The notes under the pieces: generated by a model | What the model saw: the letters and a program-made list of their open reading frames with translations, nothing else | Told to the model about the DNA's origin: nothing | The model's database searches: none | Assembly: GCA_945906305.1 (NCBI GenBank) | Contig: CAMDQT010000001.1 | Location: forward strand, 1 to 64,000 | Direction of reading: 5' to 3' | Length of the DNA stretch: 64,000 nucleotides | DNA from: Ferrithrix thermotolerans DSM 19514 | GTDB lineage: Bacteria; Actinomycetota; Acidimicrobiia; Acidimicrobiales; CAIXPF01 | Made by a program: the position numbers and the translations under genes | Shown here: positions 1 through 64,000 of the stretch, piece by piece | How the letters are laid out: each line of letters begins with the position of its first letter | Position numbering within the stretch: position 1 is the stretch's first letter

Positions 1-2
1 TG

Positions 3-419
3 GCCCGGGGCCGGGCCAAAGCCGGCAAGACCATGGACGGCTTCGAGGTGGTCGGACCCAGCTTCGTGGTGACGGGCACCAACGAGGCGGAGATGGCCGA
101 GGCGACGGCAGGCACCCGTCAGCAGATTGCCTTCTACGGCTCCACCCCGGCCTACCGCCCGGTGCTCGACATCCACGGTTGGGGCGGTTTGCAGGATGAC
201 CTGAACACCCTGTCCAAGCAGGGCAAATGGGTGGAGATGGGAAACCTGATCGACGACGAAATCCTCAATACCTTCGCCGTAGTGGGTGAGCCGGAACGCG
301 TCGCACCCGAACTGCATCAGCGCTACGGAGACGTGATCCAACGTCTCACCTTCTACGCCCCCTACAAGAGCGATCCGGAGCGCTGGCGCGGGGTGCTCGA
401 GGCCCTCAAGGCCAGCTGA
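3..419 (+). CDS. LLM-class F420-dependent oxidoreductase, C-terminal part (5' end outside window)
   Basis: The frame is open from base 3, so only the last ~139 residues are present; the first in-frame ATG at 33 is internal. The C-terminal segment (TPAYRPVLDIHGWG, then a VVGEPERVAPEL stretch and a closing helix) resembles the end of luciferase-like monooxygenase TIM barrels of the F420-dependent group, which use reduced deazaflavin as hydride donor. Substrate cannot be told. It ends 42 bases before a strong inverted repeat and is convergent with the redoxin-like gene. Confidence 0.75.
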   Translation, partial: ARGRAKAGKTMDGFEVVGPSFVVTGTNEAEMAEATAGTRQQIAFYGSTPAYRPVLDIHGWGGLQDDLNTLSKQGKWVEMGNLIDDEILNTFAVVGEPERVAPELHQRYGDVIQRLTFYAPYKSDPERWRGVLEALKAS

Positions 420-460
420 GGCTGTCGCCGCGGTGAACCTGAAGTAGCGCGGTGGGCCAA

Positions 461-488
461 CACCTCGGCCGTGGCTCAGGCCGAGGTG
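461..488. terminator. bidirectional hairpin between convergent genes
   Basis: CACCTCGGCC at 461-470 is a perfect inverted repeat of GGCCGAGGTG at 479-488 with an 8-base loop. It lies between the F420 oxidoreductase stop and the end of the convergent redoxin-like gene and overlaps that gene's stop codon. There is no clear T-tract on either side, so termination is inferred from position and stem strength. Confidence 0.5.
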
Positions 489-1012
489 CCCAGCGCCGCG
501 CTGCCGGCGTAGGCCACCGGATCTGCTGCGGTAGGTATAACCGGGCTGGACCAGCGGCGCTCCGCGGCGACCTGGTTCGATAGCGCTCGCCATTGCTCGG
601 GCTGCCAACCTTGGGCGATACCGCCGAATTGCCGGTTCTGGCGGAGGTGGAACAGCGCGGGTAGGGCCTCGAGCCCGGCGGCTTTGACGAACGCCCGGTC
701 GGGGTCTGCGAACACGAGCACCCGGTCGAGCCACGGGCCGCAGAACTGCTTGGCCTCCTCGATGGTGCCGGTGACGACGAAACAGGTTCGGAGGCTGGCC
801 TCCCGGTAGGTTTCCATCACTCGGCCTGCGGTGCCCAGGATCCACGAACTCTCGTAGGTGAACGGATCGAGGACGACCCCGAGCATTTGAAACGTGATCA
901 GCCACTCGTCGATGGAGCGGGTCTGTCCATCGACGGCGGTGAGTTGGAGATCGGCGGGAACCTCGGCTGCGGCCACGGTCGCTGAGGATATCTGCCGCGT
1001 CGGGGGGCACAC
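476..1012 (-). CDS. thioredoxin-fold (redoxin-like) protein, function unknown
   Basis: A 178-residue protein if started at GTG 1012; an ATG at 1105 exists but would overlap the divergent gene at 1045 by 61 bases, so the shorter start is preferred. The middle part (CFVVTGTIEEAKQF, VLVFADPDRAFVKAAGLEALP) has the strand-helix pattern of peroxiredoxin or thioredoxin-like folds, including the conserved proline that precedes strand 4 of the fold. No CXXC motif is visible, so a redox role is not assured. Divergently arranged with the eIF2B-like gene. Confidence 0.6.
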   Translation of the reverse strand: MCPPTRQISSATVAAAEVPADLQLTAVDGQTRSIDEWLITFQMLGVVLDPFTYESSWILGTAGRVMETYREASLRTCFVVTGTIEEAKQFCGPWLDRVLVFADPDRAFVKAAGLEALPALFHLRQNRQFGGIAQGWQPEQWRALSNQVAAERRWSSPVIPTAADPVAYAGSAALGTSA

Positions 1013-1044
1013 AGAATCCGGGTGGCCGCTAGCGTCAGCGCGGT

Positions 1045-1848
1045 ATGCATCCCATTGAACGATTGCGTTCTGTCGCCCGAGCTTCGGGGGCCGAGCAGTC
1101 GGCATTGGTGCGCGAGACAGCAGGGTCGCTTTCCACTTTCCGAGACGATCCCGCCGGTCGGGTGATGGCCTGTCGGCGCATGCTGGCCCGCCATCTCACC
1201 TCGGGTCCGTTGTGGTGGCTGTCGGCTCGGGTGTGCTGTGCGGTGGACCCCGTGGCTGAGGCACATCGCTCGGCGGCTCTGTTCGATTCCGACCGGACCC
1301 CACGTGAGTTGGCGTTGGCGCTACCGGAGGACATCACCGTGTGCGTGCTGGGCTGGCCCGAACTTGTCGCCCAGGCGTTGCCCTCGCGTGGGGACCTCGA
1401 GGTACTGGTGGTCGATGTGGCCCACGAGGCATCGGGCCTGGTGCGTCGCCTGCAGCGTTCCGATGTCGACGCGGTCGAGGTGCCCCTTTCCGGCTTGGGC
1501 TCGGCCGCGGCCTCGAGTCACGTGCTACTTATCGAGGCGCACATTCTGGGCCCCGAAGCGCTCATCGCAGTGGCCGGATCCCGCGCCGCTGCGGCGACCA
1601 CCTTGCAGGCAGGGGGCGAGGTCTGGGTGGTGGCCGGCATCGGCCGCATCGTTGCTGAACCGGTGTGGAACGTGGTCCTCGAACGGTTCGGGAACAGCGA
1701 CGAGCCGTGGGAACTCGACGACGAGGTGGTGCCGTTGTCCTTGGTGTCGGCGGTGTTTGGGCCTCGCGGTCTTGAGGCGGTTGATGACGCGCTAGCCAAT
1801 GAAGACACCCCGGTTGCTCCGGAGTTGTTCAAGCCTGGCGTCCTTTAA
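1045..1848 (+). CDS. eIF-2B / methylthioribose-1-phosphate isomerase-like fold protein
   Basis: 267 residues. The N-terminus (HPIERLRSVARASG, then ACRRMLARHLTSGPLWWL) and the second half (VLLIEAHILGPEALIAVAGSRAAAAT, VWVVAGIGRI, APELF) follow the eIF-2B alpha/IF-2B-like pattern, where a nucleotide-binding-like Rossmann domain binds phosphorylated sugars or regulates translation factors. The invariant catalytic pattern of MTR-1-P isomerase could not be confirmed, so no enzyme name is given. ATG 1045 is chosen because the conserved-looking HPIERLR segment starts right after it. Confidence 0.6.
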   Translation: MHPIERLRSVARASGAEQSALVRETAGSLSTFRDDPAGRVMACRRMLARHLTSGPLWWLSARVCCAVDPVAEAHRSAALFDSDRTPRELALALPEDITVCVLGWPELVAQALPSRGDLEVLVVDVAHEASGLVRRLQRSDVDAVEVPLSGLGSAAASSHVLLIEAHILGPEALIAVAGSRAAAATTLQAGGEVWVVAGIGRIVAEPVWNVVLERFGNSDEPWELDDEVVPLSLVSAVFGPRGLEAVDDALANEDTPVAPELFKPGVL

Positions 1849-1874
1849 GGCCGCACGTTGGCCGCTGCCTTGGG

Positions 1875-3449
1875 TTAGTTGCCGAGCAGTCGGCGGGCGA
1901 TCACCTTGAGACAGAGTGTCTCGTCCGCACCCTCGAAGATCGATAGCACCCTGGCATCCACGAAGTACCGACTGACCGGGTATTCCTCGGCGTAGCCCAT
2001 GCCGCCGTGAATCTGTTGGGCTTCCCGGGTCACCCATTCGGCGGCTCGGCACACATAGGCCTTCACCATTGAGGCCTCCATCTGGCCCTCGCCCTTGGAC
2101 AGCAGCCGACCTACCTGGTAGGCGAACTGGCGTGCCGCCTGGATGGTGATCACCATGCGGCCGAGTTTGGCCCTGGTGAGCTGGAAGTTCATGATCGGCT
2201 GGCCGAAAACGATCCGGTTGTTGGCGTAGTCGCGGGCGGCTTCGTAGGCCGCCTGCATAACGCCGATGGCCCGGGCCGCAGTCTGGAGACGACCATTTTC
2301 GAACCCGGCCATCTGGTAATAGAAGCCACGGCCGAGGCCACCGTCGCCACCGATGACGTTCTCGGCCGGGACGAACCAGTTTTCTAACGCGAGCTCGTAG
2401 GAGTGCATGCCCCGGTAGCCCAAGGTGTCGATGGGCCGACCCTCGAGCCGTCCACCGTGGTCGTCGCGGAGGACGAAACCGTGGCCGTCACCGACTGGCT
2501 TGGGCACGATGAACAGGCTCAGGCCCCGATGGGTCTTGGACCGGTCGGGGTCGGTGCGGGCGAGGAGCATCAGCACGTCGGCCCGGGCGGCGAAGGTGCA
2601 CCAGGTCTTGACTCCGTTGATGTGCCAGCCGCCTGCGGTGGGGGTGGCCGTGACCTTGAGGTTGGCGACGTCGGAGCCGTAGTCGGGCTCGGTCAAGGCC
2701 ACCGCGGCCAGCAACTCACCACTGGCCAGCTTGGGTAGCCATTCCTGCTTCTGCGCCTCGGTGCCGCCGCTCTCCAGCGCCCGGGCCAGGATTTCCGGCC
2801 GGGTGATGAGCGAGCCCGCCGCTCCCAACGAGGCGCGGGACAACTCTTCGGTGGCGATGATCATGCCGAGGTAGTCGGACTGCCCTCCGGTGGCGAATCC
2901 GCCGTAGGCCTCTGGGATCGACAGCCCGAACAGGCCCATCTCGGCCAGACCGGCGATGAGATCCTCGGGGATGTCCTGGTTGAAACGGTGGATGTGTTCG
3001 GCCCGGGGCATGACCTGTTCCTCCGCGAAGCGTCGGAAGGTGTCCTGCACGAGTTCGAAGTCGACGTCGAGATGACGGTTGCCGGGATCGTCCGCCAGGC
3101 CAGCCACGAAATCGGGATGGCGGTAACGGGCCACGAAGTCACGCACGCCGTCCAGGACGCCGGGCTGTACACCCCACTGCGCTTCACGGCCGTACAGCTT
3201 GGCGGCGATGTCAGCTACCGCATCGGCCACAAAGGCAGCGGCGATTTTCGCCTCGTAATCGCCCTTCTGGCCGTAATCGAGCATCCCTCGGGCGGTCTCG
3301 GTGGCCGAGGCGGCGTGGGCGAGTTCGTACACGACGACCTGGCGAGCATCGGGGTCGGGCAGCGTCGAGAGTTCGGCGACCGCGCTGCGGACCACCCCAC
3401 TTGCCACCTCGATGACGGACGCGACTTCTTGCAGATCCACGGTGGTCAT
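1875..3449 (-). CDS. acyl-CoA dehydrogenase
   Basis: 524 residues from ATG 3449 (MTTVDLQEV); the open frame continues upstream to 3599 but that part is arginine-rich, low in conserved features, and would run into the divergent molybdoenzyme. About 140 N-terminal residues precede the typical dehydrogenase core: FAEEQVMPRAEHIHR, the flavin/substrate segment ALTEPDYGSDVANLKV, TWCTFAARADV, the acyl-CoA domain, and a C-terminal EGADETLCLKVIARRLLG. The family oxidises acyl-CoA thioesters to enoyl-CoA with FAD, passing electrons to ETF. The extended N-terminus is like that of longer actinobacterial FadE proteins. Chain-length specificity cannot be read. Confidence 0.88.
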   Translation of the reverse strand: MTTVDLQEVASVIEVASGVVRSAVAELSTLPDPDARQVVVYELAHAASATETARGMLDYGQKGDYEAKIAAAFVADAVADIAAKLYGREAQWGVQPGVLDGVRDFVARYRHPDFVAGLADDPGNRHLDVDFELVQDTFRRFAEEQVMPRAEHIHRFNQDIPEDLIAGLAEMGLFGLSIPEAYGGFATGGQSDYLGMIIATEELSRASLGAAGSLITRPEILARALESGGTEAQKQEWLPKLASGELLAAVALTEPDYGSDVANLKVTATPTAGGWHINGVKTWCTFAARADVLMLLARTDPDRSKTHRGLSLFIVPKPVGDGHGFVLRDDHGGRLEGRPIDTLGYRGMHSYELALENWFVPAENVIGGDGGLGRGFYYQMAGFENGRLQTAARAIGVMQAAYEAARDYANNRIVFGQPIMNFQLTRAKLGRMVITIQAARQFAYQVGRLLSKGEGQMEASMVKAYVCRAAEWVTREAQQIHGGMGYAEEYPVSRYFVDARVLSIFEGADETLCLKVIARRLLGN

Positions 3450-3570
3450 GGTTCTCACGTTACCGGGGCAGAAATCATCGGCCCGATTTCGCCCCCGCGC
3501 CAGCCGGAGCGACGCGTGAGCACCCTCGGGCTGGCGAATGTGGAGCGACCATTGCTGGCACACTGGCCGC

Positions 3571-5877
3571 ATGGCGCGTGCGTTCACCCACTGGGGCACC
3601 TATGAGCTCACCGTCGTGGACGGGCGCCTGACCGCGGTGGACCCGATCCCCGAGGACCCCGACCCCTCGCCCATCGGCCAGGGCTTGTTGGATCTCGCCG
3701 ACCATCCGCTACGCGTGCGCCGTCCGGCCGTCCGACGGGGCTTCCTTGACGAGGTCAGTTCCGGTCGCCGTTCGAGGGCGCAAAGTGGTCGGCGGCGGGG
3801 TGCGGAGCCCTTCGTCGAACTGCCGTGGGACGAGGCCGTGGACCTCGTCGCCGCAGAGCTGGAGCGGGTCCGGGTGGATCACGGCAACGAGGCCATTTTC
3901 GGGGGCAGCTATGGGTGGGCGTCGGCAGGCCGCTTTCATGACGCTCCGGCACAGTTGCACCGTTTTCTCAATGTGCTCGGTGGGTTCGTCTCGAGCCGGT
4001 GCTCGTACTCCTACGCCGCGGCGCAGGTGATTCTGCCCCATGTCATCGCCGACTGGTTCGACCTGCTCGGTTATCACACCAGCTTCGAGGAACTCGCTCG
4101 CCACGGCCGTTTGGTGGTGGCTCTCGGTGGTCTGCCAGCCAAGAACCAGCAGGTCGACTACGGCGGGACCTTTCGTCATCTGGCCCCCGCCGGTATTCGT
4201 CTTCTGCGCGACGCCGGGGTGCGCCTAGTGAACGTCTCGCCTTTGCGCGACGACCTCGAGGACGGGTCGGGCGTGACGTGGATCCCCATCCGGCCGACCA
4301 CGGACACCGCGCTGTTGTTAGGTATCGCTCACACCTTGGTGGCCGAGGGCCTGCACGACGAAGCGTTCCTGGAGCGGTACTGCTCGGGCGTGGATCGGTT
4401 CATTGACAGCCTGGCGGGCCACGACGCCGAGTGGGCCGCGGCGATCTGTGCGGTCCCGGCGGAGCAGATCCGGGCGCTGGCGCGCGATCTTGCCGCCGGC
4501 CCGTCGATGCTCACCGCGGCATGGTCGCTGCAGCGGGCGGAGCATGGCGAGCAGGTCTATTGGGCCGTCGTGGCGGTGGCGTCGCTGTTGGGCCAAATCG
4601 GTACACCTGGCGGTGGGTTCGGTCTGGGCTACGGGTCCTCGAACCGAGTCGGTTCGGCGGAGGGAACCCAGGCCTTGGCTCGCCTGCCGGTCGGCCATAA
4701 CCCGGTGCAAGCCTTCATTCCCGTTGCCCGTATCACCGACCTTCTGAGCTCACCGGGCGCGAGTTTCACCTACGACGGTGTCGAGTACAGCTACCCCGAC
4801 ATCCGACTCGTCTACTGGTGCGGCGGCAACCCCTTGCACCATCAGCAGGACATCGGCGCACTGCTCGACGCCTGGCAGCGGCCCGAAACGATCATCGTGC
4901 ACGAGCAGGTGTGGAACCCGTTGGCCCGTCATGCGGACATCGTGCTGCCCGCGAGCACCAACCTCGAGCGCAGCGACCTCGGCTCAGTTGCTCGGATGGG
5001 TGCAGTGGTGGCGACGGGTGCGGTGCTCGCTCCACCCGGTGAGGCTCGCAGCGATCATGCGATCTTCGCGGCGATCGCGGCGCGTTTCGGTCTCCGCGAG
5101 CGGGTGACCTTGGGCCGGGACGAGGAAGGCTGGCTCCGTTGGGTATGGGAGGAAACGGCGCTGCGGGCCCGTGCTCGGGGCGAGGAACTGCCAACGTTTG
5201 AAGCATTGCGGGAACAAGGGGTTGCCACCTTCGGCCGACCGGAGCGGCCGACGGTTCTGCTCGAGGCCTTCCGAGCGGACCCCGTGGCCAACCCCCTGCA
5301 CACCTCCTCCGGTCGCATCGAGTTGTACTCGCCGGTGATCGAAGCCTTTGCCGTTGCGGATTGCCCGCCCACCCCAACGTGGTTGTCGCCCCAGGAATGG
5401 CTCGGTGCGCCCTTGGCGGCGGAGTTCCCGCTTCATCTGCTCACCAACCAGCCCGTGGCCAAGCTGCACAGCCAACTCGATTTCGGGCGGGTGGCGCGGG
5501 CGGCGAAGCGTTCCGAACGTGAAGTGCTCCACATGAACCCTGCGGATGCCTCCGCCCGGGGCCTCATCGATGCCGACGTGGTGAGGGTCTTCAACCGGCG
5601 AGGCTCCTGCCTGGCTGCGCTGCGCCTGTCCGATGGCCTGATGGCCGGTACGGTCACGTTGCCTACGGGGGCGTGGTACGACCCGCTCGAACCGGGCGAT
5701 CCGCACTCGATGTGCGTGCACGGCAATCCCAATGTGCTCACCTCGAATCGACCGGCTTCGGGGCTTTCCCAGGCACCGGCCGCGCAGAGCTGTTTGGTCG
5801 ACGTTGAGCGTTGGAACGCAGCGTTGCCGCCGGTGCGTGCTCATCAGCCGCCGGTGTTCGTGGCCCGTGAAGGCTGA
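3571..5877 (+). CDS. molybdopterin oxidoreductase of the DMSO/biotin-sulfoxide reductase type
   Basis: 768 residues from ATG 3571. There is no [4Fe-4S] cysteine motif at the N-terminus and no twin-arginine signal, as in cytoplasmic BisC-like enzymes that reduce S- or N-oxides. The molybdenum-ligand region is SRCSYSYAAAQ with serine at residue 147 in the position of the DMSO-reductase ligand. Further pterin-binding landmarks are GGNPLHHQQD, DIVLPASTNLER, LLTNQPVAKLHSQLD and the C-terminal GNPNVLTSNRPAS. It overlaps the start of mutY by 11 bases, so the two are probably co-transcribed. The substrate is not determinable; methionine or biotin sulfoxide repair would be consistent with a neighbour that repairs oxidised DNA, but that is inference. 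Confidence 0.85.
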   Translation: MARAFTHWGTYELTVVDGRLTAVDPIPEDPDPSPIGQGLLDLADHPLRVRRPAVRRGFLDEVSSGRRSRAQSGRRRGAEPFVELPWDEAVDLVAAELERVRVDHGNEAIFGGSYGWASAGRFHDAPAQLHRFLNVLGGFVSSRCSYSYAAAQVILPHVIADWFDLLGYHTSFEELARHGRLVVALGGLPAKNQQVDYGGTFRHLAPAGIRLLRDAGVRLVNVSPLRDDLEDGSGVTWIPIRPTTDTALLLGIAHTLVAEGLHDEAFLERYCSGVDRFIDSLAGHDAEWAAAICAVPAEQIRALARDLAAGPSMLTAAWSLQRAEHGEQVYWAVVAVASLLGQIGTPGGGFGLGYGSSNRVGSAEGTQALARLPVGHNPVQAFIPVARITDLLSSPGASFTYDGVEYSYPDIRLVYWCGGNPLHHQQDIGALLDAWQRPETIIVHEQVWNPLARHADIVLPASTNLERSDLGSVARMGAVVATGAVLAPPGEARSDHAIFAAIAARFGLRERVTLGRDEEGWLRWVWEETALRARARGEELPTFEALREQGVATFGRPERPTVLLEAFRADPVANPLHTSSGRIELYSPVIEAFAVADCPPTPTWLSPQEWLGAPLAAEFPLHLLTNQPVAKLHSQLDFGRVARAAKRSEREVLHMNPADASARGLIDADVVRVFNRRGSCLAALRLSDGLMAGTVTLPTGAWYDPLEPGDPHSMCVHGNPNVLTSNRPASGLSQAPAAQSCLVDVERWNAALPPVRAHQPPVFVAREG

Positions 5878-6757
5878 GTTCGCCGGTCCGACCAGGTGGG
5901 AGCCGGCGGCGCTGTTGGGGTGGTTTGCCGCGCTCGGCCGCCAAGATCTGCCCTGGCGCGCCACCCGAGACCCCTGGTTGGTCCTGGTGGCTGAAGTGAT
6001 GCTCCAGCAGACCCAGGTGAGTCGGGTGGTGCCTCGTTACGAGGCTTTTGTGGTGGAGTTTCCGACTGCGCTGGCGTGTGCCGCGTCTCCTGCATCCGCA
6101 GTGATCGAGCGATGGGACGGCCTCGGTTACAACCGGAGGGCGCTCAACCTTTGGCGAGCCGCGGTGACGCTGAGCGAGTGTTCGGGCGGAGTCTTCTCAC
6201 CCCACCTCGTCGAGCTCTTGGCCTTACCTGGGGTGGGGCCGTACACCGCTCGGGCGGTCTTGGCGTTTGCGTTTGAGCAGGACGTCGGGGTGGTGGACAC
6301 CAACGCGGCGCGGGTTCTGGCTCGATGCAGTGGTCGGGCCCTCACCCGGTCCGAGGTACAACGCTTGGCCGACGTTTCCGTGCCGCCAGGCTGCGGCTGG
6401 TCGTGGAACCAGGCCATGCTCGATCTCGGCGCGACGGTCTGTACCGCCCGCCACCCTCGGTGCCACGCTTGCCCGTTGCGGCGGGGGTGTCGTTGGGCCG
6501 ACTCGGGATTCGTTGGGCCAGATCCTGCGGTTGGTTCTGCCGGGGTATCTGGCCCACAGTCAAGATTCGCGGGCAGCGACCGCGAGGGGCGCGGTCGCCT
6601 TGTTCGTGCGCTGCGGTCTCGGTCGGGGTCAGCGACGGAGTTGGCGTCGGTGATGGGGTGGCCACACGACGCGCTCCGGGCGGAGCGCGTCGCTGGCACC
6701 GTGGTGGCTGATGGGCTTGTGGTCTGTGCTGCCGGACGCTACCGATTGCCGGGCTGA
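5867..6757 (+). CDS. mutY: A/G-specific adenine DNA glycosylase MutY
   Basis: 296 residues from GTG 5867, which overlaps the upstream stop (5875-5877) and puts the HhH-GPD domain at the usual distance. MutY removes adenine mispaired with 8-oxoguanine. Visible: EVMLQQTQVSRV with catalytic Glu43, LPGVGPYTARAV hairpin, VVDTNAARVLAR with Asp144, and the [4Fe-4S] loop C192-X6-C199-X2-C202-X5-C208. The C-terminal region is short and does not show a clear NUDIX-like 8-oxoG recognition domain, as in some actinobacterial MutY. It ends 13 bases before the convergent UGSC gene. Confidence 0.92.
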   Translation: MKAEFAGPTRWEPAALLGWFAALGRQDLPWRATRDPWLVLVAEVMLQQTQVSRVVPRYEAFVVEFPTALACAASPASAVIERWDGLGYNRRALNLWRAAVTLSECSGGVFSPHLVELLALPGVGPYTARAVLAFAFEQDVGVVDTNAARVLARCSGRALTRSEVQRLADVSVPPGCGWSWNQAMLDLGATVCTARHPRCHACPLRRGCRWADSGFVGPDPAVGSAGVSGPQSRFAGSDREGRGRLVRALRSRSGSATELASVMGWPHDALRAERVAGTVVADGLVVCAAGRYRLPG

Positions 6758-6770
6758 TGGTTGCGTTGGC

Positions 6771-7283
6771 TCAGGCGCTGAGGTGGCCGAGCAACTGGTC
6801 TACGAACTGCTCGGCCATGACTTGCATCTCGGCGTCGGTGCGGTCCTGAATCGGGTGGGGGACGAACACTCGGGCGGGTTCGAGTCCGAGAGCTTTGGCT
6901 TGGGATGCGGCGGCGTCGATGAACACCTCGGAGGCGATGAACACCGACGGGATGCCGCGGATTTCAAGGTCAACGGTGTCGTGCACACTGCACGACGTGC
7001 AGCTGCCTCAATCGGCGAGCGCTTCGATCACCAGGTTGCACTCCTGGGAGATTTGATGGCGCAGGTCCGCAGGCGCGGGCTTGGTGAAGGTGGGTTTGGA
7101 GTAGCGCTTCACCCCGAAGCCTCGGTCTTCGAGCAACTCCTGGAGCCGATCGAGAAACACGTTGCCGCGGGGCTTGCTGATGTCGAGCAGACCGATGGTC
7201 ATGCCGTCGATGACCGCTGGTCGCTCGCTGCGTTGACGGGTCACCGGCCTTTGCTCGTTGGTGGGATCAAGGACGATGGTCAA
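6771..7283 (-). CDS. UGSC-family candidate selenoprotein (in-frame TGA read as Sec92)
   Basis: 170 residues if the TGA at 7010-7008 is decoded as selenocysteine. Frame and sequence style continue unbroken across it: before, ISKPRGNVFLDRL, KPTFTKPAPADLRHQI and NLVIEALAD; after, GSCTSCSVHDTVDLE and VFVPHPIQDRTDAEM. The motif reads U-G-S-C-T-S-C. From memory, public annotation has a 'UGSC family (seleno)protein' with U or C at this site; a related Sec-X-X-Cys arrangement is known in redox selenoproteins. The start is TTG 7283, 7 bases after AAGGAG and overlapping the upstream stop as TTGA. If TGA is a true stop, the product would be a 91-residue fragment lacking the thiol motif. Confidence 0.72.
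6988..7002 (-). promoter_or_regulatory. small hairpin just downstream of the Sec TGA (possible SECIS component)
   Basis: On the minus strand, CTGCAC-GTC-GTGCAG forms a 6-bp stem with a G-first 3-base loop, beginning 5 bases after the TGA. Bacterial SECIS elements are coding-region stem-loops just downstream of the UGA with a G near the start of the loop; the loop here is closer to the UGA than in the Escherichia coli examples, so assignment is tentative. Confidence 0.3.
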
Positions 7284-8713
7284 CGGTTCGCTCCTTCGTT
7301 GTGCGCACTGGTCTGGATTGGGTGGCAGATCATCTGGCTTCCCGTCGGCCCAGATACCCAGCCCTCGATGAGGGCCGAGAACAATCCGGCATCGCCGCCG
7401 GCGTACACAATTGCCGGGCCATCCCAGCGGGGGGCGGGGGTTGACTTGGCGAGTTGAGCGAAGACCCGCTCGTTGAGCTCGCCTCGGACTCGCGCCTTGT
7501 CCCACCCATCCTGGGAGAAGACCCGACCGTGTTCCGGTCCGATGACCAGCAACATGTTGTCGAGGCGGCGGGCGAAGAAGGGGTCGATGTTGGCGGACAC
7601 TCTACGGACGAAGGCATCGATGAGGTCTTCGGCGCGGCGCGAGAGTTGGTCCACAATGGCCGAAGGGCCGTGACCGGCGAACAATGACACCGTGTCTGTT
7701 CCCTCGGGGTGGCCTGCCTCGACGGACATCGGCACCCAACCGGTCGGCAGGTCGGCCTCATTTTCGCTCATCGCCCAGCCGAGCTTGCTCGGTGCCCCGA
7801 ACGCGGAGCGGTCGATGCCGTGTCGGCCGGGCCGTCCACCACCGACGTTGCGGATGACGAGTTGCAAGGCCCGGCCGATGGTGGAGTTCGCCCGGTTGCC
7901 CTGGCCCAGCACGTTGTGACCGGAGGTCATGCCGACCCTGCTCGCCAGCGGGCCGTTGACGATGAGCAAGGGACCGGAGAAGTAGGTGGTGCACAGCAAG
8001 CCGTGGATGTTGAACGTGTCGGTGCAGGCGGCCTCAACCGCGGCAAGCACGATTGGAAGGTACTCCGGCTTGCAGCCGGCCATCACCGCGTTGATTGCCA
8101 CCTTCTCGACAGTGCAGGCAACCAGCTGTGGCGGAACGACCGCGACGATCTCGTCCGCGGCGCGGTGGGTGCCCTCAAGCATGCGCAACACCCGCGCTTC
8201 GGTAGGAGGTACCACCGGTAGCCCGTCGGTCCATTCGCGCTCGAACAGCGCTTCCATCTCGTCCTCGAGGCTGGCTAGTTCCAGCCGGCGGGCCTGCAGG
8301 ACGCCACCCTCGAAACGCACCCGGAGCTGATCGACGATGGCCGGATCGACCGACATCGATCCGCAGCCGGGCCGGTAGTCCGCCAGACCAGCGCCGAGAT
8401 CGCTCAGCCCGGTGAGCTGTTCCCACGCGGGCCGAGACCAGCCCTCGGTCCTGGCTGTTTCCTGGCCGGCCTCGATCCGGAGCAACGTCGGCACGGTCTC
8501 AATCTGATGGTGATAGGAAACGGCTAGGTCAGCGTCGTGGATGAGCCGGGTCACGCCCTCGGGGAAGGTCGGGTCGTCTTGGGTGTACACGGTCAACGCA
8601 ACCCCGCGACGTTGGAGTTCGCTGAGTACGGGGGCGACGAGCTCGCAGGTTGGGCAGTCACGTTTGACCACCGCGACCACGCCATCTGTCAACTCTGCCG
8701 CGGAAGATTCCAT
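7280..8713 (-). CDS. two-domain protein with N-terminal CPTC thioredoxin-like domain, partner of the UGSC protein
   Basis: 477 residues from ATG 8713. Residues ~10-80 are thioredoxin-like: VVAVVKRDCPTCELVAPV with CXXC at 20-23, and TVPTLLRIEAG carrying the cis-Pro. The remaining ~380 residues (EREWTDGLPVVPPTEARV, MAGCKPEYLPIVLAAVEA, TSGHNVLGQGNRANSTIGRA, GHGPSAIVDQLS) form a long domain of unknown activity; several Cys lie in it. Its stop overlaps the TTG start of the UGSC gene by four bases, so the two are translationally coupled and probably act in one thiol/selenol redox reaction. Reaction unknown. Confidence 0.7.
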   Translation of the reverse strand: MESSAAELTDGVVAVVKRDCPTCELVAPVLSELQRRGVALTVYTQDDPTFPEGVTRLIHDADLAVSYHHQIETVPTLLRIEAGQETARTEGWSRPAWEQLTGLSDLGAGLADYRPGCGSMSVDPAIVDQLRVRFEGGVLQARRLELASLEDEMEALFEREWTDGLPVVPPTEARVLRMLEGTHRAADEIVAVVPPQLVACTVEKVAINAVMAGCKPEYLPIVLAAVEAACTDTFNIHGLLCTTYFSGPLLIVNGPLASRVGMTSGHNVLGQGNRANSTIGRALQLVIRNVGGGRPGRHGIDRSAFGAPSKLGWAMSENEADLPTGWVPMSVEAGHPEGTDTVSLFAGHGPSAIVDQLSRRAEDLIDAFVRRVSANIDPFFARRLDNMLLVIGPEHGRVFSQDGWDKARVRGELNERVFAQLAKSTPAPRWDGPAIVYAGGDAGLFSALIEGWVSGPTGSQMICHPIQTSAHNEGANR

Positions 8714-8823
8714 CGCGGTCACCCTAGAGCGCGGACCGCAGCCGCGCCCGTTGCCGCACCTCCTCGACGTGAACCTGGTCACCTCGGTCGACCGATGTCG
8801 CTTCGTTTCGGTAACGTTTGGTT

Positions 8824-9717
8824 ATGCAGCCGGGGGAGCACGAGTTGCCGGTTCGTGCGGACGACACGTTGGCAGTCACGTTCTATGGGGTACGGGGTTC
8901 CACCCCGTGTTGCTCCCCGTCCGTCGGCCGCTACGGCGGGAATACTTCCTGCGTTGTCGTGACGGCCCCCCACTGTGTGCCGCTGTTGCTCGATCTGGGC
9001 ACCGGGGCGCGTGAATACGGGCGGACCATCCCCGCGGGTAAGCCCTTCGCCTGTCGGGCGCTGCTGACTCACCTGCACTGGGACCACGTGCAGGGCCTTC
9101 CCTTCTTCAGGCCCGCGCTGGTGTCGGGCAGCCACATCGAATTGCTCGCTCCACCCCCTGGCGGTGGGCTCGGTCTCTCCACGGCCCTGGACTCGGCGAT
9201 CCATCCACCGTTCTTTCCGATCACGTTGGACGAGTTGCCGGCGACGGTCGTACTGGACGAGATCGAAACTGGGGTGCGCTTGCCTTTCGGCGACCTGGGC
9301 GTTGTCGCTCGCAACGTGCCCCATCTCGGCCCCACGGTCGGCTATCGGCTGGAGTGGCGGGGCGTCGCTATTGCCTACATCCCCGATCATCAACAGCCGC
9401 CGTCCGGCTGGGGGATCGACCCGGAGGTGCTGGCGCTCGCCGACGGCGTCGACCTGCTCATTCACGACGCTCAGTACAGCTCGGCGGAGTTTGTCGCCAA
9501 GCAGGCGTGGGGACATTCCACGGTTCCCTACGCGGTCGAGGTCGCCCGCCGTGCCGGTGCCCGAACGCTGGCGTTGTTCCATCACGATCCCGACCACGAC
9601 GATGCCATGATCGATTCCTTGGTCCAAGAGGCCCGTGTCCTGGCCACCGGTCACCCACTTGAGGTGCTTGGTGCCGCCGAGGGCCTCAGCCTGACCTGGG
9701 TCGGTCGATCTGGCTAG
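8824..9717 (+). CDS. MBL-fold metallo-hydrolase
   Basis: 297 residues from ATG 8824 (an in-frame TTG lies 6 bases upstream). Metallo-beta-lactamase fold of the PhnP/RNase Z-like branch: TFYGVRGSTPC opening, DLGTGAR, the di-zinc motif THLHWDH, later NVPHLGPTVGYRLE, AYIPDHQ, IHDAQYS and a LFHHDPDHDD histidine cluster near the C-terminus. Likely phosphodiesterase or phosphohydrolase chemistry; substrate not apparent. Divergent from the thioredoxin/UGSC operon. Confidence 0.8.
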   Translation: MQPGEHELPVRADDTLAVTFYGVRGSTPCCSPSVGRYGGNTSCVVVTAPHCVPLLLDLGTGAREYGRTIPAGKPFACRALLTHLHWDHVQGLPFFRPALVSGSHIELLAPPPGGGLGLSTALDSAIHPPFFPITLDELPATVVLDEIETGVRLPFGDLGVVARNVPHLGPTVGYRLEWRGVAIAYIPDHQQPPSGWGIDPEVLALADGVDLLIHDAQYSSAEFVAKQAWGHSTVPYAVEVARRAGARTLALFHHDPDHDDAMIDSLVQEARVLATGHPLEVLGAAEGLSLTWVGRSG

Positions 9718-9728
9718 GGTTCGCGAAC

Positions 9729-10232
9729 ATGAGCGAACGCCCGCCGGCATCGGATCCATCCCATTTCCGCAAGGTTCTCGGCCGCTTCCCCACCGGTGTG
9801 ACTGTGGTGACGGCGATGGACGGGTCCCAACCGACTGGCCTGGCCATCGGGTCGTTTACCTCGGTGTCCCTCGACCCCCCACTGGTGGCCTTTCTGCCGA
9901 CCAAGACGTCGACTTCCTATGCGGCGGTGGAGAAGGCGCAGGCCTTTTGTGTCAACGTGATGGCGGAAGACCAAAAGGCGCTCACCGGGGTCTTCGCGTC
10001 GAAATCGGAAGACAAGTTTGTCGGGGTCGAATGGGAGCCCGGACCGGTCACCGGGTCGCCGCGCCTAGCCGGGGTGTTGGCCTGGATGGACTGTAGGGTC
10101 CAGGCGATCCATGACGGTGGTGACCATTGGATCGTGGTCGGGGCAGTGCAGGAAATGGACGTCGAAGAACGTGACGTCGGCCCGCTGCTGTTCTACACCG
10201 GGGCCTACGGCACGTTTCACGCGCAGGCCTGA
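9729..10232 (+). CDS. flavin reductase family protein (FMN-binding split barrel)
   Basis: 167 residues. The opening FRKVLGRFPTGVTVVTA, GLAIGSFTSVSLDPPLVAF and CVNVMAEDQ are hallmarks of NAD(P)H:flavin oxidoreductases that supply reduced FMN/FAD to two-component monooxygenases; such proteins can also bind heme or act directly. Starts 11 bases after the MBL gene, so the two may be one unit. No monooxygenase partner is adjacent. Confidence 0.85.
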   Translation: MSERPPASDPSHFRKVLGRFPTGVTVVTAMDGSQPTGLAIGSFTSVSLDPPLVAFLPTKTSTSYAAVEKAQAFCVNVMAEDQKALTGVFASKSEDKFVGVEWEPGPVTGSPRLAGVLAWMDCRVQAIHDGGDHWIVVGAVQEMDVEERDVGPLLFYTGAYGTFHAQA

Positions 10233-10241
10233 TCGCATCTC

Positions 10242-10760
10242 GTGGCCATTTACGCCCTAGGTGATCTGCAACCCCGAATCCACCCCGACGCGTTCGTCCA
10301 CCCCGATGCCACCGTCATCGGCGACGTCACCATCGGCGCATTCAGTTCCGTTTGGCCCAGTGCCGTCGTGCGCGGTGACGATGGTCCGATCACCATTGGG
10401 GAGCGCACGTCGGTGCAGGACGGAGTCGTGCTGCACACGTGGGTCGAGCACCCAACCGTCATCGGTTCGGGGGTGGTGATTGGACACTTGGCCCATATCG
10501 AGGGCGCGCACATTGCGGACAACGTGCTGATCGGTTCCACCTCGGTGTTGTTGCGCCGGGCCAGCGTGGGGGAATGGGCCATGGTCGGTGCCGGCGCGCT
10601 GGTGCCGCCGGGCAAGGCCGTGCCGGCGGGCGCTCTGGCGGTGGGCATCCCCTGCGTCATCAAAGAGGGCGCGGCGCGTCGGGAGGACATCGAGGACTCG
10701 GTTCAGTCCTATCTGGAACGAGTTCGGCTCTACAAGGCTGCCTTGCGCCGCCTCGACTGA
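10242..10760 (+). CDS. gamma-carbonic anhydrase family protein
   Basis: 172 residues from GTG 10242. Left-handed beta-helix made of hexapeptide repeats (IGDVTIGAFSSVWPSAVVRGD), followed by SVQDGVVLH and IGHLAHIEGAHI and a C-terminal helix. In the classical enzyme three His bind the metal; here His65 and His82 match the first two, but the third position (residue 87) is Glu, with an extra His at 85. The shift may alter or abolish carbonic anhydrase activity. Follows the flavin reductase by 9 bases. Confidence 0.85.
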   Translation: MAIYALGDLQPRIHPDAFVHPDATVIGDVTIGAFSSVWPSAVVRGDDGPITIGERTSVQDGVVLHTWVEHPTVIGSGVVIGHLAHIEGAHIADNVLIGSTSVLLRRASVGEWAMVGAGALVPPGKAVPAGALAVGIPCVIKEGAARREDIEDSVQSYLERVRLYKAALRRLD

Positions 10761-10762
10761 GT

Positions 10763-11206
10763 TCAGCCCGCGATGGGTTGGGAGTTCAGGTAGCGACCAA
10801 TCCCGATGGGCAGGTTGCGCAGCACCGAAAATGCCATGAGGGTAAGCAGCACCACGGCATTTGCGGTGCGTCCGAGGCGCAGCGGCGGCCAGTTCAGGCC
10901 GAAGGCCGAGGCGAGCCAGCGCAGGTAGAGATAGCAGAGCGCCGGCACGGCGATCACCAGGACGATGTTGTAGTCCAGTGCCGTGCCGATACGACCTTGG
11001 GTCAGTCGGCTCAGGGCCCGGGTCATGCCGCAACCGGGGCAGTCCAGACCGGTCATGGCTCGGAACGGGCATAACAGCGGACCGGCCTCGGAGGGATTGA
11101 GCAGGCCGAGGGCAACACAACCCGTGACGCCAACGGCGCCGACCGCTACTGGCGCGGACCACGGCCGATCCATCATCCGCGCTGCCCGTTGCTGCACGGG
11201 GTCCAC
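10763..11206 (-). CDS. DUF2752 membrane protein
   Basis: 147 residues with three or four hydrophobic segments and the DUF2752 signature: LLCPFRAMTGLDCPGCGMTRA, a CPXCGXTR motif after the first membrane span. Function of the family is not established. Starts divergently from sufB, sharing a ~210-base intergenic region, and ends convergent with the carbonic anhydrase gene. Confidence 0.85.
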   Translation of the reverse strand: MDPVQQRAARMMDRPWSAPVAVGAVGVTGCVALGLLNPSEAGPLLCPFRAMTGLDCPGCGMTRALSRLTQGRIGTALDYNIVLVIAVPALCYLYLRWLASAFGLNWPPLRLGRTANAVVLLTLMAFSVLRNLPIGIGRYLNSQPIAG

Positions 11207-11283
11207 TGTAGGAGCACAGTTCGGGTGCTGACGCTTCAGCGTGCGGCCTCGCCCGGGAGGCGATAGCAGGGGCCATTCGCGCG

Positions 11284-11312
11284 TTGTCGCACCACGGAGG
11301 GTTTGTTACTAT
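11284..11312 (+). promoter_or_regulatory. predicted sigma-70-type promoter of the suf plus-strand operon
   Basis: TTGTCG (11284-11289), a 17-base spacer and TACTAT (11307-11312) give a good vegetative promoter match. It would produce a leader of about 100 bases before sufB ATG 11417. No sufR-type repressor gene is present upstream, unlike many actinobacterial suf operons. Confidence 0.5.
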
Positions 11313-11416
11313 CGTCGTAGGAGAAATTGGTGGCATGCACTGCCGCCGAGCATCGATATCCGCGCTTCCCCGGGTCGACATTGGCCCGGTACGCGACCTT
11401 CTGGGAGACGCCAGCC

Positions 11417-12820
11417 ATGACGAACACTGAGTTCGACCTCGATCTGAGCAAGTACAAACTAGGTTGGTCTGACGAGGAGAACTACGTCTTCAAGCCCCGG
11501 CGCGGCTTGAACGAGGAACTCGTCAAGGAAATGTCCTGGATGAAGAGCGAGCAGGACTGGATGCAGAAGTTCCGCCTCAAGTCGCTCGAGCAATTCCGGC
11601 GTCGGCCGATGCCGAACTGGGGCGGGGACATGTCGGAGATCTTCTTCGACGACATCTTCTATTACATCAAGCCGACCAGTGGGCAGGTCGACGAGTGGGA
11701 GAACCTGCCCGAAGCGATCAAGAACACCTACGAAAAGTTGGGCATCCCCGAGGCTGAGCGCAAGTACCTCGCCGGAGTCACCGCCCAGTACGAATCCGAA
11801 GTGGTTTTCCACCGGAATCGGGTGGAGCTCGAGGAGCAGGGCGTCATCTTCTGCGACATGGACACCGCGGTGCGCGAGTACCCCGACCTCGTGCGTCCGT
11901 ACTTCGGCAAGGTGATCCCGCCCAACGACAACAAGTTTTCCGCCCTGAACTCGGCGGTGTGGTCGGGTGGGTCCTTCATCTACGTGCCTCCCGGTGTCGA
12001 GGTCGACATGCCGCTGCAGGCCTACTTCCGGATCAACGCCGAGAACATGGGCCAGTTTGAGCGCACGCTCATCATTGCGGACGAGGGCTCCCAGGTGCAC
12101 TACATCGAGGGCTGCTCGGCGCCGGTGTACAGCTCGGACTCGCTGCACTCCGCCGTCGTGGAGATCATCGTGAAGCCCTCTGCCCGAGTCACGTACACCA
12201 CTATTCAGAACTGGTCGAACAACGTCTTCAACTTGGTCACCAAGCGGGCTCGAGTCGAGGCCGAGGGCCATATGGAGTGGATCGACGGCAACATCGGCTC
12301 ACGTCTGACGATGAAGTACCCGGCAGTGGTGCTGGTCGGGCCGAAGGCGTCAGGCGAGGTGTTGTCTGTCGCCTACGCCGGTGCCGGTCAACATCAAGAT
12401 GCCGGTGCCAAGATGACCCACGCCGCGCCGGAGACGACGTCGAAGATCGTGTCCAAATCGATCTCCAAGGACGGCGGCCGAACCAGCTATCGAGGCCTGG
12501 TCCGTGTCGAGGACGGTGCCTACGGCTGCAAGTCTCATGTCCAGTGCGACGCCCTTCTGCTCGACGACGAGTCGATTTCGGAAACCTTCCCCTACATGGA
12601 GATCGGCGCCAAAGACGCCGTCATCGGTCATGAGGCGACGGTGAGCCGGGTGGCCGATGAACAGCTGTTCTACCTGCGCTCTCGGGGCCTCTCCGAGGAG
12701 CAGGCCATGGGGATGATCGTCAATGGCTTCATCGAACCGGTGACTCGAACGTTGCCCATGGAGTACGCCGTGGAATGGTCACGCCTGATTGAGCTGCAGA
12801 TGGAAGGCAGCGTCGGCTAA
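11417..12820 (+). CDS. sufB: Fe-S cluster assembly protein SufB
   Basis: 467 residues from ATG 11417; upstream codons to 11327 are not conserved in style. SufB is the scaffold subunit of the SufBCD complex on which sulfur from SufS/SufU and iron combine. The sequence has the expected [10 protein letters not shown] opening, [32 protein letters not shown], the beta-helix core and the C-terminal [23 protein letters not shown]. It starts a plus-strand operon that runs to sufC at 17227. Confidence 0.96.
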
Positions 12821-12896
12821 GGAGGAAGGTGTCGTGGGTGGCCTCTGCTTCGAGCTTGGCCTTTGCGGCTTCGCTCGCAGCGGGCAATATGGAGCC

Positions 12897-13247
12897 ATGC
12901 CTATGCGGGAGGAATGCAAGAACTTTGAGTCGCGTTCCTATCCCGGGGGCGAGACGGTTCGAAAATGCAACCTTGACCTCGCACCGGAAGCGCCTTGGCG
13001 TTGCCCCGACCCGTGTCCCCGCTACGAACGACGTCTGGCCGATGTCAACTGGCAGCACGGCAGCCTGGTGACTCCTCCGACGCCGCTTGAGCCCCCGGGC
13101 CTGGGCAGCGAGGATGACCGGGTGGCTCGGCTGCTCGACGAGGCCGAGGACATCGTGAACGCGGCTGGGCCCAGGGTGATCGCCGAGATCGAGGCCGAAC
13201 GGAGCGCGTCCTCTCGCTCGTTCTGGCGCCGACTTTTCCGGCGCTGA
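12897..13247 (+). CDS. small Cys-containing protein of unknown function in the suf cluster
   Basis: 116 residues from ATG 12897 (ATG 12903 also possible; GGAG lies just upstream). The N-terminal half carries four Cys (MREECKNFESR, VRKCNLDL, WRCPDPCPRYERR) that could bind a metal or cluster; the C-terminal half is acidic then ends in a basic RRLFRR. Located between sufB and sufD in the same direction, which suggests a role in cluster assembly, but no family was recognised. Confidence 0.6.
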   Translation: MPMREECKNFESRSYPGGETVRKCNLDLAPEAPWRCPDPCPRYERRLADVNWQHGSLVTPPTPLEPPGLGSEDDRVARLLDEAEDIVNAAGPRVIAEIEAERSASSRSFWRRLFRR

Positions 13248-13332
13248 ATTGACCGGCATCGGGATGGGTCGATCTGGATCGGGACCATCGCCACCTATGG
13301 CGATGGCGCGATCTGTTCTACGGTCCGCGGCG

Positions 13333-14778
13333 ATGTCCGAATTGTCTGAGTCCACGGCCAAGGGCCTTGTCGCCGGGCTCTCGGTGGATGACGCCATGCT
13401 GCGCGTCGTGGTGGTCGAGCGCGGTAGGAATGCAATGGTGGTCGATGCCGCCGAGGCGGACCTTGCCGCGGACACCGTCGTTGACGGTCGGGTAGTGGAT
13501 CAGCCTGCACTGGCCGGGCGTATCGGGGAACTGTGGCGGGTCTTGAACCTCGGTGGGGTCCCGACCTTTCTCGGGCTGCATCCCCTCGACGGCGACCTGC
13601 GGGTCGTTTCGGTCGCACATTGGCCCCGCTCCGGATGGCCCCCAGAGGTACGCATGACGGCGGCCGCCCGACGCCGAGAACTCGACACCGAACCGGTGTG
13701 GAGCGCCGACCGTTTCGAAACCGACGGCGGCGAGATGGCCAGAGTGGTGTCCTGCCGGCGGGAGGATCTTTCGAGCGCCGTTTGGGCGGCGCGTCGCAGC
13801 GGGGTGTGGCTGGCGGGCGTTGAGCTGTCCGGATTGGCCATCGAGCGAGCTATCGCCCCTTCCCCGGGGCGCTCGTTGCTGGTTGATGCCAGTGGGAGCG
13901 GGCCGCTCATGCTGGTGGTGCTCCAGGCCGGTACTGCCGTTCGCTGTTGGCGGGTTCCCCCAACGTGGCTGGCGGCGGGCGTCGGACCGCTGGCTCGTTT
14001 CGTACTCGACGGGGACCTTGCGGAGGCGGGCTACGAGACGGTGGCTGCTGCGGTGTCCGGTTTGGGGTCAGCCGGGCTAGGTGCCGCGATGCCAGCCCGT
14101 TTGGTTGGGCCCGGTGAGGGCCTTGGTCCGACCAGCCCGGTTCCGCGGCCTGAGTTCGCGGCAGCATTTGGGCTCGCCCTCGGGGCGGCGGGTTTCGGTG
14201 CCGCCCCGGTTGACCTCCAACCGGCACTACTGCACACCGGAACCGTGCGCCTGCACTCCCAGTTGGCGGCCTTTACCGCGGCGTTGTCGGCGTCACCTCC
14301 GACCGCCGCCGTCTCGGGCTCTCCGGCGCCTGGAGCTGAGGTCGCGCCGGCATTGCCTCAGGCTGAGGGCCATCTCGCAGGGGCGAGCCCAGCACCAGGC
14401 GGGTTTGAAGCCCAACGGCGCCAAGCGCTTTCGATCGAGCAGTTTCTGGGCGGACCGGGCACCATGGTGGTCCCTAACGGGTTGGACCACGGGTCCGCTC
14501 CGGCGTCGGAGATCACGCCGCTCGTGGGGTTCAGCGGCGTTGATCCTGAGCCGTCGCCGGCTACGGAGGCCATGGCGCATCCCGCGGAGCCGGTAGAACA
14601 CCCGCGTCGGGCGCGCCGGATGGCCATCGTTACGTTGGTTGCCGCTGCCGCCGCGGTGGGCTCGTTCTTCGCGGTCCGAAGCGTGGTTCCCGATGCCAGC
14701 ACCGAGCCCACGCCATCGAACGTAACCACGGGCCAGCCTGGCGGGACATCAACCACCGGGCGGATGTCGACCGGTTGA
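13333..14778 (+). CDS. PilM-like / actin-fold-like protein with a C-terminal membrane segment
   Basis: 481 residues from ATG 13333. The first ~300 residues alternate strands and helices like PilM-type actin-fold proteins (GLSVDDAMLRVVVVERG, DTVVDGRVVDQPALAGRI, a RSLLVDASGSGPLMLVV strand-turn, AAFGLALGAAGFGAAP). A Pro/Ala/Ser-rich linker follows, then one transmembrane helix near residue 440 (RMAIVTLVAAAAAVGSFF) and a Thr/Ser-rich tail. No complete pilus operon is nearby; its place inside the suf cluster is unexplained. Confidence 0.55.
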   Translation: MSELSESTAKGLVAGLSVDDAMLRVVVVERGRNAMVVDAAEADLAADTVVDGRVVDQPALAGRIGELWRVLNLGGVPTFLGLHPLDGDLRVVSVAHWPRSGWPPEVRMTAAARRRELDTEPVWSADRFETDGGEMARVVSCRREDLSSAVWAARRSGVWLAGVELSGLAIERAIAPSPGRSLLVDASGSGPLMLVVLQAGTAVRCWRVPPTWLAAGVGPLARFVLDGDLAEAGYETVAAAVSGLGSAGLGAAMPARLVGPGEGLGPTSPVPRPEFAAAFGLALGAAGFGAAPVDLQPALLHTGTVRLHSQLAAFTAALSASPPTAAVSGSPAPGAEVAPALPQAEGHLAGASPAPGGFEAQRRQALSIEQFLGGPGTMVVPNGLDHGSAPASEITPLVGFSGVDPEPSPATEAMAHPAEPVEHPRRARRMAIVTLVAAAAAVGSFFAVRSVVPDASTEPTPSNVTTGQPGGTSTTGRMSTG

Positions 14779-14907
14779 TCGTGGTGGAGGCCTGCGGCTT
14801 TCCATGGCCTTTTGCACTACGCTCATAGGGTTAATTCGATCGGTGGCCACGTCATCGCATCGGCATGGATCGGGTGTCCCGAGCTCCCATTACCGAGGAA
14901 TCGCCCT

Positions 14908-16164
14908 GTGAATACGCTGACCTTCGCAGCCTCTGCTGCGCTCGATGGTCCTGACTGGTTCGCCCAGTTCCGCCGTTCGGGTGCTGAAGCATTCGCCGCT
15001 GCGACTCGTCCAAGCAGCGAACAGGAGATTTGGCGCTACAGCCGTATCGGCGAGCTCGACCTCGATGGGTTCGGCCCGCCAGGCGCGGCCGAGGCCTCCC
15101 TGCCTGCCACGGTCGATACGACCTTGGCGGATCTCGCCGGGCTCGCCGTCGTGCAGAACGGCAGGGTCATCCGCTGCGAGCTCAGTCCCGAACTAGCGGC
15201 CAGGGGAGTGAAGTTCGCTTCGGCGGTAGAGCTGGATCATGCCGAAGCGTATGTCGGTCAGGTCATCGGTCGAAGCGACGACGCGTTGGCGGTGGCCAAC
15301 GATGCGTACGGTAGCGATCCGCTCCTCCTGGTGGTGCCGCGTGGGGTTACGGTCGACCGGCCGATCATGGTGGTCGACTGGGTGTCGGCCGGCGGAGCGG
15401 CCGTGTTCAGTCGTTTGGTTGTACAGGCAGACGCCGGCTCTGCGGTCACGGTGCTGCACCAGCAGCGCAGCGATGACCAGAACTGCTGGATTGCCCCCGT
15501 CGTGGAGCTTCATGCCGCGAGGGATGCTCGAGTGGGCTACATGGTGCTGCAAGATCTTGGAGTGGCCTCCTGGCAGACCGCCACGGTCGTCGCCGAGGCC
15601 CATCAGCAGTCCACCATTGATGTTGTGGCGGCGGCCTTTGGCGGGCACTACGCCCGTCTGCGGCTCGACCTGCGCCTGGTCGGACGCGGGGCATCTGGCA
15701 ACCTTGCGGCTCTGTACTTCGCCGACGGCTCGCAGATGTTCGATTTCCGCACCTTGCAAGATCACCAGGCCCCGGACTGCCGCTCGGACCTGTTGTTCAA
15801 GGGCGTAGTGGATGGCCAATCCCATTCGGTGTACTCAGGGATGATCCACGTGCGGCCGGAAGCCCGCGGCACCAACGCCTTGCAGACCAATCGGAACATC
15901 AAGCTCTCCGATGCTGCCTGGGCCGATTCGGTGCCCAACCTGCAGATCGAGAACAGCGATGTGCGATGCTCCCATGCCTCCACGGTTGGGCCCATCGACC
16001 AGGAGCAGCGGTTTTATCTAGAGAGTCGCGGGGTGCCCACCCGGCGGGCCGAGCAGTTGATCGTGGGCGGCTTCTTCGACGATGTCGCGACTCGGCTACC
16101 CCACGACGAGTTGCGGGCTCAGATTGCGGCATTGGTCGGCACCAAGCTGGGCGTGGCGTCGTGA
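14908..16164 (+). CDS. sufD: Fe-S cluster assembly protein SufD
   Basis: 418 residues from GTG 14908, preceded by GAGGAA at suitable spacing. SufD is the SufB paralogue that completes the SufBC2D scaffold. Recognisable: EIWRYSRIGELDLD, the central beta-helix (VVQADAGSAVTVLH, GHYARLRLDLRLVG), QNRNIKLS-like stretch at residues ~325-335, DVRCSHASTVGPID and EQLIVGGFFDDV. Its stop overlaps the Rieske start as GTGA. Confidence 0.94.
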   Translation: MNTLTFAASAALDGPDWFAQFRRSGAEAFAAATRPSSEQEIWRYSRIGELDLDGFGPPGAAEASLPATVDTTLADLAGLAVVQNGRVIRCELSPELAARGVKFASAVELDHAEAYVGQVIGRSDDALAVANDAYGSDPLLLVVPRGVTVDRPIMVVDWVSAGGAAVFSRLVVQADAGSAVTVLHQQRSDDQNCWIAPVVELHAARDARVGYMVLQDLGVASWQTATVVAEAHQQSTIDVVAAAFGGHYARLRLDLRLVGRGASGNLAALYFADGSQMFDFRTLQDHQAPDCRSDLLFKGVVDGQSHSVYSGMIHVRPEARGTNALQTNRNIKLSDAAWADSVPNLQIENSDVRCSHASTVGPIDQEQRFYLESRGVPTRRAEQLIVGGFFDDVATRLPHDELRAQIAALVGTKLGVAS

Positions 16165-16493
16165 TCCGCTTGTGCGGGGTCGACGATCTTGAGGCGGGCA
16201 GCGCCCGCCGCTTCGAGGTGCCCGGTCTGCGCATCGCCCTAGTGCGTATCGGTGAGGACTATTACGCCCTGGGCGACCGGTGCAGCCATGCCGACGTGTC
16301 GCTGTCCGACGGCGATGTGCTCACCGATTCGATGGAGCTTGAGTGCTGGAAACACGGCTCGGCGTTTTCTGTTGAAACCGGGGTACCGAGTTGCCTCCCG
16401 GCGCTCAAGGCGGTGCCGACCTACCAGGTGGTCGTCGCCGATGGTGACGTTTTCGTCGTGGTGGAGAACCACCGAGAGGATCGAGACCGATGA
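16161..16493 (+). CDS. Rieske-type [2Fe-2S] ferredoxin of the SUF operon
   Basis: 110 residues from GTG 16161, overlapping sufD by four bases. The Rieske ligands are in place: C-X-H in DRCSHADVSLSDG and C-X2-H in CWKHGSAFS. Such small ferredoxins (non-heme oxygenase ferredoxin type) sit in actinobacterial suf operons, where they may supply electrons or serve as an early cluster acceptor. Ends in an ATGA overlap with sufC. Confidence 0.92.
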   Translation: MIRLCGVDDLEAGSARRFEVPGLRIALVRIGEDYYALGDRCSHADVSLSDGDVLTDSMELECWKHGSAFSVETGVPSCLPALKAVPTYQVVVADGDVFVVVENHREDRDR

Positions 16494-17227
16494 GTTCGGT
16501 GTTGGAAATAACTGGCCTGCGCGCCGCCGTGGCGGGCAAGGAGATCCTGCACGGTATTGACCTGCGTATCGCCTCGGGCGAAGTGCACGCGGTGATGGGA
16601 CCAAACGGGGCCGGTAAGTCGACGCTGTCCAGCGTCATCATGGGCAAGCCAGGCTACGAGGTACTAGATGGTACGGTCACTCTCGACGGAGTCGACATGC
16701 TGTGTCTTGCGCCGTGGGAACGAGCCCAGGCTGGTCTTTTCCTCGGGATGCAGTACCCCACCGAGGTCGGCGGAGTCGGGGTGGTCGACCTGCTGGTGGA
16801 AGCGGCGCGAAGCGCCGGTCGTGACCCCTCGCTAGTGGCCGCTGCCGTTCGGGCCGAGGCCGACCGCATTGGTCTTGATGCGAAGTTGTTGCAGCGCTCG
16901 CTCAACGTCGACCTCTCCGGTGGCGAGAAGAAGCGCAATGAAACGCTACAACTCGCCGTGCTGCGCCCGAAGTTCGCCATTCTCGACGAGATCGACTCGG
17001 GGCTGGACATCGATGCGCTACGGGCGGTGGCCCAACGGGTCGAGGCGGCGACCGAGGAGTTCGGGCTCGGGGTGCTCGCCATCACCCACTACTACCGGCT
17101 ACTCGAGGAACTGAAGCCGGACGTGGTGCACATTCTGGCTCGAGGTGTCATCGTGAGCAGCGGCGGGCCGGAGTTGGCAGAGCAGGTCGAAGTCGACGGT
17201 TACGCGGCCTTTGCCGGAATCGGCTGA
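16490..17227 (+). CDS. sufC: Fe-S cluster assembly ATPase SufC (plus-strand copy)
   Basis: 245 residues, start overlapping the Rieske stop by four bases. ABC-type ATPase with Walker A GPNGAGKST, SufC-specific signature LSGGEKKRNE, Walker B FAILDEIDSGLD and ITHYYRLLEEL. SufC powers the SufBCD scaffold. A second sufC lies 1.8 kb away on the other strand. This copy is the one translationally coupled to sufD and the Rieske gene. Confidence 0.95.
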   Translation: MSSVLEITGLRAAVAGKEILHGIDLRIASGEVHAVMGPNGAGKSTLSSVIMGKPGYEVLDGTVTLDGVDMLCLAPWERAQAGLFLGMQYPTEVGGVGVVDLLVEAARSAGRDPSLVAAAVRAEADRIGLDAKLLQRSLNVDLSGGEKKRNETLQLAVLRPKFAILDEIDSGLDIDALRAVAQRVEAATEEFGLGVLAITHYYRLLEELKPDVVHILARGVIVSSGGPELAEQVEVDGYAAFAGIG

Positions 17228-17258
17228 TCGATCGAAGTCGAACGGCGTTTCGAACCGC

Positions 17259-17732
17259 TCAGCGCGTCGTGTCGCCCGATTCGTCGATGGCCTGGTTCAA
17301 CGTGTTCCACGACAGGATGGCGCACTTGATCCGGGAGGGGAACTTCATGACTCCCTTGAGTGCCTCGAGTTCGCCGAGCACCACCTCGGGATGTTCGTGT
17401 GGCTCGGACTCTTCGCTGTGGCCGTGGTCACCGACGTTGAGCATGCCCTTGAAGGCATGGGTCAACTCTGTCACCTGAGCCAAGCTCTTGCCCTTGACCG
17501 CGGCTGACATCATCGAGGCGGAAGACTGGCTGATCGAGCAACCCTGTCCGCCGATCTTGATGTCCGCCACCGTGTCGCCGTCCAAAACGAGGTACACCAC
17601 GACCTCGTCCCCGCACAACGGGTTCAGGCCCTCCATGCGCACCGCCGGTGGCGTGTCGAGTTGGCCGCGGTTGCGTGGCGTCTTGTAATGATCGAGCACG
17701 ATTTCGCGGTAGAGATCTTCGAGGCCAGGCAT
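17259..17732 (-). CDS. sufU: SufU zinc-dependent sulfurtransferase
   Basis: 157 residues from ATG 17732, 4 bases after sufS ends. SufU takes persulfide from SufS. The three thiol/zinc positions are visible: NPLCGDEV, GQGCSISQSSASMM and KCAILSWN. The insertion between them (LNVGDHGHSEESEPHEHPE) is unusually His/Glu-rich. Convergent with sufC at 17227. Confidence 0.93.
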   Translation of the reverse strand: MPGLEDLYREIVLDHYKTPRNRGQLDTPPAVRMEGLNPLCGDEVVVYLVLDGDTVADIKIGGQGCSISQSSASMMSAAVKGKSLAQVTELTHAFKGMLNVGDHGHSEESEPHEHPEVVLGELEALKGVMKFPSRIKCAILSWNTLNQAIDESGDTTR

Positions 17733-17736
17733 GGGT

Positions 17737-19008
17737 TTACCAGTCGAAAAGGGCGTCGGCGGCGCCGATGGCGTCCACGAGCGCATCGATGTCTGAACGG
17801 TCGTTGTACAGGTACCAACTCGCCCGAGCGGCGGCGGCAACCCCGAGGGATTTCATGAGCGGCTTGGCGCAGTGGTGGCCGGCGCGTACGCACACCCCCT
17901 GCTCGTCGAGAACCTGAGAGAGGTCATGGGGGTGGACGTCTTTGTAGACGAAGGTGGCGAGGCCGCACCGCTGGCCCGGTTCGCTTGAACCAAGGATGTG
18001 AAGGTCCTCGCCGTAGCGTTCGGCGAGGCGGCGAAAGGCATAGGCGGTCAGAGCCTGTTCGTGGGCGAGGATCCGGTCCATGCCGATTGCGAGCAGGTAG
18101 TCCACCGCGGCACCGAAACCGACGGCCTCCGCGATGGCTGGTGTGCCTGCTTCGAACTTCTGCGGTAGCGCCGCCGTCGTGAACCCCTCGAGGGTCACAT
18201 TGAGGATCATCGAGCCGCCGCCCAGAAACGGTGGCATCTCCTCGAGGATCGCTTCAACGCCCCACAGGGCGCCTATCCCGGTCGGACCGCACATCTTGTG
18301 CGCGGAGAATGCCACGAAGTCCGCGCCGAGGGTCGACACATCGCATTGATGATGAGGCACGTATTGGCAGGCGTCAATCAACACCTTTGCGCCCACCGCG
18401 TGGGCGGCATCGGCAAGCCGGCGGACCGGTGTCAGGGTGCCCAGCACGTTCGACGCCGCGGACAAAGCGAGGAGCTTTGCTCCTTCGAGCAGTTGGTCGA
18501 GGTTGCTCAGGTCGAGTTGCCCGTCTTTGGTGAGCCCGATCCAGCGGACCTCGAAGCCGTTCTGCTGGGCCATGATCTGCCACGGAACGATGTTCGAATG
18601 GTGCTCGAGTTGGGACAGCACCACGGCGTCACCGGCGTGCAGGTGCTGGCGGCCCCAGGTTTGGGCGACGAGGTTGATGGACTCGGTGGCATTGCGGGTG
18701 AAGATCACCTCCCGGCTCGACGCGGCGCCGATGAACCGAGCGACTTTGTCGCGGGCGCCCTCGAGGGCGTCGGTGGCCTCCTCGGCAAGTTGGTAGGCGC
18801 CGCGGTGCACATTGGCGTTGTGCGCTTCGTAATACGCCGTCATGGCGTCGAGCACCTGGCGGGGCTTCTGGGAGGACGCGGCGGAGTCCAGGAACACAAT
18901 TGGATGGCCACGTTCCTGGCGTGCGGTGAGGAGGGGGAAATCGGCCTTGATGGCAGCAACGTCGAGCGGATCCGGCTCGGCAGTGGATGCGTCGCTCAGT
19001 GGCGCCAT
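17737..19008 (-). CDS. sufS: cysteine desulfurase SufS
   Basis: 423 residues. Group II desulfurase that releases sulfur from cysteine using PLP. Seen: FLDSAASSQKP, HRGAYQLAEEAT, LEHHSNIVPW, the PLP-lysine in VAFSAHKMCGPTGIG, and the catalytic cysteine in RAGHHCAKPLM. Start overlaps the end of the minus-strand sufC by 13 bases and its stop is 4 bases from sufU, so the three form one operon. Confidence 0.95.
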   Translation of the reverse strand: MAPLSDASTAEPDPLDVAAIKADFPLLTARQERGHPIVFLDSAASSQKPRQVLDAMTAYYEAHNANVHRGAYQLAEEATDALEGARDKVARFIGAASSREVIFTRNATESINLVAQTWGRQHLHAGDAVVLSQLEHHSNIVPWQIMAQQNGFEVRWIGLTKDGQLDLSNLDQLLEGAKLLALSAASNVLGTLTPVRRLADAAHAVGAKVLIDACQYVPHHQCDVSTLGADFVAFSAHKMCGPTGIGALWGVEAILEEMPPFLGGGSMILNVTLEGFTTAALPQKFEAGTPAIAEAVGFGAAVDYLLAIGMDRILAHEQALTAYAFRRLAERYGEDLHILGSSEPGQRCGLATFVYKDVHPHDLSQVLDEQGVCVRAGHHCAKPLMKSLGVAAAARASWYLYNDRSDIDALVDAIGAADALFDW

Positions 19009-19751
19009 GGCTCGTACCCTTCCGCTTCCAGCCTCAGCGCCAGTTCGGCGCCGCCCGATTCGACGATTCGGCCGTCCATCAAGATGTGCACGTGGTCCGG
19101 CGTGAGCTCATCGAGCAGCCGTTGGTAGTGGGTGATGACCAGCGTGCCCAGCTTCGGTCGTTCCGTGCGGACTTCACGCACGCCTCGGGCCACGATGCGC
19201 AGCGCGTCCACGTCGAGACCGGAGTCGGTTTCGTCCAGGATGGCCACCTCGGGCTGCAGCAAAGCCATTTGCAGGATCTCATTGCGTTTTTTCTCGCCGC
19301 CGGAGAACCCCTCGTTGAGGTAGCGCTCGGCAAAGGCGGGGTCCATCTCGAGGCGGCTCATCCACTCCATCAGGGCCAGACGGACCTCTAGCACGGACAG
19401 GTCGATGCCTTTACGGGCGGACATGGCTTGGCGCAAGAAGTTGTGCACGGAGACCCCGGGGATCTCCTGGGGGTATTGGAAGGCCAGGAAAATTCCCGCC
19501 TTAGCCCGTACCTCGACGTCCCAGCTGGTGATGTCGTCGCCGCGCAGCAGGATGCGTCCCGCCGTGATCTCGTACTGCGAGCTGCCGAGCAGCACCTGGG
19601 CCAGGGTCGATTTGCCTGACCCGTTGGGACCCATCAGCGCATGGATTTCGCCTTCGCCCACGGTCAGGTCTACGCCCCGCAGAATTGGGGTCTCGCCCTC
19701 GACGGTACGGACGTGGAGGTTCTCGATGCAGAACAGCGCCGGCTCGGCCAT
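18996..19751 (-). CDS. sufC: second SufC-type ATPase (minus-strand copy)
   Basis: 251 residues from ATG 19751. Same family as the plus-strand SufC: Walker A GPNGSGKST, GFSGGEKKRNE, AILDETDSGLDVDALR, ITHYQRLLDEL. It differs clearly from the other copy in sequence, so this is not a recent duplication. Being first in sufC-sufS-sufU, it may serve the same SufBD scaffold in another pairing or be the main ATPase. Which one is functional is unknown. Confidence 0.93.
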   Translation of the reverse strand: MAEPALFCIENLHVRTVEGETPILRGVDLTVGEGEIHALMGPNGSGKSTLAQVLLGSSQYEITAGRILLRGDDITSWDVEVRAKAGIFLAFQYPQEIPGVSVHNFLRQAMSARKGIDLSVLEVRLALMEWMSRLEMDPAFAERYLNEGFSGGEKKRNEILQMALLQPEVAILDETDSGLDVDALRIVARGVREVRTERPKLGTLVITHYQRLLDELTPDHVHILMDGRIVESGGAELALRLEAEGYEPWRH

Positions 19752-19821
19752 GGCGCCATGATAATTCGCACGACGGCGATAGTGGAAATGTCTTGAGTTC
19801 CGACCCGAGGGCGGGGCGAAT

Positions 19822-20223
19822 TCAGCTGTGGTGCTGGTGGAGGTCTTCCTTCCAGACCCGGAATCGGTCGTGGACCTGCCCGCTGGGGCCGACTCCGTGG
19901 CCGCTTCCGTCCGCCAGGAGGGTGAACGTGTACTGCACCGCCAGGTCGTCCCAGTGAAGTGCCATCCAGCGTGAGGGCGCGGCGACGTCAGCGGACCGGC
20001 CCCGCCCGCTGGTGCCCGGCCCCGCCCGCCACAACAGCCACGGGCCGATCCGTCGGAGGTACAGCACCCCGCTTTGGCCCAGGTCATCGCCAAGGGCGAG
20101 GAGTTCGACTGGTGCGTCGATCCAGGCCTCGGCGGGGATGTTGTGGCCAACCGGAGGGGTGGCGGGCAGCGCTTCGGTGGAAAGGGGACTCAGGTCGAGC
20201 GGTCGGTCCCGACGCGGTGTCAT
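19822..20223 (-). CDS. conserved-looking protein of unknown function
   Basis: 133 residues from ATG 20223. N-terminus is basic and proline-rich, then a compact beta-rich region (GVLYLRRIGPWLLWRAGP, WMALHWDDLAVQYTFTL) and a His-rich tail ending DLHQHHS. No family recognised. It lies 16 bases after the MBL gene in the same direction and 70 bases before sufC, so it may be co-transcribed with either. Confidence 0.6.
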   Translation of the reverse strand: MTPRRDRPLDLSPLSTEALPATPPVGHNIPAEAWIDAPVELLALGDDLGQSGVLYLRRIGPWLLWRAGPGTSGRGRSADVAAPSRWMALHWDDLAVQYTFTLLADGSGHGVGPSGQVHDRFRVWKEDLHQHHS

Positions 20224-20239
20224 CGTTGGCGGTGACCGT

Positions 20240-20866
20240 TCACCAGCCCCGGGCCACCCAGGCATCGAGCTGGGACCGCTCGTTGCCGATCGTGGTGTCG
20301 AGGCCATGGCCGGGTAGCACCAGCGTGCCCGCATCGAGCGGACGGAACAGTCGGTCCTCGATGGAACGGATGATGGTGTCGAAGTTGCCGTGCTCGTTTT
20401 TCGTCGCTCCCGGGCCACCGGGGAAGAGCGTGTCGCCGCTGAAGAGGATGGGGGAGCCTTCGAGGCGGAAACACATCGAGCCAGGGGTGTGGCCTGGGGT
20501 GGCGATGGTGTGCAGCTTCAGTTTGCCGACCTGATAAACGTCGCCGTCAGCCACGACGAAGTCGTAGGTCTCCTTGATGAGCACGTGGTCGCCAGCGGCG
20601 ATCCCGACGTCAATCCCGGCGTTGCGCACGGCGGGGACTGCCTGGATGTGGTCGAAATGGCCGTGGGTCTCGAGCACCTTGGTCACCCCGAGCGCCACAC
20701 ACAGCTCAAGCAGTAGTTCGTGTTCGTTGGCGGCGTCGATGAGCACCGCTTCGCCGGTCTGCTTGCAGCGAAGGACGAACACGTTGTTCTCGTAGGGGCC
20801 GACCACCACCTTGTGGATTTCGGCCTGGGTGTCCTGGTAATGCAGGGTGTTGGTGGGCGCTGCCAT
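20240..20866 (-). CDS. MBL-fold hydrolase, glyoxalase II-like
   Basis: 208 residues. The metallo-beta-lactamase motif is ETHGHFDHIQAV, with further ligands in TPGHTPGSMCF, LFSGDTLFPG and LPGHG. The family includes hydroxyacylglutathione-type thioesterases and persulfide dioxygenases; given the nearby suf genes a sulfur role is possible but the sequence does not decide. Confidence 0.85.
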   Translation of the reverse strand: MAAPTNTLHYQDTQAEIHKVVVGPYENNVFVLRCKQTGEAVLIDAANEHELLLELCVALGVTKVLETHGHFDHIQAVPAVRNAGIDVGIAAGDHVLIKETYDFVVADGDVYQVGKLKLHTIATPGHTPGSMCFRLEGSPILFSGDTLFPGGPGATKNEHGNFDTIIRSIEDRLFRPLDAGTLVLPGHGLDTTIGNERSQLDAWVARGW

Positions 20867-20911
20867 GGGGCGAGACTAGGTCCTCGGACAACGCCCCGCG
20901 GCTTGGCGCGC

Positions 20912-21343
20912 TCAGGCCAGCGGGCTGATGACCTCGAAGCCGAGTCCGGCTGCCGCCGGAATCTGCTGACGGTCGAAGGTGAGATAGCCCGCGGGCCGGG
21001 TCAGTCGATCGGCCGAGGCGAGCTGCAAGGCGTCCACGCTGCGCAAGCCGAAGTGGGCGCCGAGCTGTGCGGCATGGCTGAGACAGCGAGAATCGAGTGG
21101 GATCACCCAGAACGCGTCCCAGTCGCGCTGCAGCGCTGTGGTGAGCCGCTCGTGCTGCGCGGCGTGCGAACTGAGCCGGCGAAGGGCCAGGGAGCACTCG
21201 CTGTGGGTCAGGGCCGACGCGCACCACGCATCGCTGGTGGACATGGCCTCAAGCACGAGGTCGCGATCAGCATTCTGCACGTAACGACGCACCAGCGCCG
21301 AGGTGTCCACGAAAAGTAGGGGTCGTCGGGTCGGGGAATTCAT
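20912..21343 (-). CDS. PIN-domain ribonuclease toxin (VapC-like)
   Basis: 143 residues. PIN-fold acidic residues are in place: Asp13 (FVDTSALV), Glu49 (SECSLAL), Asp104 (RSVDALQLA) and Asp124 (LTFDRQ). VapC toxins cleave tRNA or rRNA. The ATG overlaps the antitoxin stop as ATGA, the usual toxin-antitoxin layout. Confidence 0.88.
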   Translation of the reverse strand: MNSPTRRPLLFVDTSALVRRYVQNADRDLVLEAMSTSDAWCASALTHSECSLALRRLSSHAAQHERLTTALQRDWDAFWVIPLDSRCLSHAAQLGAHFGLRSVDALQLASADRLTRPAGYLTFDRQQIPAAAGLGFEVISPLA

Positions 21344-21672
21344 CGGCCGCGTAGCTCCTCGATGATCCGATCGAGCCGGACATCAACCGCAAGGTCCTCT
21401 GGGTCGGGCACCGCCGCGGCGCGGGCGATCCGAGGGGGTTCGGCGAGTCCTTGCGCGGCGAGATCGGCCAAGGTGGGCGGCCCCGGCGCGCTCAAGGGCC
21501 CCAGTTGCGCCATCGGTCGACCGTCCACGCTGACAATGATCCGCTCACCCGCTGCGGCGCGGCGCACCACGGCGGCCACCTGATTGCGCAGTTCGCGCAC
21601 GCCGATGATGGCGACCGGTCCGCTCGCGGGGTGTGGGCCTGGCGTGGCGTTGGAGTCGCCGTCGGGGTCCAC
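21340..21672 (-). CDS. Phd/YefM-type antitoxin
   Basis: 110 residues from GTG 21672; start uncertain because the Phd-like segment (GVRELRNQVAAVVRRAAAGERI, VSVDGRPMAQL) begins ~25 residues in. The N-terminal domain should bind DNA and the C-terminal part, ending DVRLDRIIEELRGR, should bind the PIN toxin. Overlaps the toxin start by four bases and probably represses the pair. Confidence 0.75.
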   Translation of the reverse strand: MDPDGDSNATPGPHPASGPVAIIGVRELRNQVAAVVRRAAAGERIIVSVDGRPMAQLGPLSAPGPPTLADLAAQGLAEPPRIARAAAVPDPEDLAVDVRLDRIIEELRGR

Positions 21673-21742
21673 TTCGGCAACGTAGCACAGGTGTACACAT
21701 ATCGATTCGACGTCGATTCGGCGGAGCCATAACCTGACACCC

Positions 21743-22849
21743 ATGAACTTTGCTTTCTCCGAAGAGCAGGAAGAACTGCGCAAGGTCGTCAAGGCCTTCC
21801 TCGATGCCAAGTCGCCCGAGACCGAGGTCCGCAGCCAGATGGACACCACCGACGGGTTCGATCCCGCCGTGTGGCGGCAGATGGGCGAGGAGATGGGCCT
21901 GCAAGGTCTCATCATCCCGGAGAACTACGGCGGTTCGGGCTACAGCTATGTCGAACTGGGCGTGGTGCTCGAAGAAATGGGCAAGGCGCTGTTGTGTGCG
22001 CCGTTCTTCTCGACGGTGGTGCTCGCTGCCAATGCACTGCTTCATGGCGGAAGTGAGGCCGCGAAGAACGAGTACCTACCGGGCATCGCCTCCGGTTCCA
22101 CGATCGCCACGGTGGCCTTCACGGAGGAGAACGGTCGCTGGGACGAGGCCGGGGTGACCATGGTCGAATCCGGTGGCAAGCTCACCGGCACCAAGAGCTT
22201 CGTGCTCGATGGTCACACCGCCAACCTGATTGTGGTGCTCGCCCGGTCCTCCAGCGGTGGCCTGGGGCTGTACGCGGTTCAAGGCGGTGCGCCTGGCCTC
22301 ACCCGGACCGCGCTGTCGACCATGGATCAGACCCGCAAGCAGGCCAAGCTCGAGTTCAACGCGGTGGAGGCCAAGTTGGTCTCCAAGGACGGCTTCTCCT
22401 GGGCCGATTGGTCCACCGTGCTCGACCTTGCCGCCGCCGCCCTTGCCGCCGAGCAGGTCGGCGGGGCCCAGCGCTGCTTGGACATGGCCGTGGAGTACGC
22501 CAAGGTCCGCGTGCAGTTCGGTCGGCCCATCGGTTCCTTCCAAGCCATCAAGCACAAGTGCGCGGACATGCTGCTCGAAGTCGAATCGGCCAAGTCGGCT
22601 GCCTACTACGCCTTTTGGTGTGCGGCGGAGCTCAACGAGGAACTGCCCTCGGTGGCATCGTTGGCCAAGGCGTACTGCTCGGAGGCGTATTTCCACGCTG
22701 CGGCTGAGAACATCCAGATCCACGGCGGCATCGGCTTCACGTGGGAGCACCCGGCGCACCTTTACTTCAAGCGGGCCAAGAGCTCGGAGTTGCTCTTCGG
22801 CGATCCCACCTATCACCGCGAGCTGCTCGCTCAACGCATCGGTATCTGA
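21743..22849 (+). CDS. acyl-CoA dehydrogenase
   Basis: 368 residues. Standard core: FSEEQEELRKVVKAFL opening, GLIIPENYGGSG, FTEENGRWD in the flavin/substrate segment, KVRVQFGRPIGSFQAIKH, and IQIHGGIGFTWEHPAHLY at the C-terminus. Oxidises an acyl-CoA with FAD. The catalytic Glu at the usual position near the C-terminus is not obvious, as in some FadE heteromers. Stand-alone, followed by a strong terminator. Confidence 0.88.
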   Translation: MNFAFSEEQEELRKVVKAFLDAKSPETEVRSQMDTTDGFDPAVWRQMGEEMGLQGLIIPENYGGSGYSYVELGVVLEEMGKALLCAPFFSTVVLAANALLHGGSEAAKNEYLPGIASGSTIATVAFTEENGRWDEAGVTMVESGGKLTGTKSFVLDGHTANLIVVLARSSSGGLGLYAVQGGAPGLTRTALSTMDQTRKQAKLEFNAVEAKLVSKDGFSWADWSTVLDLAAAALAAEQVGGAQRCLDMAVEYAKVRVQFGRPIGSFQAIKHKCADMLLEVESAKSAAYYAFWCAAELNEELPSVASLAKAYCSEAYFHAAAENIQIHGGIGFTWEHPAHLYFKRAKSSELLFGDPTYHRELLAQRIGI

Positions 22850-22868
22850 GCGGCCACCGAACCGTCAC

Positions 22869-22906
22869 GAGCGAGGCCGACCGTCAGGTCGGCCTCGCTC
22901 TGTTTT
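22869..22906 (+). terminator. intrinsic terminator after the acyl-CoA dehydrogenase
   Basis: GAGCGAGGCCGACC (22869-22882) pairs perfectly with 22887-22900 around a GTCA loop and is followed by TGTTTT: a 14-bp GC stem plus T-run, the clearest rho-independent terminator in the window. Confidence 0.85.
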
Positions 22907-22961
22907 CCACCGGTGCACCGCGTTAGGTTCTGCTGCCAACGAGGTGCCTAGCGTAGGCGCC

Positions 22962-23510
22962 ATGGTGGTCCTGCTGATCGTGGTCGGTGCTTTCGCCGTC
23001 GTGGCAATCGCCCTCGTCTCCGTCGGTGTCGTGGTGCGCCGGCTCGGTCCGGAACCCGCTCGCCGGGTGTTCGATGCCGACGAGGCGCTGGCCTTCGTGG
23101 CCGCGGTGCTGCCCGATGAGGTCACCGCGCAACTTTCCTACGACGATGTCGAGCGCATCCTGCGCTTGCATCTCGATTTCCTGCACCGTCAGGGCGTGGC
23201 TCGCAGCGGGGGAGACCTCCCCGAGGGCGAAGGACCTCTCGTCGTGGACTTCGGCGACGCTGTCGAGGATGTCTTGGCTCGGGCTGCACTCGTTCGTTTC
23301 CACCCCGAGCGAGAGCAGGTCGCCGCCGTTATCAGCGCCCAGTTGGCCTATTTCGAGGCCATCGGGGCGATGGACGAGGTGCAAGGTCCTGATCTGAGCA
23401 TGGGTCCGAGCGGTCCGCCGTTGGTTTCTGCGACGCGCCCCCCATCCTCCGATGGCCCAGAGCCCCCCATGGGGTCGCGTGCTGATGATGCTGGGTCCGA
23501 GCAAGCCTGA
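22962..23510 (+). CDS. single-span membrane protein of unknown function
   Basis: 182 residues from ATG 22962. One N-terminal transmembrane helix (VVLLIVVGAFAVVAIALVSV), then a soluble helical region with LRLHLDFLHRQGV and VVDFGDAVEDVLARAA and an acidic, proline-rich tail. No family recognised. Independent unit between a terminator and the structured element at 23557. Confidence 0.65.
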   Translation: MVVLLIVVGAFAVVAIALVSVGVVVRRLGPEPARRVFDADEALAFVAAVLPDEVTAQLSYDDVERILRLHLDFLHRQGVARSGGDLPEGEGPLVVDFGDAVEDVLARAALVRFHPEREQVAAVISAQLAYFEAIGAMDEVQGPDLSMGPSGPPLVSATRPPSSDGPEPPMGSRADDAGSEQA

Positions 23511-23556
23511 GCGCGCGGGCTGCCTCGAGCCTGGCGAAAGGGCCGCGACGCCGCCG

Positions 23557-23604
23557 ATGCCGTGCCAGACTGCCATCACCGAGGAAAGGAGGTGGTCCAA
23601 CTGA
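23557..23604 (+). CDS. candidate 15-codon leader peptide
   Basis: ATG 23557 to TGA 23602-23604 encodes MPCQTAITEERRWSN. The codons for EERRW contain AAAGGAGGTGG, an almost perfect anti-16S complement, and the stop codon sits in the bulge of the hairpin formed downstream. No clear ribosome-binding site precedes the ATG, so translation is not proved. Confidence 0.35.
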   Translation: MPCQTAITEERRWSN

Positions 23605-23669
23605 GCGGTAGAAGTCTTTTCGGGACCTATTCGGAGGTGGCTGGTCGCTAACGCGGCCGCTGGACCACC
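23591..23669 (+). ncRNA. structured element sequestering a Shine-Dalgarno-like sequence
   Basis: GGTGGTCCA (23591-23599) pairs with TGGACCACC (23661-23669), and after a 5-base bulge GCGG (23605-23608) can pair with CCGC (23657-23660). The left arm includes half of AAAGGAGGTGG. An alternative inner hairpin, GGTCGC-TAAC-GCGGCC, competes with the inner stem. The element stands in a 300-base stretch without a long gene and is followed by a terminator-like hairpin at 23760, so it looks like a short transcript or an attenuator. Confidence 0.45.
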
Positions 23670-23759
23670 TGGCGAATCTCAGCCAGTCACCCGCAACCCG
23701 ACCGTCGGAGTTGGTCCCTTCCGGCAAAACACCTGTCAGGTTGTGTCACCAGTCGATTA

Positions 23760-23785
23760 AGCGGGGAGGTTTCGGCCTCCCCGCT
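23760..23785 (+). terminator. hairpin terminator candidate
   Basis: AGCGGGGAGG (23760-23769), loop TTTCGG, CCTCCCCGCT (23776-23785): a perfect 10-bp stem, 27 bases before the next start codon. There is no T-run after it, so it may be a terminator or an attenuator for the downstream genes. Confidence 0.55.
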
Positions 23786-23812
23786 GTCGCGCCTGACAGC
23801 AAGTGAGCCACA

Positions 23813-24031
23813 ATGAGCGTGATGGAACGACCTGTCCGCTTCGAACATCATCGCTATCTCGGCGACAAGCGCACCCAGGTGGTGTACGACGTCGACGCTC
23901 TCGCGCCCTCCCAAGCCCACCGGATTCACGAGTTGCTCGAGGCCGAAACCTTCCTCTGTTTCGGTCCCGACACCCTCGCCGAGGCCGCCAACCGTGGCTA
24001 CCGCCTCTGGAAAGGTCAGCGCGTCGGCTGA
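23813..24031 (+). CDS. small protein of unknown function
   Basis: 72 residues from ATG 23813 (ATG 23822 is an alternative). Sequence such as RYLGDKRTQVVYDVD and GPDTLAEAANRGYRLW has a balanced, folded-protein composition. Family not recognised. It starts 27 bases after the hairpin and ends 15 bases before the alpha/beta hydrolase gene, so both are probably one transcript. Confidence 0.6.
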   Translation: MSVMERPVRFEHHRYLGDKRTQVVYDVDALAPSQAHRIHELLEAETFLCFGPDTLAEAANRGYRLWKGQRVG

Positions 24032-24046
24032 ACGCGCTCTTGGCCC

Positions 24047-24823
24047 ATGTCCGTCGAGATCCTCTTCCCTTCCGGCGACCTCGAACTGGTCGGTCATCTG
24101 GCGGTTCCTCCGGGCGCTCACCAGCCTCGTCCCGCGCTCGTGCTCTGTCATGGCTTCCCTTCGGTGGCCGGCGCCGGCGCGGCGGTGCTCTCCACCTTGC
24201 CGGTGCTGGCCGACCGGTTGGCCATCTCGCAGGGCTGGGTGGCCTTGGCGTTCGCCGCCCGGGGGTGTCGACCCTCTCAAGGTGAGTTCTCGCTCGCGGG
24301 GTGGCTTGCCGACGTGCAAGCCGCGGTGGCCGAGGTGCGTCGCCAGCCCGATGTGCAAGACGTCTGGCTGGCTGGTTTCGGCCGAGGTGGCGCGCTCGCC
24401 ATCTGCGCCGCCGCCCTCGACGAGTCGGTGCGCGGCGTGGTTGCATTCGCCCCACCGGCGGATTTCGACGATTGGGCCAGCCAGCCTCGACGTCTGTTGG
24501 AGTTCGCCCGTCGTGCGGCGGTCGTGCACGACTCCAACTACCCTCGACACTTCGACAAGTGGAGCGCCGAACTGCGCAGCATCCGAGCGGTGGATGGCGC
24601 CGCTCAGCTCCACCCTCGCACCTTGATGGTGATCCACGGTCTGGCCGATGTCGAGGTGCCGGTGGGCGATTCTCGAGCCATCGTCGACGCCCACACCTCA
24701 GCCGAATTGCGGGTCATCCCGGGCGCCTCGCACGATCTGGCGCTCGATCCACGGGCCATTGCGGTATTGGTTGGCTGGTTGGATCGGCAGTGGAACAGCC
24801 TCCAAGCCCAGGGGCCCCGTTAG
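24047..24823 (+). CDS. alpha/beta-hydrolase-fold protein lacking the nucleophile serine
   Basis: 258 residues. Fold landmarks: ALVLCHGFPS oxyanion region, VWLAGFGRGGALA nucleophile elbow, VIHGLADVEVPV with Asp201, GASHDL with His229. The elbow normally reads G-X-S-X-G; here it is G110-F-G112-R-G114, so the catalytic Ser is Gly. Either a non-hydrolytic member or one with another nucleophile. Confidence 0.75.
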   Translation: MSVEILFPSGDLELVGHLAVPPGAHQPRPALVLCHGFPSVAGAGAAVLSTLPVLADRLAISQGWVALAFAARGCRPSQGEFSLAGWLADVQAAVAEVRRQPDVQDVWLAGFGRGGALAICAAALDESVRGVVAFAPPADFDDWASQPRRLLEFARRAAVVHDSNYPRHFDKWSAELRSIRAVDGAAQLHPRTLMVIHGLADVEVPVGDSRAIVDAHTSAELRVIPGASHDLALDPRAIAVLVGWLDRQWNSLQAQGPR

Positions 24824-24839
24824 GGCGCAGGGGGCGACC

Positions 24840-25415
24840 TCAGTCACTCTTGGTGTGGCCCGTGGCCCTCATGGCCTTCTTCCACGCCCGTACCGCAGTC
24901 AGGCTGGCGGGGTCGAAAATATCCGCCGCGGTGCGGGGTGCAGCATCGCCGAAGGGCGCGCAGGCCTGTTCCCAGCCGACGGGGCAGATCCCGAACTTCT
25001 TGGCGAGCAAGGCCACGAAGATGCGGGTCTTCTCGTCGCCGAACCCCGGTAGTGCGCGCACCCGATGGACGACAGACTCCGCGTCCTGTCCCTGCCACAG
25101 CGCCTCGATGTCAGCGTCATAGCGCACCACCAAGGCCTGGCACAGATCGTGGATGCGCGTCGCCATCGCCGCCGGGTAGCGGTGCAGCGCTGGCTTGGTC
25201 ACGAACGCCGCGATCAGGTCCTCCCGCGGCAGCTCGGCGATCTCCCGAACCCCCCACTGGGCGCCGAGCCTGGTGCGCAGGGTGGCCGGAGCCGAAAACG
25301 CCCATTCGATGGGGACCTGTTGGTCGAGCACCATCCCGACCAGCAGCGCGAGTCGATCCTGAGCCAATAGGGCATCGGCATCGGTGTTGCCGGTCAGAAA
25401 GAACGGACCGCTCAG
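24840..25415 (-). CDS. HhH-GPD-type base excision DNA repair protein
   Basis: About 191 residues. Signature: LALLVGMVLDQQVPIEWAF, then RVRALPGFGDEKTRIFVALLAKKFG (helix-hairpin-helix with G-F-G) and a basic C-terminus. The family is typical of actinobacteria and resembles small EndoIII-like glycosylases, without the Fe-S cysteines. The start is not ATG: CTG 25415 gives the expected N-terminal LTGNTDADALL and overlaps the tetR stop as CTGA, with AAGGTG upstream. TTG 25367 is an alternative that would remove that segment. Confidence 0.78.
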   Translation of the reverse strand: MSGPFFLTGNTDADALLAQDRLALLVGMVLDQQVPIEWAFSAPATLRTRLGAQWGVREIAELPREDLIAAFVTKPALHRYPAAMATRIHDLCQALVVRYDADIEALWQGQDAESVVHRVRALPGFGDEKTRIFVALLAKKFGICPVGWEQACAPFGDAAPRTAADIFDPASLTAVRAWKKAMRATGHTKSD

Positions 25416-26086
25416 GGCAGCACCTTGGGGGTGCGTTCAATGCCCAGGGCGCCGCAGTACAGCTGGGTGAGGGTCTCCACGGCCTGCTCTTCCTCGAACG
25501 GCTCGCCGAGAACTAGCCACACGAAGGCGAACCGGTCGACCATCGATCCGAGGGCGTTGGCGGCGTAGTACGGGTCGATGTGGGCGGGAACCTCGTGGTT
25601 GAGCTGCATGCGCGCGATCGCATCCTCGGCCCGTTTGACCCAGGCATGGCGAGCATCGAGTCGGATCGCGCGCGCGTCGGGGTCCATCACCGCGGCTTGT
25701 TCGAGCACCCCCATGAGGCGGGCATTCGAACGGTAGGCCCACAGATAGCCCCGGTTGGCCCGTTCGATGCGGGCGGCTGGGCTGTGGCCACAGAGCGGCA
25801 CACTGCGCGCCTCGGTCACGAAGTCGCTCACCAACATGCCCACGACCTCGCGAAACAGCTCGTGCTTTGATTCGAAGTACGTGTAGAAGGTGCCGTGGGC
25901 CACGGCGGCTTCGGTGGTGATGTCGCCGATACGGGTATCGGCGTAACCCTTCTCCTCGAAGACCCGGCGCGCCGCGCTGATCAGCAGGCCACGGGTACGA
26001 CGGCCGCGTTGGGTCACCGGTTCGGGGGAGGCGGCACGATGCGCACCCCCGACGTCGTGCCCGTCGTTGACCCCCAGCCGGTTCAT
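25412..26086 (-). CDS. TetR/AcrR-family transcriptional regulator
   Basis: 224 residues. The N-terminal helix-turn-helix reads ISAARRVFEEKGYADTRIGDITTEAAVAHGTFYTYFESKHELF in two overlapping parts, typical of TetR. The C-terminal ligand domain is of the DUF/KstR2-like type with NALGSMVDRFAFVWL. Ligand unknown. Coupled by a four-base overlap to the HhH-GPD gene and divergent from the RNase HI fusion. Confidence 0.88.
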   Translation of the reverse strand: MNRLGVNDGHDVGGAHRAASPEPVTQRGRRTRGLLISAARRVFEEKGYADTRIGDITTEAAVAHGTFYTYFESKHELFREVVGMLVSDFVTEARSVPLCGHSPAARIERANRGYLWAYRSNARLMGVLEQAAVMDPDARAIRLDARHAWVKRAEDAIARMQLNHEVPAHIDPYYAANALGSMVDRFAFVWLVLGEPFEEEQAVETLTQLYCGALGIERTPKVLP

Positions 26087-26159
26087 TCCGGCGTCAGGCT
26101 ATACCTCCCTCGCTATCTGGGCCTCTCGGGACGGCGGCGGTCTGCCAGACTGCTCGGCC

Positions 26160-27281
26160 GTGAACTCGTGCCGATCAACCGTCGTGTACACCGACGGCGC
26201 CTGCGTTGGGAACCCTGGACCCGGTGGTTGGGCATGGATCGTCCCCGACGGTGCGTTCGCCTCCGGGTTTGAGGCCCGCTCCACCAATCAGCGCATGGAG
26301 ATCATGGCTGCCTGGCGGGCAGTGGAAGCCATCGACGGGCCACTCGAGGTGCGCAGCGACTCGACCTACGTGGTGAACTGCTTCCGTGATCGTTGGTGGG
26401 AAGGCTGGCTGGCCCGCAATTGGCACAACAGCCAACGCAAGCCGGTAGCCAACCGCGATTTGTGGGAGCCGTTCATTGCCCTGGTGCGGTCTCGGTCGGC
26501 GATCACCTTCCAGTGGGTCAAAGGCCACAGCGGAGACCCTTGGAATGATCGAGTGGACCGTCTGGCGGTCGAGGCGTCCCGCAGCCAAGCGGAGCGGGTC
26601 GGGCTGGAAACGCCGACATCGTTCGGTGCCGCCGATCGGCCTCGTCCTCGGGGCGCGGCCCGAGTCGAGGAGCAGGCCAATGGGTCGGACGCGGCGCTCA
26701 CCGCCGAGACGACCAGGGACCGCGACGCCACACCCGCTGCTGTCGACGCGGTGGTGTCCTACGCCAACGGGGTGGTGGGTCACTCGCTGGTCGTTCTGGG
26801 TCATCAGCCACCGGAGATCGGCGGCTACGAACCGAACCCATGGGCTGATGCGCTGCGGCGCCGGCTGGGAGAGATCTTGCAGGCCAAGGCGGTGTTACAC
26901 GATGACCTGGTGGTGGTGAGCGGCCTTCGGCTCGGCAGCGAGCAACTCGCGGCCGAAGCGGCGGTGGCCGCCGGTTTGGACCTCGTGGTGGTGTTGCCCT
27001 ACCCCGATGCCGATGCGGCTTGGCCTGACGGGCGACGGGCCCAATTTGCCGAGCTGCTGACCGCGGCGCGGGCGGTGCTGGTCTTGCAGCACAAACGGCC
27101 GAATTCGCCCGCTCAAGCGGGCGCTGCGCTCAGCCGTCGCGACGGCTGGCTGGCCCGTCATGCCAGCGAGGCAATCCTGGTGTGGGATGGACAGGATCAG
27201 CGGCTCAGCCGGCTGCACCGTTCGCTGGTGGACCACCTCGGCGATGATGTGTGGGTGCTCGACCCTCGGGAGGTCCGATGA
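26160..27281 (+). CDS. RNase HI domain fused to a YpsA/YspA-type SLOG domain
   Basis: 373 residues from GTG 26160; ATG 26067 would overlap the divergent tetR gene. N-terminal ~150 residues are RNase HI: YTDGACVGNPGPGGW, QRMEIMAAWRAVE, RSDSTYVVNC and WVKGHSGDPWNDRVD supply the catalytic Asp-Glu-Asp-(His)-Asp. After a charged linker, residues ~220-370 resemble the SLOG nucleotide-binding fold: VVLGHQPPEIGGYEPNP, VVSGLRLGSEQLAAEAA, AILVWDG. RNase HI removes RNA from RNA-DNA hybrids; SLOG domains bind or make nucleotide-derived signals. The fusion suggests a link between hybrid processing and nucleotide sensing. Its stop overlaps the amidase start. Confidence 0.8.
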   Translation: MNSCRSTVVYTDGACVGNPGPGGWAWIVPDGAFASGFEARSTNQRMEIMAAWRAVEAIDGPLEVRSDSTYVVNCFRDRWWEGWLARNWHNSQRKPVANRDLWEPFIALVRSRSAITFQWVKGHSGDPWNDRVDRLAVEASRSQAERVGLETPTSFGAADRPRPRGAARVEEQANGSDAALTAETTRDRDATPAAVDAVVSYANGVVGHSLVVLGHQPPEIGGYEPNPWADALRRRLGEILQAKAVLHDDLVVVSGLRLGSEQLAAEAAVAAGLDLVVVLPYPDADAAWPDGRRAQFAELLTAARAVLVLQHKRPNSPAQAGAALSRRDGWLARHASEAILVWDGQDQRLSRLHRSLVDHLGDDVWVLDPREVR

Positions 27282-28642
27282 ACATCGCCGACGCAATCCA
27301 GGCCGAGTTGCGTTCGCTCGGCATAGATGTCCCGGCCGATGTGCAGGCGTCCTGGGTGGCCATGGTCCAACGGGTCAGTGAGAATCTGGCTGAACCACCG
27401 TTTGAGCCGGCACCGTTTGAGCCGACACCAGGGGCGCAAACGAGTGGCTTGGACCGCGGACGGATCAATGACAGCGCGTGGACGTGGCGGGCCGACCCGG
27501 CCCGTCCGCCGAGCGGGCGTGGTTTGTTGGACGGGGTCCGTCTCGGGGTGAAGGACATCTTCGCGGTGGCCGGTCGGCCGCTCGGAGCGGGCAGCGCGGT
27601 GCTCGGTGGTAGGCGGGCGGAGCAGGCCGATGCGCCGGTGGTGGCGGCGCTGAGAGCGGCGGGGGCCACGCTGGTTGGCACGACCAAGCTGCACGAGTTC
27701 GCCTTCGGCGTCACCGGCATCAACGCCTGGGACGGCACCGCCGCCAACCCCGCTGCACCGGGACGGGTGCCGGGTGGTTCTTCGTCGGGGTCCGCCGCCG
27801 CGGTCGCGGCCGGGCAGGCCGATGTGGCGCTCGGTACCGATACCGGCGGATCGTGCCGGATACCGGCGGCCTGCTGCGGCGTGGTCGGAGTGAAGCCTCA
27901 GTATCGGGCGGTGGATGTCAGCGGCGTGTTCCCGTTGGCCCCGTCGCTCGATCACGTTGGTTGGCTCGCCGCCGATGTGGCCGTGGCCCGGCGGGTGGCC
28001 GAAGTGCTCGGTGTGGTGAGCTCGCTTGCCGGAGTCGGGGCCGTAACCGGGCGGCAAACCTCGCGCCTCGGTGTGCACCGGGCCGCGGTGGCTTCCGCCG
28101 ACGAGGATGTCGCAGCGGCGTTCGAACAGGGCCTGGAGGCGCTCCGCCGTGCCGGCTGGGACCTGGTGGACGTCGACTGGCCCGGCGGGGAGGAGACCTT
28201 CGCGGTGTCGACCGCCATCATGTTCACCGAGGCCTCGTTCGTACACCGCGATCTCTTGAGTCGGGCGGGGTCGTTCTACGGAGCCGATGTCCGGGCGCGG
28301 TTGATACAGGGACGCCTGTACGACCTGCGCACCTACCTGTTGGCCCGACGGCGACAGGAGGAACTGCGGGCCCGATGCTTGGGGGTCCTGCACGGCGTGC
28401 AAGGCGTGCTCAGCCCGACCTTGGCCATCGTCGCACCACCGCTGGACCGAGGCACCGATGCCGCGCTGGCGGCCCGAATGGTCGCCAACACCCGCTTGGC
28501 GAACCTGACCGGTTTGCCCGCCATCTCGGTGCCCGTTCCGGCCCTGCCAGTACCGGTAGGTATTCAGATCGAGGCCGCCACCGATGATGTGGCCTTCGGG
28601 GTGGCAGCGGCCCTCGAGGCGGCGTTGCAGCCCCACTCATGA
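27278..28642 (+). CDS. amidase (amidase signature family)
   Basis: 454 residues, ATG 27278 overlapping the upstream stop by four bases. Ser-cisSer-Lys triad motifs are visible: GVKDIFAVAGRPLGAGS (Lys), PGGSSSGSAAAVAAG (cis-Ser region) and GTDTGGSCRIPAACCGVVG (nucleophile Ser). Hydrolyses C-N amide bonds; with hyuA and hyuB downstream it may complete hydantoin or oxoproline-like ring breakdown. Coupled by ATGA to hyuA. Confidence 0.9.
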   Translation: MNIADAIQAELRSLGIDVPADVQASWVAMVQRVSENLAEPPFEPAPFEPTPGAQTSGLDRGRINDSAWTWRADPARPPSGRGLLDGVRLGVKDIFAVAGRPLGAGSAVLGGRRAEQADAPVVAALRAAGATLVGTTKLHEFAFGVTGINAWDGTAANPAAPGRVPGGSSSGSAAAVAAGQADVALGTDTGGSCRIPAACCGVVGVKPQYRAVDVSGVFPLAPSLDHVGWLAADVAVARRVAEVLGVVSSLAGVGAVTGRQTSRLGVHRAAVASADEDVAAAFEQGLEALRRAGWDLVDVDWPGGEETFAVSTAIMFTEASFVHRDLLSRAGSFYGADVRARLIQGRLYDLRTYLLARRRQEELRARCLGVLHGVQGVLSPTLAIVAPPLDRGTDAALAARMVANTRLANLTGLPAISVPVPALPVPVGIQIEAATDDVAFGVAAALEAALQPHS

Positions 28643-30561
28643 ACGGCGACGCGATGGGCGACGCGCCGAAGGTCCCACCCGGTAGCGAGGGGAGGATCTA
28701 TGCCGACGAGGGCCAACCACGGTCCATCGTCGGCACCGACACCGGTGGTACCTTCACCGACCTTGTCACCGCCTCCGGTGAGGTAGTCAAGGTGTCCTCC
28801 GATCCGCAGGACCCCTCCAATGCCCTCCGACGAGCGCTGTTGGCCCGCCCCCGCAACCCGACCGAGCCGGTTGCGGTGTTGGCCCACGGAACCACCGTGG
28901 CCACCAACGCGTTGTTGGAGCGGCGTGGCGCCACCGTCGCCCTCGTCACCACCTCGGGTTTCGAGGACGTGGTTGAGATCGCCCGGCAGGACCGGCCGTC
29001 GTTGTACGACGCCTTGGTGGATCGGCCCGAACCACTCGTGCCTCGCCGGTGGCGGTACGGGGTCGCGGGCCGACTCGACGCCACCGGTAAAGAACTAGAA
29101 CCATGCGACGTGGGGACCCTTGCCCCCATCGACCCCGCCGTGGCGGCGGTGGCGGTGTGCTTACATCACAGCGACCTTGAGCCTGCTCACGAGCAGCAAG
29201 TGGCCGAGGAGTTGCGGCGTCGGGGCCACGACGTGACCGCCTCGCACGAGGTGTCCCCAGAGTTCCGCGAATACGAGCGCACCGTGACCACGGTGATCAA
29301 CGCCTACCTCCGGCCGTTGTGCCGGGGGTACCTCAGCCGGTTGGCGTTCCTAGCCGACGAGATCCGGGTCATGACCTCCGCCGGCGGGCTCATCGGCGCC
29401 GAAGAGGCGGCCAACCGGCCGGTTGCGCTGTTGCTGTCGGGTCCGGCCGGCGGGGTTCGGGCTGCGGCGCAGGCTGCGGTGGCCGCCGGGTTTGCGGACG
29501 CGGTGACCTTTGACATGGGCGGCACGAGCACCGATGTGTGTCTCGTACTCGACGGTGCCCCTGAACCGGCCGCGTGGCGTGAGGTCGCGGGCTTCGCGGT
29601 GCGCGTTCCATCGCTCGATGTGCACTCCATTGGCGCGGGCGGCGGATCGGTGGCCAGCATCGACCCCGGCGGAGCGCTGCAGGTGGGTCCGCGCAGCGCC
29701 GGGGCCTGGCCTGGTCCGGCTTGTTACGGCCGGGGCGGTGTCGAACCGACGGTGACCGATGCCAATGTGGTGCTGGGACGCATCGCCCCCACGGCCAGGC
29801 TCGGCGATCTGGCCCGCCTTGATCTAGCCGCCGCCCGCTCGGCCCTGGACGGGGCGGGGATCGCGGCGGCGGACCTGGTAGCAGTGGTCAACGCCAACAT
29901 GGAGCAGGCCATCCGCCAGGTGACCGTGGAACGGGGGGTCGATCCGGCTGGTCTGGCGCTGGTGGCGTTCGGCGGAGCCGGACCGCTGCACGGCTGTGAT
30001 CTGGCCGACGCGTTGGGCATGGCAGTTGTGGTGATCCCGGCCCGAGCGGGGGTTCTCTCGGCGGTGGGCCTGCTCAGCGCGCCCCGCCAACGCGATCTGG
30101 TGCGTTCCTGGCCCGCTCCGAATGACCACCACGGTGTGGCCCTGGCGTTGGCGGGTTTGGCCGCGGCCGCGGCGACCGCAGTGGGTGGCGATGCTGCCCT
30201 GGCCGAGGTTGCGGTCGACGCCCGCTACCGGGGTCAGAGCCATGAGCTCACCGTACCGTTTGGTCCGGCGGGCACGGCGATAGTCACCCCGGCGACCCTG
30301 GCGGAGGCATTCGCCGAGCGCCATCGGGCCTTCAACGGGTTCGACCGGCCCGATGCCCCGATCGAGGTGATTGCCCTTCGCTCCCGGGCGTCAGGCGCCA
30401 TCCCCATTCGCTACGAGGACTTGCCAACCCCATCGCGTCCGACGGTGCGTGGTCCTGCAGTGCTCGAGGAATCAGACTGTACGGTATGGATACCGCCGGG
30501 TTGGGTGGGAGAAGCCGGCGGTGGTGGCGCGTTGGTATTGCGCCGCGAGTTGCATTCATGA
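28639..30561 (+). CDS. hyuA: hydantoinase/oxoprolinase subunit A
   Basis: 640 residues. ASKHA-type ATPase subunit: GTDTGGTFTDLV phosphate loop at the N-terminus, AHGTTVATNALLERRGA, MTSAGGL, LLLSGPAGGVRAAA, VTFDMGGTSTDVCL, SIGAGGGSVA and FGGAGPLHGCDLA. Subunit A activates the substrate with ATP; subunit B carries the other half of the site. C-terminus is slightly shorter than in full-length HyuA. Overlaps hyuB as ATGA. Confidence 0.93.
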   Translation: MNGDAMGDAPKVPPGSEGRIYADEGQPRSIVGTDTGGTFTDLVTASGEVVKVSSDPQDPSNALRRALLARPRNPTEPVAVLAHGTTVATNALLERRGATVALVTTSGFEDVVEIARQDRPSLYDALVDRPEPLVPRRWRYGVAGRLDATGKELEPCDVGTLAPIDPAVAAVAVCLHHSDLEPAHEQQVAEELRRRGHDVTASHEVSPEFREYERTVTTVINAYLRPLCRGYLSRLAFLADEIRVMTSAGGLIGAEEAANRPVALLLSGPAGGVRAAAQAAVAAGFADAVTFDMGGTSTDVCLVLDGAPEPAAWREVAGFAVRVPSLDVHSIGAGGGSVASIDPGGALQVGPRSAGAWPGPACYGRGGVEPTVTDANVVLGRIAPTARLGDLARLDLAAARSALDGAGIAAADLVAVVNANMEQAIRQVTVERGVDPAGLALVAFGGAGPLHGCDLADALGMAVVVIPARAGVLSAVGLLSAPRQRDLVRSWPAPNDHHGVALALAGLAAAAATAVGGDAALAEVAVDARYRGQSHELTVPFGPAGTAIVTPATLAEAFAERHRAFNGFDRPDAPIEVIALRSRASGAIPIRYEDLPTPSRPTVRGPAVLEESDCTVWIPPGWVGEAGGGGALVLRRELHS

Positions 30562-32108
30562 GCGATTCGGCGGCGCCCGTGCTGGGCCCGGCCGCCCTAC
30601 AGATTCTCATCGCCCGTTTGTCCGGGGTGGCCCGCGAAATGTCCGCGGTGCTCCGACGGGCGTCCTACAGCCCGAACATCAAGGAGCGGGCCGATTTCTC
30701 CTGTGCGCTGTTCACCGCTGATGGGGAGCTATTGGTACAGGCCGAAAACATTCCCGTTCACCTTGGCTCGATGCCCGCCTCGGTGGCCGCGGTCATCGAC
30801 CGGTTCGGTGGCCGACTGCGGCCCGGCGCCGGGTTCGATGCCTGCTCGGGCCACCGAGATCTTCCAGGAGGGCCTGCGGCTGCCGCCGGTGGTGGTGGAC
30901 GAGTCGGTGCGAGACATCCTGCTGGCCAACAGCCGGACTCCGCACGAGCGGGCCGGGGACCTCGACGCGCAGCTTGGCGCCAATCGGCTCGGGGTGGCCC
31001 GCTTGGCGCAGTTCGCGGGACAACCGCTCGCCGAGGTCGTCGCCTACGGCGAACGGCGGATGCGGGCCGCGTTACGGGCCGTCGGCGACGGCGAGTGGCG
31101 TTTCGCCGATCAACTCGACAGTGCTGGTGCTGGTGCTGGAGAGGCCGTGCCGTTGCAGGTGCGCATCGTCATCAGCGGGGACGAGGTCTTGGTGGACTTC
31201 ACCGGCTCGGCCCCCCAGACGCCGGGAAACGTCAATGCGGTGGCGGCGGTGACGGTGTCCGCGGTGGCCTTCGCCTTGCGCAGCGCGCTCGATCCCACCA
31301 TCCCGGCCAATGGTGGCGCCATGCGGCCCGTCCGTCTGATCATTCCGCCCCGGTCCGTCCTGGCCGCCGAGGCGCCCGCGGCGGTGGCCGCGGGCAACGT
31401 CGAGGTGAGCCAGCGCGTGGCCGACCTCTGTCTCGGAGCGCTCGCCGCGGCGTGTCCGGCCCGCGTTGGGGCCGCTTCACAGGGCACGATGAACAACCTC
31501 CTCATCGGTGGTCGGGGCTGGGTCTACTACGAGACGGTGGCTGGCGGGCAGGGCGGCCGGCCGGGCAAGCCTGGAATGAGCGGGGTCCACACCGCCATGA
31601 CCAACACAAGTAAAGTGCCTACCGGTCAGCCCAGCCCCGGCACGCCCGGCCAGTCGGGAATTCAGACGGGCATGACCAACACCGTCGACGAAAGACACCA
31701 GTCGGCGGCGGGCCTTCCCGGCCAGTCCGGAATCCACACGAACACGACAAATACGAGAAATACCCCGATCGAGGCGCTGGAACGGGCGTTCCCGATGCGG
31801 GTGCTCCGGCAGCGGCTGCGGCGGGGGAGCGGCGGAGCGGGATGGTCCGCCGGCGGCGAGGGGATCGAGCGCGACCTCCAGGTGCTCGTCGATGCGACCG
31901 TGTCGCTGATCACCGAACGCCCTGTGAGCCAGCCGTGGGGCCTGGCCGGCGGCGAGCCGGGAGCTGTGGGAGAGAACTGGCTGCTCCCCGGCGGTGACGA
32001 GGCCCGTGCGGAGCGTCTGCCGGACAGTGCACGATTCAGTTGAAGGCCGGCGACGTCCTCCGGATGCTTACGCCAGGATGCGGCGGCTGGGGTCCGCCTT
32101 CCGTCGAC
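30558..32108 (+). pseudogene. hyuB: hydantoinase/oxoprolinase subunit B, broken by a deletion and a one-base frameshift
   Basis: From ATG 30558 the N-terminus is normal (ISPNIKERADFS-type segment, ENIPVHLGSMPAS) to about 30840. There the reading frame must change: the ~45 residues expected after GGRLRPG (DPF..GGTHL..D region) are missing, and the family sequence resumes in the next frame at APGSMPARATEIFQEGLRLPP. That frame continues to ~32022 through NGGAMRPVRLIIPP and TERPVSQPWGLAGG. Near GCCGGACAGTGCACG one A seems lost; compensating for it restores CTIQLKAGDVLRML and a stop at 32106-32108. Also contains a repeat expansion at 31573-31760. Both disruptions could be real decay or sequence errors. 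Confidence 0.75.
31573..31760 (+). repeat. in-frame triplication within hyuB
   Basis: Three imperfect copies of a 12-residue unit, GMSGVHTAMTNT, GQSGIQTGMTNT and GQSGIHTNTTNT, spaced 25 and 24 residues apart, lie where family members have a single GXSGVHTXMTNTXNTP motif. The spacers are Pro/Gly/Ser-rich. The length stays a multiple of three, so the downstream frame is preserved. Confidence 0.7.
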
Positions 32109-32201
32109 TGAAGTCCAGCCCCTGCGTGTGGGTCGAGTCGGGAACCAGGGGTCCACGATTGGGTAGTCCCCGGTTGGCAGCGCGGCTCGGGGGTTGTGCG
32201 A

Positions 32202-32209
32202 TTGCGCAA
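32202..32209. promoter_or_regulatory. palindrome TTGCGCAA upstream of the XRE gene (operator candidate)
   Basis: Perfect 8-base palindrome centred 26 bases before ATG 32231, within GTTGTGCGATTGCGCAAC. The same palindrome recurs at 33148 and nearly so at 33192, flanking the XRE-ImmA pair, as expected for autoregulation by the XRE protein. Confidence 0.45.
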
Positions 32210-32230
32210 CTCCGGACAACACTGATCGTC

Positions 32231-32518
32231 ATGACAACCGAGACCCTCGGCCAACGAATCAAGAAGGAGCGTCTCGCTCAGGCGATGACGCAGCGCGACC
32301 TCGCGGAGGCCGCAGGGATCACGGTGCCATACGTGTCCAAGATCGAGGCCGGCAAGGAGACGCCCACCGAGGAGAAGATCATCAGGCTCGCCGAAGCCCT
32401 ACGGCTAGACGCCGACGAACTGACCCTCGCAGCGGGGCGGGTGCCTCAAGATGTGATGAATCAGCTAACCGCCGATCCCAAGAAGGCGCTCGAGTTCCTA
32501 CGAACGATGCCGAAGTAG
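32231..32518 (+). CDS. XRE-family transcriptional regulator
   Basis: 95 residues from ATG 32231. A helix-turn-helix domain occupies residues ~8-62: LGQRIKKERLAQAMTQRDLA, AGITVPYVSKIEAGKETP, EEKIIRLAEALRLDADEL. The remaining tail is short and helical (ADPKKALEFLRTM). Paired with the downstream ImmA-type peptidase, it is probably a repressor that the peptidase cleaves to induce the island. Confidence 0.9.
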   Translation: MTTETLGQRIKKERLAQAMTQRDLAEAAGITVPYVSKIEAGKETPTEEKIIRLAEALRLDADELTLAAGRVPQDVMNQLTADPKKALEFLRTMPK

Positions 32519-32520
32519 CG

Positions 32521-33141
32521 ATGGCCCGGCCAACGCATCGTCGAAGCGATGATCGGCATCGAGTCGTGGCTGGAGGGATTCTGCATCGCCACGCCACCGA
32601 CACCGGCCAGGCGATCGAGCTGCCGGTCCCGATCGAACTGATCGTCGAAGCGACCTTCGGCCTGTCGATCGAGTGGGCCGACATCGAGGAGCCGCCCGGC
32701 TACAGCATCCTCGGTGCCCTTGCTCCCTCGACGCCCACGATCATGATGAACGAGCGACACCTTGCGAGGTTCGATCGTTGGGTCGGACCCGAGCGATTCA
32801 CACTTGCCCACGAGCTGGCCCACTGGGTGTACGACGCCGAGAACCCAGATCAGGGCACGCTGGCGTTCGAGGGTGCAACCGAGATCTTCTGTCGAGCCGA
32901 CGACATCACAGATCTTGATCAGACGACGAAGCTTCGCGAGCAGAACGCCAATGCGCTCGCGGCGCACATTCTCCTGCCGGACCAACTCGTGCTTGCCCAT
33001 GATCTTGGGGCTGTGCTGGACGACGTCCGGCGCACAGCACACGACTGGGGTGTCTCCCAACAGACGTTGCGGATCAAGCTCGAACGACTTGGCGTCCTCG
33101 ATGACTACGGCGACGCCGAGCTCGACCGCCTCTTCGACTGA
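32521..33141 (+). CDS. ImmA/IrrE-family metallopeptidase
   Basis: 206 residues from ATG 32521, 2 bases after the XRE stop. The zinc-peptidase motif HELAH is at residues 97-101 with a downstream EIFCRADDI and EQNANALAAHILLP, as in ImmA/IrrE proteins that cleave a partner XRE repressor. Residues ~150-206 end in a winged-helix-like segment (WGVSQQTLRIKLERLGV). The N-terminal ~25 residues are very basic and may be an overlong start. Confidence 0.9.
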   Translation: MARPTHRRSDDRHRVVAGGILHRHATDTGQAIELPVPIELIVEATFGLSIEWADIEEPPGYSILGALAPSTPTIMMNERHLARFDRWVGPERFTLAHELAHWVYDAENPDQGTLAFEGATEIFCRADDITDLDQTTKLREQNANALAAHILLPDQLVLAHDLGAVLDDVRRTAHDWGVSQQTLRIKLERLGVLDDYGDAELDRLFD

Positions 33142-33147
33142 CAGGGG

Positions 33148-33155
33148 TTGCGCAA
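33148..33155. promoter_or_regulatory. second TTGCGCAA palindrome, overlapping a possible promoter
   Basis: Seven bases after the ImmA stop. TTGCGC here could also be a -35 with TACTGT at 33173-33178 as -10 (19-base spacer), so a protein bound to the palindrome would block transcription of the genes from 33272 on. Confidence 0.4.
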
Positions 33156-33183
33156 TCCCTCAATGTGTGGCTTACTGTCGGAG

Positions 33184-33199
33184 TTGCGTAGATGCGCAA
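33184..33199. promoter_or_regulatory. third related site, TTGCG-N6-CGCAA
   Basis: TTGCG at 33184-33188 and CGCAA at 33195-33199 form an inverted repeat with six bases between; the right half also reads ATGCGCAA. It lies ~80 bases before the small SGRF gene and downstream of the proposed -10. Confidence 0.35.
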
Positions 33200-33271
33200 T
33201 AGCCCAAGTAGGGCTCCGCCATCAGCTTGCCCGACGGTTCGACCCGTTACGGCCCCGATCTAGGAGAGGGG

Positions 33272-33403
33272 GTGTTGGAAGATGCCCAAGGCCCCAAGCC
33301 GACCGTCAACAAGTCCGCGGTGTCCGGGCGATTCGTCTCGAATCGTCAGGTCTCCCGCAGCCCGAAGACGACCTACAAGCAGGCCGTCAAGAAGAGCAAG
33401 TAG
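33272..33403 (+). CDS. 43-residue SGRF-type small protein
   Basis: GTG 33272, preceded at close range by the purine-rich GGAGAGGGG, to TAG 33401-33403. The product is basic and contains NKSAVSGRFVSNRQ and SPKTTYKQ. Short proteins with SGRFV and TTV/TTY motifs are common on actinobacterial accessory elements; their role is not known to me. A strong hairpin follows directly, so the gene may be transcribed separately from the nuclease gene. Confidence 0.6.
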   Translation: MLEDAQGPKPTVNKSAVSGRFVSNRQVSRSPKTTYKQAVKKSK

Positions 33404-33410
33404 GCACGCT

Positions 33411-33450
33411 CCCCTCGTGTCGGCCCGAACAGGTGGGCCGATACGAGGGG
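33411..33450 (+). terminator. long hairpin after the small SGRF gene
   Basis: CCCCTCGTGTCGGCCC (33411-33426) pairs with 33435-33450 with a single wobble, leaving the loop GAACAGGT. A 16-bp stem without a T-run. It separates the small gene from the OLD-type gene and could terminate or attenuate. Confidence 0.6.
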
Positions 33451-33521
33451 GCTGCCTCCGTGTTGCCGTTTCTGTCACACCCCCCGGGGACAATCGAAGA
33501 CGTCCCAAGAAGGAGATGATC

Positions 33522-35288
33522 GTGCGACTGCTGTCCTTCCGAGTTGGTCCCTACAAGAACATCCTCGATACGGGCCAGGTCAATGCCGAGCCGGACATCA
33601 CGGTGCTCGTCGGTAAGAACGAGTCCGGGAAGACCACCATCTTGCGTGCGCTAGAGGCGCGTGCGCCTGCACGAGGTCAGCGGGCGATCGCTCGCCACGA
33701 CTACCCGAGGTGGCGCCAGAAGCGGGATGAGCGAAGCGGTGAGTTCGAATCCGCGACGCCAGTCGACGTCACGTTTGCGTTCGAGGATGCCGACCAAGTG
33801 GCATTCGATGACACCTTCGGTCCGGGCGTGGTCAAGGCGGAGTCCGTGACGGTGGGCCGCCGATACGACAGCGGCGGTAGAACCTGGTCGGCGATCGGGC
33901 ACGATGCCCAAGCTGCGTTGGCTGACGCCATTGGTACCGACCTGGCCGTAGCACTGGCACCGACGCTCGCGGACCTACGGGCCCGACTCACGACTGACGC
34001 GGCAGTCGTGGACGCGAACGGCGAGGCGGCACCAGTGGCGGTTGCTTTGAAACACGCGCTGGAACGTCTCACGGCGCGATTCGGTGACCACGGGACCGTC
34101 GCGGACGCCATCCGGGCCTTCGCCGCCGACCGAATGCCTCGATTCTTCTACTTCGACGACCATGCGATGCTCCCGGGGACAACGGCGATCGAGCCCATCG
34201 TTGCTGCCCTTCGCGACGGCACGGCAGACGGGCTCGATGATGAACAACGCACGGCGCTGGCACTACTCCAGATGGGCTACGCCGACGACGAACTCGTGGC
34301 CGATGACTACGTGGCCCGCAAGGCTGAGCTCCAGGCCGTAGCGGGCGATCTCACGGACCGGGTCCTCGAGTACTGGCGCCAGAACCCGTACCTCCGCCTC
34401 ATCGTGGACGTGAACATGATCGAGGAGGCTGTTCCCGATGGTCAGCGAATCGTTCGCAGAGAGCTGAGACTCAACGTCGAGGACACTCGTACCCGGTTCG
34501 AGGATTCCCTCGACGATCGATCGTCGGGCTTCCGCTGGTTCCTCTCGTTCGTCGCCGCTTTCGACGAGTTCGAGTCAGACCGAGGTGTGATTGTCCTTCT
34601 CGACGAACCAGGTCTCAGCCTGCACGCACGCGCACAGGCGGACTTTCTGCGCTTCATCGAGGAGCGCGTTTCCGACCGCCACCAGGTGGTCTTCACGACA
34701 CACTCGCCGTTCATGGCCGACCTGGCACATCTGGAGCGTGTGCGCGTCGTCGAGTACTCGGACCCAGAGGTAGGCGCAACCGTGAGTGAGGCGGGCGGGG
34801 GGTCCAAGGACCCCGACACCCTGTTCCCGCTCCAGGCGGCGCTCGGCCACGACATTGCCCAGAACCTGTTCGTCGGTCCCGACAACCTCGTTGTCGAGGG
34901 CCTTTCGGACTTCACCTACCTCACCGTGATGTCGGACCACCTCAGCGGGCTTGATCGAAGCGGTTTGGACGAACGCTGGCGGGTGCTCCCTGCGGGTGGC
35001 GCCACGAACATCCCTACGTTCGTGTCCCTCGTGGGCCCGAGCCTCGAGGTGACCGTGCTGGTCGATGGTCGGGAGGCCTCCTCTCAGAAGATCCGCAAGA
35101 TGATCGAGGCAGGGCTCCTGGACTACAAGCGACTCGTCACACCGGACGCCGTCACAGGGAGAAGGTCATCGGACATCGACGTCTTCGCCGAGGGTGACTA
35201 CCTGGCGATTTACAACCTGGCGAACAGCACCACGCTGTCAGTCGACGACCTGGAAGGCGACGATGCCATCACCAGCCGCATCGGGTGA
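33522..35288 (+). CDS. OLD-family ATPase with TOPRIM nuclease domain
   Basis: 588 residues from GTG 33522, chosen because AAGGAG ends 6 bases upstream; the in-frame ATG 33516 abuts that site. N-terminal ABC-like ATPase: Walker A GKNESGKT (31-38), FFYFDDHAML, Walker B VIVLLDEPGLSL (Asp361-Glu362), TTHSPFMAD. C-terminal TOPRIM: LVVEGLSDFTYL (Glu459, Asp463) and TVLVDGREA (Asp515). OLD proteins are defence nucleases, e.g. in Gabija and retron/AriA-type systems. The TGA stop is followed in the same frame by 49 more codons with coding character (RPARYLLHHRDEVLVGLSPE) to TGA 35436, so the C-terminus may have been cut by a nonsense change. Confidence 0.88.
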   Translation: MRLLSFRVGPYKNILDTGQVNAEPDITVLVGKNESGKTTILRALEARAPARGQRAIARHDYPRWRQKRDERSGEFESATPVDVTFAFEDADQVAFDDTFGPGVVKAESVTVGRRYDSGGRTWSAIGHDAQAALADAIGTDLAVALAPTLADLRARLTTDAAVVDANGEAAPVAVALKHALERLTARFGDHGTVADAIRAFAADRMPRFFYFDDHAMLPGTTAIEPIVAALRDGTADGLDDEQRTALALLQMGYADDELVADDYVARKAELQAVAGDLTDRVLEYWRQNPYLRLIVDVNMIEEAVPDGQRIVRRELRLNVEDTRTRFEDSLDDRSSGFRWFLSFVAAFDEFESDRGVIVLLDEPGLSLHARAQADFLRFIEERVSDRHQVVFTTHSPFMADLAHLERVRVVEYSDPEVGATVSEAGGGSKDPDTLFPLQAALGHDIAQNLFVGPDNLVVEGLSDFTYLTVMSDHLSGLDRSGLDERWRVLPAGGATNIPTFVSLVGPSLEVTVLVDGREASSQKIRKMIEAGLLDYKRLVTPDAVTGRRSSDIDVFAEGDYLAIYNLANSTTLSVDDLEGDDAITSRIG

Positions 35289-35656
35289 GCATCCGCAGAC
35301 TCAGATCACAACCGACCGGCGCGCTACCTCCTTCATCATCGCGACGAGGTACTCGTCGGCCTGTCCCCGGAGACTCTCGATCGGTTCGAGGCGCTCTTCA
35401 AGGTGATCAACCGGTCCTGGTCGCGTGGACGGCGATGACGCACGATCTGCTCGTCGCCCAGACCCTTTAGAACTCACGTTCCGCAGAGCGCTCGGGGCCC
35501 AGCGCCTCCTCCGACAGATGGACTGCCGCAGTGCGGCCTTCGGAAGGATCTCCAATGACGCTCGTCCCGCCCAGTGCCAGCGGTCGCCGGCCCCACGGCT
35601 CGTTGATCGCCGGCCAATCGCCGGCCGGCCTCGCTCACCTCGCTACGTTTGACCCC
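35289..35656. other. intergenic stretch between the OLD and methylase genes
   Basis: The first 150 bases continue the nuclease frame after its TGA (see that entry). From 35439 to 35656 no gene, repeat or clear promoter is visible; ribosome-binding sites for the methylase are weak. Confidence 0.4.
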
Positions 35657-37168
35657 ATGACATCGGACGTGATCGTCGACATCGAGGAACGCCGCCAGCG
35701 AACTGGCAATGCGCTCGACCCGGTGAGGCGCTCGGAGCTGGGCCAATTCTTTACCCCCTCAGAGGTCGCCGCCTTCATCGCTGGCATGCTCGACGTGACC
35801 GATCGGCCGGCTCGACTCCTCGACCCTGGCGCCGGGGTTGGGTCGCTGACCGCCGCGGTGGTGGCTCGATGGCAGCAAAACGGGGGTGGACCTCTTGCCG
35901 TGACAGCGGTCGAGGCAGATCCCAGGCTCCAGGAGCCCCTAGGGCAGACGATCGCTGACCTGGGCCAGGTCCACCAGCTGACAGGGACCGTTGTCGAGGG
36001 CGACTTCATCGAGTGGGCCGCGGGGCATGTTTCCGGCTTCGGGGTGATGGACGCTCCGAAGTTCGACCTCGTGGTCATGAACCCGCCTTACCGGAAAATC
36101 CACACGGGATCGACCGAGCGCAGGACCCTCGCCGCTGCCGGAATCGAGGTCCCCAACCTGTACGCCGGGTTCGTCGCGCTGGCGGCAGAGTTGCTTGACG
36201 ACCAAGGCCAGATCGTCGCGATCATCCCGCGCAGCTTCACGAACGGGCCGTACTTCCAGCGCTTCCGGAAGCTCCTGTTGGATCGCATTGGCCTACAACA
36301 GATCCATGTCCTGGATTCGCGAGATGTCGCGTTCGCCGATAGCGCAGTACTCCAAGAGAACGTGATCATCCGCGGCGTCCGCGGCGAGCGTCCGACGGCG
36401 GTCTTCGTGTCCTCGAGCCGTTCGGTGTCCGAGCCAGTGACGGTCCGGAAGGTTCCTTACGTGGAGGTGGTCCGCCCCGACGACCCCGAGGCCTTCATCC
36501 ACATCACGCTCGATGAGGCCTCGGCTGAGTTCGCTCGACAGGTGCTTGAGTTGCCATGCCGACTCCCGACGCTCGACCTCAGCGTTTCGACGGGTCCGGT
36601 CGTCGACTTCCGTGCGAAGGAGCATCTGCGACAGGTTCCAGGCAGCGACACCGTCCCTCTAATTTTCCCAGCGCACCTTCGTCACGGCAGTGTCGTGTGG
36701 CCGCAGCCGAACGGCAAGAAGCCGAACGCGTTGGTGAGGTGCGAAGAGACCGAGCGCAGCCTGATGCCGTCGGGTACCTATGTGGTGGTGAAGCGGTTCA
36801 GCTCGAAGGAGGAACGTCGCCGGATCACGGCGACAGTGGTCTCGTCTGCCGATCTCCCGGGCGAGAAGTTCGCCTTCGAGAATCACCTCAACGTCTTCCA
36901 CCGATCGGGCGGAGGGCTGCCCGGTCGCCTGGCCGACGGCCTGGCCGCGTTCCTGAACACGACGACTGTTGACCAGTTCTTCCGTCAGTTCAACGGCCAC
37001 ACGCAGGTGAACGCCACCGACCTCCGCAACCTCCGGTACCCATCGGTCGAGGATCTGGAGGCGCTTGGGGACGTGGCCACCTTTGACCTGGAGCAGGAGA
37101 AGCTCGATGAGATCGCGGCCGATCTTCTCCCGACGTTCGCATCGGTTCCGATCGCCAAGTCCGCCTGA
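35657..37168 (+). CDS. N6-adenine DNA methyltransferase (Eco57I/PstI-like class)
   Basis: 503 residues from ATG 35657; the upstream open frame to 35531 looks non-coding. Layout: LGQFFTPSEVAAFIAGML (28-45), AdoMet motif LLDPGAGVGSL (54-64), VVMNPPYRKIHTG with NPPY at 142-145, and a C-terminal target-recognition region ending FRQFNGHTQVNATDLRNLRYPS. Modifies adenine at a specific site, normally protecting it from a partner endonuclease, which could be the convergent gene at 37261-38523. Confidence 0.9.
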   Translation: MTSDVIVDIEERRQRTGNALDPVRRSELGQFFTPSEVAAFIAGMLDVTDRPARLLDPGAGVGSLTAAVVARWQQNGGGPLAVTAVEADPRLQEPLGQTIADLGQVHQLTGTVVEGDFIEWAAGHVSGFGVMDAPKFDLVVMNPPYRKIHTGSTERRTLAAAGIEVPNLYAGFVALAAELLDDQGQIVAIIPRSFTNGPYFQRFRKLLLDRIGLQQIHVLDSRDVAFADSAVLQENVIIRGVRGERPTAVFVSSSRSVSEPVTVRKVPYVEVVRPDDPEAFIHITLDEASAEFARQVLELPCRLPTLDLSVSTGPVVDFRAKEHLRQVPGSDTVPLIFPAHLRHGSVVWPQPNGKKPNALVRCEETERSLMPSGTYVVVKRFSSKEERRRITATVVSSADLPGEKFAFENHLNVFHRSGGGLPGRLADGLAAFLNTTTVDQFFRQFNGHTQVNATDLRNLRYPSVEDLEALGDVATFDLEQEKLDEIAADLLPTFASVPIAKSA

Positions 37169-37260
37169 CGATCCGAACCTACGAGTCCGCCGAATCTGGC
37201 CGGTTCCGGCTCAACCCGCTGGAACTGAGGTCGAGGGATCGAGGCGAACGGTTGCTTCGG

Positions 37261-38523
37261 TCAGTACAGGCGCGGCAGTCCTTCGTTGGCAATGCGCTCC
37301 TTCAGCCGTGCTGGCCCACCGTCGCGGAGGTGTTCGATCAGCTCTGGGACCGTTCTGAACATCGCAGTATTGAAGTATGCGGCGATCTTGGTCTCCCGCG
37401 GGCGAGTCCGGGACTCGATGAAGTACTCGTTCATGGCGAACAAATCCGTCCACCAAAAGGCGACCGGTGCGAACCGAACTGTGGGCGGCGCAGCCCTGTC
37501 GATGAGCTGGGCGTGGAAGAGGTAGACTGGGACGGCATCCCGTTCGGCAACGGTTGTGATGTCGTCGCAGTCGCCCTGGTCGAGCTGAAACGTTCCCATC
37601 TTGGCGCCGATGGCGTCGCCAGTGATGTAGCTCTTCCCCGTCTTGAGTTCGATGGCGAACAGAAGCTCACCGGTGTCGATGTCCACGCCCTCGAAGTCAG
37701 CGGAAGCAACCTTGGCGGCGATTGTCGCAGCGTTCCTGCGGACCAGCCGTGGTTCATCCACCTCGCGCAGCTCGATTGCAGGGACATGGGGGGCAATAGT
37801 CTCGGCCCACGTGTCCACGATGAAACGCGAGGACGCGATGCTCCGGCCGAGCGAGCGAAGGACTCGGTCGCACCATGTGCACAGGAGCCATTGCCGAATA
37901 CGGATCTCGAGGATGAGGTTGCAGTGTGAGCAATGACCCACGTGCGGCGAGCCAACGAAGATCGGCTGCTCACCACCGAAGGAATCGGCGGTGAAGGAGT
38001 TGGAGCATTCCTCGCAGAGAAAGTGAGTGCACAGCGTCACGTCCCACTGCGCTGCACCGTGGCGAGCGCACTCATATGGGGCCCACGGGTCGACGGCGAG
38101 GAAGAGCCCGCGGTCACCGAGCGCATCGAGCAGCGCTCGGAGCGACCCTGGCCCGACACCTGGCAGTGCGAGTAGCTCCCGCTCGTTTTGACCCAGGAGA
38201 GCCTCGAGCGTGGTCAGCCCATTGGCATCGAGGATCCTTGCGAGCCTCCCAGGGAGGGCAAGATCGGCGATTGTCGTCCCTTTGAGCGTCATGGCGGCGA
38301 AGTCTGTCAGATGGATGACCAAGCAGTCCGGAGCCGGTGGCCACCAGGACGCGTCCTTCGAACTCAATCGAAACTTGATTTTCGAGAACCCGGCCGAGCC
38401 CGAACTCAAGGTCGAGCCCGACAACGACCATGGATCCTGGACCTCAGTCGAATCGACCTCGTGCAGAGAGAGCAGTGACGCCGCCAGGTCCGCGCCACAC
38501 CCACTCCTTCTCATGGTCCACAC
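37261..38523 (-). CDS. HhH / zinc-ribbon / PD-(D/E)XK protein, candidate restriction endonuclease
   Basis: 420 residues from ATG 38523; ATG 38292 would start at the hairpin domain and cannot be excluded. Residues ~80-140 resemble an RNA polymerase alpha-CTD-like helix-hairpin-helix module (ILDANGLTTLEALLG, LLALPGVGPGSLRALLDAL). Residues 150-220 carry CEEC (170-173), CSHC (198-201), CTWC (215-218) plus Cys152 and Cys165, probably two zinc ribbons. Residues ~275-310 give a PD-(D/E)XK core: FEGVDIDTGEL with Asp281 and FAIELKTGK with Glu292-X-Lys294. No known restriction family was recognised. Confidence 0.7.
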   Translation of the reverse strand: MWTMRRSGCGADLAASLLSLHEVDSTEVQDPWSLSGSTLSSGSAGFSKIKFRLSSKDASWWPPAPDCLVIHLTDFAAMTLKGTTIADLALPGRLARILDANGLTTLEALLGQNERELLALPGVGPGSLRALLDALGDRGLFLAVDPWAPYECARHGAAQWDVTLCTHFLCEECSNSFTADSFGGEQPIFVGSPHVGHCSHCNLILEIRIRQWLLCTWCDRVLRSLGRSIASSRFIVDTWAETIAPHVPAIELREVDEPRLVRRNAATIAAKVASADFEGVDIDTGELLFAIELKTGKSYITGDAIGAKMGTFQLDQGDCDDITTVAERDAVPVYLFHAQLIDRAAPPTVRFAPVAFWWTDLFAMNEYFIESRTRPRETKIAAYFNTAMFRTVPELIEHLRDGGPARLKERIANEGLPRLY

Positions 38524-38547
38524 AGGTGCACCGGATGGTGCCGTGCC

Positions 38548-38739
38548 GTGTCCCGGTCGGTGGTGACCTACATCGGGACGCTTGTCCCGGTCCCGGGACG
38601 GCCGTCACAGTGCCAAGTGGTGAACGACCTCTACGAGAACGAGCAGAATCGTCGGCTCGAAGGAGGAGGCATTGCCATCAGGGAGTCGCCTCTGCGGCCT
38701 GATCCCCAGATGAACGACTCCTACTTTATGGAGGAATGA
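38548..38739 (+). CDS. possible small protein
   Basis: 63 codons from GTG 38548 (GTG 38563 also possible): VTYIGTLVPVPGRP, NDLYENEQNRRLEGGG, NDSYFMEE. Composition is protein-like and the codons follow the local pattern, but no family or ribosome-binding site supports it. Converges with the recombinase remnant. Confidence 0.35.
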   Translation: MSRSVVTYIGTLVPVPGRPSQCQVVNDLYENEQNRRLEGGGIAIRESPLRPDPQMNDSYFMEE

Positions 38740-38745
38740 ACTGCC

Positions 38746-39603
38746 TCACGCCCGGAGCTGCACGCCGACGCGTGTGGGGTCGAAGGCCCTGCGACGCGAT
38801 GTCGCAGAGCGAACCGTGAGTGTGGCGACCAAGGCCTCGACAAGGCGTCGCTGGAAGTCGATGCCGGACTTGTCCCAGGTGGTGACGAGCTCCTCGAAGC
38901 TCGATGGCATCGTCGGCACCTCTCCCGCTCGGCTATCGCTTCATTGCTCGCTGGCAGTCTTGATCTGGTCGTCGAGCCTGGCCTGCGGGGTTCGGAACGT
39001 CGCACAGTCGATGTCGCCCTCGGTGTACAGGTCGACGAGGCGCTCCCGGCGCACATGGAGATCGGCGAGCGCATCCGACATCGCCCCTGGCGCTGCCGCA
39101 GGTGTCAGCTCCGCCATCGCCGCCCGCGTCACCGGGTCGGCGAGCATCCCGCAGATGAGATCCCGCACGTAGTTCTCTAGCCCGTTGGTCTGGATGCGGA
39201 TACCGCCGCAGCCGCCCATGCCCGGGCCCTTGCGGCAGGCGTACGACCTGCCGCCGTTCTCCCGAGCGAGCGACCGCAGCGGTCCTCCGCACTTGCCGCA
39301 GACGAGGAACCCGACGAGGGGATAGGTCCGCCCCTGCCTCGGCTTCGACTTCCGAGGAGCGAGAGCAGCGACGAGAGCGTCGTGGCGGTCCTCGTCGACG
39401 ATCCGTTTCCACTGGCCCTCACCGACGACCGTGCCCCGGTGCGTGCGGAAGCCGGCGATGCGCGGCGACGAGAGGATCGACGTCAGGGTCTGGACCGTCC
39501 ACGACTTGCCGGTCACCGTCGGTACGCCACCCTTGTTCCAGCGGGTGCAGATGCTCCACACCGACTCGCCGGCGAGCACCCGGTCAGCCTGATCACGGAG
39601 CGT
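38746..39603 (-). pseudogene. large serine recombinase remnant: no catalytic domain, internal stop
   Basis: Read from the right-hand hyuB junction, the frame encodes DQADRVLAGESVWSICTRWN, SWTVQTLTSILSSPRIAGF (recombinase domain) and a zinc-ribbon LVCGKCGGPLRSL...CRKGPGMGGCGG, then a coiled C-terminus. The N-terminal resolvase domain with the serine nucleophile is absent. A TGA at 38943-38941 interrupts the same frame, which resumes with PSSFEELVTTWDKSG and FQRRLVEALVATLTV and stops at 38746. The intact parent would have been an integrase for the island or an earlier element. Confidence 0.75.
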
Positions 39604-39792
39604 CGGGTGAGCCAGCCCTGGGGGCTCGCCGGTGGCGCGCCGGGGGCGGTGGGGGAGAACTGGCTGCTGCCCGGCGGTGACGAAAGCCGGGCGGAACGCT
39701 TGGCCGACAAGTGCACCATCGACTTGCGCGCCGGTGATGTGCTGCGGATGCTCACCCCTGGCGGCGGTGGTTGGGGCTCGCCCGACGCCTGA
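39583..39792 (+). pseudogene. detached 3' end of hyuB
   Basis: Encodes VSLITERRVSQPWGLAGG, GENWLLPGGDESRAERLADK and LTPGGGGWG to the stop at 39790-39792: the C-terminus of the HyuB family, with no N-terminal part in frame. It has no frameshift at DKCTI, unlike the left copy. It is either the original end of the gene displaced by the island or a second gene's remnant. Confidence 0.75.
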
Positions 39793-39853
39793 TCCGTCCG
39801 CACCACCGAGACTTTGGTGGCGCGCTGAGATGCCCTGGGGGTCATGGCGCCGA

Positions 39854-40768
39854 TCAGTTCCCAACCGCGGCGGGGCTGTGGAGAACGGCCTGCAATGCCG
39901 AAGCGAGGTCGGGGTGGTGGAATTGGTAGCCCGCGTCGAGCAGAGCCTGGGGCATGACCCGGGCCGACGTGAACAGCAACGCGTCGGCCAGCTCCGCGCC
40001 CAGTAGCAGCTTCGGCCCAAAGGACGGCACCGGCAGCCGCGTGGGGCGACGCAGTGCCCGACCGAGCGCCTGGGTGAACTCGGCGTTGGTGACCGGAGCC
40101 GGGGCGGTGAGGTTGACGGCGCCGGAGAGCGGGTGGTGCAGGAGGAACTCGATGGCGCTGATCTCGTCGGCGAGGGAGATCCAACTCCAATAAGCCCGAC
40201 CGTGGCCCATTTTCCCTCCCAGTCCGAGCCGGAAAAGCGGCAGCATCTTGCCCAGAGCACCGCCGCCACGGGCGAGTACCACCCCGGTGCGCAGATGGGC
40301 CACGCGTGCGCCTGCCTCGCTCGCTGCGGCGGTGGCGGCCTCCCATTGCTGGCAGATGTCGGCCAGTCCCCCGCGGCCCGCAGCAGAGGACTCGGTGAGG
40401 ACCCGGTCGTTTTGCTCCCCGTAGATGCCCACGGCGGAAGCGGACAGCAACACGGCGGGTTTGCGGTCGAGTTGCGCGATGGTGGTGGCCAGCAGCGACG
40501 TGCTGGCCACCCGGCTATCGAGCAGTTCAAGCTTGTAGGCATCGGTCCAACGGTGGGCACCGATGGGGGCGCCCGAGAGGTTCACCACGGCGTCGGTGCC
40601 CTCCAGCGCGCTGGGGTCGAGGGTGCCACGAGTAGGGTCCCAGAAGATCTCACCGGGCCCGTTGCCAACTCGGCGGACCAGCCGCGACACCTCATGGCCG
40701 GACCGCCTGAGTGACTCGCACAAGGCCGTACCGATCAGACCGCTGGCTCCACTAACGGCAACGTGCAT
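39854..40768 (-). CDS. TIGR01777-family epimerase-like oxidoreductase
   Basis: 304 residues from ATG 40768. Extended SDR: VAVSGASGLIGTALCESL (NADP-binding glycine motif), VVNLSGAPIG, LLSASAVGIYG, GGALGKMLPLFRLGLGG, WSWISLADE, and a C-terminal domain of unknown function (VPSFGPKLLLGAELADALL). Members include a cell-division-associated protein in chloroplasts and bacteria; true reaction not known. Marks the return to chromosomal backbone after the island. Confidence 0.88.
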   Translation of the reverse strand: MHVAVSGASGLIGTALCESLRRSGHEVSRLVRRVGNGPGEIFWDPTRGTLDPSALEGTDAVVNLSGAPIGAHRWTDAYKLELLDSRVASTSLLATTIAQLDRKPAVLLSASAVGIYGEQNDRVLTESSAAGRGGLADICQQWEAATAAASEAGARVAHLRTGVVLARGGGALGKMLPLFRLGLGGKMGHGRAYWSWISLADEISAIEFLLHHPLSGAVNLTAPAPVTNAEFTQALGRALRRPTRLPVPSFGPKLLLGAELADALLFTSARVMPQALLDAGYQFHHPDLASALQAVLHSPAAVGN

Positions 40769-40991
40769 CGTTTCTCCGGGAGGTTCGGGCGACGGCTCCA
40801 ACCTGGGTGGCAAAGTCCGCTCGTCTGCAGTGAGTCAAGCGCCGTGGCGGTCAGGTCATTCCCGCTCGGGGAGAAAGTGGCGTGACCCTCGCCGAACGAG
40901 ACGGCTACTACCATGAGGGGTTCAACGAGCCGGTGCTGACGCTTCGCGTTGGCTGCAATGAGCAACGGTTGACGACGATTGGATCGCATTG

Positions 40992-41081
40992 GTGAGCACC
41001 CGCATGTTGTTGGTGGTGTCCCTTGCGCTTGGATTGGCCATCCTCGTCGCTTTCGCCTTGCAGATGCTGCTGGCAGGATGA
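40992..41081 (+). CDS. 29-residue membrane peptide
   Basis: GTG 40992 to TGA 41079-41081: STRMLLVVSLALGLAILV and further hydrophobic residues, a single transmembrane helix. It precedes the lipoamide dehydrogenase gene by ~100 bases on the same strand. Supported only by its clean hydrophobic composition. Confidence 0.4.
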   Translation: MSTRMLLVVSLALGLAILVAFALQMLLAG

Positions 41082-41178
41082 AGCCCACGGACCGGCGCCT
41101 TTACTTCGGTGGCAGGGCGCGGCGAGTCGGACACGGTCGGTAGCATGCCCCCCGGGACCGAATGGAAGTGGTGATCGA

Positions 41179-42591
41179 GTGTCCGACCAGGTGAACAACC
41201 ATCATGTCGTGATCATCGGTGGCGGCCCCGGTGGGTACGCAGCCGCGCTCTACGGTGCATCGGCGGGCCTGGACGTTGCGCTGGTTGAGCGCTCCAAGGT
41301 GGGTGGTACCTGTTTGCACGTCGGCTGCATCCCGGCCAAGGAGTTGCTCGAAACAGCGGCGGTGTTCCGCCACGTCCGCGATGCGGCGCAATTCGGCATC
41401 AACACCGGGCCGCCCACGCTCGACTGGTCGGTCACCCTCGAACGCAAACAGCGCATCATCGACCAACTGTGGCGCGGTCTCTCGGCGTTGCTGAAGGGAC
41501 GCAAGGTCACCGTCTACGAAGGTGCCGGTCGGCTGAACGCGGACTCCAGCGTCACCGTCACCGGCGCCGATGGGTCCGCCACCACCTTGCGGGCGGAACA
41601 CGTTGTGCTGGCGGCGGGGTCGGTGCCGCGCACGATTCCAGGCTTCGAACTCGACGGGCATCTGGTGACCACCTCCGACGAGATGCTCTCCATCGAACGC
41701 TTGCCGGCCTCAGCGGTGGTCATCGGTGGTGGGGCCATCGGCTGCGAGTTCGCGTCGATGATGGCTGACCTCGGTACCCGTGTGACGGTCCTGGAGGCGC
41801 TGGACAAGATCCTCCCCGGTTGTGACAAGGATGTGGCCGCGGTCGTGGCCCGCAGCTTCAAGAAGCGGGGCATCACCGTGCGTACCGGGGTGCCGGTACT
41901 CGGACATCGACCAAGTACCGACCGTCGTACCACCACGGTTGACTTTGGCGCGGCCGAGTCGATTGAGGTGGAAACGGTCGTGGTCTCCGTCGGCCGCAGA
42001 CCGTTCGCGGACCTGTTGGGCCTAGAGGCCACCGCAGTGACGGTCGATCAACGCGGCTTCGTCGAAGTCGACGCTCTGTGCCGCACCACCGCTGCGGGGG
42101 TGTACGCCATTGGGGACCTCATCGCCACGCCGCAGTTGGCCCATATCGCCTTTGTGGAAGGCATGACCGTGATCAAGGACATCCTCGGCGAGTCGCCCTT
42201 ACCGGTCGATTACGAGCGGATCCCGTGGGCCATCTACTGCCATCCTGAAGTGGCCTTCGCGGGGTACTCAGAGGAACAGGCGGTGGCCAAGGGTTATGAG
42301 GTGGTTACCTCCCAGCATCGCCATGCAGGAAACGGCCGAGCCATGATCATCGGTGACACCGACGGTTTGGTGAAGGTCATCGCAGAGAAGCAGCCTGACG
42401 GGACGGGGGGCCGGATACTCGGCGTCCACATGGTCGGTCCGTGGGCGACCGAGCAACTCGGCCAGGGCTATCTCGCCGTGAACTGGGAAGCCACCGTCGC
42501 CGAGGTTGCCCACTTCATTCAGCCCCATCCAACCATCAGTGAGCTCTTCGGTGAGTCGATGCTCTCCCTGACCGGTCGGTCTTTGCACTGA
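41179..42591 (+). CDS. lpdA: dihydrolipoyl dehydrogenase
   Basis: 470 residues from GTG 41179. FAD motif VIIGGGPGGYAAALYGAS, redox pair in GGTCLHVGCIPAKELLE (C-X4-C), NAD motif VVIGGGAIGCEFASMMADLG, GVYAIGDL, and the C-terminal dimer-interface HPHPTISEL. It is the E3 component that reoxidises dihydrolipoyl groups. First gene of a run with the E2 subunit and LipB-LipA. Confidence 0.94.
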   Translation: MSDQVNNHHVVIIGGGPGGYAAALYGASAGLDVALVERSKVGGTCLHVGCIPAKELLETAAVFRHVRDAAQFGINTGPPTLDWSVTLERKQRIIDQLWRGLSALLKGRKVTVYEGAGRLNADSSVTVTGADGSATTLRAEHVVLAAGSVPRTIPGFELDGHLVTTSDEMLSIERLPASAVVIGGGAIGCEFASMMADLGTRVTVLEALDKILPGCDKDVAAVVARSFKKRGITVRTGVPVLGHRPSTDRRTTTVDFGAAESIEVETVVVSVGRRPFADLLGLEATAVTVDQRGFVEVDALCRTTAAGVYAIGDLIATPQLAHIAFVEGMTVIKDILGESPLPVDYERIPWAIYCHPEVAFAGYSEEQAVAKGYEVVTSQHRHAGNGRAMIIGDTDGLVKVIAEKQPDGTGGRILGVHMVGPWATEQLGQGYLAVNWEATVAEVAHFIQPHPTISELFGESMLSLTGRSLH

Positions 42592-42646
42592 TCGGCTCGT
42601 CGCACCTACCACCACCCGTCCGAACCCACAGTGAGGTTGCTCATTC

Positions 42647-44026
42647 ATGGCCGAGATCGTGATGCCCCAGTTGGGCGAGACCGTTACCGAAGGCGTCATC
42701 ACCAAGTGGTTCAAGCAGGTCGGTGAGGCGGTAGCGGAGGACGAGATCCTCTTCGAGGTGTCCACTGACAAGGTCGATTCCGAGGTGCCGGCGACCGCGG
42801 CGGGCATTCTCATCGAGATTTGCGTGCCCGAGGGCGTCACGGTGGAAGTGGGCACGATTCTCGCCATACTCGGCGCGGCCGAGCCGGCCGCAACCGTCGC
42901 TACGCCGTCGGTGGCCGCACCCATCGCAGCCGCGGTCGCTCCGGCCGTGGTGGTTGCTGCGCCGTCGGCCTCTTCTAAGCCGGAGGTAGCGGGGGACGAG
43001 GAAGAGACCGATGGCGGTGATGGGCGACTGCTCTCGCCGATCGTGCGCCGCCTCGCCCGAGAACATGACGTCGATATCGACCAGGTCGAGGGCACCGGCG
43101 TGGGCGGTCGGATCACCCGCAGCGACGTGCAGCGCGCCATTGACAAGGGCACGCCCGCCGAAGCGGCCAGTTCGACCAATGGCCCCTCGATGGGCCGGTC
43201 GGTAACAATGGATGTTCCGGCCGCGGCGCCGGTTGGCCCGGTCGCGAGCGTGGTCACCGCGAGCGCGCCGCCGTCGCGGTCGCCGATCGCCGCGCCGGTC
43301 CCCATGGCGCGTGGCGGTCAGCGGGTACCACTCAACCGCATTCGAAAGCTCACCGGCGATCACATGGTGATGTCCCAAGCCACCTCGGCTCACACCCTCA
43401 CCGTGATGGAGGTGGACTTCGAGGGGGTCGACCGGGTGCGCCGAACGTTGCGTGACCAATGGAAGGCGACCGAAGGGTTCAGCCTTACCTACCTTCCCTT
43501 CATCGCCCGCGCCGCGTCGGACGCCATTGCGGAGTACCCGTTCATCAATGCCTCGGTGGGAGACGGGGAGCTTGTCGTCCACGGTGATGTCAACCTCGGC
43601 ATTGCGGTCGATCTCAGCTTCGAGGGCCTCGTCGCGCCCGTCGTTCGTCAGGCCGATGGGAAACGCCTGCGGGCCATAGCGCGGGAGATCTTTGACCTCG
43701 CCGGTCGGGCGAGGTCGCGACAACTACGCCCTGACGATGTCACGGGGGGTACGTTCACGCTTACCAATCCCGGCCAGTACGGCACGATGATGCAGTTCCC
43801 CATCATCAACCAGCCGCAAGTAGCGATTCTTTCCACCGATGGAATACGCCGTAAGCCGTGGGTGGTGACCGATGCCCACGGCGCTGAGTCCATCGCCATT
43901 CGCCCCATCGGGCTGCTGGCGCTCGCCTGGGACCACCGGGCCTTCGATGGCGCGTACGCGGCCGCGTTCCTGGACCGCCTCCGAGACATCATCGAGACCC
44001 GGGACTGGTCTGCCGAGGTGATGTGA
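42647..44026 (+). CDS. 2-oxo acid dehydrogenase E2 (dihydrolipoyl acyltransferase)
   Basis: 459 residues. One lipoyl domain with the lipoylation site in FEVSTDKVDSEVP (~residues 38-50), an Ala/Val/Pro-rich linker, a peripheral-subunit binding domain (SPIVRRLAREHDVDIDQVEGTG), a second linker, then the CAT domain with GTFTLTNPGQYG and the active-site motif DHRAFDGAYAAAF. It could belong to a pyruvate, oxoglutarate or branched-chain complex; E1 is not in the window. Overlaps the lipB-lipA start. Confidence 0.93.
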   Translation: MAEIVMPQLGETVTEGVITKWFKQVGEAVAEDEILFEVSTDKVDSEVPATAAGILIEICVPEGVTVEVGTILAILGAAEPAATVATPSVAAPIAAAVAPAVVVAAPSASSKPEVAGDEEETDGGDGRLLSPIVRRLAREHDVDIDQVEGTGVGGRITRSDVQRAIDKGTPAEAASSTNGPSMGRSVTMDVPAAAPVGPVASVVTASAPPSRSPIAAPVPMARGGQRVPLNRIRKLTGDHMVMSQATSAHTLTVMEVDFEGVDRVRRTLRDQWKATEGFSLTYLPFIARAASDAIAEYPFINASVGDGELVVHGDVNLGIAVDLSFEGLVAPVVRQADGKRLRAIAREIFDLAGRARSRQLRPDDVTGGTFTLTNPGQYGTMMQFPIINQPQVAILSTDGIRRKPWVVTDAHGAESIAIRPIGLLALAWDHRAFDGAYAAAFLDRLRDIIETRDWSAEVM

Positions 44027-45720
44027 TGCTTCGGGTGCGCTGGCTCGGCCGCGTTCGTTACGGTGACGCGCTGCAGTTGCAGCGCGGTCTGTATCGACGT
44101 GCGGGCACCGATTACTTGCTCCTGTTGGAGCACGAACCCGTTTACACCCTCGGGGTGCGCTCGGACCGGGCGCATCTGCTGCGCAATCCCGCCGACCTCG
44201 GGGCGGAACTGGTACAGGCCGATCGAGGTGGCGACGTCACTTACCATGGCCCGGGACAGTTGGTGGGCTACCCGGTGCTCGACGTCGCCACCAAACGAGG
44301 TGGCGGTATGGCCGATACCGCGGCGTATGTCACGACGGTGGCGTCGTTGCTCATCGACGTACTGGCCGATTTGGGTCTGCCTGGCTGCACCTTCGACCCT
44401 CAATACCCAGGGGTATGGGCGCCGGGGGAGCCCCTGCGCAAGATTGCCGCCATCGGTGTGCGTCTCGGGCGAGGTCGTTCGATGCACGGCTTTGCGCTCA
44501 ATGTGACCGATGAACCGTTGGCTTGGTTCCAGCACATCGTGCCCTGTGGGTTGCATGATCGTGGGGTCACCTCCCTGCACCAGGAGGGAATTTCGGCCTC
44601 GTTGCGCGACGTCGTGGACGCCCTGACGCCGCGGGCTTGGCAACGGTGGGGTTCGGCCGACGGGCACCAGCCCGTCGATCGCGCCGACGTGGTGTGGCGG
44701 ACCTCGAGCACTGATCTCGCTCCCTTCAGCCGGGGCGAAGGCGCCGGCGAGCCAGTCCGCCTGACTGGCCGTCTGGCCGCGGCGGGGGTGCAGGGAGGCC
44801 TGGAATTGGCCGAACGCAAGCCCGCATGGCTGCGTCCCAAGCTCCGCCATGACCAGGGCGTGCTCGAACTACGGCGGCTGCTACGCGAGCACGATTTGGT
44901 CACCGTGTGCGAGGAGGCCGGTTGCCCCAACCAATCGGAGTGCTGGGCCGATGGGACCGCGACCTTCATGATCAACGGTGAACAGTGCACCCGGGCCTGT
45001 GGGTTCTGTCTTGTGGACACCTCCCGGCCCGGACCGCTCGATCCCGATGAGCCACGGCGGGTCGCCGCTGCGGTGCAGCGCATGGGCCTGCGTTTTGCCG
45101 TGGTGACCGCGGTGGCACGCGATGATCTGGCCGACGGCGGCGCCGCCGCGTTCGCGGCGACCGTGGCGGCGATCCGCGTCGCGGTTCCCAACTGCAAGGT
45201 CGAGGTGCTTGTCCCCGATTGTAAGGGCGACCCTGAGGCGCTCCGGTTGCTCTTCGCCTCCCGACCCGATGTGTTGAACCACAACATCGAGACGGTGGCC
45301 CGCCTGCAGCGCGCCGCCCGGCCCTCGGCGTCTTATGCCCGTTCACTCGGGGTTCTGGCTGCGGCTACCGAGGCCGACCTGGTGACCAAGAGTTCGATCA
45401 TCGTCGGGATGGGCGAACGCGACGACGAGGTGGTGCAGACGCTCGCTGATCTTGGCGCCATCGGCGTGGACATCGTCACCGTTGGTCAGTACCTGCGGCC
45501 AACGTCGAACCATCTACCCGTCGCCCGTTGGGTGCCGCCGGAGACCTTCGAGTGGTTCAAGGCCGAGGGCGAGGCCCTCGGGATCGGCCATGTCGAGGCC
45601 TCCCCGCTCACCCGGTCTTCCTATCACGCCCGTCAGGCGGCGGCGGCTGCTGTGGCGACCTCGACGGCCTCGGTGTCCGTGGCGGTTCCGCTACCGACCC
45701 TCGGCCGTCCGGCTCGCTGA
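44023..45720 (+). CDS. LipB-LipA fusion: octanoyltransferase and lipoyl synthase in one chain
   Basis: 565 residues, GTG 44023 overlapping E2 by four bases (ATG 44026 possible). Residues 1-~215 are LipB: EHEPVYTLG, RGGDVTYHGPGQLVGYPVLD, Lys140 in LRKIAAIGVR and Cys175 in VPCGLHDRGVTS. Residues ~265-550 are LipA: C296-X4-C301-X5-C307 auxiliary cluster, radical-SAM C322-X3-C326-X2-C329, and the C-terminal RSSYHA serine ligand. Together they transfer octanoyl from ACP to the E2 lipoyl lysine and insert two sulfurs. A fusion lets one protein modify the neighbouring E2. Confidence 0.93.
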   Translation: MMLRVRWLGRVRYGDALQLQRGLYRRAGTDYLLLLEHEPVYTLGVRSDRAHLLRNPADLGAELVQADRGGDVTYHGPGQLVGYPVLDVATKRGGGMADTAAYVTTVASLLIDVLADLGLPGCTFDPQYPGVWAPGEPLRKIAAIGVRLGRGRSMHGFALNVTDEPLAWFQHIVPCGLHDRGVTSLHQEGISASLRDVVDALTPRAWQRWGSADGHQPVDRADVVWRTSSTDLAPFSRGEGAGEPVRLTGRLAAAGVQGGLELAERKPAWLRPKLRHDQGVLELRRLLREHDLVTVCEEAGCPNQSECWADGTATFMINGEQCTRACGFCLVDTSRPGPLDPDEPRRVAAAVQRMGLRFAVVTAVARDDLADGGAAAFAATVAAIRVAVPNCKVEVLVPDCKGDPEALRLLFASRPDVLNHNIETVARLQRAARPSASYARSLGVLAAATEADLVTKSSIIVGMGERDDEVVQTLADLGAIGVDIVTVGQYLRPTSNHLPVARWVPPETFEWFKAEGEALGIGHVEASPLTRSSYHARQAAAAAVATSTASVSVAVPLPTLGRPAR

Positions 45721-46443
45721 CTACGCCGATGCGGCGTGTTCGGCCCACGCCTTCGCCGGCGCGGTGCCGTAGGTGCGCAGATAACCGATGCAGTCCAGCC
45801 GCGCCGGTCCGTTCAGCCGTCCGCTGGTGTCGAGGTGGGTCAGGATGTCCGTCATGGTCACCGCGGCGTGCACGGCGATGCCGGTCTCGCGGGTGAACAG
45901 GCCGGCTGCGTCGTCGCCTCGGTCGTCAGCCTCCTGGCGGTCCACGGCGATGACGAGCGCAGGAAAACGCACCTCGGGTACCAGCCGTTGCAACAATTGG
46001 ACGGCCTCGAACTTGGTGGCACCGGTGGTCAGCACATCGTCGACCAGCACCAAGCGCTCGCCGGGGAGGGGCCGGTGGCCAACGAGTAACGCCGCGGCGT
46101 CATTGCCGCCCGCTGCCTCCTCGCCGTGGTCTTTGCGTTCCTTGCGGTCGAACAAGTACGGGACGCGACGACCCTGCGCGGCGAGGGCGATGACGGTTGA
46201 CACCGCCAACGGCACCCCTTTGTAGGCGGGTCCGAATACGGCATCGAACCCGTCAAGCCCGCAGGCTGCGACGATACGGGCGGCGTAGGCCGCTCCGAGC
46301 TCGTTCAAACCGTAGCCGTCCTCGACCAGGCCGGTGTTGACGAAAGTGGGCGAGAGTCGACCGCTTTTGAGCGTGAAACTCCCCAACCGAAACGCTCCGG
46401 TGTCCACCAGGAAATCGATGAATCTACGTTGCCAGTCCTGCAT
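45721..46443 (-). CDS. pyrE: orotate phosphoribosyltransferase
   Basis: 240 residues, ending head-on against lipB-lipA with no gap. PRPP-binding motif LVLVDDVLTTGATK, flexible loop FDRKERKDHGEEAAGG, and FGPAYKGVPLAV. Fifth step of UMP synthesis. Slightly longer than typical at the C-terminus, where the tail is Ala-rich. Confidence 0.93.
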   Translation of the reverse strand: MQDWQRRFIDFLVDTGAFRLGSFTLKSGRLSPTFVNTGLVEDGYGLNELGAAYAARIVAACGLDGFDAVFGPAYKGVPLAVSTVIALAAQGRRVPYLFDRKERKDHGEEAAGGNDAAALLVGHRPLPGERLVLVDDVLTTGATKFEAVQLLQRLVPEVRFPALVIAVDRQEADDRGDDAAGLFTRETGIAVHAAVTMTDILTHLDTSGRLNGPARLDCIGYLRTYGTAPAKAWAEHAASA

Positions 46444-46479
46444 GCGGACTCAAGCCTAAGCGAGGCATAGCCTGCACTC

Positions 46480-47589
46480 ATGTACGCCGCACGTCTCGAT
46501 CGGGTTCGTTCCGCCATGGCCGCGCAAGCAGTGGACGTCCTTATGGTGTCCGTTGGCGCGGACCTGCCCTATCTCATCGGCTACCAGGCGATGCCGTTGC
46601 CCCGTCTCACGATGCTGGTGGTGCCGCGTGATGGCGAGGCCACACTGGTTATTCCCCGTCTCGAAGTGGCCAGGGTGGTCGAGCGCCCCGAATGCTTCTC
46701 CATCCTCGGTTGGGAGGAGACCCAGGACCCCATCGCCATCGTCGCCGAGTTGTGCGGGCGGCCCAGCACTGCAGCTATTGGCGACCAGACCTGGGCCCGG
46801 CATCTGGTGGACCTGATGGGGTTCCTGCCCGCGACCCAGTGGCGTCGATCGGTGGAACTGGTCGGTCCTCTGCGGGCCCGCAAGGACGCGGCGGAGATTG
46901 CGGCTTTGCAGACCGCCGCGGCCGCAGCAGACCGGGTGGCCCGTCAGCTGCAAGGGGGCGACATCGCCTTGATTGGTCGCACCGAGTCTCAGGTTTCCGA
47001 GGATCTCAGCCGGAGGCTGCTGGCCGAGGGGCACTCGCACGTCAATTTCGCCATCGTCGCCGCGGGCGAGAACGCGGCATCGCCGCATCATCACGCCTCC
47101 GAGCGGGTGATCCGCGCCGGGGAGGTCGTGCTGTGCGATTTCGGCGGCAGCTTGTCCGTCGTGGACGGTGAGCCGGGTTACTGCTCGGACATGACGAGAA
47201 TGATCTACACCGGTCAGCCACCGGCGGAGTTCTGTGAGCTGTACGACGTGCTGTTCGCCGCCCAGGCGACGGGGGTGGCGTCTGCCACCGTGGGGACTTC
47301 GGCGCAGCAGGTAGACCGCATCACGCGCCAGGTCATTGCCGATGGTGGCTTCGGCCCGAAGTTCATCCACCGAACCGGTCACGGCATCGGCCTGTTCGAA
47401 CACGAGGATCCCTACATCGTTGAGGGCAATGAGGTGCTACTCGAGGCGGGCCATGCGTTCTCCATCGAGCCGGGCATCTATATCGAGGGGCGGTGGGGAG
47501 CTCGCCTGGAAGATATCGTCGTGGCCACCGAGGATGGGCCGTGGGCCTTGAATAGCGCCGATCATTCCCTCGTCATCGTCGAGGCCTGA
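46480..47589 (+). CDS. M24-family Xaa-Pro aminopeptidase
   Basis: 369 residues. N-terminal creatinase-like domain and C-terminal pita-bread domain. Metal ligands: Asp in VLCDFGGSL, Asp in GYCSDMTRM, His in HRTGHGIGLFEHEDP, Glu in FSIEPGIYIEG and Glu in RLEDIVVAT. Releases N-terminal residues before proline. Divergent from pyrE. Confidence 0.92.
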   Translation: MYAARLDRVRSAMAAQAVDVLMVSVGADLPYLIGYQAMPLPRLTMLVVPRDGEATLVIPRLEVARVVERPECFSILGWEETQDPIAIVAELCGRPSTAAIGDQTWARHLVDLMGFLPATQWRRSVELVGPLRARKDAAEIAALQTAAAAADRVARQLQGGDIALIGRTESQVSEDLSRRLLAEGHSHVNFAIVAAGENAASPHHHASERVIRAGEVVLCDFGGSLSVVDGEPGYCSDMTRMIYTGQPPAEFCELYDVLFAAQATGVASATVGTSAQQVDRITRQVIADGGFGPKFIHRTGHGIGLFEHEDPYIVEGNEVLLEAGHAFSIEPGIYIEGRWGARLEDIVVATEDGPWALNSADHSLVIVEA

Positions 47590-47597
47590 GATCGTCG

Positions 47598-48446
47598 ATG
47601 GGACTCGATGCCGCCGCGGTGCTGCTGCAATGGGCCACCGGCGGTCTGGCCTTTCTCTGGCTGACGACGCGTCGACGCGAGGTCGGACTCGGCTACGGCT
47701 GGATGATGCGCTCGACGTTCGGGCTCATGGCCTTGGGCGCATTCTGGGTGGCCCAACTGACCGAACGGAGTTGGGGTCGCGATATCGCATCGCTCGGCGT
47801 GTTCGTGGCGAGCGCGGTGGCCCTCGTCGTGTCGGTGTTGTGCCGTCGGGCGGGGGTCGCGGGGCAACGTGGGCGAGCGCAGCGCAGCTCCGCCCGGGTG
47901 GCGGCCATGACGGGTATCGACCGAGAGGCGCAGACTTTCGATGGCACGGCGCGGGAGTTTCCCCCCCTATTGGATCTGATCGCGCCCGCGGTCGGGATCG
48001 TCGGGTTGCTGTCGGCGGCGGGCGGGCTGGGTGGCTCCCCGCTGACGGCCGCGCTGCGACTGGTGGTCGGAGCGGCCTTTCTCGGCGCCGTCAGCGACGC
48101 CATGCTGCTGGGCCATTGGTATCTGGTGCAGCCTGGACTCGCTCGTGCGCCGCTGCGTGAAATGGTCCGCTGGACGATGTACACGTGGCCCGCCGAGTTG
48201 CTGGTGCTGTTGCTGCCCGTCGGCATGGTGTCGGTCCTGAACGGGGATATCAACGACGGCTACGGGGGGCTGTTGGGGTGGTTCTGGGCGGCCTGTGTGG
48301 TGGGGACCATCGTGCTGGAAGGCGTCACCTGGGCGGCACTAAAGGAACGTCAATACGCCGCGGTGATGGCTGCGACGGGGTTGTTGTACCTGGCCATTCT
48401 GACCGCCTTCGGCATGGATCTGGTGGCGAGGGCAGTCCTGCGCTGA
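47598..48446 (+). CDS. multi-spanning membrane protein of unknown function
   Basis: 282 residues with about eight hydrophobic helices, a soluble loop near residues 85-115 (RRAGVAGQRGRAQ) and a motif GHWYLVQPGLARAPLREM after one helix. No family named with confidence; the HWYL segment recalls membrane subunits of oxidoreductases. Starts 8 bases after the M24 gene. Confidence 0.65.
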   Translation: MGLDAAAVLLQWATGGLAFLWLTTRRREVGLGYGWMMRSTFGLMALGAFWVAQLTERSWGRDIASLGVFVASAVALVVSVLCRRAGVAGQRGRAQRSSARVAAMTGIDREAQTFDGTAREFPPLLDLIAPAVGIVGLLSAAGGLGGSPLTAALRLVVGAAFLGAVSDAMLLGHWYLVQPGLARAPLREMVRWTMYTWPAELLVLLLPVGMVSVLNGDINDGYGGLLGWFWAACVVGTIVLEGVTWAALKERQYAAVMAATGLLYLAILTAFGMDLVARAVLR

Positions 48447-48488
48447 TCCGGGCGGTACCCTCACAGTGGACAGCGTTTGGAGGATGAC

Positions 48489-49382
48489 ATGGCTCGGGCG
48501 ATCTGGAGCGGCACGATCAGCTTCGGGCTGGTGAGCATCCCGGTAAAGCTGTACGGCGCGGTGAGTCGTAAATCGTTGTCCTTCAACCGGATCGATGTTC
48601 GTTCCGGCGCCCGGGTCAGACAGAAGTTGGTCTCATCCGTCGACGGCGAAGAGGTGATCCGCGATCAGATCGTCAAGGGCTATCCGATAGGCGTCGGCAC
48701 CTACGTGACGCTGACCGACGAGGAGTTGGCGTCGATCATGCCCGCGGCACAACGCACGATCGACCTTGAGGAGTTCGTGGATCTCGCCGACATCGACCCG
48801 GTGTTCTATGACTCGGCGTACTACCTCGTGCCCGACGTAGCGGCCGTGAAGCCGTACGCGTTGCTGGTGGATGCCATGCAACGGGCAGAGAAGGTCGGCA
48901 TCGCTCGATTCGTCATGCGCTCCAAGGAATACCTTGCCGCGCTGCGCGTGCGGGAGGGCAAGCTGATGCTGCACACCATGGTGTATGCCGATGAGCTCAC
49001 CGCGGTGGATGAATTACCGACGCTGGAGGCATCGGGGCAGGTCGAACTGACCGAGCGGGAGCGCGCCATGGCCGAGTTGTTGGTGCAGTCATTGGCCGCG
49101 CCGTTCGAGCCGATGAAATATCACGATGCCTACCGCGAGCAGCTGCTCGACATCATTGAGCGCAAGGCGGCGGGCGACACGGAGGTGCTGGTACCGGCGC
49201 TTCCCCTCGGAGACACCCGCGTGGTCGACCTGCTGACGGCGCTGGAAGCCTCCGTCGCGGCGGCGAAAGCGGCCCGCCGCCGACACCCCACTGGCTCCCA
49301 TGCCGAGCGTGCTGAGCATCAGGGTTCGACCGAGGCTGATGTCGTCGCCTCGTCGGAGGCTGAGGGCCGGAAGTCTGCCTAG
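48489..49382 (+). CDS. ku: non-homologous end-joining protein Ku
   Basis: 297 residues from ATG 48489, 4 bases after GGAGG. Opening ARAIWSGTISFGLVSIPVKLY and FNRIDVRSGARV, then TDEELASIMPA and YDSAYYLVPD, are typical of bacterial Ku, which binds DNA ends as a homodimer. The C-terminal tail is basic then acidic (AKAARRRHPTGS). Followed by a LigD-type polymerase gene, its natural partner; no ligase domain is in the window. Confidence 0.95.
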   Translation: MARAIWSGTISFGLVSIPVKLYGAVSRKSLSFNRIDVRSGARVRQKLVSSVDGEEVIRDQIVKGYPIGVGTYVTLTDEELASIMPAAQRTIDLEEFVDLADIDPVFYDSAYYLVPDVAAVKPYALLVDAMQRAEKVGIARFVMRSKEYLAALRVREGKLMLHTMVYADELTAVDELPTLEASGQVELTERERAMAELLVQSLAAPFEPMKYHDAYREQLLDIIERKAAGDTEVLVPALPLGDTRVVDLLTALEASVAAAKAARRRHPTGSHAERAEHQGSTEADVVASSEAEGRKSA

Positions 49383-49432
49383 CAGGGGCGGTGGCGCTTC
49401 TTTGGCCGTTGGGCGATCGCTAGCCTCCGCTG

Positions 49433-50359
49433 ATGGCACTGGTGGAGATCGGCGGTCGAGTCCTCAGCCTTTCCAACCTCGAGAAGGTGTTGTACCCAGA
49501 CGCAGGGTTCACCAAAGCCCAAGTGCTGGACTACTACGTGCGCATCGCCCCCGTCGCGTTGGTCCACCTCGGCGACCGAGCGCTGACGCTGCGGCGCTAT
49601 CCAAACGGTGTGGACGGTGTCGGGTTCTTCGAGAAGCGTTGCCCGGCCCATCGGCCCGACTGGGTCCGCACCGCGATTGGTCCGGGGGACAACGGTGGTC
49701 CCATCGGTTACTGCGTGCTCGACTCGGTCGCGGCCCTGGTGTGGGCGGCGAACCTCGCCGCGCTCGAACTGCATGCTCCGATGGCGCGAGCGGCCGACGT
49801 GGATCACCCGTGCATGGTTGTGTTCGACCTCGATCCAGGACCGCCTGCCGCCATGGCCGCGTGTTGTGAGGTCGCCCTGGAATTGCGCGAGGTACTGGCC
49901 GCGGTCGGTTTGCGGGCGTGGCCTAAGACCTCGGGATCAAAGGGATTGCAGCTCTACCTGCCGCTCAACCAGCCCTATACCCACCAGAATGCTCGTGATT
50001 TCGCCCACGCGGTGGCGCGCTTGCTCGAACGCCGCCGGCCGGACTTGGTGACCAGCGTGATGAGTCGGGCCGTGCGCACGGGCAAGGTGTTCATCGACTG
50101 GAGCCAGAACAGTCGGCACAAGACAACGATTGGGGTGTATTCGCTGCGGGCACGCGCCGAGCCGACCGTGTCCACGCCGGTGAGCTGGGACGAGGTCGCC
50201 GAGGGTGCGGCCGGCTCAAGCCCGTTGCGTTTCCGGGCCGAAGACGTGCTCGAACGGGTTGGGTCGATCGGCGATCTGTTCGCCGAGACGGCGACGCTGG
50301 TGCAGCAATTGCCCCTCAGCGGGCCACGAAGTACTTCGCCTGGGGGTGATGGCAGATGA
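49433..50359 (+). CDS. LigD-type polymerase domain, stand-alone
   Basis: 308 residues. Archaeo-eukaryotic primase-like polymerase of the LigD PolDom family: LSNLEKVLYPDAGFTKAQVLDYY, catalytic FDLDPG (Asp132, Asp134), KTSGSKGLQLYLPL and FIDWSQNSRHKTTI. It fills ends during joining. The ligase and phosphoesterase domains are not fused here. The 3' end overlaps metH by 44 bases on the opposite strand. Confidence 0.92.
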   Translation: MALVEIGGRVLSLSNLEKVLYPDAGFTKAQVLDYYVRIAPVALVHLGDRALTLRRYPNGVDGVGFFEKRCPAHRPDWVRTAIGPGDNGGPIGYCVLDSVAALVWAANLAALELHAPMARAADVDHPCMVVFDLDPGPPAAMAACCEVALELREVLAAVGLRAWPKTSGSKGLQLYLPLNQPYTHQNARDFAHAVARLLERRRPDLVTSVMSRAVRTGKVFIDWSQNSRHKTTIGVYSLRARAEPTVSTPVSWDEVAEGAAGSSPLRFRAEDVLERVGSIGDLFAETATLVQQLPLSGPRSTSPGGDGR

Positions 50360-53300
50360 TGGCCGAGGTGGTCTGTTCGGGCTGGAACTGCCAGCCGGTC
50401 TCCTCGCCGACCTCAATGCCGAGCCGTCCTGCCTCGAGAAGTTCTGCCACCTTGGCGTTGTCTTCCAGATCGGGGCATGCCGGGTAGCCCCAGCTGTAGC
50501 GGCCGCCTCGGAAGCCCTGACGGAAAAGTCCGGTCAACGTGGTGCCGTCTTGGTCGGGGAACCCCCAATCGGAACGAATTCGTTGGTGCCAGTACTCAGC
50601 TAGGGCCTCGGTCATCTCGACCCCGAGGCCGTGCAGCAGCAGGTAGTGCTGGTAACGGTTTTCGCTGAACAGCGCGGCGGTCTGTTCCGAGACGCGTGCG
50701 CCCATGGTGACGATGTGAAACGCCGCATAGTCCTTCTCGGCCGATTCAATCGGCCGGAAGAAGTCGGCGATGCACAGGTGGGGCGATTCCTTCTGGCGCG
50801 GGTAGCTGAAGCGCATGCGCTCGTGGCGTCGGTCCTCGTCGGTCCACACGACCAGTTCATTGCCGTCCGCGTTGACGGGAAAGTACCCGTAGACGACTTG
50901 GGGCACGAGCAGGTTCTCTTCCTTGGCCAAGGCGAGCTGCTCCCGCAGGATTGGACGTATCCGGTCTTTGAAGTCACGGTCGGTTTCCATGGTCTGGTCC
51001 CCGGCACCGTCCACCGCGGCGATCGGACGGAACTGCCATTGATTGCGGAACAGCGCGGTTTCGTTGACGTAGGCCACGATCTCGTCGAGGGCGACTCCCT
51101 TGACGACCCTGGAGCCGAGGAATGGCGGGGTAAAAACCGGGTTCGCGGCATCGACTTGGGCCGAGCGTCGCGGCCCGTCTGCCGTGGGTTCCGCCGAACG
51201 CAGGCGGGAGCGTTCGGGCAGGCCTCGGCCCGTCGGTGTGCGACCGAAGTCGTCGTCGTTCTCGCCGCTACGGCGTAGCTCGCCGAGGCGGTCCATCACG
51301 CGGAGGCCTTCGAAGGCATCCTTGCCGTAGAAAAGGCGGCCGGCGTACACCTCGCGCAGGTCACGTTCGACGTAGGACCGGGTGAGCGCGGCGCCACCGA
51401 GGAGCACGGGGATGTCGGCGAGCCCGCGGTTGTTCAATTCCTCGAGGTTGTCGCGCATGATCAGCGTCGATTTCACCAACAGGCCGCTCATGCCGATGGC
51501 ATCGGCGCCGGTCGCAGTCACCTTGTCGATCATGTCGGCGATGCCGACCTTGATGCCGAGGTTGTGGACCTCGTAGCCGTTGTTGGTCAGGATGATGTCC
51601 ACCAGGTTTTTGCCGATGTCGTGAACGTCGCCTTTGACGGTGGCCAGCACGATGCTGCCCTTGGTGGACGCGGCATCAGCCTTGCTCATCCGGGGCTCGA
51701 GGTATCGCACCGCGGCCTTCATGGTCTCCGCCGACTGCAAGACGAAGGGAAGCTGCATCTCGCCGCTGGCAAAGAGCTCGCCTACGACCTTCATCCCGCC
51801 CAGCAACGGCTCGTTGATGATGTCGAGGGGCGCCATCGGCTCGGCCATGGCTTCCTCGAGGTCGGTTTCGAGTCCGTCGCGGTCACCGTCGATGATGCGC
51901 TGAGACAGCCGCTGTTGGACAGGCCAATCGCTGCGGTCGGGCTTGTCGACCTTGGTCACGCTGACGCCCGAGAACACGGCGAGCAGCGCTTGGAGAGGGT
52001 CGTACCCCTTCTCCGGGTCGCGGCGGTCGTAGATGAGGTCGAGACTGACCTGACGTTGCTCGTCCGGGATGCGGTTGAGGGGCTGAATCTTGCTGGCGTG
52101 AACGATGGCCGAGTCGAGGCCGGCTTGCACACACTCGTTGAGGAACACGCTGTTGAGGACGTGGCGGGCCGCCGGCGAGAGACCGAAGGACACGTTCGAT
52201 ACGCCGAGCGTGGTGAAACAACCCGGCAGTTCCGCCTTGATCCGCCTGATGGCGTCGATGGTGGCCATCGCGTCGCGTCGCAGGTCGTTGTCCCCGGTGG
52301 ACAGGGGGAAGGTCAGGGCGTCAAAGATCAGGTCTGAGGATTCGAGCCCATAGCGATTCACCGCGAGGTCGTGGATCCGATGGGCGACGCGCAGTTTCCA
52401 CTCGACGTCGCGGGCTTGGCCTTCTTCGTCAATCAGCAAGCAGATCACCGCGGCGCCGAACTCGCGGGCCAGGGAGAAAACCCGGTCGAGGCGCGATCCG
52501 GGGGCTTCGCCGTCCTCGAGGTTGGCCGAGTTGAGCACCGCTCGGCCGCCGATCCATTGCAGGCCAGCTTCCATGACCTCAGGCTCGGTGGAGTCGAGGG
52601 TCAACGGCACCGAGGACTGCGTGCAGAGCCGGCGGATCAGCTCATCCATGTCACCGGTGCCGTCACGGCCGACGTAGTCGACGCACACATCGAGGACGTG
52701 CGCGCCTTCCTTGATCTGGTCTCGGGCAACCTGCACGCACCCGTCCCAGTCGCCTTCGATCATCAGATCTCGGAACTTCTTGGAGCCGTTGGCGTTGGTT
52801 CGCTCGCCGATGATGAGAAACGAGGTGTCCTGCTTGAAGGGCACGCTGGAGTAGATCGACGCCGCCGCGGGCTCGTGGACCGGGTTGCGGGGGGCCGGGG
52901 TGAGGGGGCGGCAAATCTGCTCGAGGGTGCGGATGTACTCCGGTGTGGTGCCGCAACAGCCTCCGATGACCTGCACGCCCAGTTCGGTGACGAAGCGCCG
53001 GAGGTACTCGGCCAACTGCTCCGCGGTCAGGTCGTAATGCATGCGTCCATCCACGACGGAGGGAAGCCCGGCGTTGGGTAGGCACGAGATGGGCATACGA
53101 GCGTGCTCGGAGAGGTAACGGAGGTGCTCCCACATCTCGGCTGGTCCGGTGGCACAGTTGATGCCAATCACGTCGGGTCGCAGCGGGTCGATGGCGGCGA
53201 GTGCCGCCGCGACTTCGGTTCCGGGAAGCATGCGGCCGGTCATCTCGATGGTGACTTGGGCCTGTATCGGAACCTCGCGTCCGCAGGAGCGCATGGCCAA

Positions 53301-53831
53301 GCGTGATCCGGCCATCGCGGCCTTGAGGCCGAGCAGGTCGAACTGGGTCTCGATCAGCAGGAGGTCGACGCCGCCATCGAGTAGGCCCTTCGCCTGCTCC
53401 TCGTAGGCAGCGCGCAACTCGCGATAGGTGATCTGGCCTAGGGAGGCGAACTTGGTCCCCGGTCCCATCGACCCCGCGACGGCTCGGGGCCGGGTTGGGT
53501 CGGCGGCGGTGAACTCGTCGGCGACGGCTCGGGCTAGTTCTGCCCCGCGGGCGTTGAGTTCGTAACAGCGATGGCTCAGCCCGTACTCGGCCAGCGGGAC
53601 GGCGAAGCTGCCGAAGGTGTTGGTCTCCGTCACGTCGGCCCCGGCGTCGAAATAGAGGCGGTGCATGTTGGTGATGAGGTCGGGCCGGGTCATCACCAAC
53701 AGCTCGTTGCAACCTTCATAGGCCGCGCCACCAAAGTCGTCCGCTTCGAGGCCGAGGGTCTGGATGTGTGTTCCCGTCGCTCCGTCGTAGATCACGACGC
53801 CACGTTCGAGCATTGACAGGAAATCGACCAT
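50316..53831 (-). CDS. metH: cobalamin-dependent methionine synthase
   Basis: 1171 residues. Domains in order: homocysteine-binding barrel (GATGTHIQTLG, zinc Cys pair 292-293 in GGCCGTTPEYIR), pterin-binding barrel (FLIIGERTNANGSKKFR), B12 cap and Rossmann region (GDVHDIGKNLVD with cobalt-ligand His737), and AdoMet activation domain near the C-terminus (RFSYPRQ). Transfers methyl from methyltetrahydrofolate to homocysteine. No cobalamin riboswitch is evident upstream. Divergent from a cobalamin adenosyltransferase. Confidence 0.95.
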   Translation of the reverse strand: MVDFLSMLERGVVIYDGATGTHIQTLGLEADDFGGAAYEGCNELLVMTRPDLITNMHRLYFDAGADVTETNTFGSFAVPLAEYGLSHRCYELNARGAELARAVADEFTAADPTRPRAVAGSMGPGTKFASLGQITYRELRAAYEEQAKGLLDGGVDLLLIETQFDLLGLKAAMAGSRLAMRSCGREVPIQAQVTIEMTGRMLPGTEVAAALAAIDPLRPDVIGINCATGPAEMWEHLRYLSEHARMPISCLPNAGLPSVVDGRMHYDLTAEQLAEYLRRFVTELGVQVIGGCCGTTPEYIRTLEQICRPLTPAPRNPVHEPAAASIYSSVPFKQDTSFLIIGERTNANGSKKFRDLMIEGDWDGCVQVARDQIKEGAHVLDVCVDYVGRDGTGDMDELIRRLCTQSSVPLTLDSTEPEVMEAGLQWIGGRAVLNSANLEDGEAPGSRLDRVFSLAREFGAAVICLLIDEEGQARDVEWKLRVAHRIHDLAVNRYGLESSDLIFDALTFPLSTGDNDLRRDAMATIDAIRRIKAELPGCFTTLGVSNVSFGLSPAARHVLNSVFLNECVQAGLDSAIVHASKIQPLNRIPDEQRQVSLDLIYDRRDPEKGYDPLQALLAVFSGVSVTKVDKPDRSDWPVQQRLSQRIIDGDRDGLETDLEEAMAEPMAPLDIINEPLLGGMKVVGELFASGEMQLPFVLQSAETMKAAVRYLEPRMSKADAASTKGSIVLATVKGDVHDIGKNLVDIILTNNGYEVHNLGIKVGIADMIDKVTATGADAIGMSGLLVKSTLIMRDNLEELNNRGLADIPVLLGGAALTRSYVERDLREVYAGRLFYGKDAFEGLRVMDRLGELRRSGENDDDFGRTPTGRGLPERSRLRSAEPTADGPRRSAQVDAANPVFTPPFLGSRVVKGVALDEIVAYVNETALFRNQWQFRPIAAVDGAGDQTMETDRDFKDRIRPILREQLALAKEENLLVPQVVYGYFPVNADGNELVVWTDEDRRHERMRFSYPRQKESPHLCIADFFRPIESAEKDYAAFHIVTMGARVSEQTAALFSENRYQHYLLLHGLGVEMTEALAEYWHQRIRSDWGFPDQDGTTLTGLFRQGFRGGRYSWGYPACPDLEDNAKVAELLEAGRLGIEVGEETGWQFQPEQTTSAIICHHPQAKYFVAR

Positions 53832-53870
53832 GCCATCAGGGTAGCGAAGGTTCTGGTGGCCTCACGACGG

Positions 53871-53890
53871 GTCATTTGGCGTCATTTGAT
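53871..53890. repeat. tandem decamer in the metH/adenosyltransferase intergenic region
   Basis: GTCATTTGGC followed directly by GTCATTTGAT, with one helical turn between identical faces, in the 138-base region shared by two divergent cobalamin genes. It lies ~40 bases from metH ATG. A regulator-binding site is possible. Confidence 0.4.
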
Positions 53891-53969
53891 TTATTCGCCC
53901 CATTCGTACGGTCCGGCCCGGAGCCATGACGACGTGCGCTGAACTCGTGGTCGCTAGCCTGCATGTTCG

Positions 53970-54524
53970 GTGAAGATCTACACGCGTAGCGGTGATGACG
54001 GAACGACGGGGCTGTTTTTCGGCGGTCGGGTAGGCAAGGATGCGGCGGCGCCGTGGGCCTACGGCACGGTGGACGAGGCGCAGGCCGCTCTCGGGGTGGC
54101 CCGGGCATTGGTGGTGCGTGGCAGCGAGATCGACTCGATCCTCGTGTCGTTGTGTCGCGATCTCTATGTCGCGATGGCCGAGTTGGCCACCCTGGAGGAA
54201 AATCACCACAAGCTCACTCCTGGCACCACCTCGGTGACAACGGCGATGGTCGAGGCCCTCGAGTTGGTTATCGATGAGCTGAGCGAACGGTTCAGCCCGC
54301 CGACCGAGTTCGTCATACCCGGCCAGACCTTGGTTGCCGCGCAGCTCGATGTGGCCCGCACGGTGGTGCGGCGGGCCGAGCGCTTGACCATCACCGCGGT
54401 AGGCGGATCCTCGGTCGTGGTGGCCTATCTGAATCGGTTATCCGACCTGTGCTGGACCTTGGCCCGTTGGGTTGAGGCTGATGAAGGCTCCCTGCCTAGT
54501 CGCGGCGGCCTCGACCCTCGCTAG
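53970..54524 (+). CDS. cob(I)yrinic acid a,c-diamide/cobalamin adenosyltransferase, PduO type
   Basis: 184 residues from GTG 53970. PduO-type hallmarks: KIYTRSGDDGTTGLFFGG (ATP site), AYGTVDEAQAALGVAR, PPTEFVIPGQT, VARTVVRRAER and YLNRLSDLCWTLAR. Makes adenosylcobalamin from cob(I)alamin and ATP. Next to metH and followed by pepA. Confidence 0.94.
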   Translation: MKIYTRSGDDGTTGLFFGGRVGKDAAAPWAYGTVDEAQAALGVARALVVRGSEIDSILVSLCRDLYVAMAELATLEENHHKLTPGTTSVTTAMVEALELVIDELSERFSPPTEFVIPGQTLVAAQLDVARTVVRRAERLTITAVGGSSVVVAYLNRLSDLCWTLARWVEADEGSLPSRGGLDPR

Positions 54525-54533
54525 CGTGCAGGT

Positions 54534-56057
54534 GTGACCATCGAGCTGCAACTCCTGGCGGAAGTCCCTTCCGATGCCGCGGTGTCCGTCCATGCCATGT
54601 TCTCGGGCCCGGTTGGGTTCTCGGGCCTGGTTGGCCCTGCTGCGGTGTCGGCTGAGCTGCTGGCGGCGCTGAACTTCGAGGCCAAGGCCGACCAACTGCA
54701 AGTCGTCCCCGTCGATGGCCGGGTCGTGGTGCTGGTGGGTCTGGGCGACCTCGAAGCAGTACAGCCCGCGACGTTGCGTCGGGTCGGCGCCCAAATCACT
54801 CGGGCCGGTAAGAAGCACGCTCGCATCTCGGTGGCCGTTCTGGCTGATCTTGACGCCGCCCGGCGCGGCGCGCCGCGTGGTGGCGAGTCCGATGGGTCGG
54901 CCTTGGCCGGCGATTCATCGGCGGAGGCGCAGGCCCTAACCGAGGGTCTGTTGCTCGCCGGATACGAGTTCACCCGGCACAAGTCGGGGCCATCAAAGAC
55001 GGCGCTGGAAACGATTGAACTAGTCGTCGCCGACGACGGTGCTCGGGCCGGAGCCGAGCGGGGCCGGGTCTTGGCGGAGGCGGTGTTCGTCACCCGAGAC
55101 TTGGTGAACGAGCCTGGGGGTTCGCTGACCCCCCGCCGCTTGGCCAACCGAGCCCGGCGTTTGGCCAAGCAGGGTGGGTTCGAGGCCACGGTCTACAAGC
55201 ACAAAGAGCTGGTGGACATGGGAATGGGTGGCCTGCTCGGCGTGAACAGGGGCTCAACGGAGCCAGCGAGGTTCGTGGAGTTGCGATATCAGCCCAGCGG
55301 CGAGTCCCGGGGCACGGTGGCGCTGGTTGGCAAAGGCATCACCTTCGATAGCGGCGGGCTGTCCCTCAAGACCGCGGCTGGCATGATGACCATGAAGTGC
55401 GACATGGCCGGGGCCGCGGCCGTGCTCGGAGCCTTCTTGGCCATCAGCCGCCTTCGTCCCGCGGTGGAGGTTCGGGGTTATCTGCCCATGACGGACAACA
55501 TGACTGGTGGCGATGCCACTCGGCCCGGTGATGTGTTTCGGCTGCGCAACGGCAAGACGATCGAGGTGCTGAACACTGACGCAGAAGGTCGGCTGATTCT
55601 CGCTGATGCTCTGTCGCTGGCATCGGAAGCCCGTCCGGACGCCATCATCGATCTTGCCACCCTCACCGGGGCTTGCGTGACGGCGCTGGGAACGAAGATG
55701 GCGGGTTTGATGGGCCACAACGACGACTGGCTGCAGCAGGTGGAAGCCGCCGCCGCGGCGAGTGGCGAGCCGGTGTGGCGGCTGCCGCTGCCTCCCGAAT
55801 ACCGCAAGCAGTACGAGTCGAACGTGGCCGACATGAAGAACATCGGCAGCGGCCCGGGCGGTGCGCTCGTGGCCGGGCTCCTGCTCAGCGAGTTCGTTGG
55901 CGAGGGCCTGGCCTGGGCGCATCTCGACATCGCCGGACCTGCCTTCACCGAGGCCGAGGACGCCGAGGTGACCAAGGGCGGCACCGGCTTTGGGGTGCGG
56001 CTGCTGGTCGAGCTCGTCGAACGGTTCGAACGGTTCGAAAAGTCCGGCACCGAATAG
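54534..56057 (+). CDS. pepA: leucyl aminopeptidase (M17)
   Basis: 507 residues from GTG 54534. C-terminal catalytic domain is clear: LVGKGITFDSGGLSLK, MTIKCDMAG-like MKCDMAGAAAV, signature NTDAEGRLILADAL and ATLTGACVTALG. Two metal ions are bound by the Lys, Asp and Glu in these motifs. The N-terminal domain is less conserved. Ends 1 base before the convergent gene at 56059. Confidence 0.94.
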   Translation: MTIELQLLAEVPSDAAVSVHAMFSGPVGFSGLVGPAAVSAELLAALNFEAKADQLQVVPVDGRVVVLVGLGDLEAVQPATLRRVGAQITRAGKKHARISVAVLADLDAARRGAPRGGESDGSALAGDSSAEAQALTEGLLLAGYEFTRHKSGPSKTALETIELVVADDGARAGAERGRVLAEAVFVTRDLVNEPGGSLTPRRLANRARRLAKQGGFEATVYKHKELVDMGMGGLLGVNRGSTEPARFVELRYQPSGESRGTVALVGKGITFDSGGLSLKTAAGMMTMKCDMAGAAAVLGAFLAISRLRPAVEVRGYLPMTDNMTGGDATRPGDVFRLRNGKTIEVLNTDAEGRLILADALSLASEARPDAIIDLATLTGACVTALGTKMAGLMGHNDDWLQQVEAAAAASGEPVWRLPLPPEYRKQYESNVADMKNIGSGPGGALVAGLLLSEFVGEGLAWAHLDIAGPAFTEAEDAEVTKGGTGFGVRLLVELVERFERFEKSGTE

Positions 56058-56058
56058 G

Positions 56059-56622
56059 TCAGCCTCGCCCCGGTAGTCCGACCACGCCGTGTAGCGCCGC
56101 GTTGCGCCAGCGGTCGTGGTCGGCCTGGCGGTCTTCAGGTAGCCGGGTGAGCTGCGCTCGGGTGGCCGGTGGCAGCTTTCGGCGGACCAGTAGCCGATCC
56201 TCACCCCAGCGTTGGGCGAACCCGAATCCAACACAACGATGCACGGTACGTTGAACCGGACCCCAGCGACCCAGGCCGGTGCCGAGGCCGAGGATTCTGG
56301 CCGTGTGGGTGAGATCGAGCACGAAACCATCGGCCTCCTCGTCGAATCGGCTCGCGAGGTGTCGGACCAGAAGGACCGACGCCGGTCCGACGATGCCGAG
56401 CCAGAACTGCTCGACGTAGGACGATCGCGGATCCATACCGACCCGATCGATGACCGGGTCGGGCCACGGGAGGATGGTGAAGTGCGTCACCGCGGGCCGC
56501 GACGGGTTCTCGACGACCGGCGGGACGGTCTCGGTGGGCCGAACGAAATGGGACGGGAACAGCTCATCGGCCGTGGGCGGGGGCGACAAAGGGGTGGGAC
56601 GCACCGGAACTCCTGGTAGCAA
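56059..56622 (-). CDS. protein of unknown function
   Basis: 187 residues. After a Pro-rich N-terminus come DPRSSYVEQFWLGIVGPASVLLVRHLASRF, read in two parts, HTARILGLGTGLGRWGPVQRT and VRRKLPPATRAQL; the middle recalls a winged-helix-like module. I recognise no named family, though DPRS-YVE-FWL-type proteins seem to recur in high-GC actinobacteria (from memory). Divergent from the sirtuin across an AT-rich gap. Confidence 0.65.
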   Translation of the reverse strand: MLPGVPVRPTPLSPPPTADELFPSHFVRPTETVPPVVENPSRPAVTHFTILPWPDPVIDRVGMDPRSSYVEQFWLGIVGPASVLLVRHLASRFDEEADGFVLDLTHTARILGLGTGLGRWGPVQRTVHRCVGFGFAQRWGEDRLLVRRKLPPATRAQLTRLPEDRQADHDRWRNAALHGVVGLPGRG

Positions 56623-56644
56623 GAAACCAGTTGCAGGGAAGATA

Positions 56645-56672
56645 TTTCAATATATATCAGTATGTTTCAATA
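56645..56672. repeat. AT-rich direct repeats in a divergent promoter region
   Basis: TTTCAATA occurs at 56645-56652 and 56665-56672, exactly 20 bases (two helical turns) apart, in a short AT-rich patch that stands out from the surrounding GC-rich DNA. It lies between the start of the 56059 gene and sirtuin ATG 56725. Confidence 0.45.
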
Positions 56673-56724
56673 CTGCAACCGGCGGGCGCCCACGCGCTGC
56701 GGAGGCGGTGGCTAACGTGTCGAC

Positions 56725-57492
56725 ATGGGTGACACTGAACTGTTGGCTCGTGCTGCTGCGCTCGTCGCTAGCGCCCAGCGGATCGTGGTGCTGACCGGGG
56801 CCGGTATCTCGACGGACAGCGGGATCCCCGACTTCCGAGGTCCGAACGGGGTGTGGACGAAGAACCCCGCCGCCGAGAAATCGGCCACGATCCAGAACTA
56901 CGTGGCCGATCCCGCCGTGCGCAAGGCGGCGTGGCAGAACCGCCTGCATTCGCCCAACTGGTCGGCCCAACCGAACCTCGGGCACCGCGCCCTCGCCGCG
57001 CTTGGTCAAACGGGTCGTTTGCACACCCTCATCACCCAGAACGTGGACGGCTTGCACCAAGCGGCGGGAAGCGATCCTGGCTCCATCGTGGAGATCCATG
57101 GCACGGTCCGCGAGGTGATGTGTTTGTCCTGCGACGAGCGGGCGCCCATGCAGCGGGCCTTGGCCCGTGTCGAAGCGGGCGAGGACGATCCGGCCTGCCG
57201 TAGCTGCGGAGGCATTTTGAAGTCGGCCACGATCAGCTTTGGCCAGTCCTTGGTCATGGATGACCTCGCTCGAGCCGAGCACGCCGCTCGGCAGTGTGAC
57301 TTGATGCTCGCCGTGGGTACGACGTTGTCGGTGTACCCCATTGCCGACGTGGTGCCGGTGGCCAGGCGAAACGGCGCGTCGGTGATCATCGTCAACGGCG
57401 AGCCGACTGCCATGGACAGCTTGGCCGATGTGTTGGTGCGCGGCTCGATTGCCGATGTGCTGCCCATCATCGTGGGCGCCGCGGTCGAATAG
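56725..57492 (+). CDS. Sir2-family NAD-dependent protein deacylase
   Basis: 255 residues. GAGISTDSGIPDFRGPNGVW (NAD pocket), LITQNVDGLHQAAG, catalytic His in IHGTVRE, zinc Cys in MCLSCDE and CRSCGGIL. Removes acyl groups from lysines using NAD. Typical length for bacterial class U/III sirtuins. Confidence 0.95.
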   Translation: MGDTELLARAAALVASAQRIVVLTGAGISTDSGIPDFRGPNGVWTKNPAAEKSATIQNYVADPAVRKAAWQNRLHSPNWSAQPNLGHRALAALGQTGRLHTLITQNVDGLHQAAGSDPGSIVEIHGTVREVMCLSCDERAPMQRALARVEAGEDDPACRSCGGILKSATISFGQSLVMDDLARAEHAARQCDLMLAVGTTLSVYPIADVVPVARRNGASVIIVNGEPTAMDSLADVLVRGSIADVLPIIVGAAVE

Positions 57493-57493
57493 G

Positions 57494-57525
57494 CTGTTCT
57501 CGACCCTATCTGTTCTCGACCCTAT
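57494..57525. repeat. perfect tandem duplication of 16 bases
   Basis: CTGTTCTCGACCCTAT occurs twice without a gap (57494-57509, 57510-57525), right after the sirtuin stop. A short inverted repeat GTTG-N6-CAAC follows. Could be a replication slippage product or a regulatory site for the next gene. Confidence 0.5.
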
Positions 57526-57618
57526 GTTGACTAGCCAACTACGGTTTAGGAACAGCAGTTCGGCTGGCTATTCGGGCCTGATCGGACCGCGTCACGAGCC
57601 AGCAGAGGAGCACATTCC

Positions 57619-58788
57619 ATGGCTACTTTCCGGGAGCTGCTGAGCCAGACCAAGGCGGAGATCCGTGAGATCAGCACGGCCATCGCCCAGCAGAGGGTGG
57701 AGTCGGAATCCGACGTCGTCGTGCTCGATGTGCGCGAGCCTGACGAGTGGGAGCAGGGTGCGATTCCGGGGTCAATCCATATCCCGCGGGGCCATCTCGA
57801 AGCCCAGATAGAAAACCGCGTTCCCGACCGGGCCACCCCGGTGATCGTGTTCTGCGCTGGTGGCGTGCGGTCGGCCTTTGCGACCAAGACCCTCGGAGAA
57901 CTTGGCTACGCCGATGTGGTGTCTGTCGAGGGCGGCTTTGGCCGCTGGAAGGATGAGGGTCGGGCCTGGCGGGTGCCTTCCACGCTCAGCGCAACCCAAC
58001 GCAACCGTTACCAACGACACCTGCTGCTGCCCGAGGTTGGCATGGACGGGCAGCGCAAGCTGCTCGATGCGAAGGTGCTCCTACTCGGTGCCGGTGGTCT
58101 CGGTTCGCCCGCGGCGTTGTATCTCGCCGCGGCCGGCGTGGGCACGATTGGCATCATCGACATGGACATCGTGGACGAGTCGAACCTGCAGCGGCAGATA
58201 CTTCACAACATCGATCGCGTCGGCGAGCCCAAGGTCGATTCGGCCAAGAAGACCCTGACGTTGCTCAACCCGGACGTGAACGTCGTCACCTATGACGCCC
58301 GTCTCGGGGCTGACAACGTGCTCGCCATCTTGGGCGGCTACGACGTGGTGGTCGACGGCGCGGACAACTTCCCGTCGCGCTACCTGCTCAATGACGCCTC
58401 GGTGAAGCTCGGCGTGCCGGTGGTGCACGGTTCCATCTTCCGCTTCGAAGGTCAGGTCACGGTTTTCGACCCCCGGAACGGCCCGACCTACCGTGACCTG
58501 CTCCCGCAGCCTCCGCCGGCGGAGTTCGCCCCTAGCTGCGCTGAAGCGGGCGTGCTCGGTGTGCTGCCCGGCATCATCGGCTCAATCCAGGCGCTGGAAG
58601 CCATCAAGCTCATCTTGGGGCTCGGAGACAGCCTGTCGGGCCGTATTTTGGCCTTCGACGCCCTGGAGTTGAGTTTCCGAGAATTCAAGCTTCGGGTCGA
58701 CCCCGACAACGAGGTCACCTACGCCAACCGTGATCGCATCGGCATTTCGGACCTCGAGGGTCTCTGCATGCCCCACGTGTCGCGCTGA
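57619..58788 (+). CDS. rhodanese-E1 (ThiF/MoeB-like) fusion protein
   Basis: 389 residues. N-terminal rhodanese domain with Cys79 in VFCAGGVRSA; C-terminal E1-like adenylyltransferase from ~residue 130: RYQRHLLLPEVGMDGQ, VLLLGAGGLGSPAALYL, DNFPSRYLLND, catalytic Cys in SCAEAGVLGVLPG. MoeZ has the reverse order (E1 then rhodanese), and the usual zinc CXXC pairs are not seen. It probably activates a sulfur-carrier protein for thiamine, molybdopterin or thiocarboxylate-dependent chemistry. Confidence 0.88.
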   Translation: MATFRELLSQTKAEIREISTAIAQQRVESESDVVVLDVREPDEWEQGAIPGSIHIPRGHLEAQIENRVPDRATPVIVFCAGGVRSAFATKTLGELGYADVVSVEGGFGRWKDEGRAWRVPSTLSATQRNRYQRHLLLPEVGMDGQRKLLDAKVLLLGAGGLGSPAALYLAAAGVGTIGIIDMDIVDESNLQRQILHNIDRVGEPKVDSAKKTLTLLNPDVNVVTYDARLGADNVLAILGGYDVVVDGADNFPSRYLLNDASVKLGVPVVHGSIFRFEGQVTVFDPRNGPTYRDLLPQPPPAEFAPSCAEAGVLGVLPGIIGSIQALEAIKLILGLGDSLSGRILAFDALELSFREFKLRVDPDNEVTYANRDRIGISDLEGLCMPHVSR

Positions 58789-58912
58789 GTGCCGCGCTGG
58801 CTTCTCGCCGCGCGGTGATGCACGGTGGCGCCTGACAGGTCCGTGACGACGGTGGGCAGTACTCTCGCCTGGTTCTCAATCCCCGGAAGCCGGTAGCCCC
58901 GAGAGAGGATCT

Positions 58913-60373
58913 ATGCCCGAACCTCGTATCGGAATCCTGGTGGTGGCCTACAACGCGGCCACCACCCTGGCCTCGGTGCTCGATCGGATCCCGCAGTCCG
59001 TCCGTCATCGGATCGAAGAGGTCATCGTCGCGGACGACGCCAGCCCGGACAACAACTCCACCTACCTCGTGGGCTTGGGCTACCAAAGCCGGGGCAGCGA
59101 TCTGCCGCTGACCGTGATCCGTCGGGAGCGCAACCTCGGCTACGGAGGCAATCAAAAGGCCGGCTACCGCTACGCCATCGACCAAGGCTTTGACATCATC
59201 GTCATGCTCCACGGCGACGGGCAGTACGCGCCCGAAGCACTACCGGAGATCCTCGAGCCGCTGATCAACGGTGAGGCCGACGCCGTGTTCGGTTCGCGCA
59301 TGATCGTGCCGGGAGCTGCTCGTCGGGGCGGTATGCCGTTGTATAAATACGTCGGCAACAAGATTTTGTCTTCGACGCAGAACGCGCTCATGGGTGCATC
59401 GCTGTCCGAGTGGCATTCCGGCTATCGGGCCTATCGAGTGCAAGCCCTCGAGTCGGTGCCCTTCGAAGCCAACTCCGATGGGTTCAACTTCGATACGCAA
59501 ATCATCCTGCAGTTTCTCGACGCCCATAAGCGCATCGTCGAGGTGCCGATACCCACGTATTACGGCGAGGAGATCTGCCATGTCAATGGCCTGGTGTACG
59601 CCCGGGACATCATCGGCGACACCCTGCGCTATCGGCTGCAGAAGATGGGGTTCGGGTCCGGCAAACTCGCCCGCGCCGGGGAGGCCTACGACCTCAAACC
59701 CAGCGGCCACTCCAGCCACAACGCGATCTTGCGGCGCATGGCCAACGAGGCGCCGTGCAAGGTGCTCGATCTCGGGTGCTCATCTGGCTTGCTCGCCGAA
59801 CAGTTGCGCCAGTTGGGCCATCACGTCACCGGCGTGGACACGATTGCACTCGCTGGGGTGGAGCAGCGGGTCGACGCGTTCTACGTGGCCGATCTGGAGC
59901 AAGGCATCCCGGCCGAGGTCGGCCGCGGCTTCGACGTGGTGCTCGCGGCTGACGTGATCGAACATGTGCGCAACGGCGCCCGGCTGCTGGCCGATATGCG
60001 CCGCTGCGTCCGCTCCGGTGGTTTCGTGCTGGCCAGTGTGCCGAACATCTCGCACTGGTACCCACGCCTACGCGTGGCTTCGGGTCGCTTCGGCTATGAC
60101 CAGCGTGGCATCCTCGACGACACCCACGTGCGGTTCTTCACTCGCCGCAGTTTCCTTGCCCAGGCCCGCGAAGCCGGGCTGGAATGCCGCCGGTTCGAGG
60201 CGACGGGCCTGCCTCTCGACGTCATGGCGCAGGCCTCGGTCCAGGACGGCCAAACGATTCGCCCTGGGTCCCTTCGGCGTCTGGTTACGGGGATCGATCG
60301 AATCGGGGTTGGCCTGTGGCCTTGTCTCTTCGGGTACCAACTCGTATTCGAACTCGAACTCACGTCGCGTTGA
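58913..60373 (+). CDS. glycosyltransferase family 2 fused to a class I methyltransferase
   Basis: 486 residues. Residues ~5-240 form a GT-A glycosyltransferase (RIGILVVAYNAATTLASVLD, VIVADDASPDN, RNLGYGGNQKAG, MLHGDGQY, FNFDTQI). Residues ~275-440 form a SAM-methyltransferase (VLDLGCSSGLLAEQL, VTGVDTIA, DVVLAADVIEHV, VPNISHWYPRL, THVRFFTRRSF). Sits upstream of the rml genes, so it may act on a surface glycan. Confidence 0.9.
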   Translation: MPEPRIGILVVAYNAATTLASVLDRIPQSVRHRIEEVIVADDASPDNNSTYLVGLGYQSRGSDLPLTVIRRERNLGYGGNQKAGYRYAIDQGFDIIVMLHGDGQYAPEALPEILEPLINGEADAVFGSRMIVPGAARRGGMPLYKYVGNKILSSTQNALMGASLSEWHSGYRAYRVQALESVPFEANSDGFNFDTQIILQFLDAHKRIVEVPIPTYYGEEICHVNGLVYARDIIGDTLRYRLQKMGFGSGKLARAGEAYDLKPSGHSSHNAILRRMANEAPCKVLDLGCSSGLLAEQLRQLGHHVTGVDTIALAGVEQRVDAFYVADLEQGIPAEVGRGFDVVLAADVIEHVRNGARLLADMRRCVRSGGFVLASVPNISHWYPRLRVASGRFGYDQRGILDDTHVRFFTRRSFLAQAREAGLECRRFEATGLPLDVMAQASVQDGQTIRPGSLRRLVTGIDRIGVGLWPCLFGYQLVFELELTSR

Positions 60374-60410
60374 TCAGTCCTCACGCCGCGATGGGTAGGC
60401 TCTGGTACTT

Positions 60411-61523
60411 ATGCGAGGCTTGATCCTCAGCGGCGGGGCAGGTACGCGCCTGCGGCCCATCACCCACACCAGCGCCAAGCAGCTGGTGCCGATTGCCAAC
60501 AAACCGATTCTCTTCTACGGCATCGAGGACATGGCCCGAGCCGGTATCACCGAGATCGGCATCGTGGTGGGCGACACCCGGGCCGACATCATGGCTGCGG
60601 TCGGCGACGGGTCGCAGTTCGGTGTCAGGGTCACCTACCTGCCCCAGGACGCGCCACGGGGCCTGGCTCATTGCGTGCTCATCGCCCGCGACTTCCTCGG
60701 CGAGGAAGACTTCGTGATGTACCTCGGCGACAACATGTTGGAGGCCGGTCTCGCCGGGTTCGTGCAGAACTTCGAGGCTGAGCGGGCGGCGGTCGGGCGC
60801 GTGGGCCTCGGTGGGGTCGGTTCGGACCGCATTGCGGTGGCACAGATCCTCCTGAAGGAAGTCGACAATCCCGCCGCGTTCGGGGTGGCTGAGGTCGGTG
60901 CCGACGGGGAAGTTGTGCATCTGTTTGAAAAGCCCGAGGTGCCACCGTCGAATCTGGCCTTGGTGGGGGTGTACCTGTTCGATCCGCACATCCACGACGC
61001 GGTACGCGCTATCGCCGCGTCACCCCGGGGAGAGTTGGAGATCACCGACGCCATCCAGTGGCTGATCGACCAAGGCCACCGGGTCCGCCATGAGGTGTTG
61101 CAGGGCTGGTGGATCGACACCGGTAAGAAGGACCCGTTGCTGGAATGCAACCGGTTGGTACTCGACACCATCGTCGGTGCCGTGCGGGGCGAGGTCGATG
61201 AGCATTCCAGCGTTGAAGGTCGGGTCATCATCGAGGCCGGGGCTCGCCTGGAGCGGTCCCGGGTGCGCGGCCCTGCGGTCATCGGTGCTGGCACGGTGCT
61301 GCGCGACAGCTACATCGGTCCTTATAGCTCCATAGCTGCTGATTGCGAGATCGTCGGCTCCGAGATCGAGAACTCAGTGGTACTGCAATCGAGTCGTATC
61401 ATCGGCATCGCCCGGCTCACTGAAAGCCTCCTGGGCCGTAACACCGAGGTGTTCCGCTCCGGATATCGTCCCCACGCCACCCGGCTGATGCTGGGCGATC
61501 ACAGCCTCGTCGACCTGGAGTAG
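60411..61523 (+). CDS. rmlA: glucose-1-phosphate thymidylyltransferase, long form
   Basis: 370 residues. Nucleotidyltransferase: LILSGGAGTRLRPITHTSAKQLVPI (in parts), YLGDNMLE, QGWWIDTGKKDPLLE, plus a C-terminal left-handed helix (SSVEGRVIIEAGARL, VLRDSYIGPYSS) that the short RmlA lacks. First step of dTDP-sugar synthesis. rmlC follows 10 bases later. Confidence 0.94.
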   Translation: MRGLILSGGAGTRLRPITHTSAKQLVPIANKPILFYGIEDMARAGITEIGIVVGDTRADIMAAVGDGSQFGVRVTYLPQDAPRGLAHCVLIARDFLGEEDFVMYLGDNMLEAGLAGFVQNFEAERAAVGRVGLGGVGSDRIAVAQILLKEVDNPAAFGVAEVGADGEVVHLFEKPEVPPSNLALVGVYLFDPHIHDAVRAIAASPRGELEITDAIQWLIDQGHRVRHEVLQGWWIDTGKKDPLLECNRLVLDTIVGAVRGEVDEHSSVEGRVIIEAGARLERSRVRGPAVIGAGTVLRDSYIGPYSSIAADCEIVGSEIENSVVLQSSRIIGIARLTESLLGRNTEVFRSGYRPHATRLMLGDHSLVDLE

Positions 61524-61533
61524 AGCCGAAATC

Positions 61534-62100
61534 ATGGCCATCGTCACCCCATCCGGACGCATCGACGGCGTCGTTCACGTCGACTTGCAGACCTTCGGCG
61601 ACGAACGTGGCGTCTTTGTCGAAACGTACCGGCGGCAGTGGGTTCCCGGCGCTCGGGAAATGATCCAGTCCAACCGTGGTGACCGCAAGGCGGGCTGCGT
61701 CGTCGGTCTGCATTACCACCTGCACCAGGCCGATTATTGGTATATCCCCTTCGGGCGGTGCCGGGCGGTGCTGCACGATCTTCGCGTCGGTTCGCCAACC
61801 GACGGTGCCACCGAGATGGTTGATCTCGGTGAACAAGCCGACGGCTCGTTTGCCCAGCGCGGGCTGTATATCCCACCCGGTGTCGCCCACGGGTTCGCCT
61901 CGCTGTCGGACATGACCATCACCTACCTCGTCGATGGCTACTACAACCCGGCGGACGAGTTGGGGGTGGCGTGGGACGATCCCGAGATAGGGGCGGATTG
62001 GGGCCTCGAGCACGCCGTGGTGTCCGCCCGTGACGCCGAGAACCCGCGCCGCTCGGCCCTCCCGCCCCACGGCGTACCGCGCTGGCCGTTACGTACCTGA
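61534..62100 (+). CDS. rmlC: dTDP-4-dehydrorhamnose 3,5-epimerase
   Basis: 188 residues. RmlC cupin: DERGVFVETYRRQW, QSNRGDRKAGCVVGLHYHLHQADYW read in two parts, PPGVAHGFASLSD, YLVDGYYNPADELGVAWDDP. Catalytic His lies in GLHYH. Third gene of the dTDP-L-rhamnose pathway, followed by rmlB. Confidence 0.93.
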   Translation: MAIVTPSGRIDGVVHVDLQTFGDERGVFVETYRRQWVPGAREMIQSNRGDRKAGCVVGLHYHLHQADYWYIPFGRCRAVLHDLRVGSPTDGATEMVDLGEQADGSFAQRGLYIPPGVAHGFASLSDMTITYLVDGYYNPADELGVAWDDPEIGADWGLEHAVVSARDAENPRRSALPPHGVPRWPLRT

Positions 62101-62182
62101 GCGGGCAACGGTCCCTCATGGGGTCCGCTGGTCACGCCATGGCAGGCCGTGATGGTCGGGGCCGTTAGCCTTAGCGGTCGTT

Positions 62183-63154
62183 ATGAAGCTTCTCGTCACC
62201 GGCGGGGCCGGATTCATCGGGTCCAACTACCTACGTTGGCTGCTCGCCAACACCGAGGACCACGTTGTGGTGCTCGACGCACTCACCTATGCGGGCAATC
62301 GGGAGAACTTCCGCGGCATCGAGGACAACCCGCGGTTTCGCTTTGTGCACGGTGACATCCGCGACCGCGAGGCGGTGGGCGCGGCGATGGCGGGCTGTCA
62401 GCGGGTCGTGCATTTCGCGGCCGAGACCCACGTCGATCGCAGCATCAGCGATCCCGACAGCTTTGTGTTGACCAACTGCCAGGGTACCAACGTGGTGTGT
62501 GACCTCGCCCGCCAGCATGGGGTCGAGCGGGTGCTGCACATTTCCACCGACGAGGTCTATGGCTCGGTCGAGGAGGGGTCCTCCACCGAGGCCGACCTGC
62601 TGGTTCCACGCTCGCCGTACTCGGCGGCCAAGGCCGGTTCGGACCTGATCGCGTTGGGCTACGGCACCACCTACGGCCTCGACGTGGTGGTGACGCGGGC
62701 ATCGAACAACTACGGGCCCTACCAGTTCCCCGAGAAGGTCATCCCGCTGTTCGTCACCAACCTGCTCGACGGGCTGAGGGTCCCGTTGTACGGCGATGGG
62801 CTCAACGTGCGGGACTGGCTCTACGTACAGGACCACTGCCGCGGTATCGACACGGCGTTGCGTCTCGGTGTCGCGGGCGAGATCTACAACATCGGAGGGG
62901 GCAACGAGGTGCCCAATCGCGAGCTCACCGATCGCCTCGTCGCGCTGTGCGGCCGGGATGAATCCGCCATTGAGTACGTCGCGGACCGGCCCGGGCACGA
63001 CCGCCGCTACTCGGTGGACTGTTCCAAGTTGCGTGCTCTGGGCTGGGTGCCGGCCCGCGACTTCGAGGCTGGCCTCGTGGAGACCGTGGCGTGGTACCGC
63101 GACCATCGTTGGTGGTGGGAGCCGCTCAAGGCGCGCCCCGGCGTGGTCCGCTGA
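62183..63154 (+). CDS. rmlB: dTDP-glucose 4,6-dehydratase
   Basis: 323 residues. NAD-binding LLVTGGAGFIGSNYLRWLL, catalytic STDEVYGS and Tyr-X3-Lys in SPYSAAKAGSDL, DWLYVQDHCRG, and RPGHDRRYSVD near the end. Second step in dTDP-L-rhamnose synthesis. Confidence 0.95.
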   Translation: MKLLVTGGAGFIGSNYLRWLLANTEDHVVVLDALTYAGNRENFRGIEDNPRFRFVHGDIRDREAVGAAMAGCQRVVHFAAETHVDRSISDPDSFVLTNCQGTNVVCDLARQHGVERVLHISTDEVYGSVEEGSSTEADLLVPRSPYSAAKAGSDLIALGYGTTYGLDVVVTRASNNYGPYQFPEKVIPLFVTNLLDGLRVPLYGDGLNVRDWLYVQDHCRGIDTALRLGVAGEIYNIGGGNEVPNRELTDRLVALCGRDESAIEYVADRPGHDRRYSVDCSKLRALGWVPARDFEAGLVETVAWYRDHRWWWEPLKARPGVVR

Positions 63155-63155
63155 C

Positions 63156-64000
63156 GTGCGGGCCTTCGTGACCGGGGCCGGCGGTCAACTCGGCCAGGAA
63201 CTGGTGCAGTTGCTCATGGCGCGTGATCGCCGAGACGATGTCATCGTCGCCGCCGACCATGCCACCATGGACCTCGCCGATCGTGACGCCGTGCTCGGCA
63301 CCATCTGCAGCGTCGAGCCCGAGGTCGTCTTCCATGTCGGTGCGTTCACCGCTGTCGATCGTTGCGAAAGCGAGCCAGATCGGGCCTACGCCGTCAACGC
63401 CCTGGGAACTCGCCACGTCGCCGATGCCTGTCGGCGCATCGGCGCCCACCTGGTGTACGTGTCTACGGACTACGTGTTCGACGGCACCAAGCCCACGCCC
63501 TATCACGAGTGGGACAGCCCCAATCCACAATCGGTCTATGGACGTTCGAAGCTCGGCGGCGAGTTGGCCTGCGGGCCGGAGGCCACCATTGTGCGCACCT
63601 CGTGGGTGTGCGGCCGCTACGGCCCGAACATGGTGCGCACCGTTCTTCGGGCTGCGGCCAATCCTGGGCCGTTGCGTTTCGTGCAGGACCAGATCGGCCA
63701 TCCAACCTTTGCCGATGACCTCGCGGTGATGGTGGCGCGGCTGGGCATCGAACGGCGGCCGGGGACCTTCCACGTGACCAACGCCGGAGCGGTGTCGTGG
63801 TTCGAGTTCGTCTGGGCGATACTGGAAGCTGCCGGAGGAGATCCGAGTCGAGTCCTGCCCATCACGACCGCAGAACTCGATCCACCCCGACCGGCGCCCC
63901 GTCCGGCCAATTCGGTACTCGACAATGCCGCCCTACGTCTGTCTGCCATCGCCCCGCTCGAGGACTTCCGGGTGCCGTTGGCCCGTCTAGTCGCCCACCT
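63156..64000 (+). CDS. rmlD: dTDP-4-dehydrorhamnose reductase (3' end outside window)
   Basis: Open from GTG 63156, one base after the rmlB stop, to the window edge, ~281 codons. RmlD pattern: FVTGAGGQLGQEL, HVGAFTAVDRCE, YVSTDYVFDG, YGRSKLGGE (Tyr-X3-Lys) and PTFADDLAVMV. Last step of dTDP-L-rhamnose synthesis. Confidence 0.93.
   Translation, partial: MRAFVTGAGGQLGQELVQLLMARDRRDDVIVAADHATMDLADRDAVLGTICSVEPEVVFHVGAFTAVDRCESEPDRAYAVNALGTRHVADACRRIGAHLVYVSTDYVFDGTKPTPYHEWDSPNPQSVYGRSKLGGELACGPEATIVRTSWVCGRYGPNMVRTVLRAAANPGPLRFVQDQIGHPTFADDLAVMVARLGIERRPGTFHVTNAGAVSWFEFVWAILEAAGGDPSRVLPITTAELDPPRPAPRPANSVLDNAALRLSAIAPLEDFRVPLARLVAH

Follow-up and report, generated by a model that had tools for sequence, protein, structure and literature searches.

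A UGSC-family selenoprotein and its constant upstream partner: comparative evidence for Sec insertion and a proposed thioredoxin-fed reductase role

In the mechanism proposed for D-proline reductase, the PrdB Sec attacks the substrate carbon, after which a PrdB Cys frees the product while a Se–S bond forms; glycine reductase relies on thioredoxin reductase and thioredoxin to reduce bonds of this kind (PMC3091704). The UGSC family (NF041046 / PF24696), represented in the Global Ocean Sampling selenoproteome, opens its UGSC motif with Sec or Cys; a 2008 ocean survey gives the protein a likely Trx-like fold and a redox function and describes its fusion to an "Unknown_1" domain (PMC2398784). UAG-encoded Sec in UGSC proteins of the Geodermatophilaceae has already been published, according to a paper that cites earlier work (PMC5330540).

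Here we describe a UGSC gene and its upstream partner on the minus strand of a 64,000-nucleotide stretch of DNA (the window). The gene is a new member of this already known family and no functional difference from it was seen, with a partner that here carries an N-terminal thioredoxin domain. The features of the gene are as follows.

6771..7283, minus strand: UGSC-family selenoprotein of 170 residues, Sec at residue 92, TTG start at 7283 (translation and family profiles)
7008..7010, minus strand: Sec-encoding TGA, residue 92, first letter of U-G-S-C (TGA column conserved in homologues)
6999..7001, minus strand: Cys95, invariant, candidate resolving Cys of the UxxC motif (family alignment)
6978..6996, minus strand: bacterial SECIS-like hairpin GUCGUGCA-GUG-UGCACGAC, 8 bp, GU-containing loop, within the coding sequence and directly 3′ of the TGA
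7291..7297, minus strand: Shine-Dalgarno-like GAAGGAG, 7 nt ahead of TTG 7283
7280..7283, minus strand: TTGA stop/start overlap of partner gene and UGSC gene (sequence; a −4 overlap in most homologues)

Translation reproduced exactly the frame on which the original prediction had been built, i.e., TTG 7283, 91 codons, TGA 7010–7008, 78 sense codons and a stop TGA at 6773–6771, with U-G-S-C-T-S-C at the junction. The claim that this is a UGSC family with U or C at the motif also held: the protein exceeds the cut-offs of NF041046 (E = 2.3e-46; 157.4 bits, cut-off 125) and PF24696 (E = 4e-44; 151.2 bits, cut-off 25), the family model match spans both sides of the TGA, end to end, and homologues have U or C at the aligned residue. 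The frame remains open upstream to GTG 7505, an extension that falls within the partner gene; the TTG 7283 start is supported because GAAGGAG lies 7 nt upstream and because its TTGA overlaps the partner's stop, an overlap that likely couples translation of the two genes.

The open 78-codon stretch is by itself no evidence for Sec, because about 15% of random frames of the same composition would be open over that length; the evidence is comparative. TGA occupies the identical column in 17/17 close homologues, and divergence from 17 homologues is concentrated at codon position 3, upstream and downstream of the TGA alike. Across 111 distinct homologous genes, the first [UC]GSC position is U (TGA) in 100 and TAG in 2, with Cys in the remaining 9—the Cys homologues at residue 92 with which the original prediction had proposed an alignment—and the Cys at +3 from U92 is invariant.

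The hairpin itself is conserved and covaries. GU stands at the loop start in 102/102 Sec-type genes vs 0/9 Cys genes (the same 111 distinct genes), and the codon supplying it is AGT in 93 and TGT in 9 of the Sec-type genes, where AGT makes up only 19% of AGY serine codons elsewhere in these genes. Double-sided changes were seen at 5 of the 8 pairs among 29 diverse sequences (shuffle mean 1.5; 0/500 shuffles as high), counts that cover several phyla and, coming from related sequences, do not represent independent events. Compensation is clearest in a subfamily with Trp (TGG) for Cys (TGC), where the next Val codon changes from GTG to GTC and the pair is restored; among the four closest Cys homologues, three keep the Val codon as GTG and lose the hairpin pair. 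The window's own hairpin folds with a z of −2.17. Scans of the window with Rfam and ARAGORN gave no match (the tRNA-Sec sits on another contig, and no SECIS match was listed).

The genome (3.10 Mb, 52 contigs, 98% complete) contains the machinery to match. SelA (E = 1e-94) and SelB (279 bits, over cut-off) lie close together on contig C6, as does a tRNA-Sec (66.9 bits; anticodon TCA, i.e., UCA), and SelD (C41; E = 1e-102) has its own in-frame TGA within GAGUACKLG. A second UGSC gene with an in-frame TGA is found at C5:37589, and two short PrdB/GrdB-like proteins with in-frame TGA and the motifs UPVC and UPLC (C3:787–1179 and C9:94545–94931) are likely further selenoproteins. From SelA, SelB, SelD, tRNA-Sec and several genes with in-frame TGA together, it follows, on gene content, that the organism very probably makes several selenoproteins. 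That it makes selenoproteins had been anticipated by the original prediction, and the searches proposed there turned up all four of selA, selB, selD and tRNA-Sec, as well as a covarying SECIS-like hairpin directly 3′ of the TGA. The hairpin and this machinery would together insert Sec at residue 92.

A third UGSC–core copy (C32:28968–30261 plus C38:1–271; "core" denotes the main part of the partner, below) is seemingly split by a contig break near the Sec/Cys codon, with the C-terminal part of UGSC at the C32 end, the N-terminal part at the C38 start and the order UGSC then core. Within the window, a molybdopterin oxidoreductase (3538–5877; Pfam Molybdopterin, E = 4e-45) was the sole such gene noticed nearby, and no Sec TGA was noticed in its frame.

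Phyletic and codon patterns agree with a Sec reading. UGSC occurs in 106 of 296 surveyed genomes of the organism's class, and among the matches listed SelA is present in 82/84 genomes with TGA-type UGSC vs 3/11 that are Cys-only (p = 6e-8), the TGA/Cys typing being incomplete, as it covers those matches and omits the weakest UGSC matches; the two TGA-type genomes lacking SelA have completeness values of 79% and 96%. Geodermatophilus obscurus and Candidatus Blastococcus massiliensis use TAG as the codon, have a tRNA-Sec with anticodon CTA and retain the hairpin. The Geodermatophilaceae proteins share with the one described here the family, hairpin, partner and thioredoxin domain, and differ in codon and anticodon (TAG and CTA there, TGA and TCA here). 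In a public Paracoccus plasmid record (6381–6950), a UGSC gene is annotated as two hypothetical proteins broken at the TGA; selB lies 4.5 kb from it.

These observations bear on whether the TGA is decoded as Sec at all. TGA is a stop under table 11, and a pseudogene, a sequencing error or a true stop would have the functional product end at 7008; given a TGA column kept across phyla, coding constraint downstream, SECIS covariation, the Sec machinery and the TAG/CTA co-change, we regard this as extremely improbable. A changed code that reads TGA as another amino acid (e.g., Trp), for which the analysis found no support, is scarcely credible at all, as TGA terminates both the UGSC gene (6773–6771) and the partner gene (7282–7280), the residue that homologues have there instead is Cys, and the tRNA-Sec carries the anticodon TCA. 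We are close to certain, on comparative grounds, that the frame 7283–6771 encodes a full-length UGSC-family selenoprotein with Sec at residue 92.

Going beyond the original prediction are a constant upstream partner, homology to GrdB/PrdB and a link to thioredoxin. The partner comprises the following.

7280..8713, minus strand: partner gene with N-terminal thioredoxin domain and ~330-residue core (co-occurrence, adjacency or fusion with UGSC)
8405..8707, minus strand: thioredoxin-fold domain of the partner, CPTC at 8656–8645 (structural alignment)
7283..8266, minus strand: partner core, no known family, with invariant DGLP, AGC and GRA motifs (alignments)

The partner likely starts at ATG 8713, in a frame open to GTG 8782, and its closest named relatives belong to uncultured Acidimicrobiales, from which we place the window, as probable, in class Acidimicrobiia. 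Its first domain, which the partner carries in the window's subfamily, aligns with solved thioredoxin-fold proteins (VIA-align Z 10.5, rmsd 2.7, 101 residues), matches TIGR01068 below that model's cut-off (E = 0.0077) and has CPTC, CETC or CATC in 12/12 homologues possessing the domain; in a search by structure with the full partner model, most matches were to thioredoxins and fell on the first ~100 residues. The core, by comparison with Pfam, NCBIfam and PDB sequences, has no match, and it contains one strictly invariant Cys (residue 214, within AGC).

Using a core-only profile, we found the core in 105/296 genomes, 103 of them common to the 106 UGSC genomes, and UGSC and core copy numbers are equal in most multi-copy genomes (6/6, 7/7, 5/5, 4/4). 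The partner stands beside UGSC across Actinobacteria, Proteobacteria, Acidobacteria, Chloroflexi and others, is the only constant neighbour of UGSC in chromosomal neighbourhoods of the class, and adjoins or is fused to it in all 13 plasmid contexts. UGSC–core fusions occur in Variovorax, Sporomusa and Vibrio, the latter two resting on weak UGSC matches (E ~4e-5), and six Acidimicrobiales core copies with downstream sequence have no adjoining UGSC. Comparative genomics shows UGSC to be half of an obligate two-gene module with its upstream partner. The Unknown_1 domain of the 2008 paper may be this core.

Several arrangements depart from the simple pair. A SecG-like frame follows in three of the Acidimicrobiales core copies without a UGSC neighbour; two divergent UGSC–core pairs, of different subfamilies and on opposite strands, lie within 4 kb of each other; and haloarchaeal plasmids, with UGSC of Cys type, can have the order core–UGSC–core, which suggests a heteromeric core. 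In the window, a metallo-beta-lactamase-fold protein (8818–9717) diverges from the partner gene and keeps its place in several relatives, probably as local synteny. This protein, MutY and SufB were rejected as pathway clues on that ground.

What the module might do is best approached through its kinship. In profile–profile comparison by hhalign (probability 95.5, E = 1.4e-8), UGSC aligns with the Sec domain of GrdB/PrdB, Sec column to Sec column, and the two have features around Sec in common, as well as GIP and HP segments; NCBIfam similarity is weak (E = 0.001–0.006), and members of the UGSC alignment gave no match to PF07355 at E 0.1. By profile comparison, UGSC and the Sec domain of GrdB/PrdB are homologues. 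With the PrdB and GrdB proteins (PF07355) of D-proline and glycine reductases it shares Sec, a Cys at +3, this homologous domain, a larger partner encoded directly upstream and, here by gene linkage, a connection to the thioredoxin system. Unlike them, UGSC lacks the N-terminal region of GrdB and falls short of the PF07355 model, its upstream partner is a protein other than GrdE/PrdA (PF09338; no match of the partner, and no similarity to GrdE by hhalign with only two GrdE sequences), and it is spread widely through SelA-positive Actinobacteria, Proteobacteria, Chloroflexi and Acidobacteria, with some homologues having Cys. GrdB loci of the class have the pyruvoyl subunit GrdE directly upstream, in an order matching core–UGSC; full GrdE–GrdB pairs with a Sec TGA (UGTSTRC, UGTGTRC) were seen in two genomes of the class.

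AlphaFold predicts UGSC (pLDDT 94) as a flavodoxin/receiver-like alpha/beta domain with five strands, in which residue 92 sits at the N-terminal end of the helix that follows the third strand. The model matches flavodoxin, receiver and lumazine-synthase folds, and thioredoxins are absent among the matches listed; the model does not support a Trx-like fold, a missing match being no proof. The top structural match, 8s7v_H (Z 11.3, 13% identity), is a subunit from the activation complex of methyl-coenzyme M reductase; as it scores barely above many unrelated alpha/beta folds, it was set aside as a basis for inference.

Thioredoxin genes adjoin the module in some lineages (i.e., trxB-trxA-core-UGSC in Arthrobacter and core-UGSC-trxB in Roseovarius); trxB is also nearby in Variovorax sp. 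SRS16, and two further records have TrxB-like proteins. TrxB adjoins only 6 of ~33 modules without a fused thioredoxin domain. In cultured relatives, the UGSC–core neighbours are transporters, CoA-transferases, aconitase X and LysR regulators, operons whose content suggests catabolism of imported organic acids, and chromosomal context in the window's clade gave no pathway clue.

The UxxC motif and the thioredoxin link (fused domain and trx neighbours), together with the likely Trx-like fold and redox function given in the 2008 survey (PMC2398784), would also suit a general thiol-disulfide or peroxide-reducing protein of thioredoxin-like fold that cleaves no substrate and for which the partner serves as docking or target protein. 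We think this unlikely, as the predicted fold is flavodoxin/receiver-like with thioredoxins absent among the matches listed, the homology is to GrdB/PrdB, and an obligate ~330-residue partner and catabolic operons would be unusual for such a protein.

We favour instead a role in which the module acts as a thioredoxin-fed reductase. The core would bind and activate a small organic substrate; Sec92, at the helix N-terminus of the flavodoxin-like domain, would attack it as nucleophile; Cys95 would release the reduced product, leaving a Se–S bond; and the partner's CPTC thioredoxin domain would reduce that bond, a step that we infer from genetic linkage (the fused domain and the trxB/trxA neighbours). 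Because the parts match those of GrdB/PrdB, yet the core is unlike GrdE, the UGSC module probably operates in the manner of GrdB/PrdB while standing outside their family, and, as the core has no homology to the two GrdE sequences compared, substrate activation would probably differ.

One way in which the likeness could extend further is for the core to mature as GrdE/PrdA do, through a putative cleavage, so that it would bear a cofactor at the invariant Cys of AGC (residue 214) and the module would be a non-homologous counterpart of the pyruvoyl reductases. That this Cys is the one strictly invariant in the core, and that GrdE precedes GrdB as the core precedes UGSC, would fit; the lack of homology to GrdE and the many roles open to an invariant Cys lead us to consider it improbable.

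Taken as a whole, the statement that UGSC is read with Sec, belongs to an obligate module and has a thioredoxin-fed, GrdB/PrdB-like reductase role is one we hold to be reasonably probable, the enzymatic role being what we infer. More tentatively, UGSC and core could form a thioredoxin-driven selenoreductase class of their own, with kinship to GrdB/PrdB solely via the Sec domain, in which an unrelated substrate-binding subunit replaces the pyruvoyl subunit—a class that would be widespread in soil and aquatic bacteria and have a Cys form in haloarchaea.

Annotation breaks UGSC genes at the TGA, and the partner family is without a model in Pfam or NCBIfam. For UGSC, among the commonest selenoprotein families lacking an assigned function, what is added is the obligate partner and a mechanism proposal; together with the kinship to GrdB/PrdB and the proposed feed by thioredoxin, these make UGSC function concretely testable.

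What the first reader, a model, noticed from the sequence alone, without database searches (positions are those of the whole stretch)
32231..38523. Possible defence cassette: XRE-ImmA switch, SGRF peptide, OLD nuclease, adenine methylase and an unassigned nuclease
Known pieces: ImmA cleaves XRE repressors, OLD/TOPRIM proteins act in several anti-phage systems, N6-adenine methylases protect DNA. The combination with an alpha-CTD-like/zinc/PD-(D/E)XK protein in one island does not match a named system that I recall. A working model is a restriction-modification pair with an inducible OLD effector.
Basis: partly seen in the sequence, partly recalled or inferred. Interest (0 to 1): 0.78.

Follow-up and report, generated by a model that had tools for sequence, protein, structure and literature searches.

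The report
Patchwork mobile island with restriction pair
A worn-out mobile element has carried three unrelated gene modules into one bacterial gene: a DNA-cutting and DNA-marking pair whose cutter is of an unassigned kind, a self-regulating switch with a tiny protein, and a damaged ATPase, so it is a collection of parts and not one new defence system.

Summary
They are cargo of a decayed large-serine-recombinase (LSR) element inserted in the 3' end of hyuB. A sister element in another genome of the same order (L027 = G614) sits at the same hyuB site with an intact LSR and a TrwC relaxase; it shares only the methylase-nuclease pair and carries different cargo. That pair is conserved: in 8 of 8 nuclease loci found, the methylase is convergent next door. 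The methylase belongs to the BsuBI/PstI-type group, but its partner is not the PstI-type enzyme. It is a protein with an alpha-CTD-like HhH domain, eight conserved cysteines and a PD-(D/E)XK core: a candidate new restriction endonuclease family. XRE-ImmA-SGRF is a second, separate module. It recurs with a DUF3892 gene and no OLD or RM genes, and its operator-like repeats are conserved in three genomes. The OLD-like gene is a third module: it has its own upstream sequence, follows a strong hairpin, has lost the TOPRIM DxD, and carries a premature TGA.

The parts
30486..32103 (+). hyuB (hydantoinase B), left copy; apparently a pseudogene, target of the insertion
   Evidence: PF02538 E 2.8e-109; reading frame changes near 30.85 kb and a 1-base loss near 32.03 kb, read; duplicated 3' end (D1)
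32194..32209 (+). operator-like inverted repeat upstream of XRE
   Evidence: pattern with up to 1 mismatch: 3 matches at 2 places, 0.36 expected; equivalent repeat upstream of XRE in L124 and L125
32231..32518 (+). XRE-family HTH repressor, 95 aa
   Evidence: 71% and 57% identical relatives in L124 and L125
32521..33141 (+). ImmA/IrrE-type metallopeptidase, 206 aa
   Evidence: PF06114; HELAH and REQNAN helix kept
33148..33199 (+). two operator-like repeats upstream of SGRF
33272..33403 (+). SGRF microprotein, 43 aa (GTG/TTG start)
   Evidence: 82% identical over 33 aa in L125
33404..33455 (+). strong hairpin after SGRF, probable end of that transcription unit
   Evidence: -43.3 kcal/mol, z -4.44; a hairpin lies at the same place in L125, z -2.19
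33516..35288 (+). OLD-like AAA_15 ATPase with degenerate TOPRIM, ending at a premature TGA
   Evidence: relative 59% identical in G486
35289..35438 (+). in-frame conserved OLD C-terminal tail after the TGA
   Evidence: tblastn E 1.9e-6 to L033; L126 61% identical
35657..37168 (+). BsuBI/PstI-group type II N6-adenine methylase (503 aa)
   Evidence: PADLOC MTase_II E 2.1e-165; plasmid relatives 47% identical beside BsuBI/PstI REases
37261..38292 (-). candidate restriction endonuclease: alpha-CTD-like HhH domain, eight conserved Cys, PD-(D/E)XK (ORF runs up to 38523)
38749..39588 (-). LSR remnant without the catalytic N-terminal domain, one internal TGA
   Evidence: 57-60% identical to the intact LSR in L027
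39585..39791 (+). displaced hyuB 3' end, right boundary of the island
   Evidence: D1 (81% identical over 121 nt)

Best explanation
The region is a decayed, immobile relic of an LSR-dependent element that integrated in the 3' end of hyuB. It carries three separable modules. (a) A type II restriction-modification pair: the Eco57I/PstI-type methylase would mark adenine in a specific site, and the convergent nuclease would cut unmarked DNA. The pairing is shown by conservation; the cutting and the site are inferred. (b) An XRE-ImmA-SGRF regulatory module. XRE would bind the TTGCGCAA-type repeats at its own promoter and at the SGRF promoter (inferred from operators conserved in three genomes). ImmA would remove XRE under stress, as in known XRE-ImmA and CapH-CapP pairs (inferred). 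The SGRF peptide would then be made. (c) An OLD-like ATPase with its own upstream region, probably no longer a functional nuclease.
For: Same hyuB insertion with intact LSR and TrwC relaxase in L027. Empty site with intact hyuB followed by the same epimerase in same-genus genomes G001, G002 and G003. Right junction explained by loss of the equivalent of L027 4884-5624, which removes the LSR N-terminus. Methylase-nuclease pair convergent in 8 of 8 loci. Methylase group: 7 of 8 fetched plasmid relatives sit with a BsuBI/PstI REase (the exception is H43), as does G039 (PF06616 E 8.4e-57). Nuclease: D201, E217, K219 and eight Cys invariant in 6 full-length rows; model matches Hjc/D212 nucleases. 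XRE-ImmA-DUF3892-SGRF without OLD or RM genes in G007. Operators. Hairpin.
Against: The nuclease model is of moderate confidence (mean pLDDT 64.8; the Cys region is below 50). No restriction site is known; CTGCAG is not depleted in the window (19 found, 17.9 expected). Element boundaries rest on one sister element plus a third partial case (G012). The XRE-ImmA module has only two close relatives in the genomes searched, one at a contig end (L124).
Confidence: 0.75

Rival explanations
1. One new defence system: the RM pair protects self DNA and an XRE-ImmA switch induces an OLD effector.
For: Adjacency in this one genome; ImmA and XRE score against the CBASS regulators capP and capH in PADLOC (E 1.7e-14 and 2.4e-7).
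Against: No co-occurrence in 7 other nuclease loci, 11 OLD neighbourhoods or 2 XRE-ImmA loci (one of the two is cut by a contig end). OLD is truncated and has lost DxD.
Confidence: 0.05
2. XRE-ImmA controls OLD as an inducible effector, separately from the RM pair.
For: OLD lies 112 bp downstream of SGRF on the same strand.
Against: Strong hairpin between them. The sequence CTGTCACACCCC just upstream of OLD is shared with the OLD locus of G486, which has no XRE-ImmA. OLD is damaged. In G007 the switch ends with SGRF.
Confidence: 0.1
3. The Cys-rich protein is not the restriction enzyme but an accessory or regulatory partner of the methylase (for example a modification-dependent nuclease or a transcription factor built on the alpha-CTD-like domain).
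For: alpha-CTD-like N-terminus (E 4e-8, Z 12.6); no similarity to BsuBI/PstI REases; best fold matches of the nuclease part are Holliday-junction resolvases, not REases.
Against: It takes the place of the BsuBI/PstI REase beside a PstI-type methylase in 8 of 8 loci. D, E and K are invariant. In G499 it is broken while the methylase ORF is open, a usual decay of RM pairs.
Confidence: 0.15
4. XRE is the control (C) protein of the RM pair.
For: Weak PADLOC Control_protein score (E 6.3e-6).
Against: XRE occurs without the RM pair in G007 and G448 (L124 by its fetched part), and the RM pair without XRE in 7 other loci. Its repeats lie at its own promoter and SGRF's.
Confidence: 0.03

Closest known systems
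BsuBI/PstI type II restriction-modification systems
   Same: Methylase of the same group, 47% identical to plasmid members that sit beside BsuBI/PstI REases.
   Different: The partner nuclease has no PF06616 match and no profile similarity to three such REases; the genes are convergent and partly overlapping.
CapH-CapP regulators of CBASS and other immune operons (PMC13373217, passages read)
   Same: HTH repressor followed by an ImmA/IrrE-type peptidase; PADLOC capP and capH scores.
   Different: The operator-bearing downstream gene is a DUF3892/SGRF small-protein unit, not a recognised immune operon.
ImmR-ImmA modules of integrative elements such as TnSmu1 (PMC10233336, abstract read)
   Same: XRE-like repressor plus metalloprotease, stress switch on or near mobile DNA.
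   Different: In G007 the module sits beside a gene read here by eye as glutamine synthetase, with no element genes recognised in the fetched stretch.
OLD-family and PARIS AriA ATPases
   Same: AAA_15/ABC ATPase core; PADLOC AriA E 4.3e-19; solved OLD 6p74 E 2.9e-8.
   Different: TOPRIM DxD lost, C-terminus cut by a TGA, no AriB or helicase partner recognised in the island.

Membership tests
BsuBI/PstI type II RM system | PstI-group N6-adenine methylase | tested here: met
   tree places it among PstI-type methylases, branching order unresolved
BsuBI/PstI type II RM system | BsuBI/PstI REase (PF06616) as partner | tested here: not met
   no PF06616 row up to E 1; hhalign probability 0.3% with shallow profiles
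Type II RM system (general) | nuclease gene stably linked to the methylase | tested here: met
   8 of 8 loci
Type II RM system (general) | site-specific cleavage blocked by the methylase | not testable with these tools
   needs enzyme assay
PD-(D/E)XK nuclease | D...ExK on the core sheet | tested here: met
   D201, E217, K219 invariant; strands 202-206 and 212-218; Hjc rows Z up to 10.8, rmsd 2.6, 116 aligned
XRE-ImmA / CapH-CapP switch | HTH repressor followed by HEXXH peptidase | tested here: met
XRE-ImmA / CapH-CapP switch | repressor operator at own promoter | tested here: met
   repeats conserved in 3 of 3 loci; binding itself not shown
XRE-ImmA / CapH-CapP switch | controls a downstream immune operon | tested here: inconclusive
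   downstream unit is SGRF/DUF3892; OLD lies behind a hairpin
OLD nuclease | TOPRIM Glu and DxD | tested here: not met
   Glu kept, DxD replaced by DGR; canonical in L127 and L128
OLD nuclease | ABC ATPase core | tested here: met
Gabija | GajB helicase next to GajA | tested here: not met
   the genes called on both sides of OLD are SGRF and the methylase; none of the eight proteins scanned in the region is a helicase
LSR-dependent mobile element | serine recombinase at one end and duplicated target at the ends | tested here: met
   in the window the recombinase is only a remnant

The most novel reading that the evidence does not exclude
The convergent nuclease founds a restriction endonuclease family in which a domain of the RNA polymerase alpha-CTD type reads DNA (or touches the transcription machinery) while a Hjc-like PD-(D/E)XK domain cuts. 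It would have replaced the PstI-type enzyme beside an otherwise unchanged PstI-type methylase, so that recognition was rebuilt around a borrowed transcription domain.
Probability: 0.3. Interest if true: 0.6.

Novelty: new variant of a known kind. Interest (0 to 1): 0.42.

Why it matters
It turns an apparent five-gene system into three reusable modules and points to one testable novelty: a restriction enzyme family missed by the family libraries searched here, found through its stable link to a well-known methylase group. It also documents hyuB as an insertion hotspot for defence-carrying elements in this bacterial order, and a small-protein module under what looks like XRE-ImmA control.

Tried and rejected
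Single-system model: rejected on neighbourhood counts. XRE as RM control protein: rejected. Nuclease as distant BsuBI/PstI REase: no profile match. Nuclease or ImmA on viral contigs, plasmids or phages: no match (nuclease: plasmids, 32 viral contigs, 102 phages; ImmA: viral contigs, 34 plasmids). SGRF: two weak plasmid matches (E 0.08 and 0.3) and none in phages. CTGCAG avoidance: none seen in the window. First structure job with 3 sequences gave a poor model (mean pLDDT 46.6); the second with 7 was better. The methylase tree does not resolve whether the partner changed once or twice; long branches are flagged there. Most of the 112 of 397 hits of the nuclease profile cover only the alpha-CTD part (probably rpoA, by their length; not checked one by one) and were dropped; 8 cover more. 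ImmA in the PDB by sequence gave only spurious designed-barrel matches. A simple sigma-70 promoter scan found nothing. Literature: searches listed no paper that I recognised as describing this nuclease, this module or hyuB as such a site; the library is partial, and I saw only the listings plus the passages or abstracts of PMC13373217, PMC4081073, PMC10233336 and PMC6329791.
Full report
What is there. The ORFs of the finding are real and were identified by Pfam: an XRE repressor (32231-32518), an ImmA/IrrE-type peptidase (32521-33141), a 43-aa SGRF peptide (33272-33403), an OLD-like AAA_15 ATPase (33516-35288), an Eco57I-type N6-adenine methylase (35657-37168) and, on the minus strand, a protein with an alpha-CTD-like HhH domain (37261-38523; homology starts near 38292). 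Region G+C is 0.62-0.65 against 0.69-0.71 for the upstream 27-32 kb.

The island. The 3' end of hyuB occurs twice, at 31906-32026 and 39589-39709 (81% identical). Next to the right copy lies a large serine recombinase remnant lacking its catalytic domain, with an internal TGA and no second copy in the genome. It has an intact LSR (Resolvase, Recombinase and zinc-ribbon domains), a TrwC relaxase, a ThsB-type TIR protein, an 8xMP membrane protein, a pP_pnuc_1 nuclease protein and the methylase-nuclease pair. DNA comparison: window 35636-38234 matches L027 12588-10044 at 77%; window 38833-39582 matches the LSR; window 39589-39776 matches the displaced hyuB end; the stretch from 32.1 to 35.6 kb has no match. 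The window's right junction corresponds to loss of L027 4884-5624. So the two elements share the RM block and the LSR end but differ in the other cargo. In same-genus genomes G001, G002 and G003 hyuB is uninterrupted and is followed downstream by the same epimerase: the empty site. G012 shows a third LSR beside a hyuB end.

Module 1, the RM pair. A profile of the nuclease found 8 of 397 genomes of the order with more than the alpha-CTD part. In all 8 the methylase lies beside it on the opposite strand (gaps and overlaps for 7 of the 8; the eighth, L110, has a broken nuclease; L109 is a partial nuclease near a contig end). None of the 7 other loci has XRE, ImmA, SGRF or OLD matches at E 1e-3 in 8.8-19 kb of fetched sequence. 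The methylase is near full length to PADLOC MTase_II (E 2.1e-165). It has 190 plasmid records with a match. I fetched 8 of these: 7 have a BsuBI/PstI REase beside the methylase and 1 (24% identical) does not. In the same order, G039 has a 40% identical methylase with a true BsuBI/PstI REase. So methylases of one group have two different partners. A tree leaves open whether there was one change or two.

The nuclease. Apart from the HhH/alpha-CTD part and a weak C1-domain score (E 0.0049) over part of the Cys region, Pfam finds nothing in it. NCBIfam likewise scores only the alpha-CTD part, and PADLOC and PHROGs find nothing. The profile matches solved alpha-CTDs (E 4e-8). Across 6 full-length rows C77, C90, C95, C98, C123, C126, C140, C143, D201, E217 and K219 are invariant. 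The 7-row model (mean pLDDT 64.8) gives alpha-CTD (Z 12.6) and, for residues about 150-331, Holliday-junction resolvases (4tkd_B Z 10.8, rmsd 2.6, 116 aligned), with D212 nuclease in Foldseek (E 9.2e-4). The Cys region is modelled poorly. A zinc site is an inference from the cysteines.

Module 2, XRE-ImmA-SGRF. In 317 genomes of the order 3 have this ImmA at E 1e-8: the window, G448 and G007. In a phylum sample, 14 of 296 have a match at E 1e-3, the best other than the window itself at 7e-13; those seen sit in other settings. G007 has XRE (57%), ImmA (56%), a DUF3892 gene (PF13031) and SGRF (82% over 33 aa), with no OLD or RM genes in 18 kb. G448 has XRE (71%), ImmA (70%) and the start of a DUF3892-like gene (read by eye) at a contig end. 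All three have a repeat of the form GGTTGTGNNNTTGCGCAA before XRE, and TTGCGCAA-type repeats before the DUF3892 or SGRF gene. In the window TTGCGCAA alone is not beyond chance (2 found, 0.74 expected); the longer pattern is rarer, and the conservation across genomes is the stronger argument. The window lacks DUF3892. The peptidase keeps HELAH and a Glu in the following helix. CapH-CapP is the nearest described logic: CapP is activated by ssDNA and cleaves CapH (PMC13373217, passages). An ImmR-ImmA pair controls an ICE in TnSmu1 (PMC10233336, abstract).

Module 3, OLD. Relatives occur in 12 of 317 genomes at E 1e-15 including the window. I fetched 5 of these 11, plus 6 from the phylum sample; none has XRE or ImmA nearby. 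A hairpin of -43.3 kcal/mol (z -4.44) follows SGRF. CTGTCACACCCC lies before OLD both here and in G486. The ATPase motifs and the TOPRIM Glu are kept, DxD is not; L127 and L128 keep it. The TGA at 35286 is followed by 49 in-frame codons similar to relatives. This is either a real nonsense mutation or an assembly error.

Verdict. The RM pair with an unassigned nuclease is the part worth testing. That no described system matches rests on the libraries and literature searches named above and cannot exclude REBASE entries, which were not available.

Noticed in passing
window 31570-31754; L027 15.69-15.88 kb; L091: In genomes carrying the LSR element hyuB has one or two extra in-frame units ending in PGQSGI(H/Q)T..TNT before NTPIEALE; hyuB of G001, G002, G003, G005 and G010 has a single copy. 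They look like in-frame att scars of repeated integrations that restore the gene's 3' end.
   Followed up: partly
L027 12.8-15.2 kb: Sister element at the same hyuB site carries ThsB-type TIR, 8xMP membrane protein and pP_pnuc_1 nuclease protein in place of XRE-ImmA-SGRF-OLD.
   Followed up: partly
window 30.8-32.1 kb; L027 15.6 kb: hyuB seems broken in the window (frame change with about 50 residues missing, plus a 1-base loss near the end) and has a 25-nt tandem duplication shifting frame in L027.
   Followed up: partly
window 33272-33300: The SGRF gene has no in-frame ATG here; relative to G007 the start region differs, so it may begin at GTG/TTG or be frameshifted at its start.
   Followed up: partly
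L110 7.9-8.6 kb; L109 8.0-8.67 kb: Nuclease broken (G499) or 5'-truncated (G572) beside an open methylase ORF, as expected for decaying RM pairs.
   Followed up: partly
L126 1-7.5 kb: The 59% identical OLD of G486 sits beside genes that look conjugation-related by their sequence (read by eye, not scanned).
   Followed up: no
L027 record title: Contig QEUP01000022.1 is titled Acidobacteria, yet it matches in length a contig of G614, listed in the window's own order.
   Followed up: partly
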